Below are positions 1 through 44,814 of a stretch of DNA of 44,814 nucleotides, piece by piece. Numbering within the stretch: position 1 is the stretch's first letter; each line of letters opens with the position of its first letter. The notes beneath the pieces were generated by a model. That model did no database searches. It was not told the DNA's origin and saw nothing but the letters and a program-made list of their open reading frames with translations. A program made the translations under genes and the position numbers. Location: positions 1 through 44,814 of the forward strand of contig CALXUE010000012.1 in the NCBI GenBank assembly GCA_944391615.1, in the 5' to 3' direction. The stretch comes from an uncultured Alphaproteobacteria bacterium. Lineage in GTDB: Bacteria > Pseudomonadota > Alphaproteobacteria > RF32 > CAG-239.

Positions 1-255
1 ATTTTGACCAAAGAAGAAGGTGGACGTCACACCCCGTTCTTCTCAAACTATCGTCCGCAATTCTATTTCCGTACAACAGATGTAACCGGTGCAATTGAGT
101 TGCCGGAAGGAACGGAAATGGTTATGCCTGGAGATAACATTCGTATGACCGTTAAGTTGATTCACCCGATTGCCATGAACGAAGGTCTTCGTTTTGCTAT
201 TCGTGAAGGTGGTCACACGGTTGGTGCTGGTGTGGTTTCTAAAATCATCAAATAG
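1..255 (+). CDS. tuf: Elongation factor Tu, C-terminal end (partial)
   Basis: This is the last 84 codons of EF-Tu, the GTPase that delivers aminoacyl-tRNA to the ribosome. The peptide begins [13 protein letters not shown], continues through [14 protein letters not shown] and ends VVSKIIK, which is the EF-Tu domain 3 region. The 5' part lies outside the window. A second copy with the same protein sequence lies at the other end on the minus strand. The two copies differ at about six silent positions, including the stop codon (TAG here, TAA there). Two tuf genes are common in proteobacteria and are kept alike by gene conversion. The different downstream sequences show that these are two loci. 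Confidence 0.97.
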
Positions 256-299
256 TTAAAAGCTCAGTATTTGGGCTTCTAGCGCAAAAAACTGCAGAA

Positions 300-343
300 C
301 GGTCGAAATTCATGTACTGCTTTGTACATTAGGATTTCGACCG
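300..343 (+). terminator. Hairpin after tuf, probable terminator
   Basis: CGGTCGAAAT (300-309) pairs with ATTTCGACCG (334-343), with an inner ATGTAC/GTACAT pairing, and is followed by CTTTGTTTTT. This position fits the end of the tuf transcript, though the U tract is interrupted. Confidence 0.5.
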
Positions 344-529
344 CTTTGTTTTTCACGTTATAAGCCGCAAATCTTGAGCTTTTAGAATTTGGAACGCATA
401 TAACAGCTCATCTAGAGCAAAAATTGCGAAAAGGGAAAAATTCATGTACTATTTTTGCTTAGGCATCTAGTTTCGCTGTGGTGATTTTCATCACCTAGCT
501 CAACAAGATGTTGCAAAGACCTTGCAGAT

Positions 530-555
530 AAAAATGCCATATTAAAGGCATTTTT
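530..555. terminator. Second hairpin, possible terminator
   Basis: AAAAATGCC (530-538) pairs with GGCATTTTT (547-555) across an 8-nt loop. The A and T tracts on either side allow termination in both directions. Confidence 0.45.
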
Positions 556-679
556 ACTTAGCGGTTACTAGAATTTTCAGCTTTTCTATTTTTGCTTCTA
601 CTCATCTCAATTATCGAGTTCCTATGTGTACTATAGGTTGATGTCTGGTAAGTTGCGTGTCCCTGAGGAAGTTTTTCTG

Positions 680-708
680 TTGACAGTTTTGTCAAGGTGG
701 GGTATGGG
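680..708 (+). promoter_or_regulatory. Promoter with palindromic TTGAC-N6-GTCAA
   Basis: TTGACA (680-685) is followed after 17 nt by TATGGG (703-708), a good -35 and weak -10. The -35 is the left half of an inverted repeat, TTGAC (680-684) and GTCAA (691-695). The same palindrome occurs upstream of the minus-strand genes starting at 1912 and 23927, so it may be an operator. Confidence 0.5.
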
Positions 709-757
709 AAAATGTAAGAATATATTATTTTAGGTTTAATTATAAAAATTTATTGTT

Positions 758-1459
758 ATGGAAAATGAAAGAGAAAAAGCAAAAGGTGATTTGCGAGCGT
801 TTGCCGATAAGTATGGTTTGAGTGCGCAAGAGCTGAAAAATTTGGCGGCAGAAGTGGCACAAGAATTGGAAAAAGGGCAGACAGTTTTATCAGAAGTTAT
901 GGAAAATGTTTCTTCCAAACTTGAAGTTGGGTGGTTTGCTTTTGAAGGAAAGAAGTTTTCTCCAGACCCGTATGCTTATCCAAATTGTCAAGGTGTTGTG
1001 GCATGGCTTAATCCCGACCCGAACGCTCCCAAAGGAAAACGAGGTTTAATCCTGACTCCTGATGCAATGCTAAAATTGTGGGCTGACGAATATTGCAAAA
1101 CTGAAATTTGTGATGAGGAAGATGGCAAAACAAATACTCGACGATTGATTGCTTATGGTAAAAAACATGGAATTAGCTTTCCGGCGGCTGAATGGTGCTA
1201 CCGTTATTCTAAAAATGGTGTAAAACCGGGTGAAGGTTTTTTACCGGCAAAAAATCAGCTTAAACGGATTGTTGCTAATAGAAATATCATTAATATGGCA
1301 CTCAAAAAGATTGATGGCCAGATCCTAAATGGTTGTATTTGGGCTTCGTCTGAGTATAGCAGCAACAACTATGCCGAGATTGTGAATGCCAATGACGGTA
1401 ATGTGTTCAACTACATTAAGTACTATTACTATTACGTCAGGTGTGTGATTGCTTTTTAA
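758..1459 (+). CDS. DUF1566/FGE-like (C-type lectin fold) protein, possible variable protein
   Basis: A 233-residue protein of unknown role. Residues 1-55 are charged and helical. The C-terminal half reads like the DUF1566/formylglycine-generating-enzyme-like fold: GEGFLPAKNQL, then ILNGCIWASSEYSSNNYAEIV, NANDGN and a final KYYYYYVRCVIAF. Relatives end in a similar YYVRPV-AF motif. This fold is used by the variable proteins of diversity-generating retroelements, whose variable region is the last ~100 bp. Here that stretch is rich in Asn and Tyr codons (about 1354-1440), as expected for adenine-templated diversification. No reverse transcriptase or template repeat was seen in the window, so the link is an inference. 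There is no Shine-Dalgarno sequence; the ATG follows an AT-rich leader. A terminator follows. Confidence 0.6.
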   Translation: MENEREKAKGDLRAFADKYGLSAQELKNLAAEVAQELEKGQTVLSEVMENVSSKLEVGWFAFEGKKFSPDPYAYPNCQGVVAWLNPDPNAPKGKRGLILTPDAMLKLWADEYCKTEICDEEDGKTNTRRLIAYGKKHGISFPAAEWCYRYSKNGVKPGEGFLPAKNQLKRIVANRNIINMALKKIDGQILNGCIWASSEYSSNNYAEIVNANDGNVFNYIKYYYYYVRCVIAF

Positions 1460-1491
1460 GTTTATTTTATTTTGTATGGGTATGAAATAAT

Positions 1492-1529
1492 AAAAAAGCT
1501 TGAGTGTTGAAACTCAAGCTTTTTTCTTT
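1492..1529. terminator. Bidirectional intrinsic terminator
   Basis: A 14-bp stem, 1492-1505 with 1512-1525, has A residues on the left and T residues on the right. It separates the convergent genes 758-1459 (+) and 1541-1912 (-) and can serve both. Confidence 0.9.
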
Positions 1530-1540
1530 TTTTTGTAAAA

Positions 1541-1912
1541 TCACAAATCGCCGGCGTCCATCAACTCCATGATTTCATCATTGATGTTTTCCAATGTTTG
1601 AGTCAGGTTTTCAAATCGAACCAGTTCATAGGTTTGTTGTTCAACATCATCCATATGAACATCAAAAATGAGTTCAAGCTGCTCCCCCGGGAGAGAAAGC
1701 AATAAACCTGACAAATTGAAATCTTCCGGAACCAAAAACTCAAGCACCTTGTCTTGTTCATCCCGTGCGGCAAAACGGAAATATTTGTTCATTTTGCCTT
1801 TGCCGTGGTAGGTGTTGTTAACTTTGCCGGGGAGTGAATCAATTTTTGCTAAATACAAGGTAGCTTTTACTTGATTGTTTTTGAGTTTTTTTAGCTGCGT
1901 TTTTCTTTTCAT
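1541..1912 (-). CDS. Hypothetical protein (123 aa)
   Basis: A 123-residue protein that I do not recognise. It starts with a very basic segment (MKRKTQLKKLKNN), has a mixed core and ends in an acidic helix (LENINDEIMELMDAGDL). The reading frame is open further upstream, but the upstream residues look non-coding and lie over promoter-like sequence, so the ATG at 1912 is chosen. There is no Shine-Dalgarno sequence. The leader carries TATTATTAAC 18 nt before the ATG, the motif found before several other unknown genes here. A TTGAC-N5-GTCAA palindrome lies at 1979-1993. It is probably a single-gene unit, separated from pepF by the terminator at 2005-2035. Confidence 0.65.
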   Translation of the reverse strand: MKRKTQLKKLKNNQVKATLYLAKIDSLPGKVNNTYHGKGKMNKYFRFAARDEQDKVLEFLVPEDFNLSGLLLSLPGEQLELIFDVHMDDVEQQTYELVRFENLTQTLENINDEIMELMDAGDL

Positions 1913-1978
1913 AGCTTTATTTTTTTTATTGTTAATAATAGGGAAAATAATCTCAAAACAGGTGCAGAGTAACACTAT

Positions 1979-1993
1979 TTGACAAAAAGTCAA
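1979..1993 (-). promoter_or_regulatory. Promoter/operator palindrome TTGAC-N5-GTCAA
   Basis: TTGAC (1979-1983) and GTCAA (1989-1993) form a perfect inverted repeat upstream of the gene starting at 1912. On the minus strand the sequence just before it, TTTTGTCTATTGAC, also occurs before the gene at 10550. Confidence 0.45.
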
Positions 1994-2004
1994 TAGACAA
2001 AAAT

Positions 2005-2035
2005 AAAGGAGCTTGTTTTTTTTTCAAGCCCCTTT
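2005..2035 (-). terminator. Terminator of the pepF operon
   Basis: AAAGGAGCTTG (2005-2015) pairs with CAAGCCCCTTT (2025-2035). On the minus strand it is followed by TATTTTTG, so it ends the leftward operon. Confidence 0.75.
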
Positions 2036-2041
2036 TTGTTT

Positions 2042-3835
2042 TTATTTTTTTATTTTGAGTTTTTTATCCAGTCTTTCCAGTTCATCAATATATTCGCTAA
2101 TTAATGAAAGACCTTTGTTCCAGAAACCTTGGTTATGGGCGTCTAAGCCAAAAGGCTTTAACAGTTCATCATAACGCTTAATACCTGTTTCTGACAGCAT
2201 ATTCAGATATTTGTCGGCGAAGTCTTTGACGCTGCCCTCTCTATAAACTTGATAGAGCGAGTTTACCAGACAATCGGCAAATGAATAAGCGTATACATAA
2301 AACGGTGAATGGAAAAAGTGAGAAACAATCGGCCAGATGTATTTGCTGTCATCGTCAACAATGACATATTCACCTAAGCTCTCTCTCATAACCTCAAGCC
2401 AAATCTCCGCAATGCGTTCTTCCGACAACTCTCCGTTTTTGCGTTCCGCATGGACTTTGGTTTCAAAAAAGTGGAAGGCGATTTGGCGCAAAGAGGTGTT
2501 AATCATATCATTAACTTTGGAGGCAATGAGGCACAATTTGGCTTTGTCATCATCCATCTTTTTCAAGAAAGACTGAAAGGTTAACATTTCCGCAAATACG
2601 GAAGCGACTTCAGCTAATGTTAACGGTGTGTCGTCATTTAAATCACCTTGTTTGGCACTCAAGCGCATATGGCAGCCGTGGCCAAGTTCATGCGCCAAGG
2701 TCAAAACATCGTTTTGCTTGCCGACAAAGTTCAGCATTAAATAGGGGTGAAATTCTTCCGGCATCGGCATTGCAAAAGCGCCGCTACGCTTGCCGTCACG
2801 GGGCGGAACGTCTATCCAATTATGGCTAAAAAACGGTTCTGCCGTTTTTTTGAGTTTGGGGGAAAATTCTTCATAAGCTTGAAGAACTAATTTGACACTG
2901 TCATCCCATGCATAGAGTTTGTCATCTTGAAAAGGTAAGGGGGCGTTGCGGTCCCAATATTGGATTTTCTTTTTGCCGAGCCATTTGGCTTTGAGTTTGT
3001 AAAAGCGTTCGGCAATATTCTTGTATTGCGCTCTCACGGCTTCGGCCAAAGAGTCAACAACCTCATCCTCGACCATATTATCCAAATTGCGGCAGGCTAT
3101 GGGTGATTTGAAGCCTCTTTTTTCATCACTTATGGCTTTGTCTTTGATTATCATATTGTAGATGAAGGTGAACAGTTCGCCGTTTTCTTTATTAACGCGG
3201 TTCATCTCTTTGCCAGCGGCTTCTCTCACCTTTGGGTCTTTGTCTTGCAATAATTTGCTCAACTCGGCGTCGTTGTATTCTTTACCCATAACCGTATATT
3301 TGAGTTTGGATGAAATTTCATCATACAAACGAACCCATGCGCCGCCTGAGGTTAAGGCTTTGTCTGCTAACAGAGCTTCCATGTCTTCTCTTAACTCATA
3401 AGGTTTGAATAGTCTGATTTTAGACAGCCATGGTTTGTAGTAAGCGACTTTTTCGTCATATAAAAACTCCTTAAATACTTTTTCGGACAAGGCATTTATT
3501 TCTAAGGTGAAGAAAATGGCCGGTTTGCCATATTCGGTTAGTTTCTCGTTGATGTTTTGGTAGAAGGCCATGGCGTCTTTGTTTTTCATTTGCGTTATCA
3601 TATTCAGATAAGCAAAAATGCCGAGCTTGCTGCCGATGACTTCGGCTTTTTCATAAAGTTGGATGGCTTTGTAAAAATCTTTGCTCTCCAGTTTGGCGAT
3701 TTTGCCCTTATATGTATCAGCTAATTTTTGGTTTTTGGATTTGTAATCCGCCAAATCTTTTTCGATGTTTTTATCTTGTATGCCGCTATATAGGTCAGTT
3801 AAGTCCCATGCCGGCAGGTTTGTTTGTTTTTTCAT
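2042..3835 (-). CDS. pepF: Oligoendopeptidase F family (M3B) metallopeptidase
   Basis: A 597-residue cytoplasmic zinc peptidase that cleaves oligopeptides. The zinc site HELGH is visible in LTLAHELGHGCHMRL, and the downstream glutamate that completes the site is in LTLAEVASVFAEML. The length matches PepF-type M3 enzymes (about 600). The ATG at 3835 is chosen because it has GAGG nine nt upstream; the TTG seven codons earlier lies over that site. The start overlaps the 3' end of the preceding membrane-protein gene by 41 nt, which suggests coupled translation in one operon. A terminator follows. Confidence 0.93.
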   Translation of the reverse strand: MKKQTNLPAWDLTDLYSGIQDKNIEKDLADYKSKNQKLADTYKGKIAKLESKDFYKAIQLYEKAEVIGSKLGIFAYLNMITQMKNKDAMAFYQNINEKLTEYGKPAIFFTLEINALSEKVFKEFLYDEKVAYYKPWLSKIRLFKPYELREDMEALLADKALTSGGAWVRLYDEISSKLKYTVMGKEYNDAELSKLLQDKDPKVREAAGKEMNRVNKENGELFTFIYNMIIKDKAISDEKRGFKSPIACRNLDNMVEDEVVDSLAEAVRAQYKNIAERFYKLKAKWLGKKKIQYWDRNAPLPFQDDKLYAWDDSVKLVLQAYEEFSPKLKKTAEPFFSHNWIDVPPRDGKRSGAFAMPMPEEFHPYLMLNFVGKQNDVLTLAHELGHGCHMRLSAKQGDLNDDTPLTLAEVASVFAEMLTFQSFLKKMDDDKAKLCLIASKVNDMINTSLRQIAFHFFETKVHAERKNGELSEERIAEIWLEVMRESLGEYVIVDDDSKYIWPIVSHFFHSPFYVYAYSFADCLVNSLYQVYREGSVKDFADKYLNMLSETGIKRYDELLKPFGLDAHNQGFWNKGLSLISEYIDELERLDKKLKIKK

Positions 3836-4253
3836 GTTCGTTGGCCTCTTTTTCAAGTTGCTGTTGCTTTTGTTTTAATTTATACATTTGTTGTTCTAGG
3901 TTTGGGTTCTCCTGATAAAATTGTTTTAATTCCGGTGAAATTTCTTCCGGCAATTCTACTTTGTATAAGTAATTGCTCCAGGGGGTCGGCTGCTCTCCTG
4001 CCAACCATAATGTAACGCCTTGGCCCATAACTTCAAGATTGCAAAAACTGTTTTTGACGACTTCTTTTAATAAGCACCAAGTTGATTTTTGGCAGTTTTG
4101 CATAGCTTCATAAGTTTGTCTGGCACATTTGTTAAAGCCTTTGCCTGCGGGGTCATGTTTGGGCGACAGCATCACAAAGGAAAACATTAGAATATACACC
4201 AAGGATATTAGCGATATTATCAGTCCGAACCAATGTTCTTTGATAAAGCGCAT
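3795..4253 (-). CDS. Hypothetical single-pass membrane protein
   Basis: A 152-residue protein of unknown function. Residues ~10-30 (GLIISLISLVYILMFSFVML) form one membrane segment with a short basic N terminus, so most of the chain is likely outside the cytoplasmic membrane. Four cysteines (CARQ, NCQK, WCLL, FCNL) could form disulfides there. The last 40 residues are a Gln/Lys/Glu-rich helix (QMYKLKQKQQQLEKEANEHEK), likely a coiled coil. GGAG lies eight nt before the ATG. It lies between a sugar-nucleotide enzyme gene (3-bp gap) and pepF (41-bp overlap). Confidence 0.8.
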   Translation of the reverse strand: MRFIKEHWFGLIISLISLVYILMFSFVMLSPKHDPAGKGFNKCARQTYEAMQNCQKSTWCLLKEVVKNSFCNLEVMGQGVTLWLAGEQPTPWSNYLYKVELPEEISPELKQFYQENPNLEQQMYKLKQKQQQLEKEANEHEKTNKPAGMGLN

Positions 4254-4256
4254 TTG

Positions 4257-4985
4257 TTATGCTCCGCGGCGTTTTAGGTAGGTTTCTAATTGGGCAAGTT
4301 CTTCTTGGGTGTTGGCTCCCGCAACTTCTTCGGCCGAGGTTTCTATCGCGCTGCATTTTAAGCCCATTTGACGAGCAATTTTAACCGTATCGGTCAGGTA
4401 ATATTCGCCGGCGGCGTTGTTGCTGTTGATTTTGCTCAGCAAGTCAAACAAGACTTTACCGTCAAAGGCCATTACGCCCGAGTTACAAAAACGAATGTTT
4501 TTTTCTTCTTCCGTGGCATCTTTATATTCGACAATGCTCTCTAATTCATCGCCCTTCATTTTTAAGCGGCCGTAGCGAGCGGCATCTTGCGGTGTGAAGC
4601 CCAAAACGACAACGCTGAAACCTTCATCTAATTTATTTAGTGCACGTTCAAAGGTGTTTTGGGTTATGAGCGGATTGTCGCAATATACAACCAAGACTTT
4701 GCCGTCAAAACCGTTAAGCGAATCTTTGGCGCAATTTACGGCGTGGCCGGTGCCAAGCTGCTGGTCTTGAATGCAATAATCATGCGGGGCGATTTCTTTT
4801 CTGACCAAATCTCCGTCCGGTGAGGTGACAACCACTATCTTGTCAAAGTTCATTTTATCTAATGTATTTAAAATATGGCGAATCATCGGCTTTTCGGCGA
4901 CAGGCATCATCGCCTTGGGTAGGTTGGACTTCATGCGGCTGCCTTTGCCTGCGGCTAAAATGATGGCTGCTGTTTTTTTGCTCAT
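4257..4985 (-). CDS. GlmU-like nucleotidyltransferase (uridyltransferase domain only)
   Basis: A 242-residue sugar-phosphate nucleotidyltransferase. LAAGKGSRMKSNLPKAMMPV is the nucleotide-binding signature, followed by QLGTGHAV and NAAGEYYLTDTV, all characteristic of the GlmU pyrophosphorylase domain that makes UDP-GlcNAc. Usual GlmU is about 450 residues and carries a left-handed beta-helix acetyltransferase domain; this protein ends where that domain would begin (LAQLETYLKRRGA). It may be a stand-alone uridyltransferase, with acetylation done elsewhere, or a related enzyme using another sugar phosphate. AAGGAGAT precedes the ATG. First gene of the leftward operon. Confidence 0.82.
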   Translation of the reverse strand: MSKKTAAIILAAGKGSRMKSNLPKAMMPVAEKPMIRHILNTLDKMNFDKIVVVTSPDGDLVRKEIAPHDYCIQDQQLGTGHAVNCAKDSLNGFDGKVLVVYCDNPLITQNTFERALNKLDEGFSVVVLGFTPQDAARYGRLKMKGDELESIVEYKDATEEEKNIRFCNSGVMAFDGKVLFDLLSKINSNNAAGEYYLTDTVKIARQMGLKCSAIETSAEEVAGANTQEELAQLETYLKRRGA

Positions 4986-5071
4986 TTGTTTTTATCTCCT
5001 TTAATATCTTTTAATAAATATGCGTTAGCATAACATGTATATTTTATTTTATTAACAAAGGTTATCATTTT

Positions 5072-7162
5072 ATGCGCAAAAAAATTCTTTCAGTTTGTTT
5101 CTTGATTGCAGTTTTGGGGGCGAGCCTTTCGTGGGCGCAACCGGTGGAAGTTAAGGATTTGGAGGCTTATCGCGCCGAAGAAAATCAGGTGCAGCGTACG
5201 GTAGCAGTTGATCCGAGAATTCCTGATAGTGCTAATGTGGGCGCCGTGGAAGATTTTATTCGCGATAGATTTGAAAATTATAACTTGATTATTGACAAGA
5301 TGCCTGATGATGATTCTGTCGGCGCGGTGGATATTCAGCATAGTGAAGATTATATCGCTGAGGCTAATAAAGACAAAAAGTCCACCTTTGATGAAATTTA
5401 TGAACAGGCTTTGAACAGAGTTTCAACCCAAGAAGCTCAAGAAAATCAGGAAGTTTTGCAGAACAGAAACCAAATGGCGCTTGAAAACCAAAAACAACAA
5501 CGTCAGTGGCAGGAAAATGCTCCTAATTTTCCGGTTGTGAACGTGTTTTTGCCACCTAAAGGCGAGCAAGTTTTGGTGCCAGCTCAGGAGCATATTCCGT
5601 TTTTCTTTTCTGAGGTGGAAATATTACCCACTTCTCAGGTCAAAATTGACGAGACTGTCGTTGTTGTGGCAAACGGCCAAAAACTTAAGCATGGTTTAAC
5701 GCGTGCGTTGCCCCGTTATGCTACTTCTCGCGATGGCCGCGGCCGCGAAATTGATGTTAATCTTAGTGAGGTTATGGTCGATGATGTGGTGCTGCCTTAT
5801 AAAATTAAGGCTTCCGGAAATTATTTGCTCTTGGTGCCGGAAAAAGAATATACGCTGGCTCCCGGGGTCTATACTTATAAATTTAGTTATGTTGTAAACC
5901 GCGATGTGTGGGATTATGATAAGTTTAATGAATTTTATTGGGATGCAACCGCCAGCTCTTGGAATTTGGTGATTGCCCGCGCAGGTGTGTTGGTAACGTT
6001 GCCGGCAAATTCTAAGCCTTTGGGGCAATCTGCTTTTTCGGGGTTGGTTCATAATTTGCAAACTGATGTTGTGGCTTATCAGCCTTCTCAAAACACGATG
6101 GCTTATGTGGCATCCAGACCTTTGTTTGCCGGCGAGGGGCTGCACTTTATTCTCTCTATGCCAAAGGCTGATTTTGTGGCGCCGGATACTTATCAAATTT
6201 TTACGGATTTTTTGAATGATTACGGCGATATCGTTATTGCGGCTTTGGTGCTGTTGGTGGTGTTAAGCGCTTATTATTTGTCGTGGCGCGGTATGAAAAA
6301 ACGCTATGATGATAAACTCAGATTGCCAAAGTTTGGGCCGTTGTTGCGCTTGCTCGCTTTTAATAAAATTGATAAGGTTTCTTTCAGTTCTTATTTGTTG
6401 CATCTTTTTTATAAGGGTGTGGTGGACTTGAAAGAAAATGAACAAGGTGTTGTGATGCTTAGCTTTTTGAAAACTAAGGCTAAGGGGCTTAAATTTTGGG
6501 AAAAGAAGTTTTTGAAAAAACTCTTTAAATCGGAGCAGGTTTGTGTGATGGACAAGTCTCATGCGCCACATATTAAAGCTGCTTATGCTTGTTTGGAAAA
6601 AGGACTCAAACATTCTTTTAATCGGCTTTTGTGGCGGTTGAACTTAAGCTATTTGTTCTTTAGTTTTGCAATGCTTGTTTTGGCTGAGGCCGCTATTGCA
6701 CGCTTGGGATATAATTTTATGTTTGATTTTGGCACAATGCTGTCGTGCACGGTGACGTTTGCTTTTGGTTTTTGGTTATTCAACAAGGCGTTTAAACGTA
6801 AATGGCTGAAGTGGTGTATGCGCGTGTTGGCTGTTTTATCCATTGTGTTGGACTGGTTTGTGTTGAGTTTCTTTATCCATATGATTGCGGCTGTTTTGAT
6901 CGTGGCGGTGGTGTTTGTTATCTATGCTTACAGCAATGTTTTTGCCCGCCGCAATGGGTTGATTAAAAATAATGTGAAAGAGGCTTTGGCTTATAAAGAT
7001 TTTCTTGTTAAACATGCTGATACGATTGCTCTTGGTAAGAGTTTTGGTGTGGAACAAGAAAATATTCATGCTCTGGATGCAGACGCGGCCTTTTCTCCCA
7101 ACGCTCAAAACCAAGCGATTTATCGTTTGGATGTGGCGCAAAAGATTGATTCTTTACTTTGA
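5072..7162 (+). CDS. DUF2207-like membrane protein with signal peptide
   Basis: A 696-residue envelope protein. Residues 1-22 are a signal peptide ending LSWAQ. A long extracytoplasmic region follows (to ~385); its middle part (KIDETVVVVANGQKLKHGLTRALPR, then GVYTYKFSYVVNRDVW) resembles the DUF2207 beta domain. One membrane helix is at ~386-405, then a cytoplasmic stretch of ~115 residues, then four hydrophobic segments between ~524 and 624, and a soluble tail. The family has no settled function that I know of. AAAGG lies ten nt before the ATG. It is divergent from the GlmU-like operon across 86 bp. Confidence 0.7.
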   Translation: MRKKILSVCFLIAVLGASLSWAQPVEVKDLEAYRAEENQVQRTVAVDPRIPDSANVGAVEDFIRDRFENYNLIIDKMPDDDSVGAVDIQHSEDYIAEANKDKKSTFDEIYEQALNRVSTQEAQENQEVLQNRNQMALENQKQQRQWQENAPNFPVVNVFLPPKGEQVLVPAQEHIPFFFSEVEILPTSQVKIDETVVVVANGQKLKHGLTRALPRYATSRDGRGREIDVNLSEVMVDDVVLPYKIKASGNYLLLVPEKEYTLAPGVYTYKFSYVVNRDVWDYDKFNEFYWDATASSWNLVIARAGVLVTLPANSKPLGQSAFSGLVHNLQTDVVAYQPSQNTMAYVASRPLFAGEGLHFILSMPKADFVAPDTYQIFTDFLNDYGDIVIAALVLLVVLSAYYLSWRGMKKRYDDKLRLPKFGPLLRLLAFNKIDKVSFSSYLLHLFYKGVVDLKENEQGVVMLSFLKTKAKGLKFWEKKFLKKLFKSEQVCVMDKSHAPHIKAAYACLEKGLKHSFNRLLWRLNLSYLFFSFAMLVLAEAAIARLGYNFMFDFGTMLSCTVTFAFGFWLFNKAFKRKWLKWCMRVLAVLSIVLDWFVLSFFIHMIAAVLIVAVVFVIYAYSNVFARRNGLIKNNVKEALAYKDFLVKHADTIALGKSFGVEQENIHALDADAAFSPNAQNQAIYRLDVAQKIDSLL

Positions 7163-7245
7163 AAAATTTTGTTGATTTTGGATAAAAAATGAGATATTAA
7201 TCTTTGTGTTTTATTAATTATTGTTTCATCTAATTTTATATTTTT

Positions 7246-7503
7246 ATGTTTAATTTTGCTCTTTTTCAGATTGAAGGGGTTGGCATTATGCTGTTATGGG
7301 CGGTGCTGAACTTTTGGTGGTTGTTTTCAACCAAGCCGTTTTGCAAAGAGTTTTTTTATTACAAAGACTGGATTTTTGTGACCGGATGTATTTGTTTTGC
7401 TGTCGGGTATGTACAAAATTTGGAATTTGCCTTGTTCTTTGTGGTTGTGGCAATGGTTGCCGCTTTTGCTAATGTTTATTATTATAAAAAGTCTGATGTT
7501 TAA
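7246..7503 (+). CDS. Small membrane protein (85 aa)
   Basis: An 85-residue protein with three likely membrane segments: residues 8-28, 41-58 and 60-79 (about FALFFVVVAMVAAFANVYYY). I do not recognise it. There is no Shine-Dalgarno sequence; the leader contains TTTATTAATTATT. The next gene starts 13 nt after its stop, so the two are probably co-transcribed. Confidence 0.65.
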   Translation: MFNFALFQIEGVGIMLLWAVLNFWWLFSTKPFCKEFFYYKDWIFVTGCICFAVGYVQNLEFALFFVVVAMVAAFANVYYYKKSDV

Positions 7504-7516
7504 TTCTTTTTAGCTT

Positions 7517-8113
7517 ATGTGTGATATACAGACAATTTGTATTGAAACAGATGATTTTGAGTATTATCTGGCCATGAAATGTGAAGGGTATGATGATATT
7601 TTGTTAAGAAAATGTCTGCCCGTGGCAAAGTTTCAAAATATTGAGGCTTATAGAATTTCTGAAGATGGTAAGTTATTCAGCATTGTTTATGTGGGCGATG
7701 AGGTGAATCATCCGATTTTTAGAATTGATGCGGAGGATTTTGTAGAGCCGCATATTTTTGTTATGAATGAAGCCGTCGTTGTGATGGATTATCTTACTAT
7801 TTCAGCACACGGAATAATGCATGTTGAGGCTTTTAAGCCATCAAAAGCAAGGGTCTTTGGTTCAAAAAACGGATTTGAAATTCCATTTGATTTCAATTGT
7901 ATTGAGTGGTGTTCAGATGTTTTTGTTAACACAAAAGGTAATTTGGTGTTGGTTGGTGCTTCAACAGAATATCAGTTTGGTGTTAGGGGTGATGTTTTGG
8001 CGGCTATTCCTTTTGAGGCTAACAATTTGTTTGAGCATATGCCTTATGGTTGGAAGTCAGCTAAAGAAATTTTGCTTGATGAACAGGCCTTACGCGAAAA
8101 ATTTGAAAAGTAA
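7517..8113 (+). CDS. Hypothetical protein (198 aa)
   Basis: A soluble 198-residue protein with no signal or membrane segment and no motif I recognise. It has several beta-rich stretches (HIFVMNEAVVVMDYLTISAHGIMHVEAF, NTKGNLVLVGASTEYQFGV). It follows the small membrane protein by 13 nt and has no clear ribosome binding site, so its translation may depend on the upstream gene. A hairpin follows. Confidence 0.65.
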   Translation: MCDIQTICIETDDFEYYLAMKCEGYDDILLRKCLPVAKFQNIEAYRISEDGKLFSIVYVGDEVNHPIFRIDAEDFVEPHIFVMNEAVVVMDYLTISAHGIMHVEAFKPSKARVFGSKNGFEIPFDFNCIEWCSDVFVNTKGNLVLVGASTEYQFGVRGDVLAAIPFEANNLFEHMPYGWKSAKEILLDEQALREKFEK

Positions 8114-8126
8114 TTATGTTTTTTTT

Positions 8127-8161
8127 AAAAAGGTGCGGGTAGTTTTGCTCGCACTTTTTTT
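8127..8161 (+). terminator. Probable intrinsic terminator
   Basis: GTGCG pairs with CGCAC, flanked by an A run and seven T residues. It insulates the NAD operon downstream. Confidence 0.7.
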
Positions 8162-8162
8162 G

Positions 8163-8193
8163 TTGCAATTTTATTTTTTATCTTTATTATAAT
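8163..8193 (+). promoter_or_regulatory. Promoter of the NAD operon
   Basis: TTGCAA (8163-8168) lies 16 nt before TATTAT (8185-8190), which overlaps TATAAT (8188-8193). Transcription would start near 8197-8200, at the 5' edge of the structured leader, leaving a 5' untranslated region of about 180 nt. Confidence 0.6.
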
Positions 8194-8197
8194 ACTT

Positions 8198-8249
8198 GTT
8201 CCGGTCGTCCGAAGGGCTTATGGACGAGGAGCAGTGTTAGAACAGAGCC
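8198..8249 (+). promoter_or_regulatory. Candidate cis-regulatory RNA, copy 1 (upstream of nadM)
   Basis: Outer stem GTTCC (8198-8202) with GGAGC (8228-8232); a GG bulge on the 5' side only (8203-8204); inner stem TCGTCC (8205-8210) with GGACGA (8222-8227); an 11-nt loop GAAGGGCTTAT (8211-8221). After a 12-nt linker, GAGCC (8245-8249) can pair with the loop GGCTT (8215-8219) as a pseudoknot. Copy 2 before pncA has the same architecture with a near-identical loop and different stems. I do not recognise a known riboswitch class in it. The link to NAD metabolism is inferred from position. Confidence 0.7.
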
Positions 8250-8355
8250 GAGTTCGAAGAAGGATAAATAAATTTATCTAGCTGGCAACTTTATTTGCAC
8301 ACGCTATATAAATTTATCAGTTTCTAGAATGAAATATAAATCTTTCTGATGTCGG

Positions 8356-8378
8356 CTCCTTAAGTAAGGAGTTTTTTT
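8356..8378 (+). terminator. Terminator hairpin containing the nadM ribosome binding site
   Basis: CTCCTTA (8356-8362) pairs with TAAGGAG (8365-8371), followed by seven T residues ending one base before the ATG. The 3' arm is the Shine-Dalgarno sequence, so the hairpin could stop transcription or hide the ribosome binding site. GCTCCT (8355-8360) could instead pair with AGGAGC (8227-8232) in the upstream RNA element, a plausible antiterminator. This switch is inferred. Confidence 0.65.
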
Positions 8379-8921
8379 ATGTCTGAATATAAATATCAAC
8401 ATGGTTTGAGCATTATGCGGGCGCAGCCTTTTCATATCGGCCACGCGCGATTGATTGACCGTATGCTTAAAGATTGTGCGCAAGTCACCATTATCTTGGG
8501 GTCGATTCAAGAGCAGGGTACGGAGCGCAACCCTCTCAACTACACCACGCGCAAAAAGATGATTCAAAATGTTTATCGCAATTCGCCCGATTATCCGCGC
8601 TTAAAAATCATCGGCTTATTCGACATCAACAATCCGGCGGAATGGGCGGAATATGTTTTGGACTTTATGAACGAGAGCTTGCCGCAGCTTGGGCGGCCCG
8701 ATGTTTATTATGCCGGAAGTTCTTATGATGCGCATTGGTTCAAGGAAGCTTTCAAAAATATTGAATATGTTGACCGCACGGCGGAAGATTTTCCGTTCGT
8801 CACCGGAACGATGGTTCGCGATATGATTAAGTTTGGGGACAAACGTTGGAAAAATTTTGTTCATCCGGAAAACTACCAGTTGATCGAAGATCATTTCTAC
8901 AAAAGAAAAGCAATTATTTAA
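8379..8921 (+). CDS. nadM: NadM-type nicotinamide/nicotinate mononucleotide adenylyltransferase
   Basis: A 180-residue cytoplasmic enzyme that joins NMN or NaMN to ATP to give NAD or NaAD. The nucleotidyltransferase signature FHIGH is at residues ~19-23 (RAQPFHIGHARLIDRML), and the C-terminal ATP-binding motif appears as VTGTMVRDMI. The length fits archaeal-type NadM. Some bacterial NadM proteins carry a Nudix domain; this one does not. SD AAGGAG lies seven nt before the ATG, inside a terminator-like hairpin. First gene of an operon with pncA (87 bp later) and nadE, which supports the NAD assignment. Confidence 0.88.
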   Translation: MSEYKYQHGLSIMRAQPFHIGHARLIDRMLKDCAQVTIILGSIQEQGTERNPLNYTTRKKMIQNVYRNSPDYPRLKIIGLFDINNPAEWAEYVLDFMNESLPQLGRPDVYYAGSSYDAHWFKEAFKNIEYVDRTAEDFPFVTGTMVRDMIKFGDKRWKNFVHPENYQLIEDHFYKRKAII

Positions 8922-8935
8922 TTTTTTTAATCTAT

Positions 8936-8993
8936 CGGTCTTGGTTTTTCGCAGGGCTTATGAAAGAGAGACCGCATTTTAACCTGATAAGCC
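8936..8993 (+). promoter_or_regulatory. Candidate cis-regulatory RNA, copy 2 (upstream of pncA)
   Basis: Outer stem CGGTCTT (8936-8942) with GAGACCG (8968-8974, one U-G pair); a GG bulge on the 5' side only (8943-8944); inner stem TTTTTC (8945-8950) with GAAAGA (8962-8967); an 11-nt loop GCAGGGCTTAT (8951-8961). After a 12-nt linker, ATAAGCC (8987-8993) is fully complementary to the loop GGCTTAT (8955-8961), a 7-bp pseudoknot ending right beside the SD TAAGGAG (8994-9000). That geometry suits control of pncA translation. Confidence 0.75.
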
Positions 8994-9008
8994 TAAGGAG
9001 ATAATATT

Positions 9009-9632
9009 ATGAACGAACGCACGTTAGTTCGCATTGATTTTCAGAACGATTTTGTGGCCGAAGAGGGTAATTTAACAATCAACAATCCGGCGCTGATTGC
9101 ACGCCACCAGCATTTTAATCAGTCTTTGCAAAAGGGAATGTTTACGCAAATTATAGATGCGGCGGACACGCATTTTGCCGAGACTTATCCCAATACCAAA
9201 GAGGCACAATCTTTTCCTGTTCATACAATTTACGGGACTTGGGGTTGGCAAAATGCCGCCGAGTTTAAGGACAATATTCCGGTTGTTAATCTCTATAAAT
9301 CAACCACCAATTTGTGGAATGAAGAAAAAGCTTATGCCGTTTTGCAGCAAGACTGGAGGGGCAAAGAAGTTTATCTTTGCGGTGTGCTTTCCGATATTTG
9401 CGTCAAGCAAGCAATGAACGGTTTTTTGAGCCGCGGGGCAAAAGTTACGGTTTTGGAAGATTTGTGTATGGGGGCAAATCAACAAATGCCTGAAATCATT
9501 CAACAGCCGGTTTATCAAAAAGCGGTTGAAGTCGGTGCGCTCCGGATGATGACATCGCAACAATTTTTTCGTCAGGTGTTGAATGAGAAAAAATTTCAAT
9601 TTAATATGTATCAAAATCAATTCGGGAGATAA
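9009..9632 (+). CDS. pncA: Nicotinamidase (isochorismatase-fold cysteine hydrolase)
   Basis: A 207-residue hydrolase that converts nicotinamide to nicotinic acid. The catalytic triad of the family is visible as D10 (RIDFQNDF), K97 (NLYKSTT) and C131 (GVLSDICVKQA). D53, H55 and H72 (DTH and PVHTIYGT) are at the expected metal-binding positions. The neighbours nadM and nadE support nicotinamidase over other members of the fold. AAGGAG lies eight nt before the ATG, adjacent to the pseudoknot strand of the candidate RNA element. nadE follows after 4 bp. Confidence 0.88.
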   Translation: MNERTLVRIDFQNDFVAEEGNLTINNPALIARHQHFNQSLQKGMFTQIIDAADTHFAETYPNTKEAQSFPVHTIYGTWGWQNAAEFKDNIPVVNLYKSTTNLWNEEKAYAVLQQDWRGKEVYLCGVLSDICVKQAMNGFLSRGAKVTVLEDLCMGANQQMPEIIQQPVYQKAVEVGALRMMTSQQFFRQVLNEKKFQFNMYQNQFGR

Positions 9633-9636
9633 GGTT

Positions 9637-10416
9637 ATGGAAAAAATTTGGCACAAGTTAAAGAGCGGTTTGCAAGATTATTGCGCTAAAAACGGTTTCA
9701 AAAAAGTGATTTTGGGGCTGTCGGGCGGGCTTGATTCCGCGATGGTGGCAGTTTTGGCAGCCGATGTTTTGGGCGGCGAAAATGTTAAGGTGGTGATGAT
9801 GAAAACTAAATATACATCATCCTTAAGCCGGCAAATCGCGCAAGAAATTGCCACTCTTAACCATTTGGATTATCAAGAAATTGATATTGATAATTTGGTC
9901 GCGGTGCAAGGGGATTTTCTGAAAGCCGTTTTTCATGAGGAGCCGAAAGGTGTTGTTTTGGAAAATTTGCAAGCGCGGCAAAGAGGGGTTATCTTAATGG
10001 CGTTGTCTAACCAGACCAATGCGCTGGTTTTGGCTTGCGGCAATAAGTCAGAGGCGGCCATGGGCTATTGCACGCTTTATGGTGACACGTGTGGCGGGTT
10101 GATGCCTTTGGGTAATATTTATAAGTCAGATTTATACGGTTTGGCCAAGTGGCGCAACGAGCAACAGCGCGTTTTGCCGTCTGAGGTTTTGGTGCGGGCG
10201 CCGACGGCCGAACTCAGCCTCAACCAAAAAGATGAGGATAGTTTGCCGCCTTATCCGTTGTTGGATAAAATTTTGAAAGCATATATCGACGAAGGCAAGA
10301 CGATTGATGATATTGTGGCTATGGGGATTAAGCATGATTTGGTGGAGCAAATCATCAGCCGTTATCATAAAATGGCGTTCAAACGTCAGCAAATGGCTGA
10401 GAGCTTGGCAATTTAA
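9637..10416 (+). CDS. nadE: NAD synthetase (ammonia-dependent type)
   Basis: A 259-residue ATP-pyrophosphatase enzyme that amidates NaAD to NAD. The P-loop SGGLDSA is at residues ~29-35. The family stretch GNKSEAAMGYCTLYGD and LGNIYKSDLYGLAKW is present. There is no N-terminal nitrilase (glutaminase) domain, so it would use free ammonia or an unlinked amidotransferase. The ATG at 9637 is chosen because GGGAG lies upstream of it; the frame is open 18 codons earlier, inside pncA. The operon can take nicotinamide to nicotinate (PncA) and NaMN to NAD (NadM, NadE). The linking step, PncB, is not in the window. Confidence 0.93.
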   Translation: MEKIWHKLKSGLQDYCAKNGFKKVILGLSGGLDSAMVAVLAADVLGGENVKVVMMKTKYTSSLSRQIAQEIATLNHLDYQEIDIDNLVAVQGDFLKAVFHEEPKGVVLENLQARQRGVILMALSNQTNALVLACGNKSEAAMGYCTLYGDTCGGLMPLGNIYKSDLYGLAKWRNEQQRVLPSEVLVRAPTAELSLNQKDEDSLPPYPLLDKILKAYIDEGKTIDDIVAMGIKHDLVEQIISRYHKMAFKRQQMAESLAI

Positions 10417-10440
10417 GCTTGCACTTTTTATCGAAGAGAG

Positions 10441-10467
10441 GCCGCTCATTATCAGGGCGGCTTTTTT
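10441..10467 (+). terminator. Terminator of the NAD operon
   Basis: GCCGCTC (10441-10447) pairs with GGGCGGC (10455-10461), followed by six or more T residues. Confidence 0.9.
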
Positions 10468-10480
10468 ATAATTTTGTCTA

Positions 10481-10509
10481 TTGACAAAAGGGAAGATGTC
10501 TTATAAGGT
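10481..10509 (+). promoter_or_regulatory. Promoter of the 10550 gene
   Basis: TTGACA (10481-10486) lies 15-17 nt before TATAAG/TAAGGT (10502-10509). The -35 is part of a palindrome, TTTTGTC-N4-GACAAAA. Confidence 0.55.
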
Positions 10510-10549
10510 GTGGGGTGAAAATTTATTATTAATTAAAAACTCTATAATT

Positions 10550-11227
10550 ATGATTGGATTTATCAAAAAATTGTTTGTGAAAAAACGTTCGCTTCAGCGG
10601 AAATATGATGCGCCGGATGAGGCTTATAAATGGCTCAAGCAACATCAGTTTGATTGTTTGGATGTTCATAAAGCCGTAGATGCTTTATCTAAAGAAGAAC
10701 TTGAAAAAGGAAAGCAGCTTTTATCGCAAGCTCCTAAGACTGTTTATTTTGGGCGTGAGGTCAAAGATTATAAGCGGGTGCTTGATTGGGCGATTTTTGC
10801 TTGGGAAGTGGAACATCATTCCGAGGTGAAAAAGCGCATTGATTGGGATAAGGTTGATATTGAAAAAAGCCTTGTTTTGAAAAACTCGCTTAATGAGGGA
10901 ACTTCTTGGATTGAAATTCAGGAAGGTGACCAAAAAGTTGTTCGTACGCGTCCGGATGTATTTGTTTTTACGCTTTCATTCGCTTATGAAGATTGTCAAT
11001 ATTTTTTGGCTCTTTTAATCCTGATGCGAAAAAACGGGGCATGGTGTTTCAGCAATGATGATGGGCAGGATGTTCCCTTGGTAACAAAGGTGGAGCTTTT
11101 GCCTTTGCCCGATGATGCCAAAAAACAGGTGCAAAATTATGTCGGAAATGAAAAGAACGCACCTATGCCTAAAGCACTGATCAGAATCATGGCGCATAAC
11201 TATCTGGTGCAAAACAATTTGATGTAA
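10550..11227 (+). CDS. Hypothetical protein (225 aa)
   Basis: A soluble 225-residue protein I do not recognise. It begins with a basic segment (MIGFIKKLFVKKRSLQRKY), continues with a helical region rich in Lys, Glu and Trp, and then a beta-like region (WIEIQEGDQKVVRTRPDVFVFTLSFAYEDC). The frame is open upstream to a TTG that is the -35 box, so the ATG at 10550 is preferred. There is no Shine-Dalgarno sequence; TTATTATTAATT lies 15 nt before the ATG. It is followed by the acyl-carrier-like gene, whose leader is very similar. Confidence 0.65.
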   Translation: MIGFIKKLFVKKRSLQRKYDAPDEAYKWLKQHQFDCLDVHKAVDALSKEELEKGKQLLSQAPKTVYFGREVKDYKRVLDWAIFAWEVEHHSEVKKRIDWDKVDIEKSLVLKNSLNEGTSWIEIQEGDQKVVRTRPDVFVFTLSFAYEDCQYFLALLILMRKNGAWCFSNDDGQDVPLVTKVELLPLPDDAKKQVQNYVGNEKNAPMPKALIRIMAHNYLVQNNLM

Positions 11228-11262
11228 AATTATTTTATTATTAATTCTTAAAAAATATAATT

Positions 11263-11643
11263 ATGGGAAATTCAGAAAAAAAGTTACAGGCGGAAAAAAC
11301 TTATAGTCCTAAAATGATTAAAGAGGCTAAAGAACTCATTTATGATTATTTCAGTCGCTATGACAGAGAACGTGTTGAAAAGTATTGTAAAATTAGAGTA
11401 GAATCAGGCTATTATCCAACAGGCGGGGTCTTAGTGGTTAAGAAATTCAAGTACCAGAAACCTGTTATTCCAAAGGAAACTTCTTTTACAGATGATTTAG
11501 GAGCGGATTCTTTGCTAATGACAGATTTTATTATGTCTTGTGAACAAAAATTTGGTAAAGCTGTTCCGGATGAAGATTTCGAGAATATTAAAACCGTTGC
11601 GGACTTTTATGATGTTTTTGAGCGCTATTGGTTCAAAAAATAA
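11263..11643 (+). CDS. Acyl carrier protein-like protein with insertion
   Basis: A 126-residue protein whose C-terminal half matches acyl carrier proteins: FTDDLGADSLLMTDFIMSCEQKFGKAVPDEDFENIKTVADFYDVF. S83 in the DSL motif is the expected phosphopantetheine attachment site. Usual ACPs are about 75-80 residues; here ~35 extra residues (YCKIRVESGYYPTGGVLVVKKF) lie between the first helix and the DDLGADSL motif. No synthase or acyltransferase gene is adjacent, so its acyl partner is unknown. There is no Shine-Dalgarno sequence; TTATTATTAATT lies 16 nt before the ATG. A terminator follows. Confidence 0.75.
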   Translation: MGNSEKKLQAEKTYSPKMIKEAKELIYDYFSRYDRERVEKYCKIRVESGYYPTGGVLVVKKFKYQKPVIPKETSFTDDLGADSLLMTDFIMSCEQKFGKAVPDEDFENIKTVADFYDVFERYWFKK

Positions 11644-11652
11644 GATTATGAT

Positions 11653-11689
11653 AAAGCATTTCACTTGCAAAAGTGAGGTGCTTTTTTTT
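11653..11689 (+). terminator. Intrinsic terminator
   Basis: Stem 11653-11666 with 11671-11684, followed by eight T residues. It separates the ACP-like gene from the S10 operon. Confidence 0.85.
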
Positions 11690-11705
11690 GTGGTGATGTT
11701 TTCTT

Positions 11706-11802
11706 GACTCTTTTAGTGGTATTTGTCTAAAAGGACTCTCCAAATGACTCGATTTTAAAAGTGCGCGCGAATCGCGAATTTGACTCAATGTGACTCTGAG
11801 TC
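11706..11802. promoter_or_regulatory. Cluster of seven GANTC sites
   Basis: GANTC occurs at 11706, 11734, 11746, 11769, 11782, 11792 and 11798, with two more at 11901 and 12002. Random expectation is roughly one per 256 bp. GANTC is the target of the alphaproteobacterial cell-cycle methylase CcrM. The cluster lies just upstream of the rpsJ promoter. The rest of the gap 11690-12013 is the promoter and a structured leader. Confidence 0.6.
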
Positions 11803-11840
11803 TGCGTTTGATGAAAAAAATTTTAAAAATTTTGCATTTT

Positions 11841-11868
11841 TTGCTTGAAATATTTCTTTGTCTATGTT
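11841..11868 (+). promoter_or_regulatory. Promoter of the S10 operon
   Basis: TTGCTT (11841-11846), 16 nt, TATGTT (11863-11868), then ACAA. The rplQ promoter has the same layout (CTGCTT, 16 nt, TATGTTACAA), which supports both. Confidence 0.6.
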
Positions 11869-11933
11869 ACAAGAAGCCACGGTTTTGAACAGAAAGGGCG
11901 GAATCTGCCTTTTCGTTAACCTCTTTTTATGAC

Positions 11934-11991
11934 GCAAAGCCTTGCTTGACAAGGATTTGCAGGGTTTTAATCTTTAGAGGCTCTGCCTCTA
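11934..11991 (+). other. Two hairpins in the S10 operon leader
   Basis: GCAAAGCCTTG (11934-11944) pairs with CAAGGATTTGC (11950-11960) with one mismatch. TAGAGGC (11975-11981) pairs with GCCTCTA (11985-11991) across a TCT loop. S10 leaders are sites of r-protein feedback control in some bacteria; that role here is a guess. Confidence 0.5.
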
Positions 11992-12013
11992 GTTATATTA
12001 GGAATCGTTTTTG

Positions 12014-12325
12014 ATGATTGAAACACAAAATATTAGAATTCGCCTCAAGGCTTTTGATCATCGTTTGCTCGATGCTTCTACCAAAGAAATCGTGCATACA
12101 GCCAAAAGAACAGGCGCTAACGTGAGAGGTCCTATCCCTCTGCCGACAAAAATTGAGAAGTTTACGGTTAACCGTTCTCCGCACGTTGATAAAAAATCTC
12201 GTGAGCAGTTCGAAATCCGCACTCATAAGAGACTTCTCGACATCGTTGACCCGACACCGCAAACCGTTGATGCTTTGATGAAGCTTGATTTGGCTGCCGG
12301 CGTTAATGTTGAAATTAAACTTTAA
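12014..12325 (+). CDS. rpsJ: 30S ribosomal protein S10
   Basis: A 103-residue protein of the 30S head that also joins NusB in transcription antitermination. The sequence is typical throughout: [38 protein letters not shown]. The ATG at 12014 is chosen; a TTG directly before it is in frame but S10 proteins start near this ATG. AGGA lies 11 nt upstream. It opens the S10 operon after a structured leader. tuf, which often precedes rpsJ, is not next to it here. Confidence 0.97.
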
Positions 12326-12438
12326 TCTCTGGTTTTGTGAGATTAAGTTCGGGGAATGCCCCAAAAAAATCTTAATGTTATAAAACAATGTTGGCTTTTG
12401 AAAGATAAAGTCAACCTATTGAAAAGGAAAAAATAATA

Positions 12439-13161
12439 ATGCGTACGGGTTTAATCGCAAAGAAACTTGGGATGTCTCGCATTTTTGAAGCAAACGGTGT
12501 TCATGTGCCGGTTACTGTCTTGAGTGTTGATGGTCTTAAAGTTATCGACGTAAAAACCAAAGAGCGTGACGGATATACGGCCGTACAACTTGGTACCGGT
12601 GCTGTTAAAGCTAAAAACGTATCCAAAGCTCTTAAAGGACATTTTGCTAAAGCAAATATTGAACCGACTAAAAAATTGGGTGAATTCAGAGTTTCTGAAG
12701 ATTGCTTGCTCAAAGTCGGCGATGAATTATCTGTAGAACACTTTGTTCCGGGGCAATATGTTGATGTTTGCTCTACTTCTAAAGGTAAGGGTTTTGCCGG
12801 TGTTATGAAACGCCACAACTTTGCCGGTTTGGAAGCTACTCACGGTGTATCTATTTCTCACCGTTCTCATGGTTCTACAGGACAAAGACAAGATCCAGGT
12901 AAGGTATTTAAAGGTAAGAAAATGGCCGGTCATTTGGGTGATGAACGCGTTACCGTTCAAAACTTGAAGGTGGTGGCTGTTGATGCGGCTAAAGGCCTTT
13001 TGATGGTTAAAGGCGGCGTTCCTGGCGGTGAAAACGCTTGGGTTCGCGTCAGCGATGCTGTTAAAATTGCCTCTACAGTTGAATTGCCTCTGCCTGCCGG
13101 ATTGAAAAAATCTGATGAACCTGTTGCAGTTAAAGCCGAAGCTCCGGCTGATAATGCATAA
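12439..13161 (+). CDS. rplC: 50S ribosomal protein L3
   Basis: A 240-residue 50S protein near the peptidyl transferase centre. [16 protein letters not shown] and [20 protein letters not shown] are L3 signatures; the Gln of GQR is the residue methylated in E. coli L3. It is about 30 residues longer than E. coli L3 because of an Ala/Lys/Glu-rich tail ([17 protein letters not shown]). AAGGA precedes the ATG. The 113-bp gap after rpsJ can form short hairpins (for example GGGG/CCCC near 12353-12363) with no clear terminator. Confidence 0.97.
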
Positions 13162-13180
13162 GCTATAAGGATTAATGAAT

Positions 13181-13801
13181 ATGAAACAGGACATCTTAAA
13201 TCTGGATAATCAAAATGTCGGCTCTATCGAGTTGAACGATGCCATCTTCGGGTTGGACGTTCGCGCCGATATTTTACACAGAGTTGTAAATTGGCAATTG
13301 GCCAGATTACAATCTGGTAACCACCAAACAAAAGGTCGCTCCGATGTGGCTTTGACTCCTGCAAAACCGTTCAAACAAAAAGGCAGCGGTAATGCTCGTC
13401 AGGGTTCTCGTAAGGGCGCTCAGTTTAGAAAAGGTGGCGTGGTGTTTGGTCCGGTCGTTCGCGATCATTCTCACGATTTAACCAAGAAATTCAGAAAACT
13501 TGGTTTGAAAACCGCTCTTTCTGCTAAGGCTAAAGAGGGTAACCTTGTGATTATTGATGAAGCAAAATTGTCAGCTCCGAAAACTAAAGACCTTCAAGCT
13601 AAATTGAATGTCTGTGGGTTGAAAAATTGCTTGTTTATTGATGGCAAGGAAGTTGATGTAAACTTTGCATTGGCTACCAGAAATATTGCAAACGTTGACG
13701 TTTTGCCTACTATTGGTGCTAATGTCTATGACATCTTAAGAAAAGACAAATTAGTGTTGACTAAAGATGCAGTCAGTTGCTTAGAGGAGAGATTGAAATG
13801 A
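13181..13801 (+). CDS. rplD: 50S ribosomal protein L4
   Basis: A 206-residue 50S exit-tunnel protein, in some bacteria also the feedback regulator of the S10 operon. [29 protein letters not shown], the basic loop [30 protein letters not shown] and the C-terminal [18 protein letters not shown] are diagnostic. The ATG at 13181 is chosen over 13175 because AAGGA is nine nt upstream of it and only three from the other. Its stop overlaps the start of rplW (ATGA). Confidence 0.96.
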
Positions 13802-14118
13802 TAAAATCTAAGAAAACCGCTAGTAATGTTACTGCTAAAATGTATGATACATTAGTTCGCCCTGTAATTACTGAAAAATCTATGCTTTCTTCAGAAGCCG
13901 GAAAAGTTACTTTTATGGTTCCTTTGTCTGCTTCTAAAGATGATGTTAAAGCTGCTGTTGAAGCTATCTTTAACGTTAAGGTAAATAAAGTAAATACAGT
14001 TCGTCAATTCGGTAAAGAAAAACGCTTTAAGGGTTTTGTCGGACAACGTTCTGACTACAAAAAGGCAGTTGTTACTCTTGCCGAAGGTCAAAATATTGAT
14101 GTTACAACAGGAATTTAA
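13798..14118 (+). CDS. rplW: 50S ribosomal protein L23
   Basis: A 106-residue protein at the exit-tunnel rim, the docking site for trigger factor and [14 protein letters not shown] is the L23 start motif, with [17 protein letters not shown] and [20 protein letters not shown] following. GAGGAG lies eight nt before the ATG, which overlaps the rplD stop codon by ATGA, so the two are translationally coupled. The ~20-residue lead before LVRP is longer than in many homologues. Confidence 0.96.
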
Positions 14119-14121
14119 GAC

Positions 14122-14955
14122 ATGGCTTTGAAAAATTATAAGCCCACATCTCCAGGTGTTCGCCAGCTTGTTATCGTTGATCGCAGCGAATTATACAAAG
14201 GCGCTCCTGAGAAGTCTTTGACTATTGGTCTGACTAAGACCGGTGGGCGTGACAACTTCGGACACGTTACCAGTCGCCGTATCGGCGGTGGTCATAAACG
14301 CAAACTCCGTGTTATTGACTTTAAACGTAATAAATTTGATGCTGAGGCAACTGTCGAGAGAATCGAATATGATCCTAACCGTACGGCTTTCATTGCTTTG
14401 ATTAGCTATGATGACGGCGAGAAGGCTTATATCCTTGCTCCTCAAAGATTAAAAGCCGGCGATAAAGTTATTTCTGCCGCTAAAGCAGATATTAAGCCGG
14501 GTAATGCTATGCCTTTGAAAAATATGCCGGTTGGTACTATTGTTCACAATATTGAGCTTAAAGCCGGAAAAGGCGGACAACTCGTTCGTTCTGCCGGTTG
14601 CTATGCTCAGGTTGTCGGTAAAGATGCCGGCTATGCTCAATTGAAATTGAGTTCAGGCGAACTTCGCGTTGTTCGTGAAGAATGCTTGGCTACTGTCGGT
14701 GCTGTTTCTAATGCAGATAACCAGAACAGAATGCTTGGTAAGGCCGGCCGTAATCGTTGGTTGGGCAACAGACCTGTTTCTCGTGGTGTTGCTATGAACC
14801 CGGTTGATCACCCGATGGGTGGTGGTGAAGGTCGTACTTCCGGCGGTCGTCATCCGACGACACCTTGGGGTAAACCAACCAAAGGTTATAAGACTCGTTC
14901 TAATAAGAAGACAGATCGCTTTATTATGAGATCTCGTCATGATAACAAGAAATAA
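14122..14955 (+). CDS. rplB: 50S ribosomal protein L2
   Basis: A 277-residue protein of the peptidyl transferase region that helps join the subunits. The conserved C-terminal stretch [22 protein letters not shown], including the essential histidine, is intact, as is the N-terminal [15 protein letters not shown]. It starts three nt after the rplW stop with a weak ribosome binding site, suggesting coupling. Confidence 0.98.
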
Positions 14956-14970
14956 TAAGGAGAAAAGCTA

Positions 14971-15249
14971 ATGACACGTTCCGTTTGGAAAGGACCTTTT
15001 GTTGACGGCTATCTTCTTAAGAAAGCTGATGCAGCGAGAAATTCGGGTCGTAATGAAGTTATTAAAATCTGGTCTCGCAGATCTACCATGCTCCCTCAGT
15101 TTGTTGGGTTGACATTCGGTGTTCATAATGGTCACAAATTTATCCCTGTTCTCGTTACCGAGGATATGGTCGGCCATAAGTTCGGCGAATTTGCTCCTAC
15201 CCGTACTTTCTTTGGACATGGCGGCGATAAACAGGCTAAGAGAGGTTAA
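14971..15249 (+). CDS. rpsS: 30S ribosomal protein S19
   Basis: A 92-residue 30S head protein. [19 protein letters not shown] and the C-terminal [21 protein letters not shown] are diagnostic. AAGGAG precedes the ATG. It lies in the canonical place between rplB and rplV. Confidence 0.98.
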
Positions 15250-15251
15250 TT

Positions 15252-15626
15252 ATGAGCAAAAGTAAACAAAACAGAAGAGTGGCCGCTAATCAAGCTATGG
15301 CTTATTGCGACTCAATTCGTACTTCTTCTCGTAAGCTGAACTTAGTTGCTCAGTCTATCCGTGGTTTGAGTGCGGAAAAGGCTGTTGCCGAACTTAGCTT
15401 CTCTAAGAAGAGAATCGCAAAGTCAGTTCTTGGTGTTTTGCAATCTGCAATAGCCAATGCTGAAAATAATCACCAGCTCAATATCGACAAGCTTTATGTT
15501 TCTGAAGCTTATGTCGGTCAGAGCATTGTTATGAAACGTATGCACGCACGTGGTCGTGGTAGAGGCGCTAGAGTTTTGAAACCCTTCTCTAACTTGACCA
15601 TTGTTGTTACAGAGCGTGGGGAGTAA
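15252..15626 (+). CDS. rplV: 50S ribosomal protein L22
   Basis: A 124-residue protein whose beta hairpin lines the exit tunnel. [22 protein letters not shown] and [23 protein letters not shown] are L22 motifs. It starts two nt after rpsS, with AGAGG as the ribosome binding site inside the end of rpsS. The N-terminal [15 protein letters not shown] is a short basic lead. Confidence 0.97.
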
Positions 15627-15630
15627 GTTT

Positions 15631-16299
15631 ATGGGACAAAAAGTTAATCCTACAGGTCTTCGTTTGGGTGTTAACCGCACTTGGGACTCTCGTTGGTATG
15701 CCGATGAAAAGTTCTCTGACTACCTCCTCGAAGATTTAAATATTAAAAAATTCTTGAAAGAAAAATTGGCTCAGGCCGGCATCAGCAAGATTGTTATTGA
15801 ACGTCCTGCTAAAAAAGCCAGAGTTACAATTCATTCTGCAAGACCGGGTGTTGTAATTGGTAAAAAAGGTCAGGATATTGAGAATTTAAGAAAAGAAATT
15901 CAAAAATTGACTGATTCTGAAGTTCAATTGAACATCTTAGAAGTTAGAAAACCTGAGTTGGATGCTCAGTTGGTTGCTGATTCTGTTGCTCAGCAGTTGG
16001 AACGCCGTGTGGCTTTCCGCCGTGCAATGAAGAGAGTTATGCAGTCTGCTTTGCGCTTGGGTGCTGAGGGCATTAAAGTTAGCTGCTCGGGTCGTTTGGG
16101 TGGTGCTGAAATCGCTCGTACCGAGTATTATCGTGAAGGTCGTGTGCCTTTGCATACTTTGCGTGCTGACATTGATTATGCAACCTCAACAGCTCACACA
16201 ACTTATGGTGCCTGCGGCGTTAAAGTTTGGATCTATAAAGGCGAAATTATGGCTCATGATCCAATGGCTCAGGATAAAAAGTTGGCTGAACAAAAATAA
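15631..16299 (+). CDS. rpsC: 30S ribosomal protein S3
   Basis: A 222-residue mRNA-entry protein of the 30S subunit. [24 protein letters not shown] is the universal start; the KH domain motif is [18 protein letters not shown], and [26 protein letters not shown] follows. The ATG at 15631 starts the conserved MGQKVNP and has GGGGAG upstream; the open frame ten codons earlier is not used. Unlike the usual tight rpsC-rplP spacing, a 244-bp gap with its own promoter follows. Confidence 0.98.
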
Positions 16300-16543
16300 T
16301 GGATTAGTTTGATGCGCTGAGGCGAAATCCTCCAAAGCTTTTTGTGAGAAAATCGCCTCGACGCTGAAAACTCTATACCGCATGAAAGTTTTTTGGTAAG
16401 TTGTTAAGGAAAAGTAAATTTCCTGTTGACAAAATTTTGCCCTCGTTGTATATTTACGCGAATTTTAGAGCGTATGGGAGGCTAGTTTTGGCGACTTCTT
16501 GCCGATTTATACTCCATGAGATTAGATTAAAGGTAATATAAAG
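16300..16543 (+). other. Gap between rpsC and rplP with hairpin and promoter
   Basis: No gene seen. GAGGCGA (16319-16325) pairs with TCGCCTC (16353-16359) around a 27-nt loop with no following T run, so it is not a standard terminator. The consensus promoter at 16426-16454 lies downstream, giving rplP a leader of about 80 nt. Confidence 0.7.
16426..16454 (+). promoter_or_regulatory. Strong promoter upstream of rplP
   Basis: TTGACA (16426-16431), exactly 17 nt, TATATT (16449-16454): close to the sigma-70 consensus. It would allow rplP and the genes after it to be transcribed independently of the S10 promoter. Confidence 0.8.
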
Positions 16544-16969
16544 ATGTTAAGTCCAAAAAGATTAAAGTTCCGCAAACAGCATAAAGGCCGTATTCACGGT
16601 ATGGCTAAGGGCGGTTCTGAATTAAGTTTCGGTTCATATGGATTGAAAGCTCTTACTCCGGATCGTGTGACTGCCCGCCAAATCGAGGCTGCAAGACGCG
16701 CTATTACCCGTGAAATGAAAAGAGCCGGTAAATTGTGGATCAGAATATTCCCAGATGTGCCAGTGTCTGACAAACCTGCTGAAGTCCGTATGGGTAAAGG
16801 TAAAGGTGCTGTTGAATATTGGTGCGCAAGAGTTAAGCCAGGTCGTATCTTATTTGAAGCTGGTGAAATTGATGAAGCTACCGCTCGTCAGGCTTTTGCT
16901 TTGGGTGCCGCTAAACTTGGTATCAAAACTAAGTTCGTTAAGCGTTTGAACTCAGAGATGGGAGAATAA
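16544..16969 (+). CDS. rplP: 50S ribosomal protein L16
   Basis: A 141-residue protein near the A site. [30 protein letters not shown] and the C-terminal [25 protein letters not shown] are diagnostic. A rather weak purine stretch (AAAGG) precedes the ATG. It is the first gene after an unusual internal promoter and leader. rpmC follows after 4 bp. Confidence 0.98.
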
Positions 16970-16973
16970 TGTT

Positions 16974-17171
16974 ATGGTTAAAACAAAAGATCTTCGCGCT
17001 ATGTCACTTGATGAGTTGGAAACCAAATTGAATGAAAATAAAAAAGAACAGTTTAATTTGAGAATCCAACAGTCTACCGGACAATTGCAGAATACTGCTG
17101 CTATTCGCAAAGTTCGTCGTGAAATAGCTAAAATCAACACGCTCATCGCTGAGCGCAAGAAGAATAGTTAG
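16974..17171 (+). CDS. rpmC: 50S ribosomal protein L29
   Basis: A 65-residue helical hairpin protein at the exit tunnel. [56 protein letters not shown] has the usual L29 pattern and length. GGGAG lies upstream, inside the end of rplP. Confidence 0.96.
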
Positions 17172-17182
17172 GGAGAAAAATT

Positions 17183-17419
17183 ATGCCTAAAAGAATTCTT
17201 CAAGGTGTTGTTGTTAGTGATAAACAGGATAAAACCGTTGTCGTCAGCGTTGAACGTCAGGTCATGCACCCTGTTTATAAAAAGTTCGTCAAGAAAAGCA
17301 AAAAATATGCTGCTCATGATGAAAATAATCAGTACAAGGTTGGCGATCAGGTTTCTATTCAAGAATCCAGACCGTATTCTAAAACCAAAACTTGGACTGT
17401 GATTAGTAATAACGCCTAA
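17183..17419 (+). CDS. rpsQ: 30S ribosomal protein S17
   Basis: A 78-residue OB-fold protein of the 30S body. [44 protein letters not shown] and the [18 protein letters not shown] tail are S17 motifs. GGGAG lies nine nt before the ATG. Order rpmC-rpsQ-rplN is canonical. Confidence 0.97.
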
Positions 17420-17437
17420 GGGAAAAGGAATTAAAAA

Positions 17438-17806
17438 ATGATTCAGATGCAAACCAACCTGGATGTTGCAGATAATTCAGGAGCACGTCAGGTGCAGTGC
17501 ATTAAAGTTCTTGGCGGGTCCAAGAGAATGCATGCAACGGTCGGTGATGTCATAGTCGTTTCCGTTAAGGACGCTATGCCTAAGGGACGTGTGAAAAAAG
17601 GCGACGTCCTTAAAGCTGTTATCGTTCGCACAGCCAGCGATATCAGACGTAAAGACGGAAGTGTTATCCGTTTTGATTCTAACGCTGCAGTTCTTATTAA
17701 TAAAGATGGTGAACCTATCGGTACTCGTATCTTTGGTCCCGTTACAAGAGAGCTGCGTGCCAAGAAATTTATGAAAATAATTTCATTAGCACCGGAGGTT
17801 TTATAA
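17438..17806 (+). CDS. rplN: 50S ribosomal protein L14
   Basis: A 122-residue protein of the subunit interface. [30 protein letters not shown] is the universal start, and the C-terminal [28 protein letters not shown] is intact. Its stop codon shares one base with the rplX start (TAATG), so the two are translationally coupled. Confidence 0.98.
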
Positions 17807-18126
17807 TGAGCCTTAAACTTAAAATTAAAAAAGGTGATCAAGTCGTCGTTTTAACCGGTGAAGATAAAGGTAAAACCGGCGAAGTTGTTAAAGCTATGCC
17901 TAAAGAAGGTAAAGTGGTTGTTCAAGGTATTAATCTTGTTAAGAGACATACCAGACCAAGCCAAACTACTACTGGCGGCATTGTTACTAAAGAAGCACCA
18001 ATTAACGCCTCAAATGTGGCTCTTGTTGATCCTAAGACTAATAAGGCTACTAAAGTCGGCTATAAAGTCGTCGACGGCAAAAAAGTCCGCGTCGCTCGTA
18101 AGTCCGGTGAAGTAATCGATAAATAA
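17806..18126 (+). CDS. rplX: 50S ribosomal protein L24
   Basis: A 106-residue assembly-initiator protein. The KOW motif is [48 protein letters not shown] precedes the ATG within rplN, and the genes overlap by one base. Confidence 0.97.
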
Positions 18127-18138
18127 GGGAATATCTAA

Positions 18139-18678
18139 ATGACAAATTTTGAAAAACTTTATAACGAAGTCATTAAGAAGAATCTCGTCGAAAAATTCGG
18201 TTACAAAAACGTACACGAGATTCCGAAGTTGACTAAAATCGTTTTGAATATGGGTATCGGCGAGGCCGTTACCGATAAGAAAAAACTGAACAATGCCCTT
18301 GAGGAAATGGCTTTGATTGCCGGTCAAAAACCGGTTGTTACCAAAGCTCGTAAATCAATCGCTACCTTTAAGTTGAGAGATGGCATGCCTATCGGCTGCA
18401 AGGTTACTCTGCGTTCTGACAGAATGTATGAATTCCTTGAAAGATTAGTTAATATGGCTTTGCCTCGCATCAGAGATTTTCACGGTATTACCGGAAAGAA
18501 CTTTGATGGTAAGGGAAATTTTGCTTTCGGTATTAAAGAGCAAATCATTTTCCCAGAAATCAACTATGAAAAGGTTGAAAATGTTAGAGGTATGGATATT
18601 GTGATTTGTACTTCTGCTAAAACTGATGAAGAAGCTAAGTTCCTCCTCACCTCTTTTAACCTTCCATATAAGAAATAA
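18139..18678 (+). CDS. rplE: 50S ribosomal protein L5
   Basis: A 179-residue protein that binds 5S rRNA in the central protuberance. [45 protein letters not shown] and [20 protein letters not shown] are diagnostic, and the length is standard. AAGGG lies upstream of the ATG. Confidence 0.98.
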
Positions 18679-18693
18679 GCGGAGATTTATACA

Positions 18694-18999
18694 ATGGCAA
18701 AAACAAGTTCAGTTTATAGAAACTTGAAAAGAGTTAAGATGGCAGAGAAGTATGCTAATCGCCGTCTTAAATTAAAGAAAATTGCTGATGACAAAAATGC
18801 ATCTCCGGAAGAGAGATTTAATGCTACTTTGAAATTGGCTGCATTGCCGAGAAATTCTGCACGTATTCGTATTAGAAATCGTTGCAAAATCACCGGTCGT
18901 GCTCGTGGTGTTTACCGGAAATTTGGCCTCTGCCGTAATGAATTAAGAGAGATGGCAAGCTTTGGCGAAATTCCTGGTTTAGTTAAATCTAGCTGGTAG
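18694..18999 (+). CDS. rpsN: 30S ribosomal protein S14
   Basis: A 101-residue S14 of the long, zinc-free form: the C-terminal [41 protein letters not shown] lacks the paired CxxC motifs of the short type. That is the usual form in Alphaproteobacteria. GGAG lies about ten nt before the ATG. Confidence 0.97.
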
Positions 19000-19016
19000 T
19001 TGGGAGGTTAAAGACT

Positions 19017-19415
19017 ATGTCTATGTCTGATACTTTGGGCGATATGCTCACACGCATTAGAAACGCACAAAGAGCGAAGAAAAATGAGGTCGTTTCTCCT
19101 GCTTCTCGCTTGCGTGAAAGTGTTTTGGATGTTCTCAAAAAAGAAGGTTATATTGCCGGTTATGAACGCGTCAATGTTAAACCTGGTGTTGATGAACTCC
19201 ATATTCAATTGAAGTATCATGAAGGTACTTCTGTTATTACTGAAATTTACCGTGTGTCTACTCCGGGCAGAAGAGTTTATTCTTCAGTTAAAGATTTGCC
19301 TAGAGTTTACAATGGCTTGGGTATTTCTATCATTTCTACACCTCAAGGTGTTATGAGTGATAATGAAGCTCGTAAAGCCAATGTCGGCGGTGAAATTTTG
19401 TGTCAAGTATTTTAA
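19017..19415 (+). CDS. rpsH: 30S ribosomal protein S8
   Basis: A 132-residue 30S assembly protein and, in E. coli, the translational repressor of the spc operon. [18 protein letters not shown] and the C-terminal [33 protein letters not shown] are diagnostic. The first ATG is chosen because GGGAGG lies nine nt before it; the second ATG two codons on is farther from it. Confidence 0.97.
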
Positions 19416-19427
19416 GGGAGAAATCGG

Positions 19428-19970
19428 ATGTCTAGAATTGGTAAATATCCTGTTATCATCCCTGAAGGTGTTACCGTGGCTTTGGATGGTAATAATGTTG
19501 TTAAAGCCAAAGGTAAGCTGGGTGAATTAAGCGTTAAGTTTGATGAATCTCATATTAACGTTAAAATTGAAGACGGAAAAGTTGTTGTTACCCCATTGTC
19601 TGAGTCTAAAATTGCTCGTGCTTTGTGGGGTACCGTTCGTGCTGAAATCCACACCATCGTTCAAGGTGTTCATGATGGTTTCAAAAAGAATTTGGAACTC
19701 GTTGGTGTGGGTTATAAAGCTCGTGTCGAGGGAACCAAAAAATTGGTTTTGTCTTTGGGCTTTTCTCATGATGTTGATTTTGCTATTCCACAAGGTATTT
19801 CTATTACCTGTGCGAGCCCGACTCAGATTACTATTTCCGGTGCTGATAAACAGCTCGTCGGCCAAATCGCTCAAAATATTCGTAAATACAGAAAACCTGA
19901 ACCTTATAAAGGTAAAGGCGTAAAGTTCGAAGGCGAATATATCCGTCGTAAAGAAGGCAAGAAGAAATAA
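19428..19970 (+). CDS. rplF: 50S ribosomal protein L6
   Basis: A 180-residue protein near the factor-binding site. [46 protein letters not shown] and the C-terminal [30 protein letters not shown] are L6 motifs. GGGAG precedes the ATG. Length is normal. Confidence 0.98.
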
Positions 19971-19980
19971 GGATAAATCA

Positions 19981-20343
19981 ATGAATACGCCAAGAAAGTT
20001 ATTTGAAAAAAGAAAAGCTCGCGTTAGAATCGCTTTGAAAAACGCTGCTAACGGTAAACCAAGACTTTCGGTTTTTCGCAGCGGTAAGCATATCTATGCG
20101 CAGATTATTGACGATCTTAAGGGTGTTACTTTGGTTTCTGCCTCTACTTTGGATAAGGAAATCAGAGATGGCATTAAGAAGTCATCTACAGTCGAAGCTG
20201 CCGGCGTTATCGGTAAAACTATTGCCGAACGCGCAGTTAAAAATGGTGTTAGTGAAGTTGTCTTCGACAGAGGCGGCTATATCTATCACGGTCGTGTTAA
20301 AGCATTGGCTGACGCTGCGCGCGCTGCCGGTTTGAAGTTTTAG
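19981..20343 (+). CDS. rplR: 50S ribosomal protein L18
   Basis: A 120-residue 5S rRNA-binding protein. [35 protein letters not shown] and the C-terminal [26 protein letters not shown] are diagnostic. AAGGA precedes the ATG. Confidence 0.98.
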
Positions 20344-20353
20344 GAGATAAAAT

Positions 20354-20917
20354 ATGGCACAAGCTGTAGATCGTCGTAAAGCAGAGAAAAAAGAAGAACT
20401 GGTTGAAAAACTCGTTCATATCAATCGTGTAGCTAAAACCGTTAAAGGCGGTCGTAATATGTCTTTTGCTGCTGTGGTTGTTGTTGGTGACCAAAAAGGC
20501 CGTGTCGGCTTTGGGTCTGGCAAAGCTGCTGAAGTTCCGGAAGCTATTACTAAAGCTACAAATGAAGCAAGAAAAAATATGGTACGCATTCCTTTGCGTG
20601 AGGGTAGAACTCTTCACCATGATGTTAAAGGTTCTTTTGGCGCAGGTAAGGTTATTTTGAGAACTGCTCCTGCCGGTACCGGTGTTATTGCCGGCGGACC
20701 TATGCGTGCTATCTTTGAAGTGCTCGGTGTGCAAGATGTTGTTGCTAAATCTTTGGGCTCTAACAACCCTTATAATATGATTAAGGCAACATTTAATGCA
20801 TTGCAATCAATTAATTCTCCGAGAATGGTTGCTGCTAAACGTGGCAAAAAGGTTGGAGATATTGTGAGCCGCCGCGAAAACTCTTCAAACATTAAAATGG
20901 AAAAAGAGGAGGCTTAA
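20354..20917 (+). CDS. rpsE: 30S ribosomal protein S5
   Basis: A 187-residue protein of the 30S decoding region and mRNA entry. The S5 core reads [44 protein letters not shown], followed by [43 protein letters not shown]. The acidic tail (NIKMEKEEA) is short. AGGAG lies upstream; rpmD starts 3 bp after the stop. Confidence 0.98.
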
Positions 20918-20920
20918 TCG

Positions 20921-21106
20921 ATGGCTAACAAAAAAACAATAAAAGTAACTCAGATTGCTAGTACAATTGGCCGTCCTGCCAGTCAAGAAGCTGTTTTGAA
21001 AGGTTTGGGATTGGGCAAACTTCATAGAACCAGAGAGTTGGAAGATACTCCTTCTATTCGTGGTATGATTAAAAAAGTCAGCCACTTGGTTAAAGTTGAA
21101 GAATAA
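20921..21106 (+). CDS. rpmD: 50S ribosomal protein L30
   Basis: A 61-residue 50S protein. [53 protein letters not shown] has the whole L30 pattern. AGGAGG at the end of rpsE serves as ribosome binding site. The gap to rplO (159 bp) is unusually long and holds a large hairpin. Confidence 0.97.
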
Positions 21107-21120
21107 TTTATAAAACTGAA

Positions 21121-21220
21121 AGGAGGCCGGCAAGGAAAAGATAACAGGGATGTGACGCTAGGGTGGAAAATATTTTTACTTGTGGTCGCATGTTATGTTA
21201 TTTCTTGTCCGGATGCTCCT
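21121..21220 (+). other. Long imperfect hairpin between rpmD and rplO
   Basis: AGGAG (21121-21125) pairs with CTCCT (21216-21220), CCGG (21127-21130) with CCGG (21209-21212), and the arms between them are largely complementary (AAGATAACA against TGTTATGTTATTTCTT). The structure spans 100 nt within the r-protein transcript. No T run follows. It could be a binding site for an r-protein feedback regulator; no direct evidence. Confidence 0.6.
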
Positions 21221-21265
21221 AAGGTTTTTATCTGAGTTTAACAAAAGAAAATTAGGTGAAAAACA

Positions 21266-21718
21266 ATGAAACTTAATGAAATTAAAGACAACGAAGGCGC
21301 AAGAAAATCTCGCAAGCGTGTTGCTCGCGGATTGGGTTGTGGCTCCGGAAAAACTGCCGGCAGAGGTCAGAAAGGTCAAAAAGCTCGTTCTGGCGTTGCT
21401 GTTCGTAGTTTCGAAGGTGGTCAGATGCCGATTTATCGTCGTTTGCCGAAACACGGATTTAATAATCCATTCGCAAAAACCTTTGCTGTTGTTAATTTGG
21501 ATAGCATCCAAAAGGCTATTGATGCCGGTAAGCTTTCTGCTCAGGAAATCACTGTTGAATCTTTGATGAATGCTAACTTGGTTAGCAAAAAGTTAGACGG
21601 TGTTCGTTTGCTGGCTCGTGGCGCAATTAACTCTAGCATTAATATCACTGTTAATTCGGCTTCTAAATCAGCTATTGAGGCTGTTGAAAAAGCTGGTGGC
21701 AAGGTTACGATTGCATAA
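21266..21718 (+). CDS. rplO: 50S ribosomal protein L15
   Basis: A 150-residue 50S assembly protein. [44 protein letters not shown] and [17 protein letters not shown] are diagnostic. The ribosome binding site is weak (TTAGGTG). secY normally follows closely; here a terminator and 4.7 kb of accessory DNA come first. Confidence 0.97.
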
Positions 21719-21737
21719 ATAATTTTGCGTGATTTTG

Positions 21738-21767
21738 AAAAGGCGGGGATTTTTCTCCGCCTTTTTT
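21738..21767 (+). terminator. Terminator after rplO
   Basis: AAAAGGCGG (21738-21746) pairs with CCGCCTTTT (21757-21765), with T residues continuing to 21767. It ends the S10-spc transcript ahead of secY. Confidence 0.92.
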
Positions 21768-21849
21768 GTGTGTTTGGAATGGCTGTAAATTGTTTGTAGG
21801 ATGATTGGTGGGTATGTGATGTTGTGTGAAAAAAAATTAATGTGACTGT

Positions 21850-22330
21850 ACATGTGTCAAATTTTGTCCAAGCGTGTAAAGGGGAAAATTTCGAAAAGAG
21901 AGAAAGAGAATAAGGGAGAGGGAAACTTAGAAAGTGAGGATGACTTAGAATGCGGAGGGGAGAGGGAAACTTAGAAGGTGAGGATGACTTAGAATGCGGA
22001 GGGGAAGTTAGAATGCAAAAAGGGCTTAGAAGAAGAAAAGAAGTTAGAAAGCGAAAGGACTTAGAAGGTGAAGTGAAGTTGGAAAGTGGAGAGAATTTAG
22101 AAGCAAAGAGTATTTAGAAAGTGAAAAGAATCTAGAAAGTGAAAAGAGCTTGGAAAGAGATGCGGAAAATTAGAAAGTGAGGAGAAAAATTAGATTGAGG
22201 AAAGGTCTTGGAAAGCGAAGATAAGTTAAAAGGTGGAGAGAAGTTGGAAGGGGAAGAAAGAAGTTAGAAGGTAAGAAAAAAGTTAGAATGAGAAAATTGA
22301 GAGAAAATTGTGAAAAAGGACATGTGTTTA
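21850..22330 (+). repeat. Purine-rich repeat tract 1 (non-coding)
   Basis: About 470 bp of A/G-rich sequence made of degenerate short repeats built around TTAGAA or TTGGAA, each followed by an A/G-rich run. Two 44-nt copies stand in tandem at 21914-21957 and 21958-22001, differing at one position. The tract starts after TGTCAAATTTTGTCCAA (21855-21871) and is bracketed by ACATGTGT at 21850 and 22320. No ORF, tRNA or rRNA is seen. The rest of the gap from the terminator to 22476 holds nothing I recognise. Confidence 0.75.
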
Positions 22331-22476
22331 TGGTATGGGGGCTAACTCTATCTTTGTAGCGTTGAGTAAAAAATTTGAGAAATAATGCGGTGGAAATATG
22401 TCTAAATTTATTTTTATTTTCGATGCTTTATTCTTATAGTTTAGCAAATGTTAATTCTAAAATGAAAGGGAAGGGC

Positions 22477-22883
22477 ATGAATAAGGTAATTGTCTATGAA
22501 GAAGTTATTCAAAAATATATGAAAGCTTTGGCAGAGTATGGCTTAGAAGGTTTATGTGATTTGTTTACGCCGGAAGCGAATGTTTATTCTCCGCTGTTGG
22601 GATGGTTGGAACCGCGTGTCTTTTTTGAAAAAATGTGTGTGTTGTCCGATGTTAAAAAATCGTGGCAAAAGCTGCATAATACTTTGGTCAGCAACAGAGG
22701 GTAAGCCGGTGATGATTAAGCATTTTACTTATCATTGGGCCGTTAAAGATGGGCGCGAAACAACCTTTGAGGTTTTGTGATGTGTTTGAGTTTGATGACA
22801 ATAACAAGATTGAGAAAGAAACGATTATCTATGATACGCATCAACTGATAATCGATATGGGTGGTAATCCGTTGGATTTTTAA
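22477..22883 (+). pseudogene. NTF2/SnoaL-like protein, frameshifted
   Basis: Three reading frames in sequence give one NTF2-like protein of ~135 residues: MNKVIVYEEVIQKYMKALAEYGLEGLCDLFTPEANVYSPLLGW to about HNTLVSNRG, then KPVMIKHFTYHWAVKDGRETTFE, then CDVFEFDDNNKIEKETIIYDTHQ to the stop at 22881. Shifts are needed near 22700 and 22770. The family is a cone-shaped fold used by small ligand-binding proteins and isomerases. GGGAAGGG precedes the ATG. Two shifts point to a decayed gene more than to a single sequencing error. Confidence 0.7.
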
Positions 22884-23094
22884 AGCATCTGGGAGCAGAA
22901 AATTTCCCGCTTGTATGAGTTGAGGTTTTGTGGTATTTTCTATAAAGTGATAACATATTAATTTATTCTATTATTTTGCAGGCAGTTTTTCATATCTCTT
23001 AATTTTTGAGAAAATGATTAATTCAATTTAATAGAATTTTATTTATGAATAAAAGGAGAGATTGTCTGGTCTTTTCTTATAAAATTTTAGTGGT

Positions 23095-23289
23095 ATGGGA
23101 AAAATTGATAAAGTGATTGCGGTAGGATTTATATTGGCAGCAGCAGGTATTGCTGGTATGTGGATTGCTGGATTTAACGGCAATCTGGATGTTGCCGCGG
23201 TTTTCCTCTTAGGAGGAGGAATTTGCGCCTATTTTGCACTTTGCGCTATAGGTTTAAAATCACTCCGCCGTTGGCAGAGGGGATATTAG
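23095..23289 (+). CDS. Small membrane protein (64 aa)
   Basis: A 64-residue protein with two likely membrane helices (residues 6-27, VIAVGFILAAAGIAGMWIAG, and 33-54, VAAVFLLGGGICAYFALCAIG) and a basic C terminus. Function unknown. There is no Shine-Dalgarno sequence close to the ATG; AAAGGAG lies more than 35 nt upstream. A terminator follows. Confidence 0.55.
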   Translation: MGKIDKVIAVGFILAAAGIAGMWIAGFNGNLDVAAVFLLGGGICAYFALCAIGLKSLRRWQRGY

Positions 23290-23303
23290 TCCGCAATCAT
23301 AAA

Positions 23304-23346
23304 AAATAAAACGGGGATTCAAAGCTGAATCCTCGTTTTATTTTTA
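23304..23346. terminator. Bidirectional terminator
   Basis: A long stem pairs the AAAATAAAACG-GGATTCA side with TGAATCC-CGTTTTATTTTT across a 4-nt loop, between the convergent genes ending at 23289 (+) and 23376 (-). Confidence 0.9.
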
Positions 23347-23375
23347 TAAGTGTTACTGTTGGTTCATGAAGCGGC

Positions 23376-23927
23376 CTATATTGTTCGGGAGGCAAAAATA
23401 GAATATTGTGTTTTTTTCTTGTTTAATTCTGTGATGGACTTTTGTGCCAGCTCTGTTTCCGGTGTGTATTTTTTTTCCGGAGAGGTTGCATAAAAGTGTG
23501 ACAGAACATTTGCTTCCAGCCGTGATAAAAAGAGTTTCTTGTCAAGGGGAGTTATGTGTGTTTCTTCCTTAAACAAAAAATAGATCTTTAATCCGTAGGC
23601 AAAATTATAATCCAAAGTGCGCCCCCCTATCAAATCATGCAGAAAATTTTTAAATGAATCTTCGGCTTGGGGATAATCCTTAAAGCATTTCAGATAAAAA
23701 TTTTTGATTTTTTTTCGTTGGAGGCGTGTTTTGTTGGGTTGATTGAATGTTGAGTCAAAACACAGCATTTGCTGCAGCCCAAGCATGAAAGAAAATAAAT
23801 CTTGCGCATAACTTTTGCTGACACAGCGTCGGATGGTTGCTTCATTTGAAAAGGTTGGACTGTTGGTTTGGTAGATGTGAAGTAGTTTGTAGTTCAACGT
23901 CTTTTCGTGTAAATCTGTTTTTTTCAT
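23376..23927 (-). CDS. Hypothetical protein (183 aa)
   Basis: A basic, mostly helical 183-residue protein I do not recognise (for example NKTRLQRKKIKNFYLKCFKDYPQAEDSFKNFLHDLIGG). No signal or membrane segment. There is no Shine-Dalgarno sequence; the leader carries TTATTATTAATT 18 nt before the ATG, and a TTGAC-N6-GTCAA palindrome lies at 23981-23996. This layout matches the gene starting at 1912. Confidence 0.65.
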   Translation of the reverse strand: MKKTDLHEKTLNYKLLHIYQTNSPTFSNEATIRRCVSKSYAQDLFSFMLGLQQMLCFDSTFNQPNKTRLQRKKIKNFYLKCFKDYPQAEDSFKNFLHDLIGGRTLDYNFAYGLKIYFLFKEETHITPLDKKLFLSRLEANVLSHFYATSPEKKYTPETELAQKSITELNKKKTQYSIFASRTI

Positions 23928-23980
23928 AATTTATAATAATTAAATAATTAATAATAAAAATCTTTATCTTTCTATCATAT

Positions 23981-23996
23981 TTGACTTTTTTGTCAA
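23981..23996 (-). promoter_or_regulatory. Promoter/operator palindrome TTGAC-N6-GTCAA
   Basis: A perfect inverted repeat with TTGAC and GTCAA half-sites upstream of the gene starting at 23927, like those at 680-695 and 1979-1993. Confidence 0.45.
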
Positions 23997-24062
23997 TATT
24001 TTATTTGCCAGAATTTATTTTTTTTTCTGTGGTTTTAATAATGATTTGGTTTAGATTTAGAT

Positions 24063-24689
24063 TTAGATCGTTATGTTGTTTTGATGGAGTTTTATAAGGG
24101 CCAAAGGTGTTGGCGTGGGGGCTAAAATTCCGTTTTGTGGAATGGGTATTTGGGAAATGATTTCAACTCCTTTATTTTGGGCGGTTGCTATCGGCATGCC
24201 GTTTTCCATCTCATATAATGTTTGTTTGGGTATGAGGATAATCGCCGGGTTGTCAAGCGGTTGCATTTTGTCTTGTTCCGTAAGTTCTGTTTTATACACA
24301 AAGACATTGGTGTAGCTCTTCCGACCGATCTCGCTTCGTTTGTTTTGGAAGATAAATGCTGGGAGAGGATTTTTTGCTGTTGCCATTATTTGTTTGATTT
24401 CAAGTTGTTCTTTGGTGATAAGGGGTGTTTCTTGTGTTAAAGTGGGTAAAAGATTAAATGAACAGCCGATTTCTTCTTTTGCTTCACGGTGTAGGGCTTC
24501 CAATAATGTTTCTTGCGGCTTGACTTTTCCGCCGATGCCGCCAAAATATAAAATATCATTTTGATTTTTATCTTTGCCCCAGCGATTTTTCGGTTGAAGC
24601 GTAAAGCAATATTTATCTTTAATTATGGTTATCATCGCGACAGAGATGTCGGTATCTTCGGCTTGGATGAAATTTTCGATATTTGTCAT
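24063..24689 (-). CDS. Nudix hydrolase
   Basis: A 208-residue Nudix protein. The Nudix box is complete: GGKVKPQETLLEALHREAKEEIG (G-x5-E-x7-REAxEExG). The substrate cannot be read from the sequence; the family cleaves nucleoside diphosphates linked to another group. The ATG at 24689 is chosen because AAGGA lies seven nt upstream; the frame is open 21 codons earlier, inside the end of the preceding mutarotase gene. It is probably co-transcribed with that disrupted gene. Confidence 0.85.
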   Translation of the reverse strand: MTNIENFIQAEDTDISVAMITIIKDKYCFTLQPKNRWGKDKNQNDILYFGGIGGKVKPQETLLEALHREAKEEIGCSFNLLPTLTQETPLITKEQLEIKQIMATAKNPLPAFIFQNKRSEIGRKSYTNVFVYKTELTEQDKMQPLDNPAIILIPKQTLYEMENGMPIATAQNKGVEIISQIPIPQNGILAPTPTPLALIKLHQNNITI

Positions 24690-24699
24690 CGGTTGTTCC

Positions 24700-25511
24700 T
24701 TATTTTTCAATATATATGCGGGCAGCGATGGTGTGGGTTGCGTGCGGTGCAAGTTTTATGCAATATTCACCCACGTTTGAAGGTTCAACACAGACAAAGG
24801 TTTTATATTGTCCAGAGCTCATCTCGGCTAAGTCTTTGGCCGGATTCCACACAACCGTGGTTTGAGAATTTTGTTTTTCCAAAATGATGGTTCTACTAAA
24901 GCCTTTATCCATGATTTTAATCGGAGAGGTGTGGTTTAGAAAAATAGAGTCAAATTCTCCTTTAATCTGTAAGTCATTTTCTAAGGTATAAAAATTGCCA
25001 TCCAGTGAATTTTTATAGCGATGTCCTCTAAGCCCTCAATTTTGATGTTATCAATCCCACTGATGTTAAAATATGCGTGCAGGGCTTCACTAAAGGTAAA
25101 TTCTTCACCTCCTAAGTTGGTTGTTTCCAATCGATATTCCAGTTTGTCGGTGATGGTGATGAAAAGTTTGATGGCTAAATTCAAGTGATATTTTTCAGCC
25201 GGAGTTAGGCTCAGCTCGGCCTCAATTTTGTTTTCAGTAACGTTTACGTTTTGCAAGGTCCATGTTGATAAGCGGGCAAAGCCATGGCGCGGGAGATTGT
25301 GGTTTAATTGTTCCTCAGCAAAGCGCGGCCAGCAAACGGGAATTCCACCACGAATGGCTTGAACATTATCAAATTTATTTAAATCTCCAAGCCAAAAAAT
25401 ATCATGTTTTTCGTTCTTGGGGCGATAAGATAAAAGATTTCCGCCCCAAAGAGATATTTTGCATTCTGCGATGTTGTTGCTTAAACTTATCAGGCCGTTA
25501 TTTTTTATCAT
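24700..25511 (-). pseudogene. D-hexose-6-phosphate mutarotase (aldose 1-epimerase family), frameshifted
   Basis: Two frames together make one YeaD-like mutarotase of ~270 residues. The first part runs from MIKNNGLISLSNN through GGIPVCWPRF, LPRHGFARLSTW and HAYFNISGIDNIKIEGLEDIAIK; the frame then breaks near 24995-25012, in a short A run. The rest is in another frame: GNFYTLENDLQIKGEF to KGFSRTIILEKQNSQTTVVWNP, EMSSGQYKTFVCVEPSN and HATHTIAARI. One missing base would restore it. It could be a real mutation, a slippage site or an assembly error in a homopolymer. AAGGA precedes the ATG at 25511. Confidence 0.82.
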
Positions 25512-25540
25512 TTGGTATCCTTTATCTTTTTTGTGATTTT

Positions 25541-25588
25541 TTTTCACAATAGCACGATGGCTAATTTTCACAATAGCACGATGGCTAA
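25541..25588. repeat. Exact 24-bp tandem duplication
   Basis: Two identical 24-bp units (25541-25564 and 25565-25588) containing CAATAGCACGATGGCTAA lie just upstream of the mutarotase gene, in its likely promoter region. Confidence 0.9.
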
Positions 25589-25628
25589 AAAACATCAATT
25601 GAAAAAGAAGGGGAAAATTAAGTAGAAA

Positions 25629-25660
25629 AAAACATCTAAGTCGGTTGGCTTAGATGTTTT
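25629..25660 (-). terminator. Terminator after the HD-domain gene
   Basis: AAACATCTAAG pairs with CTTAGATGTTT across an 8-nt loop, with flanking A and T runs; it follows the minus-strand gene at 25668-26216. Confidence 0.85.
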
Positions 25661-25667
25661 GTTTTGC

Positions 25668-26216
25668 TTATTCCATGATGTTGTGAAGAAGAGCTAGAAT
25701 CTGAGATTGATAGGGGCTGTTGATTTTTTTTATTTCTTCCTCCGCATGGGTGCAGAATTCTTCAATCAACGGTCTGTCGCCGCGGCGGTTGAAATCATAA
25801 TAACAAGAGGTTACGGCCGTATCCAACTTATCCAGAAGTTTGGTAAATTTGGCTTCCTCTGTTTCTTGGGCTTCAAACTCTTCAAAGCGCAGAATAAGCT
25901 CCGGATAGTCAAGTTCTTGGGCAAGTTTTTCAATAGCTTCTCGTTCAACTTTATATTTGTCTTGCAAGGTGATCTCCCCAGGGACAAAGTCACCGGAATA
26001 AATTTCTTGCAAATCATGACACAGAGCCAGTTCCAGACATCTTTCACGGTTTAATTCCAGTGGGGTAAATATCAGGGCTAAAAATGCGGTTGAAAACATA
26101 TGATCCGCATCGCTTTCAGGGCCAATTATGCCTCGCCTTAACCAACCGGCGCGTTTTAAATCCTTAATCTTGCCTAATATGGTACAGAGATTAAGGGCTT
26201 TTTGTTTTTGTTTCAT
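25668..26216 (-). CDS. HD-domain hydrolase (YfbR/HDDC2-like)
   Basis: A 182-residue metal-dependent phosphohydrolase. LKRAGWLRRGIIGPESDADHMFSTAFLALIF and ALCHDLQEIYSGDFVPGEI carry the H...HD residues in the arrangement of YfbR/HDDC2-type 5'-deoxynucleotidases, which remove phosphate from deoxynucleoside monophosphates. DKLDTAV supplies the last Asp. The precise substrate is inferred from the family. There is no Shine-Dalgarno sequence; TTATTATTAACT lies 14 nt before the ATG, under a consensus promoter. It is divergent from secY. Confidence 0.85.
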   Translation of the reverse strand: MKQKQKALNLCTILGKIKDLKRAGWLRRGIIGPESDADHMFSTAFLALIFTPLELNRERCLELALCHDLQEIYSGDFVPGEITLQDKYKVEREAIEKLAQELDYPELILRFEEFEAQETEEAKFTKLLDKLDTAVTSCYYDFNRRGDRPLIEEFCTHAEEEIKKINSPYQSQILALLHNIME

Positions 26217-26255
26217 AATAGTATCGTTTTAGTTAATAATAAATATCTTCTTTTT

Positions 26256-26284
26256 TGTATAAAATAAGCGGGCTTTTTTGTCAA
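26256..26284 (-). promoter_or_regulatory. Promoter of the HD-domain gene
   Basis: On the minus strand TTGACA (26284-26279), exactly 17 nt, TATACA (26261-26256). The start of transcription would leave a ~35-nt leader containing TTATTATTAACT. Confidence 0.8.
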
Positions 26285-26319
26285 ATGTTTTCTTTTTCGT
26301 GTATCTCTTGATAAAATAG

Positions 26320-26347
26320 TTGAATTAAAAATTTTTTAGTGTATTAA
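26320..26347 (+). promoter_or_regulatory. Possible secY promoter
   Basis: TTGAAT (26320-26325), 16 nt, TATTAA (26342-26347). Some promoter is required here because secY is cut off from the upstream r-protein operon by terminators and opposite-strand genes. Confidence 0.5.
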
Positions 26348-26414
26348 TATCTGTAGTTTTGTGGGGATATTGCCCCTTTGATGTATTTTAAATAACGATT
26401 ATAAGGATGTTAAA

Positions 26415-27764
26415 ATGGTTTCAATGGCCGAAAAAATGGCTTCAAATATGAACTTTTCTGCATTCTCTAAAGCAGAAGAACTCAAAAAGAGGCTGTGGTT
26501 TACTGTGTTTGCTTTGATTGTGTTCCGCTTGGGAACTTTTATTCCGTTGCCGGGAATCGATCCGCATGTGTTGTCGGATATTTTTGCACGTAATTCCGGT
26601 GGTATCCTCGGTATGTTTAATATGTTTGCCGGTGGCGCTTTGGAACGTATGACAATCTTTGCTCTTAACATTATGCCTTATATTTCGGCATCCATTATCA
26701 TTCAACTTGGTCAATCGGTTATTCCGTCTTTGGCTGCTCTTAAAAAAGAGGGCGAGGCCGGACACCGTAAAGTGACCCAAATGACCCGCTATTTGACGGT
26801 TTTGATTACGATTGTTCAAGGCTATGGAATCGCCGTCGGTTTGGAAAGTATGACCGGAAGCGCCGGTATATCTGCCGTGGTTAACCCTGGGTTTGTGTTT
26901 AAGTTTACAACAATCGTATCTTTGGTTGGCGGCACGATGTTTATTGTGTGGCTCGGTGAACAAATTACTTCACGCGGCGTGGGTAATGGTTCTTCCCTCA
27001 TTATTACGGTTGGTATTATTGCCAATATTCCTTCAGCTTTGGCTCAGACTTTTGAATTAGGCCGCGTGGGCTCTATGTCCTTTGGCGTGATTGCCCTGCT
27101 GTTGGTGATGGCTTTGGCTTTGATTTATATCATTGTTTTGGTTGAAAGAGCTCAGCGCAAAATCATTATTCAATATCCTAAGCGTCAGATGGGTATGAGA
27201 ATGACAGCAGCTGAAAGTTCTCATTTGCCGCTCAAAATTAACCCGACAGGTGTTATTCCGCCGATTTTTGCCAGCTCTCTTTTGCTCTTGCCAATCACAA
27301 TTGCGAATCTGTCTGCAGAAAATGGTCCGGCTTGGGTACAATCTTTGAGCCAGATGTTAGGACATGGGCAGCCTTTGTATTTGGCACTCTATGCGTTTTT
27401 GATTGCTTTCTTTGCATTCTTTTATACCGCGGTGGTGTTTAACCCTGAAGAAACTGCCGAAAATTTGAAAAAACATGGTGGTTTTATTGCTGGTATTCGC
27501 CCTGGTAAAAATACGGCTGAATATTTGGATTATGTTATTACACGCTTGACGGTTTTAGGTGCTTTTTATTTGGTGGCTTTGTGTATATTGCCGGAAATTT
27601 TGATTTCTAAATTGTCTGTACCGTTTGTGTTGGGTGGTACTACACTTCTTATCGTGGTGCAGGTGACAATGGATTTTGTTGGTCAGTTGCAATCTCACCT
27701 GATTGCTTATCAATATGAAGGCCTAATTAAAAAAGCCGCCCTTGCTAACAGAAAGAGAAAATAA
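26415..27764 (+). CDS. secY: Protein translocase subunit SecY
   Basis: A 449-residue inner-membrane channel protein of the Sec system, with ten expected membrane helices. LKKRLWFTVFALIVFRLGTFIPLPGIDP, GILGMFNMFAGGALERMTIFALNIMPYISASIIIQL and the loop near TSRGVGNGSSLIITVGI are SecY motifs. AAGGA lies about seven nt before the chosen ATG. The stop codon overlaps the adk start (TAATG). Confidence 0.98.
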   Translation: MVSMAEKMASNMNFSAFSKAEELKKRLWFTVFALIVFRLGTFIPLPGIDPHVLSDIFARNSGGILGMFNMFAGGALERMTIFALNIMPYISASIIIQLGQSVIPSLAALKKEGEAGHRKVTQMTRYLTVLITIVQGYGIAVGLESMTGSAGISAVVNPGFVFKFTTIVSLVGGTMFIVWLGEQITSRGVGNGSSLIITVGIIANIPSALAQTFELGRVGSMSFGVIALLLVMALALIYIIVLVERAQRKIIIQYPKRQMGMRMTAAESSHLPLKINPTGVIPPIFASSLLLLPITIANLSAENGPAWVQSLSQMLGHGQPLYLALYAFLIAFFAFFYTAVVFNPEETAENLKKHGGFIAGIRPGKNTAEYLDYVITRLTVLGAFYLVALCILPEILISKLSVPFVLGGTTLLIVVQVTMDFVGQLQSHLIAYQYEGLIKKAALANRKRK

Positions 27765-28435
27765 TGAATAAAAATGGTATTGGCAGACATATTGTTTTTA
27801 CAGGTGTTCCAGGCTGCGGTAAAGGTACTCAAGCCAGAATTCTGAAAGACAAGCTGTCTATTCCTCATCTTTCTACCGGTGAAATGCTGCGTGCCGAAGC
27901 TGCCAAAGGGACTCCCTTGGGACTCGAGATTAAAGCTTTGCTTAATAACGGTGGCTTTGCAACCGATGAGATGATTATTGATATGGTTTCTAAACGAATC
28001 GATGAGCCCGATTGTGCTCATGGGTTTATTTTAGATGGATTTCCGAGAACTTTGCCTCAGGCTGAGGCTTTGGATAAATTATTGGCTGACAGAGGAATCT
28101 CTTTGGATGCCGTGATTGAAATTCAGGTTCCGGATGAAATTATTATGGAACGTATTTTAGGACGTTATGCCTGTATGAAATGTGGCGCAGGTTATCATGA
28201 TAAATTTCAAAAACCCAAAATCTATGGCGTTTGTGATGTTTGCGGCGGAATGGATTTTTATCGCCGTTTGGATGATAATCGTACGACTGTTCAGAAACGA
28301 TTGATTAATTATCGGGCTTTGACTTATCCGACAATTCCGTATTTTGAGAAAAAAGGGTTGCTCAGATGTGTTGATGGTACCGGTACAATCGAGGCTGTCA
28401 GCAAAAAAATTGATAGTATTTTGGGAATCGCTTAG
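27764..28435 (+). CDS. adk: Adenylate kinase with Cys4 LID
   Basis: A 223-residue enzyme converting ATP + AMP to 2 ADP. The P-loop is GVPGCGKGTQ (usually GAPGAGKGTQ), and HLSTGEMLRAE and GFILDGFPRTLPQAEAL are present. The LID carries four cysteines in two CxxC pairs (YACMKCGAGYH and YGVCDVCGG), the zinc-binding long form. It overlaps the secY stop by one base, and secY-adk coupling is usual in this lineage. Confidence 0.97.
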   Translation: MNKNGIGRHIVFTGVPGCGKGTQARILKDKLSIPHLSTGEMLRAEAAKGTPLGLEIKALLNNGGFATDEMIIDMVSKRIDEPDCAHGFILDGFPRTLPQAEALDKLLADRGISLDAVIEIQVPDEIIMERILGRYACMKCGAGYHDKFQKPKIYGVCDVCGGMDFYRRLDDNRTTVQKRLINYRALTYPTIPYFEKKGLLRCVDGTGTIEAVSKKIDSILGIA

Positions 28436-28531
28436 TCATGGCGTGAAAGAATCGGATGTTTGGGACGCCCTTTCACCTCTGTGTCTTATGAATCTGCTTT
28501 TACGAATCGCTATACATTTGCTTCCTAATCA

Positions 28532-28568
28532 AATTTTCTTTAAAAAAATGTACTTTTTAAAGAAAATT
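28532..28568 (+). terminator. A/T hairpin after adk
   Basis: A perfect 15-bp stem pairs AATTTTCTTTAAAAA (28532-28546) with TTTTTAAAGAAAATT (28554-28568). All but one pair are A-T and no T run follows, so termination is uncertain. The rest of the gap 28436-28680 holds the rpsM promoter. Confidence 0.5.
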
Positions 28569-28581
28569 ATACAAATTGCGG

Positions 28582-28609
28582 TTGACACTTTTAAAATATG
28601 GCCTATAAT
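28582..28609 (+). promoter_or_regulatory. Strong promoter of rpsM-rpsK-rpoA
   Basis: TTGACA (28582-28587), 16 nt, TATAAT (28604-28609): both boxes are perfect consensus. It makes the alpha operon independent of secY-adk. Confidence 0.88.
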
Positions 28610-28680
28610 CCGCCTTAATTTTGAAAAGTGGTGATCAACTTTTTGAATGTGGTTTTTAATTATATTAATGGAGAGTTAAT

Positions 28681-29049
28681 TTGGCTCGTATAGCTGGTGT
28701 AAATATTCCTACTGCCAAAAAAATTGAAGTCGCTTTGACTTATATTTATGGTATCGGAAGAAAAACTGCTCAAGATATTTGTGCAAAATCGGGAATCTCC
28801 CCAGACCTTCGTGTTCATCAGTTGTCTGATGAAGATATTGCTAAAATCCGTGATGTTATTGATCATCAACATGTTGTTGAAGGTGAATTGCGTCGTGAAG
28901 TTGGCGTTAATATTAAAAGATTAATGGACCTCGGTTGTTACAGAGGTTTGAGACACCGTAAAGGTTTGCCTGTTCGTGGTCAAAGCACTAAACAAAATGC
29001 TCGTACCCGTAAAGGTAAACGTAAAACTGTGGCTAATAAGAAGAAGTAA
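28681..29049 (+). CDS. rpsM: 30S ribosomal protein S13 (TTG start)
   Basis: A 122-residue 30S head protein. The protein must begin [26 protein letters not shown], and the codon for that Met is TTG, with GGAG seven nt upstream; no ATG is nearby. [27 protein letters not shown] is the C-terminal signature. A TTG start in a highly expressed gene is unusual and may limit translation. Confidence 0.97.
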
Positions 29050-29063
29050 TGAGGTAATCCCAA

Positions 29064-29453
29064 ATGGCAAAAGCAGTACAACGTATAAAGAAAAAAGAAA
29101 AGAAGAATATCACGGCCGGTGTTGCTCATGTGAATTCTACTTTCAACAATACTAGAGTAACTATTACTGATGCTCAGGGTAATACCGTGGCTTGGTCTAC
29201 AGCCGGTGCTAACGGCTTCAAGGGGTCTAGAAAATCTACTCCTTATGCCGCTCAGGTCGCTGCTGAAGAAGCTGGCAAAAAAGCTCAGGAAAATGGTATG
29301 AAAACCCTTGAAGTCGAAGTTAAGGGGCCTGGTTCTGGCAGAGAATCTGCGATCAGAGCTTTGCAGGTCATCGGCTTTACTATCACGACTATTCGTGATG
29401 TTACGCCTATCCCTCACAATGGCTGTCGCTTAAGAAAAAGACGTCGCGTCTAA
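29064..29453 (+). CDS. rpsK: 30S ribosomal protein S11
   Basis: A 129-residue protein of the 30S platform. [50 protein letters not shown] and the C-terminal [17 protein letters not shown] are diagnostic. A weak GAGGTAAT precedes the ATG. A hairpin sits between this gene and rpoA. Confidence 0.98.
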
Positions 29454-29465
29454 TTCAAATGTTTT

Positions 29466-29498
29466 ACGAGCTGGGGCTGCATGCGCCCCTGTTCTCGT
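29466..29498 (+). other. Hairpin between rpsK and rpoA, possible attenuator
   Basis: ACGAG (29466-29470) pairs with CTCGT (29494-29498), and GGGGC with GCCCC inside it, followed by GTTTTATTTT. It resembles a leaky terminator that could set rpoA expression below that of rpsK. Confidence 0.5.
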
Positions 29499-29540
29499 GT
29501 TTTATTTTAATTGCATATGCACTAATAAGAGGACATACCA

Positions 29541-30548
29541 GTGATTCAAAAGAATTGGCAAGAACTAATTAAACCCACAAATTTAGACGTTTCTTCTGAA
29601 GATGGTAAGAAAGCTAAAATTGTGGTTGAACCTTTGGAAAGAGGTTTCGGCTTAACTCTGGGTAATGCTTTGAGAAGAGTTTTGTTATCTTCTTTGCAGG
29701 GCGGTGCCGTTACAGCTATCAAAATCGACGGCGTTTTACATGAATTTTGCTCTATTCCGGGCGTTCGTGAAGATGTTACCGATATCGTTTTGAATGTTAA
29801 GTGTTTGGCGGTTGCCGTTAACGGCGAAGGTCAGAAAACAATGACTTTGAAAGCTGAAGGTCCTTGTGAGGTTACTGCAGCTATGATTGAAACAGGTCAT
29901 GATGTGGAAATTAAAAATCCTGAACTCGTGATTTGTAATCTTGATGCGGGCGCTAAGCTCAATATGGAACTGACTGTCGGTACCGGTAAAGGTTATGTTC
30001 CGGCTGCTATGAATAAAGCTCCGGATGCTCCTATCGGTGTGATTGCCGTTGATGCAATCTATTCTCCGGTTAAGAAAGTTTCTTATAAAGTTGAAAATAC
30101 TCGTGTCGGGCAAGTTACCGACTATGACAAGTTGACCATGGTGGTTGAAACCAATGGTGTTGTTTCTCCGGAAGATGCTGTAGCTTATGCTGCTCGTATT
30201 CTGCAAGATCAGTTGAAGCCGTTTATTAACTTTGATGAACCTGAGGCTGAAACTGAAGTCGAGAAAGAAGAATTGCCGTTTAACAAGAATTTGCTTAAGA
30301 AAGTTGATGAACTTGAGCTTTCTGTTCGTTCTGCAAACTGCCTTAAGAATGATAATATTGTTTATATCGGCGATTTGGTTCAAAAAACTGAGGCTGAAAT
30401 GCTCAGAACACCAAACTTTGGTCGTAAATCTTTGAATGAAATCAAAGAAGTTTTGGCTAAGATGGGTATTCATTTGGGTATGGATACGCCGGGTTGGCCG
30501 CCTGAGAACATTGAAGAGCTTGTCAAAAAAGTAGATGAGCATTTTTAA
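29541..30548 (+). CDS. rpoA: RNA polymerase alpha subunit (GTG start)
   Basis: A 335-residue subunit that dimerises to start RNA polymerase assembly and contacts promoter UP elements and activators. The N-terminal domain shows [42 protein letters not shown]; the C-terminal domain shows [57 protein letters not shown]. The start is GTG, with GAGGA upstream. rplQ, which normally follows at once, is 4.9 kb away. Confidence 0.98.
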
Positions 30549-30566
30549 TTAGTTTTCGTGTTTATG

Positions 30567-30602
30567 AAAGGTCTCTTGTGTTTTTGTAAGAGGCCTTTTT
30601 TG
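30567..30602 (+). terminator. Terminator after rpoA
   Basis: AAAGGTCTCTT pairs with AAGAGGCCTTT (one G-T pair), followed by six T residues. It ends the alpha operon before rplQ. Confidence 0.9.
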
Positions 30603-30730
30603 TGTTTGGAAAATGCTCGTGTTGGGATAGTTATTGGGGAAAAAAAGAAGAAATGTGAAGATTGAGTATATGTCAAATTTTGTCTAATTCGAAAACAAAA
30701 GAAATGTTGGATAAGCGTGATAAAGAAAAA

Positions 30731-30842
30731 GAGAGAATGAAGTAGAGAGAATGAAGTAGTGAAAATGAAGTAGTGAGAATGAAGTAGTGAGAATGAAGTA
30801 GAGAGAATGAAGTAGTGAGAATGAAGTAGATAGAATGAAATA
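30731..30842 (+). repeat. 14-nt tandem repeat, eight units
   Basis: Eight units of consensus GWGAGAATGAAGTA with few changes. The period is not a multiple of three and no ORF spans it. Confidence 0.92.
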
Positions 30843-30901
30843 GAAAAGTGATACGAAAAGAAAGATGAAGTTGAAGAGGGGTGAAAAGGGTACAGAAGGG
30901 G

Positions 30902-31037
30902 GACAGAAGAGGGGAGAATGACGGAACGGAAGGAGAAGAGTCTGGAACGGAAAAATAAGAGTATGGAGAAGAAGTTGAAGACGGAGAGTGAGCGGAAAAG
31001 GATGAGAATGTGATATGAGAAGACGAAGAGGAAGCGT
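30902..31037 (+). repeat. 136-bp direct repeat, copy 1
   Basis: It matches 31077-31212 at 135 of 136 positions (offset 175). Both copies contain ACGGAACGGAAGGAGAAGAG and end at GGAAGCGT. Confidence 0.95.
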
Positions 31038-31076
31038 AAGAGGGGCAGAAGAGGTGCGGAAGGGGGACAGAAGAGG

Positions 31077-31212
31077 GACAGAAGAGGGGAGGATGACGGA
31101 ACGGAAGGAGAAGAGTCTGGAACGGAAAAATAAGAGTATGGAGAAGAAGTTGAAGACGGAGAGTGAGCGGAAAAGGATGAGAATGTGATATGAGAAGACG
31201 AAGAGGAAGCGT
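31077..31212 (+). repeat. 136-bp direct repeat, copy 2
   Basis: Second copy of the 30902-31037 repeat, with one substitution (A to G near the start). The near identity implies a recent duplication or conversion. Confidence 0.95.
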
Positions 31213-31282
31213 GAGAAAGGCTAGGATGTAGAGATAAGATAAGTATGTTTTGAATAAGTAAGTATATGGCTAATTTTGTCTA

Positions 31283-31913
31283 GCATGATTGTGATTTATA
31301 ACTTTGAGAGGGGTTGGGGCGGTTGATTTGAGGGGGGAAAGGAAAGGTTTAGATAAAAGGTTGAGATAAAAGTAAAGGAGTGGGATAGAAAAGAAGAAAT
31401 TTATGATGTTGATAGTTGAGATGAGGGGTGGGGAATAAAAAAAGCGGAGGAGGAGTGTAGTATGAATGTTATTAAGGAAAAAATAGATGGATGTTAAGGA
31501 AAAATAAAGCAACTAGGGTAGAAGATTAAAGGGTAAATTGATTATTTAAGCTTGAATGTAATGTTGTCTGTGTGCAGGTTGATGTAAGTCTAACAGCTCG
31601 GTCAAAAGGTTTGTGGTGTTTGGGCAGAGTGGGCAAGGTTTATGGCGTTTGCGACTGTGCGACTGGAGGCATGAAGTTCGATGAGTTTATCATGGCTTGT
31701 GTGCATTTATGTTGTTTAAGCTTAATTACTCTTAAAAGGAGTGCAATATGGCGCATAGAAGAGCATCAAAGGATAACGTTTCCCTCACCGGACTACCATC
31801 ATCTTGCTGGTTTTTAGGTGCTCCTTTTGATATGCACAGTTTTGATAAAGCCTTTGTGGTTAATTTCACAAAGGCTTTGTTTGTATAATCATAACTAAAG
31901 AATGGGAAGAAAC
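31283..31913. other. Spacer without a confident gene
   Basis: The first ~230 bp are purine-rich. From about 31570 to 31820 there is an open frame of ~80 codons with no convincing start or family, and at 31748-31888 a 46-codon frame with good AAAGGAG spacing that runs through the terminator-like hairpin at 31847-31878. Neither is accepted as a gene. The hairpin pairs AAAGCCTTTGTG with CACAAAGGCTTT. Confidence 0.5.
31847..31878 (+). terminator. Terminator-like hairpin
   Basis: A perfect 12-bp stem with an 8-nt loop, followed by GTTTGTAT. The T run is short, so efficiency is uncertain. It implies a transcript upstream whose gene I could not identify. Confidence 0.6.
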
Positions 31914-32291
31914 ATGAAGAAAACTATAAAGAATACTTATATAGCTAGTATCTCTAATCAAGGCTATTTATATTTGGGGATATTATTTAGCCTACAAGTA
32001 GTATTAGGATATTTTTTAGTTGTAAGCTCTTTTTTTATAGCTCAAAACTATGAAAACATTTTTCATTTATATTCTTATGTTATCACATTAGTTTGTGTTA
32101 TATATACCATATATTGTTATATTTTTACTTATTCTACACTAAAAAAAATTTTTCCTAATTATCTCAGACTTATTCAGTTAGGTTTATTGATGTTTTATAT
32201 AGTTTCTTTAATTTCTTATACATTTGTTAGTGGAAGTTATTCTCCATTTTTTCTTATCGGCATAAAATTAGCTCAAAGTCAGATATGGTAG
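31914..32291 (+). CDS. AT-rich membrane protein, four helices
   Basis: A 125-residue protein with four likely membrane segments: near LYLGILFSLQVVLGYFLVVSSFFI, LYSYVITLVCVIYTIYCYIF, LRLIQLGLLMFYIVSLISYTF and the C-terminal PFFLIGIKLA. No recognised family. The DNA is visibly more AT-rich than its neighbours and uses many ATA and TTA codons, which suggests transfer from elsewhere. The ATG at 31914 follows GGGAAG; an ATG four codons earlier is also possible. The next membrane gene starts 13 bp after its stop. Confidence 0.6.
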   Translation: MKKTIKNTYIASISNQGYLYLGILFSLQVVLGYFLVVSSFFIAQNYENIFHLYSYVITLVCVIYTIYCYIFTYSTLKKIFPNYLRLIQLGLLMFYIVSLISYTFVSGSYSPFFLIGIKLAQSQIW

Positions 32292-32304
32292 GGGGATTAT
32301 AAAT

Positions 32305-32610
32305 ATGATAAAAAAATTATGTATGTTTTGTTTGGGGGAACTGATAATAGGGATGATATTGGCTGTTCTTTTATTTCCTTCAACAACATCAGCAACTTAT
32401 TTTTTGCTTAGATTTATAAGATTATTTCTATCTGTAACTTTTTATATATTTATGTATTGGACGTTACTTAAATACAAAAATAAAAAGATTAATTTTTTAT
32501 TGTTTTTATATTTTCTAATTTCTGTATATTTTATTTCAAGTGTGGGAAATGTATCATTGTTACAATGGATGGGATATAAAATCGGAATGTTTGTTCTTAA
32601 TGCTTTTTAG
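32305..32610 (+). CDS. AT-rich membrane protein, second of a pair
   Basis: A 101-residue protein with about three membrane helices (LCMFCLGELIIGMILAVLLF, FLLRFIRLFLSVTFYIFMYW, FLLFLYFLISVYFISSV). It is as AT-rich as the gene before it and probably arrived and functions with it. AGGGGG lies upstream of the ATG. The role is unknown; a pair of small membrane proteins could form one complex. Confidence 0.6.
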   Translation: MIKKLCMFCLGELIIGMILAVLLFPSTTSATYFLLRFIRLFLSVTFYIFMYWTLLKYKNKKINFLLFLYFLISVYFISSVGNVSLLQWMGYKIGMFVLNAF

Positions 32611-32765
32611 TGGAAGATAAGTATAATGTTTCGAACGGCGAAGTTGATAGCGGTGAACTTTTGACTTTAGAACAAGCCTTGGATGATGTTAGCAGATTAT
32701 TTGCTTGCAAAGTTTGGGGAAGTGTGGCAATGCAGCTTTTTTGTATTGGTAAAAAAGTGCGGTGA
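32610..32765 (+). pseudogene. Possible gene fragment (51 codons)
   Basis: A GTG overlapping the previous stop opens a frame reading VEDKYNVSNGEVDSGELLTLEQALDDVSRLFACKVWGSVAMQLFCIGKKVR. It looks like coding sequence of the host type and unlike the AT-rich genes just before it, so it may be the tail of a gene cut by their insertion. No family is recognised. Confidence 0.35.
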
Positions 32766-32851
32766 TTGATGCGTGAAAATCAAACTCAGCAATGTTGACG
32801 AGGTGAAAAATCTTTGTTAGTTTTAAATGCATATTTTAAGAGAGGTGATTT

Positions 32852-33319
32852 ATGGATGACAAGGTGTTTCGCTATTCGATGAAAGCAATTATTATTCAAG
32901 ATGGAAAGTTGTTGGTGGAAAGTTGCGACTATGGGCGCGGGCGCTTTTGCAAACTTCCAGGTGGTGGTCATCAATGGGGTGAAACAATGGTGCAAGCTCT
33001 TGAACGCGAGTGCAAAGAGGAACTTAATATTGTGGTTAAACCTTTGCGATTGGTGTTTGTTCGTGATTATATTGCTAAAAATCATAATACTACGATTGAT
33101 TTGCCGTGTTTTCATCAAGCGGAGTTGATGTTTGAGTGTTCGGTGGAAGATTTTTCAACATTATCTCTCGGGATTGAGCCGGATGGAGATGGGGAAGAAA
33201 TTAAATGGTTGGAGATTGATGCGCTAGAAAATTCTGATTTTTTTCCGAAAGCGATTATTCCGTATTTGAAAAATATCAAAGATATTAAAGAAACAATTAT
33301 TTTGGGTGATGTTAATTAA
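32852..33319 (+). CDS. Nudix hydrolase
   Basis: A 155-residue Nudix protein with the box GGHQWGETMVQALERECKEELNI, in which the usual Gly after EE-x is Asn. The catalytic glutamates are kept, so activity is plausible. The His-rich GGGHQWGE is typical of ADP-ribose or nucleotide-sugar type Nudix proteins, but the substrate is not determined. GAGAGGTG precedes the ATG. The HAD hydrolase follows after 82 bp. Confidence 0.85.
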   Translation: MDDKVFRYSMKAIIIQDGKLLVESCDYGRGRFCKLPGGGHQWGETMVQALERECKEELNIVVKPLRLVFVRDYIAKNHNTTIDLPCFHQAELMFECSVEDFSTLSLGIEPDGDGEEIKWLEIDALENSDFFPKAIIPYLKNIKDIKETIILGDVN

Positions 33320-33401
33320 AAAAATGAGATTTTGATGTGCGGGATGCCGGATTTTAGGGTTGAGCAGTTTGAAGTTGTTGAAAATTAGGAAAGAGGAGAA
33401 A

Positions 33402-34010
33402 ATGGCAATAAAATATTGCGTGTGGGACGTGGGGCAAGTTATTTATCCTTTTTCTTTAGATTATCTCAATGAATGGGCGTTTTCTAAAACGGTTGATAAA
33501 GCAGATTTTCAAAACAAAGGCGGCGTGAAAACATTTGACTACAATCCCTATATGTTAGGGGAAGAGGATGATGTGGTGTTTTGCAAAAATTTGTGTTTGG
33601 AATATAATATTCCTTTTGACGGGCAGACGGTGTTTGAAATCAGTCAAGCATTGCACCAAGGGGTTGGAAAATTTTTTGATGAAACGCTGGAAACTATGAA
33701 GATTTTATCTCAGAAAGGTATTCAAAACTGTATTTTATCAAATGCTCTTCCGATGTTGGAGGATACGGCTGCAAATTTGGTTGCGAAAAATTATCTGTTT
33801 ACATCATATCAATTAGGGCTTTTGAAGCCTAATCCTGATATTTATAAAAAGGTTCGGCAACGTTTGGGGTGCGCGTTTGAGGAAATGATTTTTGTTGATG
33901 ATAAAGTGCGAAATGTTTTGTCAGCAAAAAATTTGGGTATTCATGGAATTGTTTTTAATCCAAAGACGGTTAGAAATGATTGTGAACGGATAATTCAAGA
34001 AAATTGTTAG
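33402..34010 (+). CDS. HAD-IA family hydrolase (YihX-like)
   Basis: A 202-residue HAD phosphatase. Motif I is VWDVGQVIYP, where the second Asp of DxD is replaced as in YihX-type proteins (FDLGNVI); motif II is CILSNA; the lysine motif is LGLLKPNPDIYKKV; motif IV is IFVDDKVRNVLSA. YihX dephosphorylates alpha-glucose-1-phosphate; the substrate here is not known. The ATG at 33402 follows GAGGAG; an in-frame TTG 14 codons upstream is not favoured. Confidence 0.85.
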   Translation: MAIKYCVWDVGQVIYPFSLDYLNEWAFSKTVDKADFQNKGGVKTFDYNPYMLGEEDDVVFCKNLCLEYNIPFDGQTVFEISQALHQGVGKFFDETLETMKILSQKGIQNCILSNALPMLEDTAANLVAKNYLFTSYQLGLLKPNPDIYKKVRQRLGCAFEEMIFVDDKVRNVLSAKNLGIHGIVFNPKTVRNDCERIIQENC

Positions 34011-34031
34011 CATAAAAAAGGAGGTTTGGTT

Positions 34032-34344
34032 ATGGGCGAGCGCTTTAAGTTGTTTGGGGTTGATATGGACTGTTATGGCTTGGGATTGCTTGCGGTCGGA
34101 TGTTGTGGCTTTGATGCAAAAATATTTGCAAAGAGGGGTGCAGGTTTCTTTGCCTAGTCGTGCTGAAAGTTTGGGGTTGTGCTCTATGGTTAATGTGCCT
34201 TGTGTTAATCAGACATTGACTATTTTGGCTCGGTATGGTGTTCCGGTTAAAACGGTTGATGCGGACCGGTCTTGGTCTTTGTTTTGTCGGGATAATGAAT
34301 ATCCGCACGGACGAGGTGTGTGCCGCTTTATTATTCGAGGTTGA
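34032..34344 (+). pseudogene. Probable frameshifted small gene
   Basis: AGGAGG lies seven nt before the ATG at 34032, which opens MGERFKLFGVDMDCYGLG. That frame ends after 41 codons, while a second frame continues DVVALMQKYLQRGVQVSLPSRAESLGLCSMVNVPCVNQTLTILARYGVPVKTVDADRSWSLF to 34344. Joined near 34080-34100 they give ~100 residues of protein-like sequence. No family is recognised. Alternatively the second frame alone is a gene with a poor start. Confidence 0.4.
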
Positions 34345-34355
34345 TGTGATGATGG

Positions 34356-34388
34356 GTGCTGAAGTTTTGTGACTTCGGCACTCTTTTT
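34356..34388 (+). terminator. Intrinsic terminator
   Basis: GTGC-GAAGT pairs with ACTTC-GCAC across a short loop, followed by six T residues. Confidence 0.85.
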
Positions 34389-34461
34389 TGTTTGACTCTG
34401 ATAAGGGGAAAATGTATGCTTGCAAAGTTTGTTTTATTATTAATTTAATCTTATTATATGT

Positions 34462-35196
34462 ATGAATATTATTAAGTATTTGAAAAAGGTTTTGAGGCCG
34501 TTGTTGGTGAATCTGAATTTGGAATATTTGGATTTGAATGTGGAGCCTACGGCTAATTCGCCCCTTGTGGTTTGGGAAAAATGGATTGAACTAGCTCATT
34601 GGCGCAAGGTTTATGAATGTTGGCTGCATGTGGCTGATTTTACTGATGACTGGGGTTATCCGCTTTATTATGGATATGTGCGGCAGTTGATGGAAAAACG
34701 CTTGGCGCAAATCGAACATCCGGTGTTGCCTGATATGTTTTTTGAAAAACATTATAATTGCGTGGTGGTTAAGGCGGGCAGTGATCGTGAGGAAATTTTG
34801 CATGGTTTGGCTTTGCAAATGACACGCAAAATGAGACCTCAATTTGTGGTGGATGATAATCATAAACTTATCGGTTTTGCTCTCTCCCCTCAGCTGATTA
34901 TTGCCGGTGTATCGGCTCTTGGTGTGTGGCCTTCAAAAGCTGCTGCAATTGTTGCTGAAAATGAGCTTGCTTTCTTGTCTCAAAGCGAAGCTAAGTGTGT
35001 CACTCGTCAAAAAGATTTGCTTTGTGAGATGATGCGGGAGGCTGGTGTGCCGGATATTTCTCAACTTGAAAGTTTTCCGTTACATGTTGTCGGTGATGAT
35101 TGGGTGGTCGATGTTTGGTCTTTTTGTCCGGATGATAACGGTAAACATTTTAGATGCACGGAAGCGCGTGAATTGCGCTTCTTGGCGAAGATTTGA
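34462..35196 (+). CDS. Hypothetical protein (244 aa)
   Basis: A soluble, Trp-rich 244-residue protein I do not recognise. Stretches such as WIELAHWRKVYECWLHVADFTDDWGYPLYYGYVRQLM look helical, and the middle (FVVDDNHKLIGFALSPQLIIAGVSALGVWPSKAAAIVAENEL) is well ordered. There is no Shine-Dalgarno sequence; TTATTATTAATT lies 16 nt before the ATG. No motif suggests a role. Confidence 0.65.
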   Translation: MNIIKYLKKVLRPLLVNLNLEYLDLNVEPTANSPLVVWEKWIELAHWRKVYECWLHVADFTDDWGYPLYYGYVRQLMEKRLAQIEHPVLPDMFFEKHYNCVVVKAGSDREEILHGLALQMTRKMRPQFVVDDNHKLIGFALSPQLIIAGVSALGVWPSKAAAIVAENELAFLSQSEAKCVTRQKDLLCEMMREAGVPDISQLESFPLHVVGDDWVVDVWSFCPDDNGKHFRCTEARELRFLAKI

Positions 35197-35262
35197 AAAA
35201 TTTGGGCGAGGGTGTTTCCTTGCCCCTTTTTTTGTGCTTTTTCTTCTTTTGAGGTGAAGATT

Positions 35263-35290
35263 CTGCTTGCAAATCAAAAATTTGTATGTT
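35263..35290 (+). promoter_or_regulatory. Promoter of rplQ
   Basis: CTGCTT (35263-35268), 16 nt, TATGTT (35285-35290), then ACAA. The same spacing and the TATGTTACAA sequence occur at the rpsJ promoter. A small hairpin (GCTTTGC/GCAAAGC, 35368-35385) lies in the leader. Confidence 0.6.
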
Positions 35291-35410
35291 ACAAAGGCTT
35301 CCGAATTAAGTTGTTTCCGTGCATTTGGTCCTTGTCGGCCGCGGTGGCGGAGGCATTGGTTTTATCCGCTTTGCCCTTGCAAAGCACTTTATCATTGAAA
35401 GGAAAAAGTC

Positions 35411-35878
35411 ATGAGACATGGAATGGCTCACAGAAAATTTAGTATGACTAAAAGCCAGAGAAGAGCTTTGTTCTCTAATCTTACAAACGCTTTGTTAACC
35501 CATGAACAAATCAAAATCACTTTGCCTCGTGCTAAGGAACTCAGAACCTTTGCCGACAATATGATTACTTTTGCCAAGAAAGGTGATTTGAACAGCAGAA
35601 GATTGGCTTTGGCCTTTTTGCGCGATAATGAAGTTGTTAGCAAGTTGTTTTCTACTTTGGCTGAACGCTATAAAAACCGCAACGGTGGTTATACTCGCGT
35701 GTTGAAAGCCGGTTTGCGTTATGGCGACTGCGCTCCGATGGCTATCGTTGAGTTGGTTGACCGCGACGTTAATGCTAAAGGTGCTAAAGATTTGGCTCGC
35801 GTTAAAGCTGAAAAAGCTGCTATTGCCGAAGCTCAAAAAGAAATGGCAGCTGCTGCTCAAACTTCTGAAAGCAAATAA
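35411..35878 (+). CDS. rplQ: 50S ribosomal protein L17
   Basis: A 155-residue 50S protein. MRHGMAHRKFSMTKSQRRALFSNLTNALLTHEQIKITLPRAKELR is diagnostic, with GGYTRVLKAGLRYGDCAPMAIVELVDR following. It is longer than E. coli L17 (127) because of an Ala/Lys/Glu-rich tail. AAAGGA precedes the ATG. It is displaced 4.9 kb from rpoA and has its own promoter and terminator. Confidence 0.98.
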   Translation: MRHGMAHRKFSMTKSQRRALFSNLTNALLTHEQIKITLPRAKELRTFADNMITFAKKGDLNSRRLALAFLRDNEVVSKLFSTLAERYKNRNGGYTRVLKAGLRYGDCAPMAIVELVDRDVNAKGAKDLARVKAEKAAIAEAQKEMAAAAQTSESK

Positions 35879-35898
35879 ACAACTCTTTTGTGTTGATG

Positions 35899-35928
35899 AA
35901 AAAGGTCGCCTTTATGGCGGCCTTTTTT
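35899..35928 (+). terminator. Terminator after rplQ
   Basis: AAAAGG-CGCC pairs with GGCG-CCTTTT, followed by further T residues. Confidence 0.92.
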
Positions 35929-35947
35929 GTTTTCTTTTGTTTGGGGG

Positions 35948-35975
35948 TTGACAAAAATTTTCTCTGTGGTATTGA
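35948..35975 (+). promoter_or_regulatory. Promoter of the racemase-like gene
   Basis: TTGACA (35948-35953), 16 nt, TATTGA (35970-35975). The leader that follows is very T-rich. Confidence 0.5.
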
Positions 35976-36036
35976 TTCTTCTATCTTCTTATTACTGATA
36001 TATTATTTTTTTTGTTTAATCTTAAATTTTTTTTCT

Positions 36037-36759
36037 ATGGATGTTTTGCAGAAAAAAAAGATTGGCATTATCGGCGGAGTGTCGGCTGTTTCTTCCAGTA
36101 TGATTTATCTGCGTACTGCTTTGCAGTATAATGCCGAAAATCAAAGTCGCGGAAAGTTAATCTTTCCGGAGATTGATTTAACTAGCCTTAATATGGCCGA
36201 ATTCAAAAATGCTCTCAGTGCTGAAAATTATGATGAACTGGTTCGCATTTTTGTTAAAGCTATGCGTGCTTTGCCTCAGGTGAAACTCTGGGTTTTGGCC
36301 AGTAATACCGCTCATTGCGTGATTGACAGGCTTAAAGATGTGACCGGTGCTCAGTTTATTGACGGGCGCGAGGTGTTGGCTCAGGCCGCTTTGAAAGATG
36401 GTTATCACAAAATTTTGCTCTTGGGGGCTCAGTTTACGATGAAAAAAGATTTTTATCGGGCTTTCTTTGAACAAAAAGGTTTAGAAATTGTGGTGCCTTG
36501 TGACGAGGTTTGTGAACATATTGACAGGTTGATTTATGAAAAGCTTTGTCATGGTAATTTGAGTGAAGAAGAGCTTTCAACCGTTGCGGATTATTTGTCT
36601 AAGCTTATGCTTAAAATGAAAAATGTGCAGGGAGTCGAGGCTGCTTTTTTTGCTTGCACGGAATTTATGCTCTTGGAGGATTTTTCTTTTCCTATTCCGG
36701 TTTATGACGTGACAACGCTTTTAATCAATGAGGCTTGCCGCCAGTGCTATATGGATTGA
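36037..36759 (+). CDS. Aspartate/glutamate racemase family protein
   Basis: A 240-residue protein of the two-cysteine racemase family. KKKIGIIGGVSAVSSSMIYLR is the usual start, and the second catalytic site is FFACTEFMLL. The first site, normally CNTAH, reads ASNTAH, with Ser in place of the Cys. It may therefore racemise only one enantiomer, have another activity or be inactive. The frame is open 49 codons upstream, but those residues look like promoter sequence, so the ATG at 36037 is chosen. No Shine-Dalgarno sequence. Confidence 0.8.
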   Translation: MDVLQKKKIGIIGGVSAVSSSMIYLRTALQYNAENQSRGKLIFPEIDLTSLNMAEFKNALSAENYDELVRIFVKAMRALPQVKLWVLASNTAHCVIDRLKDVTGAQFIDGREVLAQAALKDGYHKILLLGAQFTMKKDFYRAFFEQKGLEIVVPCDEVCEHIDRLIYEKLCHGNLSEEELSTVADYLSKLMLKMKNVQGVEAAFFACTEFMLLEDFSFPIPVYDVTTLLINEACRQCYMD

Positions 36760-36796
36760 TTTTTTTGTTTATTTATTATTTTAAATTTTTTTTATT

Positions 36797-37318
36797 ATGA
36801 ATACCATTATCAACGGAAAAGTGTTGTTTAAACACATTGAAAATCGTGAAGTTCTTGTGAACATTGAAACGAAGGACAACAAAAAACTTGGTTTTGTTTT
36901 GGGATGTGCTGAAAATTTGGCCAAAGCTTATCCTCAGTTGTGGGTGGCTATGAATGTTTGTCAGGATGTAACGCTGAATTTGCAAAACGGGCAGGTGATG
37001 TCTTTGTCTGCCGACCAAAAAAATTTTGACCTTAAGGGGTTGAATAATGTCGGAGTTAAGTTTCGGGATAAACCAGAGCGTAAGCTTATGGCGAAGTTTT
37101 TGAAATGTGCGCAACGCGGTAATTCCGTTAAGCTTTTTCTGACAAAAGGGGAGAGCTCTTTTTATACATTGCGGTGTCAGAATGAAACAGATGCTGTTCG
37201 GGTGTGTCAGAAGTTGGGCAAATCTAAACGAAATGATGCTCTGGTTTTGCAACAGGAAGCTGACGGATCGATTTCTGCGGTGGTGAACACAACGCAGGCT
37301 TTTGAAGTGAATTGTTGA
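36797..37318 (+). CDS. Hypothetical protein (173 aa)
   Basis: A soluble, basic 173-residue protein with no family recognised. It has a beta-rich N-terminal half (NGKVLFKHIENREVLVNIETKDNKKLGFVLGCAENLAKAYP) and many Lys. It starts 37 bp after the racemase-like gene and may share its transcript. No Shine-Dalgarno sequence; the leader is TTTATTATTTTAAA-like. A strong terminator follows. Confidence 0.65.
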   Translation: MNTIINGKVLFKHIENREVLVNIETKDNKKLGFVLGCAENLAKAYPQLWVAMNVCQDVTLNLQNGQVMSLSADQKNFDLKGLNNVGVKFRDKPERKLMAKFLKCAQRGNSVKLFLTKGESSFYTLRCQNETDAVRVCQKLGKSKRNDALVLQQEADGSISAVVNTTQAFEVNC

Positions 37319-37336
37319 TAAAACTGTTTTTTTAAG

Positions 37337-37370
37337 CGGGATGAAAAAATTTTTTTCATCCCGTTTTTTT
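37337..37370 (+). terminator. Strong intrinsic terminator
   Basis: CGGGATGAAAAAA pairs with TTTTTTCATCCCG, followed by seven or more T residues. Confidence 0.93.
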
Positions 37371-37373
37371 TAT

Positions 37374-37401
37374 TTGACTTTTCTGTCTATGCGCGTATGC
37401 T
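37374..37401 (+). promoter_or_regulatory. Promoter of the 37444 gene
   Basis: TTGACT (37374-37379), 16 nt, TATGCT (37396-37401), followed by a ~35-nt leader with TTATTATTAACT. Confidence 0.6.
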
Positions 37402-37443
37402 CTTGATTGATGTTTTTTATTATTAACTTTAATCTTATAACTT

Positions 37444-38217
37444 ATGGAACTATTATTATCTTCTAATCACATTTTTGTGATTTTGGCTTTGGTTGCCTTT
37501 ATTATGGTTATTTTATGCTTTTATTTTGGGTGTAAGTCGCCGTATCTTTTTGATACGGTTGATGAATGGCAAGAATGGATTAATCAGGCGTCTTATAAAG
37601 AATTGGTGGTTAAGCGTTTGGCTCTAGTGGCTGATTCTCATAAAAATCCGCCAGTTTATCAAAAAATTGTTCAGCTTATTGACAGGGCTTTACTCGTTGA
37701 AAAAAAAGTTCCTCTTGATACGGATAATGCTTTGATTGTTGACGATATAAATGATTTTGTTGAGCAAGTTATGAATACACAGATACATGCTGCTTTTTCT
37801 GGTTTTTGTTGTTTGCCTTATAATTTGCCAAAAATTGTTGTTGTTAGAATCCCTCAAGATGATAGATATGGGCAGTTGCTTGGTGTTCAGATTGCGGATG
37901 ATTTGTTGATTTGCCCACCTAAAATTTCTTTGGACTACAAGGCGGATGAAGCTTTGCATTTTGCAAAGTTTAATCATAGGCAATTGTTAAATGCTGCTGA
38001 TGTTGGGAGGTTGAAAAAACTTGCTGGAAATGTGGCTCGTACTTTTCGTTGTGTCGATATTGATTTTGATGACAAAGCCATATTTTGGGGGTTGGCAGAA
38101 AGTGATGATTTATCCCTTTCGGAGGAGGATTTGTTGATTGCTTATGCGCTTTATTCCGGGCATGATTGTTCTAATGTGAAGCTTGATGAAAAACGGGCTT
38201 TGATTTGTAAGATTTAA
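37444..38217 (+). CDS. Hypothetical protein with N-terminal membrane anchor
   Basis: A 257-residue protein. Residues ~10-29 (IFVILALVAFIMVILCFYFG) form one membrane helix; the rest is soluble and acidic, probably cytoplasmic or periplasmic, with no motif I recognise. There is no Shine-Dalgarno sequence; TTATTATTAACT lies 15 nt before the ATG. It is a single-gene unit between two terminators. Confidence 0.65.
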   Translation: MELLLSSNHIFVILALVAFIMVILCFYFGCKSPYLFDTVDEWQEWINQASYKELVVKRLALVADSHKNPPVYQKIVQLIDRALLVEKKVPLDTDNALIVDDINDFVEQVMNTQIHAAFSGFCCLPYNLPKIVVVRIPQDDRYGQLLGVQIADDLLICPPKISLDYKADEALHFAKFNHRQLLNAADVGRLKKLAGNVARTFRCVDIDFDDKAIFWGLAESDDLSLSEEDLLIAYALYSGHDCSNVKLDEKRALICKI

Positions 38218-38231
38218 TTATTGTTTTGATT

Positions 38232-38261
38232 GCTCTTTATGTTTGCATAAAGGGCTTTTTT
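38232..38261 (+). terminator. Intrinsic terminator
   Basis: GCTCTTTATG pairs with CATAAAGGGC (one mismatch-type pair), followed by five or more T residues. Confidence 0.88.
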
Positions 38262-38267
38262 ATTGTT

Positions 38268-38960
38268 TTATTCTGCTATCATTTCTATGCGGCCGTTTTG
38301 CGCATATATCTTTTGTATGCGGCCGTTTTGTGCAACAGTAGCGGCCATCAGCGCCTGAAACGCCGCGTCTTGATTGCTGTGTTGTAAAAGCAAGCTTATG
38401 GTTTCATCCGGAAGATCTTGCATAACCGCTACGGTTAACGGGTATATCTCTTGTTGATTTATTGTAGTTGGGAGATTTGCGTCTGCTCCCGATGATATCA
38501 GGTCGTTTATGATCTTGTAGCTCAAGCGGTTTTGCAACGCATAAATTAACGGCGTTTTTGTGAAGCTGGTGGGGAAATTTATGTCAGAGCCATAATTTAT
38601 CAGCAAAATGATATTTTCTTCTCTGGCGGCAAAATTTAGGGCTTTATGAAGGGCTGTTTCCCCCAAATCATTTTGTGCGGAAATGTTGGCGCCGCCATTG
38701 ACCAAGGCTTTGATGATTTGAGGGGATGCGTTCCTCTCTGCGGCGGTGGTCAAAGGTGTTTCTCCGTTGGTGTATCTTTTGTTTAAGTATGCGCCCTTTT
38801 GTATGCCGGAGTTTACCAAATCTATGCTATTGGCTATGATTCCGTCGTATAAGGTTTGGTCTGCATTCTCCGATGCTGTTGCGCAACCGGCCCAAACTAG
38901 TATTCCAAATATGATATATGAAAAAAAATTGCGCAATCCGTTCTCCGATTTTTTTTGCAT
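38268..38960 (-). CDS. Exported ankyrin-repeat protein
   Basis: A 230-residue protein. Residues ~10-30 (NFFSYIIFGILVWAGCATAS) are a signal sequence ending in a possible but imperfect lipobox (WAGC). At least four ankyrin repeats follow, for example NGETPLTTAAERNASPQIIKALVNGGANISAQNDLGETALHKALNF. The ATG at 38960 puts the signal sequence at the N terminus; earlier in-frame starts would lie in thrS and run through a terminator-like hairpin. The extreme C terminus holds a recent 10-residue duplication (AQNGRI twice). Ankyrin repeats bind other proteins; the partner is unknown. Confidence 0.8.
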   Translation of the reverse strand: MQKKSENGLRNFFSYIIFGILVWAGCATASENADQTLYDGIIANSIDLVNSGIQKGAYLNKRYTNGETPLTTAAERNASPQIIKALVNGGANISAQNDLGETALHKALNFAAREENIILLINYGSDINFPTSFTKTPLIYALQNRLSYKIINDLISSGADANLPTTINQQEIYPLTVAVMQDLPDETISLLLQHSNQDAAFQALMAATVAQNGRIQKIYAQNGRIEMIAE

Positions 38961-38967
38961 AAAAATT

Positions 38968-39000
38968 ACCGCCGGCTCTATTGTATAAAACCGGCGGTTA
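38968..39000 (-). terminator. Hairpin between thrS and the ankyrin gene
   Basis: ACCGCCGG pairs with CCGGCGGT across a ~16-nt loop; on the minus strand it is followed by AATTTTT and then the ankyrin start codon. It probably reduces read-through from thrS. Confidence 0.75.
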
Positions 39001-39015
39001 ATTTTTGGTTGATTT

Positions 39016-40947
39016 TTACTCATGAAGATGCGGCATTTGCGCTTCTTCAACGATATTGGAAATGAAATCTTCCAATTTTAATATTTCTTGTTTTTCTACA
39101 CCCAGACGGCGAATCGTAACTGTGCCGTTTTCTTTTTCTTTGGCACCGACGATTGCGATTATCGGCGTTTTGCTTAATGAATGTTCTCTTATCTTATAAG
39201 TGATTTTTTCATTACGCAAATCGGTGTTGGCACTGATGCCTGCTTTGCTCAGTTTGTCGGCGACTTCTTTGGCGTAATCATCAAATTCGCTGACAATCGG
39301 GCAGACCATAACTTGTTCCGGTGACAACCACAAAGGCAATTTGCCGGCATGGTTTTCAATCAATATACCGAGGAAGCGCTCGATTGAACCAAACAATGCA
39401 CGGTGCAACATCACCGGACGATGTTTTTCGCCGTCTTCTCCGATATAAGAAATATCAAATCTTTCAGGCAAGTTCATATCAACCTGAATTGTGCCACACT
39501 GCCATTCACGGCCGATTGCATCTTTCAAAATAAATTCAAGTTTCGGGCCGTAAAATGCGCCTTCACCAGCATTTATTTCATAAGCATATCCATGGCTCTC
39601 CAAGGCGTGAGCTAATGAATTTTCACACAAATCCCATATTTCATCCGAGCCGATACGGTAGATAGAATCCGGACGAGTTGAAAGATATATTTTAACCTCA
39701 TTAAAGCCAAAGTCTTTATAAATATCTAATATCAGCTTCAATGTGGTGATGCATTCTTCTTCCATTTGTTCAGGTGTGCAGAAAATGTGTGCATCATCTT
39801 GGGTGAACTCTCTTACACGCATTAATCCCATTAAGGAACCAGATGCTTCATAGCGGTTGACTTTGCCAAACTCAGCTATGCGTAGCGGCAAGTCACGGTA
39901 TGATTTGATGCCTTGTTTGTAAATCAACAAGCCTCCGGGGCAGTTCATCGGCTTAATGCAGAACCATTTGCCGTCTTCTGTTTGGCCGGAATAGTTGTGT
40001 GCACCATACTTGTCCCAGTGTCCGGACGTTTCCCACAAGACTCTATCCATAACGCGCGGGGTTGATACTTCAATGTAACCATTGTGTTCTTGGCGGTTAC
40101 GCATATATTCAATTAATTTGCGATAGATTTTGTAGCCTTTATCATGCCAGAATACTGCTCCAGGGGCATATTCCGGTTCAAAGTGGAACAAGTCCATCTC
40201 TTTGCCGATTTTGCGGTGGTCTCTCTTGGCGGCTTCTTCCAACATCAGTAGGTAAGCGTCCAAGTCTTTTTTGTCGGCCCATGCCGTGGCGTATATTCTT
40301 TGCAACATTTCTTTGCTGGAATCTCCGCGCCAATAGGCTCCGGCTACTTTGGTCAGCTTAAAGGCTGTGCCGATTTTGCCTGTTGAGGGTACGTGCGGAC
40401 CGCGGCATAAATCCGTAAAATCGCCTTGGCGATACAGAGAGATGGTCTCTCCTTCCGGTAAATCTTCAATTAATTCAACTTTATAATGTTCGCCTTTGTC
40501 TTTGAAAAACTTAATGGCTTCTTCTCGCGGCATAACCATACGTTCGATTTTTTCGTCGCGTTTGACAATTTCTCTCATCTTGTCTTCAATCTTGGCGAAG
40601 TCTTCAGTCGTGAATGGTTCTTTTCTCGAAAAGTCATAATAAAAACCATTTTCAATCGCCGGCCCTATTGTTACTTGAACATCAGGCCAAAGCTCTTTAA
40701 CGGCTTGTGCCATAACGTGTGAGCAGGAGTGGCGCAGAATGTGTAAGCCTTCTTTATCTTTGCCGGTGATGATGGTCACGGTTGCGTCGGTTGTGATAGG
40801 AGTGCTTAAATCCTGTAAGGTGCCGTTAACGTTGATAGCTAATGCTGCTTTTGCTAAATTGGGACTAATCTTGTTGGCAATGTCAAAGCCGTTGACACCG
40901 CTCTCCATTTCTAAAATGCTTCCATCCGGAAGTTTTATCGCAACCAT
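39016..40947 (-). CDS. thrS: Threonyl-tRNA synthetase
   Basis: A 643-residue class II synthetase. In order: TGS domain (residues 1-62), editing domain with LRHSCSHVMAQAVKELWP (~75-92), the catalytic core with CIKPMNCPGGLLIYK and RVREFTQDDAHIF, motif 3 in VMLHRALFGSIERFLGILIENHAG, and an anticodon-binding domain to the end. The Cys of MNCPG and the His residues of DDAHIF and VMLHR are the zinc ligands of the family. AGAGG precedes the ATG. It follows the GT4 gene by 32 bp. Confidence 0.98.
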   Translation of the reverse strand: MVAIKLPDGSILEMESGVNGFDIANKISPNLAKAALAINVNGTLQDLSTPITTDATVTIITGKDKEGLHILRHSCSHVMAQAVKELWPDVQVTIGPAIENGFYYDFSRKEPFTTEDFAKIEDKMREIVKRDEKIERMVMPREEAIKFFKDKGEHYKVELIEDLPEGETISLYRQGDFTDLCRGPHVPSTGKIGTAFKLTKVAGAYWRGDSSKEMLQRIYATAWADKKDLDAYLLMLEEAAKRDHRKIGKEMDLFHFEPEYAPGAVFWHDKGYKIYRKLIEYMRNRQEHNGYIEVSTPRVMDRVLWETSGHWDKYGAHNYSGQTEDGKWFCIKPMNCPGGLLIYKQGIKSYRDLPLRIAEFGKVNRYEASGSLMGLMRVREFTQDDAHIFCTPEQMEEECITTLKLILDIYKDFGFNEVKIYLSTRPDSIYRIGSDEIWDLCENSLAHALESHGYAYEINAGEGAFYGPKLEFILKDAIGREWQCGTIQVDMNLPERFDISYIGEDGEKHRPVMLHRALFGSIERFLGILIENHAGKLPLWLSPEQVMVCPIVSEFDDYAKEVADKLSKAGISANTDLRNEKITYKIREHSLSKTPIIAIVGAKEKENGTVTIRRLGVEKQEILKLEDFISNIVEEAQMPHLHE

Positions 40948-40979
40948 TTTAAAACCTCTTTTCTTTTTTAAGTTGTTAT

Positions 40980-42137
40980 TTATTTTTCCTTTTGATTTAC
41001 CACTTCACGGTAAACCTCGATTGTTTTATCACACATTATTTGTTTTGTAAAATGTTCTTTTACATTTTTTATGCCGGCTTGGCTGATTTTTTTTGCTTCT
41101 TCTGGTGAAAGCGACAAAGCCCAGTCCAATGCATCGGCTAAAGCTTGCGGATTGTCGTATTGATAAAGTTTGCCGGTCTTCCCATCTATAATCGTATCTA
41201 ACGTGCCGCCAATGTTTGATGCAACAACGATTTTGCCCATGGCCTGTCCTTCAACAGATATTCTGCCAAAGGCTTCAGGCTCGATAGCCGTGGACAATAT
41301 TACCGTGGCGTTCATCATTAAGGCCGGAGCATCTGTGTAGCGTCCGAAAAAGCCAATGCGGCCTTCTAACTTGTATTTATGGGCTAATTTTTTGAGATAC
41401 TCCAAATATTCTTGGCGGCCTTGCGAATCGCCGGCGATGATACAATAATAATTTTGATTCTTCATTAAATGCAGCGCGTGTATAAGTATGTGCTGCCCTT
41501 TCCAACGTGTAATCCGCCCTGGGAGTAATAAGACTGGTTTGTCGTCGGCAATGTTGTACTCTTCTATCTTTTTTATCAAACGTGCCTGAGTGATTGCTTC
41601 CGGCGAAAACCGCTCGATATCCGCACAGCGGTGTATTAATCTTAATTTGTCTGCTGATGTTTGCGGATAATTCTTTAGGATATGTTCTTTTATGTGGTTG
41701 GAAATGACGATTACTCTTTCGCCGTAAGTCATAATTTTGTTATAGAATTTTTTTATGCCCCAAGGGCCTAAGCCATAAGTACCATGAAAAGTGGTTACAA
41801 AATGTGCGCCGGTTTCTTTGGCTGCCCAATAGGCACTCCAAGCCGGGGCGCGTGAACGTGCGTGCACAATGTTGATGTGATTTTTGCGAATGTAATCAGC
41901 CAATAATTTGGCGTTTTTTTTCATAATAAAATAATTTTTGCTCTTTAAGGGTAAGCTTAAGTGATCAACACCTATTTTTTCAAGCTCATATACCATACGG
42001 CCGCCTTGTGAGGCTACAAAATTTTTGATGCCTTTTTCTTGTAAGGCAGAGGCTATTTCTATTGTTCCTGTTTCTACGCCGCCGGTCTCAAGCTCCGGTA
42101 AAATTTGGAGTACAACCGGTTCGATTTCTTTAGTCAT
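40980..42137 (-). CDS. GT4 family glycosyltransferase
   Basis: A 385-residue GT-B glycosyltransferase. VVLQILPELETGGVETGTIEIASAL is the usual start of the family, LLPGRITRWKGQHILIHAL opens the C-terminal domain, and EPEAFGRISVEGQAMGKIVVASNIGG is the E-x7-E donor-sugar motif. Likely role in lipopolysaccharide or other surface polysaccharide; donor and acceptor are unknown. AAGGG precedes the ATG, and a long T-rich stretch lies upstream. It is probably co-transcribed with thrS. Confidence 0.92.
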   Translation of the reverse strand: MTKEIEPVVLQILPELETGGVETGTIEIASALQEKGIKNFVASQGGRMVYELEKIGVDHLSLPLKSKNYFIMKKNAKLLADYIRKNHINIVHARSRAPAWSAYWAAKETGAHFVTTFHGTYGLGPWGIKKFYNKIMTYGERVIVISNHIKEHILKNYPQTSADKLRLIHRCADIERFSPEAITQARLIKKIEEYNIADDKPVLLLPGRITRWKGQHILIHALHLMKNQNYYCIIAGDSQGRQEYLEYLKKLAHKYKLEGRIGFFGRYTDAPALMMNATVILSTAIEPEAFGRISVEGQAMGKIVVASNIGGTLDTIIDGKTGKLYQYDNPQALADALDWALSLSPEEAKKISQAGIKNVKEHFTKQIMCDKTIEVYREVVNQKEK

Positions 42138-42249
42138 GCTTGTTTCCCTTATGTGTTTTTATTTTTTTTGTTTTTTTATTTTTTTATTTTTTTATTTTCT
42201 ACTATGTTTTGTTTGGCAAAACAAGAGAAAACGCGTTGCTTATGTGCAT

Positions 42250-42278
42250 AAAAAAACAGCTCGGGAAAGCTCCCGAGC
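42250..42278 (-). terminator. Terminator after dxs
   Basis: GCTCGGGA (42259-42266) pairs with TCCCGAGC (42271-42278); the minus strand continues into TGTTTTTTT. Confidence 0.93.
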
Positions 42279-42287
42279 CGTGTCTTC

Positions 42288-44033
42288 TTAAAGAACTTTT
42301 TGAACAATTTGTTCCGGTGTCAGATTATATCTTTCGTATAAATCTTTGAGCGGAACTCGATTGGTAAATTCTCTGCTGGCGCCGAAGCTATAAACCTTAA
42401 CTCCGTAAGGGGAAAGCAGAGATGCTACTTTTGAACCATAGCCTCCGGCAACACAACCATCTTCCAATACGATGAATTTATTGTGGTCTTTGGTTAAGCC
42501 ATGGAGCAACTCTATATCGACCGTGCTGGTAAATCTTGGATCAACAATAGTTGCATCTATGCCTTTGGTCTTTAGCAATTCAGCAGTTTTTTCCGCTAAG
42601 CTTAAGAAACTGCCTAAACCCAAAATTGCTATCTTTTCTCCTTTATGGGTGATTTCCGATTTGTTTAATTTTATCGGCGATGTGGGGGCATATTTCAAGC
42701 TTTCCGGTGCTTTCCATGGGGTGCGGATGACAACCGGAAAATCTCTTTGCTCTAGGGCCCAATCTAACATTCTTAGGGCTTCATCTTTAGTCGATGGTGC
42801 CAGACAAACCAAACCGGGGATGTTTGACATTAAGGCAATGTCAAATATGCCTAAGTGCGTGATGTCGCCGCCCGAAATTCCGGTGCCTTCTATGATAATG
42901 ACCGCCGGTGATTTATTCATACTCAAATCTTGCGATAATTGGTCATAGGCCCTTTGGATGAAACCTCCAAAAAACAGCGCAACAGGTCTCATGCCTCCTT
43001 TGGCTAAGCCTGAAGCGGTGGCAATGGCGTGTTCTTCGGCAATGCCAACATCAATGTAGCGTTCGGGGTGATCGGCGCGAAATTCTTTTAGTTGTAGGGC
43101 TGTTGGTGTGGCGGCGTTGATGACGACTAATTTGGGGTCGGTTTTGACTCTGTTTTCCAAATATTGAGCTATGTAGTAACCATAATCTTCCGTGGTGGTC
43201 GTACCTAAAATTTTGCCGCTTTTAACATCAAAGGGTTGGCACCAGTGGAATTTTTCTTTTTCTTGTTCGGCCGGACGGTAGCCTTTGCCTTTGAGCGTGT
43301 GGACGTGAACAACTATCGGATGATTGATATCTTTTATTTTTTTGAAGGTTTCTATCATCGTTTTTAAATCGTTACCATCTTCAACGTATGTGTAATCAAA
43401 GCCAAGGGTCTTAAAGTAGTTGTCGGCATATTGACCTTTGCTCTTACGCAGTTCTTGTAAATTTCCGTATAAACCGCCGTGGTTCTCAGCTATGGACATT
43501 TCGTTGTCATTTATCACGACAATGAAGTTTGTTTTCAAGTCACCGGCATTATCTAAGCCCTCAAATGCTTCGCCTCCGGATAATGAACCATCTCCGATGA
43601 CGGCAATGATGTTTTCTTTTTCGTTTTGATAATCTCTGGCTTTGGCCAAACCATATGCCAAGCTTACGGATGTTGAGGTGTGTCCGATGGTAAAAATGTC
43701 ATGCTTGCTTTCTTCCGGTGCGGTAAAGCCGGAGATGTTTTTGAAAAACGTGTCATCATAAAAACCTTGGGCGCGTCCGGTTAGCATTTTGTGTGGATAG
43801 CACTGGTGGCTGACATCCCATATTATTTTGTCTTTGGGCGAATCGAATACATAATGTAAGGCTACGGCTGTTTCCACAATACCTAAATTCGGCCCTAAGT
43901 GCCCACCTCCTTTGCTGACACGATTTATAATCGCCGCGCGTATTTCTTGGCAAAGTTCTTGTAATCTTTCAAACGGCATTTGTTTGATGTCGGATGGTTC
44001 TTTTATGGTTTTGAGTAATTCAAATTCTGACAT
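42288..44033 (-). CDS. dxs: 1-deoxy-D-xylulose-5-phosphate synthase
   Basis: A 581-residue thiamine-diphosphate enzyme that condenses pyruvate and glyceraldehyde 3-phosphate, the first step of the MEP isoprenoid pathway. The cofactor motif is GDGSLSGGEAFEGLDNAGDLKTNFIVVINDNEMSI; GGGHLGPNLGIVETAVALHYVF and the transketolase-like DVGIAEEHAIATASGLAKGG are present. The chosen ATG (MSEFELLK) has GGAG nine nt upstream; an ATG 12 codons earlier (44069) lacks one. It is somewhat shorter than the ~620-640 residues usual in proteobacteria. Confidence 0.96.
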   Translation of the reverse strand: MSEFELLKTIKEPSDIKQMPFERLQELCQEIRAAIINRVSKGGGHLGPNLGIVETAVALHYVFDSPKDKIIWDVSHQCYPHKMLTGRAQGFYDDTFFKNISGFTAPEESKHDIFTIGHTSTSVSLAYGLAKARDYQNEKENIIAVIGDGSLSGGEAFEGLDNAGDLKTNFIVVINDNEMSIAENHGGLYGNLQELRKSKGQYADNYFKTLGFDYTYVEDGNDLKTMIETFKKIKDINHPIVVHVHTLKGKGYRPAEQEKEKFHWCQPFDVKSGKILGTTTTEDYGYYIAQYLENRVKTDPKLVVINAATPTALQLKEFRADHPERYIDVGIAEEHAIATASGLAKGGMRPVALFFGGFIQRAYDQLSQDLSMNKSPAVIIIEGTGISGGDITHLGIFDIALMSNIPGLVCLAPSTKDEALRMLDWALEQRDFPVVIRTPWKAPESLKYAPTSPIKLNKSEITHKGEKIAILGLGSFLSLAEKTAELLKTKGIDATIVDPRFTSTVDIELLHGLTKDHNKFIVLEDGCVAGGYGSKVASLLSPYGVKVYSFGASREFTNRVPLKDLYERYNLTPEQIVQKVL

Positions 44034-44100
44034 TTTTTTTTGCTCCAAAATATAGTTTTTTGTATTCATAATTTAATCTATTTCGGAGGATGGAATCAAG

Positions 44101-44156
44101 AAAAAAAGAGGCTCTGAAAGTGTTTTTTTGTTTGACTTTTCAGAAACCTCTTTTTT
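44101..44156 (-). terminator. Terminator before dxs
   Basis: AAAAGAGG-TTCTGAAA pairs with TTTCAGA-CCTCTTTT on the minus strand and is followed by T residues; it ends the small EF-Tu-domain-like gene. Confidence 0.85.
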
Positions 44157-44161
44157 GTTGT

Positions 44162-44440
44162 TTACGTTTTGTTATGCAAGGTTGAGCCGATGCATGAGTA
44201 AAGATTATAGGGGTAATTGCCGGAAACAACTATTGTGATATAGTCGTTTTCTTGGTATTTATCCGTTTCCTCTCCGGCTTTGTTCAAAATATTGTCACAA
44301 ATCAGAATATCTGCTGGGTGAAGTTTGATATATAACTTATCGCCTTTGTGAATGTGACCGGTTTTAACAACGCCTCTGATGGTTATGCTTTGTTTTTCAC
44401 CGCGCATAACACTGCTAATGTGTAATGTAAATTTTTTCAT
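44162..44440 (-). CDS. Small protein resembling EF-Tu domain 2
   Basis: A 92-residue protein. MKKFTLHISSVMRGEKQSITIRGVVKTGHIHKGDKLYIKLHPADILICDNILNKAGEETDKYQENDYITIVVSGN follows the pattern of the beta-barrel domain 2 of translational GTPases, where EF-Tu has GRGTVVTGRIERG-IKVGD and a later aGDN-lLRG. It has no GTPase domain. It lies directly downstream of tuf, so it may be a domain duplicate or a separately evolved barrel. No Shine-Dalgarno sequence; CTATTAAC lies 9 nt before the ATG. Function unknown. Confidence 0.65.
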   Translation of the reverse strand: MKKFTLHISSVMRGEKQSITIRGVVKTGHIHKGDKLYIKLHPADILICDNILNKAGEETDKYQENDYITIVVSGNYPYNLYSCIGSTLHNKT

Positions 44441-44500
44441 AATAATTGTGTTAATAGTTAGTTTCGAGCTTACTTTAGTTCAAAAAATTTTTTTTGCAAT

Positions 44501-44532
44501 AAAAAAGAGCTCCGTATTGCTACGGAACTCTT
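44501..44532 (-). terminator. Terminator after tuf copy 2
   Basis: AAGAG-TCCGTA pairs with TACGGA-CTCTT on the minus strand, followed by TTTTTTATT. It differs from the sequence after tuf copy 1. Confidence 0.92.
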
Positions 44533-44559
44533 CAAATCGGAGATGTATGTTATCAAAGA

Positions 44560-44814
44560 TTATTTGATAATCTTAGAAACCACACCAGCACCAACCGTGT
44601 GACCACCTTCACGAATAGCAAAACGAAGACCTTCGTTCATAGCAATCGGGTGAATCAACTTAACGGTCATACGAATGTTATCTCCAGGCATTACCATTTC
44701 CGTTCCTTCCGGCAACTCAATTGCACCGGTTACATCCGTTGTACGGAAATAGAATTGCGGACGATAGTTTGAGAAGAACGGGGTGTGACGTCCACCTTCT
44801 TCTTTGGTCAAAAT
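44560..44814 (-). CDS. tuf: Elongation factor Tu, C-terminal end (partial), second copy
   Basis: The last 84 codons of a second EF-Tu gene, truncated by the window end. The protein is identical to the copy at 1-255. The silent differences fall toward the 3' end, while the 5'-most ~75 bases are identical, so the shared part probably continues outside the window. The two copies are inverted relative to each other, so recombination between them would invert the intervening segment. Confidence 0.97.

Follow-up and report, generated by a model that had tools for sequence, protein, structure and literature searches.

What do two similar RNA structures do in front of two neighbouring NAD genes of an uncultured alphaproteobacterium? 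The window analysed here, that is the whole stretch of 44,814 nucleotides, is contig C12 of a 1.57-Mb genome in 32 contigs which is estimated to be 100% complete. A preliminary description, made from the sequence, placed one copy of a pseudoknot-like RNA before nadM (8198-8249) and a second one before pncA (8936-8993), and suggested either a riboswitch for NAD or a precursor or a protein-binding site. The positions, stems and loops of both copies agree with that description base by base. We consider it probable that the two copies are OFF riboswitches, which likely bind NAD+ or a close relative (NaAD, NaMN) and feedback-repress the NAD operon.

NAD genes and RNA copies in the window

The gene set consists of a nadM-like gene, a pncA-like gene and nadE. 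The names NadM and PncA are assigned by similarity, as both proteins exceed the cut-offs of broad Pfam families and stay below those of the NCBIfam models for the exact enzymes. The RNA copies occupy the gaps around the nadM-like gene, 8114-8378 for copy 1 and 8922-9008 for copy 2. The corresponding features are:

8188-8193, forward strand: likely -10 box TATAAT, read from the sequence
8198-8232, forward strand: hairpin of copy 1, with stems P1 GTTCC/GGAGC (8198-8202/8228-8232) and P2 TCGTCC/GGACGA (8205-8210/8222-8227); match of the hairpin covariance model R3 at 8196-8234 with 54.3 bits; covariation
8203-8204, 8211-8221 and 8233-8244, forward strand: bulge GG, loop L2 GAAGGGCTTAT and 12-nt linker of copy 1
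8215-8219 with 8245-8249, forward strand: loop pairing of copy 1, GGCTT of L2 with GAGCC, a kissing or pseudoknot contact of 5 bp including one G-U
8379-8921, forward strand: nadM-like gene (mononucleotide adenylyltransferase); PF01467 30.1 bits, cut-off 21; NCBIfam nicotinamide-nucleotide adenylyltransferase models at most 58.6 bits, below their cut-offs
8936-8974, forward strand: hairpin of copy 2, with stems P1 CGGTCTT/GAGACCG (8936-8942/8968-8974) and P2 TTTTTC/GAAAGA (8945-8950/8962-8967); R3 match with 50.3 bits; covariation
8943-8944, 8951-8961 and 8975-8986, forward strand: bulge GG, loop GCAGGGCTTAT and 12-nt linker of copy 2
8983-9000, forward strand: CCT (8983-8985) and AGG (8996-8998) around the loop partner of copy 2, in the MFE fold of this copy
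8987-8993, forward strand: loop partner ATAAGCC of copy 2, pairs with GGCTTAT (8955-8961) in 7 bp, or 8 with G8954-T8994
8995-9000, forward strand: SD AAGGAG of copy 2, one base past the loop pairing
9009-9632, forward strand: pncA-like gene (isochorismatase-fold amidase); PF00857 56.7 bits, cut-off 27; NCBIfam nicotinamidase model 29.5 bits, below its cut-off of 174
9637-10416, forward strand: nadE, NAD synthase; TIGR00552 195.1 bits, above its cut-off; PF02540 220.7 bits

The putative -10 box would place the start of transcription at P1 of copy 1 or close to it. A strict TTGAC..TAnnnT pattern precedes 18 of 55 distinct nadM copies, and in 17 of these 18 it ends 1-5 nt before the hairpin model. 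The proteins encoded at 7517-8113 and 10541-11227, which flank the NAD genes, gave no Pfam or NCBIfam match at an E value of 0.001.

In the whole 1.57-Mb genome the pattern GGNNNNNNGNAGGGCTTAT occurs twice, exactly at both copies, and its backwards control does not occur at all. The folding energies, with z values of -1.32 and 0.20 for the full copies and of -2.60 and -1.50 for the 39-nt hairpins, are unremarkable by themselves and therefore the comparative evidence had to decide. Taken alone, the full-copy values would agree with two hairpins that are alike by chance, a reading that is taken up again below.

Conservation and covariation of the hairpin

Representative genomes scanned with the NadM protein yielded 56 nadM loci, all of them derived from metagenomes; their titles mostly name Alphaproteobacteria and in many cases an animal gut or rumen sample. 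As it recurs in the order (see below), the hairpin comprises P1, a 2-nt bulge, P2 and an 11-nt loop with the consensus G[AC]AGGGCUUAU. R3 matches lie directly 5' of nadM in 53 of the 56 loci, the remaining three being L084, L086 and L088. Copies were extracted by pattern (53 of the nadM type and 39 of the pncA type, window included), and removal of near-duplicates gave the alignments A1 (41 copies) and A2 (28 copies). P1 and P2 are paired in 95.3% of the cells of A1 and 97.2% of those of A2, with changes on both sides in 10 of 11 and 11 of 13 stem pairs, respectively.

The covariation that the preliminary description had read from the two copies alone is borne out by A4, a gap-free set of 39 distinct and diverse hairpins of both the nadM and the pncA type, from which copy 1 of L121 as well as L086 and L088 (other loop lengths) and L059 (shorter hairpin) were left out. 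All 12 stem pairs show compensatory changes, with 170 both-sided cells and 95.5% of the cells paired. The covariation score was reached by none of 500 shuffles, a test which ignores the kinship of the sequences, and slid controls were paired in only 43-51%. Since up to five standard pair types occur per pair, a single inherited change is an unlikely cause of this covariation.

The GG bulge on the 5' side, described earlier for both copies, is present in the window, whereas relatives show NG and not always GG: G occupies the second position of the bulge in 97 of 98 copies (55/56 of the nadM type and 42/42 of the pncA type). Four loop bases of A4 (G16, A18, A25 and U26) lie outside the nadM pairing and are yet invariant in this alignment; L044, which is not part of A4, deviates at G16. 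Such conserved unpaired bases would be what a binding pocket needs.

In two of the three loci without R3 match, L086 (3868-3902, forward strand) and L088 (3867-3901, forward strand), a divergent element with the 9-nt loop GAGGGCAAT is located 5' of the nadM of another lineage (53% and 44% identity). This element is below detection by R3 and was recognised by eye. Its counterparts of the loop partner and the anti-partner (see below) read GGCCG/CGGCC, and by eye both sides have changed together in comparison to the other leaders; the shorter loop would, again by eye, form only about 3 bp with the partner. Around position 4001 (forward strand) of L084 a nadM-nadE pair (60% identity) is found without the element, and by eye an upstream reading frame apparently lies near nadM.

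Searching 153 genomes of the order with R3 gave 95 matches in 54 genomes, 94 of them with E values of at most 2.7e-5 and one weak. All 94 strong matches sit directly 5' of nadM (54) or pncA (40), and R1, the nadM-type model, finds the same 54 genomes of the order; the 153-genome set and the 56 loci are largely the same public genomes, and their counts are not additive. Together with one pair from L073 and one pair from G183, 98 copies were accepted, the lowest accepted R3 match having 28.9 bits. The first gene downstream of the matches is nadM in 56 cases, pncA in 42, and neither for two weak ones. A covariance-model search had been proposed along with the preliminary description, and its outcome, with every strong match of the order before one of these two genes and with compensatory changes present, is in line with what had been claimed. 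For covariance searches of more than 40 genomes the filters were stricter; weak matches are lost by them, and divergent versions elsewhere could escape. A pattern search with one mismatch in 152 genomes was too loose, as its backwards control was often equal or higher, and covariance models were therefore used.

Outside the order the element is sparse in the samples searched. R1 matched five genomes in a sample of 385 genomes of the class, of which four were accepted. These four RNA carriers are the four genomes with a close NadM (at least 62% identity), while three more genomes with a remote NadM (32-48% identity) gave no RNA match. G183 belongs to a different order, is its only member in the sample, and carries both copies. 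In a sample of 398 genomes of the phylum matches were found only in G183 plus a weak one in G453. Rejected as chance were the R1 match in G277 (25.9 bits), a stretch which by eye resembles coding DNA, and the matches G092:C11:208876 (21.6 bits) and G453 (22.7 bits), with no match to NadM, PncA, PncB or NadE in the up to 4.2 kb searched downstream.

A mere chance likeness of the two hairpins is already refuted by this conservation with compensatory changes, and we give it practically no credence: against the plain folding energies stand the restriction of the pattern to the two sites, the compensatory changes in every stem pair of A4, the position of all 94 strong matches of the order and the matches in 53 of 56 nadM loci.

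The gene order of the operon is most often nadM-pncA-pncB-nadE, genes which we take to form together a route from nicotinamide to NAD. Single copies also occur 5' of nadM-nadE (e.g. L202, L193) and of nadM-pncB-nadE (L220, L221). In L203, L219 and L174 (genomes G093, G141 and G007) copy 2 was not detected, although pncA is part of the operon. The PncA proteins of these three loci are more divergent and share 47-52% identity with that of the window.

In the genus of the window, nicotinate phosphoribosyltransferase (pncB) was found neither with PF17767 in 11 genomes nor with PF04095 in the one genome searched, and NadA (PF02445) was found in none of 11 genomes and NadD (TIGR00482) not in the one genome searched. 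This genus has pncA and nadE without any pncB found.

Loop pairing and the predicted platform of the nadM leader

The loop-complementary segments downstream of the hairpins had been described as GAGCC (5 bp with one wobble) and ATAAGCC (7 bp), and they are supported by compensatory changes in L121 for the nadM copy and in L192, L210 and L126 for the pncA copy. The 12-nt linker noted for both copies is present in the window; its length is not conserved among the relatives. In the nadM copies GGCUU of the loop and GAGCC are almost invariant and paired in 98.5% of the cells (41 copies, A1). As judged from the sequences, covariation speaks for this pairing only through L121, whose nadM copy has the compensatory combination GGCUA/UAGCC, since the pairing otherwise hardly varies. 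In the pncA copies the loop GGGCUUAU pairs with AUAAGCCU, with 7-8 bp in 37 of 42. The pncA loop GGGCCUAU is matched by the partners AUAGGCC, UAGGCC or AGGCC (L210, L192, L126), which is a compensatory change found in three genera, one of them in the other order; a further loop change in the pncA copy of L212 breaks one pair. The loop pairing covaries in a few lineages, another order among them.

The partner of the pncA copies ends a few nucleotides 5' of the SD. In the window this distance is one nucleotide, and the earlier statement that the pairing of copy 2 abuts the SD is correct. In 21 of 42 pncA copies the longest local duplex is a short CC..GG one that takes in the SD, which is weak support for such a stem. 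The pncA leader of L073 (2188-2281, forward strand) carries two similar tail segments, AACCTTAGCCTCAAGG and AACCTTAAGGCAATAGCCGAAAAGG; its loop may have two partners.

Two features of the nadM leader are absent from the preliminary description, namely a further stem, P3, which encloses the loop partner, and a predicted expression platform at 8352-8379:

8240-8255, forward strand: P3, GAAC (8240-8243) with GTTC (8252-8255), which encloses the loop partner GAGCC (8245-8249); a stem of at least 4 bp in relatives
8245-8251, forward strand: GAGCCGA, which can pair either with L2 (8215-8219) or, in 7 bp with TCGGCTC, with the anti-partner (8352-8358)
8352-8358, forward strand: anti-partner TCGGCTC, similar to L2; its CTC overlaps the 5' arm of the SD hairpin
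8356-8378, forward strand: SD-masking, terminator-like hairpin CTCCTT (8356-8361) with AAGGAG (8366-8371), then T7 (8372-8378) up to the ATG; -5.7 kcal/mol

A P3-type stem of at least 4 bp around the loop partner is possible in all 55 distinct nadM copies if a sliding register is allowed; in fixed register 88.4% of the cells are paired, and the RNAalifold consensus shows the hairpin and not P3. Because a stem encloses the partner in all 55 copies, the contact is best drawn as a loop-loop (kissing) interaction.

At the end of all 56 nadM leaders stands GGCUCCU-loop-AGGAG-U6-9-(A)AUG or a sequence close to it (a pattern search found 55, and L202 was assigned by eye), and all 56 show the layout of an intrinsic terminator with a hairpin directly followed by T6-9. 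The SD forms the 3' arm of this hairpin, and the U-run reaches or adjoins the start codon. The calculated energy has a median of -5.5 kcal/mol over 54 leaders, and termination at a hairpin this weak is uncertain. In the general kind of anti-terminator-decoy riboswitches, too, one segment of the aptamer pairs either within the aptamer or with the platform, and a hairpin with a U-run is present. The nadM leaders differ from these in that the SD itself makes up the 3' arm of the hairpin and the U-run extends to the start codon, and one hairpin could therefore be both terminator and SD mask.

The sequence CGGCUC 5' of the SD hairpin is loop-like and complementary to GAGCCG, the loop partner. All 54 distinct leaders captured share GGCUC, though its GG is dispensable for the SD hairpin; L202 has UGCUC. 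At position 6 of the partner and the base opposite, the 54 leaders have G-C (37), A-T (6), A-C (5), G-A (4), A-A (1) and G-G (1), with no G-T. This position covaries in part (Fisher p 3.8e-5 from a table of G/A by C/T, in which kinship is ignored), and it is unpaired with the anti-partner in 11 of the 54 leaders.

Folding of the free leader in silico gives a median probability of 0.89 for the pairing of partner and anti-partner, with values above 0.5 in 45 of 54 leaders; for GAGCCGA of the window 0.89 is predicted as well. The SD hairpin reaches 0.27 in the free leader and the SD is still mostly paired, at a median of 0.66, with other bases, in the free fold of the window e.g. with the U-run. 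According to these predictions the ON state of the nadM leader is not cleanly open. When loop and partner are constrained to the kissing state, the probability of the SD hairpin goes from 0.27 to 1.00; it rises in all 54 leaders and by more than 0.2 in 49. As holding loop and partner removes the rival pairing by construction, this shows exclusivity and not a measured switch. In the model the pairings of GAGCC with the loop and with GGCUC are mutually exclusive. The alternative of a leader peptide was dismissed by eye.

Structured leaders without ligands exist, and the two RNAs might likewise sense nothing and act as fixed attenuators, stability elements or processing sites which tune the NAD genes. 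A fixed structure would need neither the conserved unpaired loop bases nor the two exclusive pairings of the nadM leaders, and we regard such a role as very improbable.

Proposed mechanism and ligand, and relation to described classes

For the two copies as OFF riboswitches the following mechanism is proposed. In the nadM leader with bound ligand the loop would hold GAGCC, which would free GGCUCC for the hairpin that buries the SD and is followed by the U-run; translation would be blocked and transcription probably terminated, too. Without ligand GAGCCG would pair with CGGCUC and prevent the SD hairpin. In the pncA copy the loop pairing stabilised by the ligand would hide the adjacent SD directly. 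The operon as a whole would be under the control of copy 1, with copy 2 acting on pncA only. Since the loop pairing would mask the SD in both layouts, both copies would be OFF switches provided that a metabolite stabilises this pairing.

Two general marks of a riboswitch are found in this arrangement. Sequence comparison establishes the structure, its covariation, the loop pairing and the placement 5' of nadM or pncA, and thus a conserved, covarying and aptamer-like structure in the leaders of related metabolic genes. The second mark comes by prediction: the nadM leader would have two exclusive states in which a segment of the aptamer is shared with a mutually exclusive platform, and in the pncA copy, whose partner abuts the SD, the SD would be occluded. 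We infer that the trigger is a small molecule and that this molecule is NAD+. As most operons hold the genes of the route from nicotinamide to NAD, the end product NAD+ is the best candidate for the ligand.

The same downstream effect would result if the hairpin were a protein-binding site and the bound protein, for instance an operon-encoded NAD enzyme that acts on its mRNA or some RNA-binding repressor, stabilised the loop pairing. This is the main rival explanation and we consider it unlikely, although a conserved loop plus bulge is also recognised by RNA-binding proteins and the tie of the element to nadM and pncA fits autoregulation. Among the six to seven proteins of the window scanned no dedicated regulator was recognised by family models, with three proteins matching no model and the enzymes of the operon remaining candidates. 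The kissing and decoy design together with the invariant unpaired bases rather resembles aptamers. A riboswitch is favoured over a plain protein site by the second, exclusive pairing that is open to the loop partner next to the terminator-like hairpin which masks the SD. The anatomy therefore favours the riboswitch among the functions offered by the preliminary description, a metabolite being more likely than a protein as the bound partner.

A riboswitch-like RNA of the same layout could also respond to a ligand other than a pyridine nucleotide on the product side of the pathway, such as nicotinamide, nicotinate, PRPP or ATP, and its sign might differ. The gene context narrows the ligand without fixing one, and the genus of the window carries the element with an unclear pathway, pncB having been found in none of 11 genomes. 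An OFF state with loop pairing in both layouts would fit an end product better than a substrate, and we hold a ligand of this kind to be quite improbable.

With NAD+ as the preferred ligand, the relation to described riboswitches has to be considered. None of the families in the Rfam 15 copy used matched at its cut-off in the window and 10 relatives, and at E values up to 10 nothing near its cut-off overlaps either copy; weak matches around 8100-8170 and elsewhere are far below the cut-offs and were dismissed. In the open papers searched, a scope outside which most subscription papers lie, no description of a "nadM motif" or of a third NAD+ riboswitch was found. The element works like a riboswitch by its layout and fits no described class, just as the preliminary description had matched it to no riboswitch class, the two NAD classes included; NAD+-I and NAD+-II are set apart by their topology according to their published descriptions. 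In the literature covered, two classes of NAD riboswitches are described, and those who reported the second class anticipated that there may be further ones (PMC7749635).

We put forward with some reserve, and at slightly less than an even chance, that the element represents a third natural NAD+ riboswitch class. Its hallmarks would be a hairpin with a bulge, the end loop of which forms a kissing contact with a hairpin further downstream, and the use of one aptamer for two different outputs within an operon. For nadM the output would be a decoy that mimics the loop, coupled to a terminator-like hairpin masking the SD, and for pncA the direct occlusion of the SD. Few coenzymes are as central as NAD, and if the assignment is true this would be the third riboswitch class for it, in carriers that are uncultured Alphaproteobacteria known here from metagenome bins. 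The RNA is small, every stem pair covaries, and the model predicts exactly which mutations break or restore it, which makes binding and switching directly testable.

The NAD+-II riboswitch (pnuC motif), which binds NAD+, NMN and NR, is likewise a small RNA before an NAD-related gene (PMC7749635, PMC10085692). In these two descriptions (PMC7749635, PMC10085692), the 5' strand of its pseudoknot lies between P1 and P1a and the loop of P1a is variable and unimportant, whereas here the conserved 11-nt end loop provides this strand. NAD+-II further has an A5 strand between P1 and the 3' strand of the pseudoknot, in a triplex with P1 (PMC7749635, PMC10085692), and the linkers of our two copies contain no five consecutive A. 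The internal bulge here is just 2 nt long, unlike that of NAD+-II, and the gene context given there is almost only pnuC in contrast to nadM and pncA (PMC7749635, PMC10085692).

The NAD+-I riboswitch (nadA motif), which according to one paper is limited to Acidobacteria (PMC7749635), shares with our element the NAD gene context, the sequestration of the SD and two similar units per gene cluster (PMC7708056). It is described as tandem Y-shaped domains in one leader with coaxial P1, P1a and P1b, two junctions and no pairing of an end loop (PMC7708056). In comparison to this published layout (PMC7708056), each leader here contains one hairpin with a 2-nt bulge, and the two copies serve two genes with a distance of about 740 nt between them.
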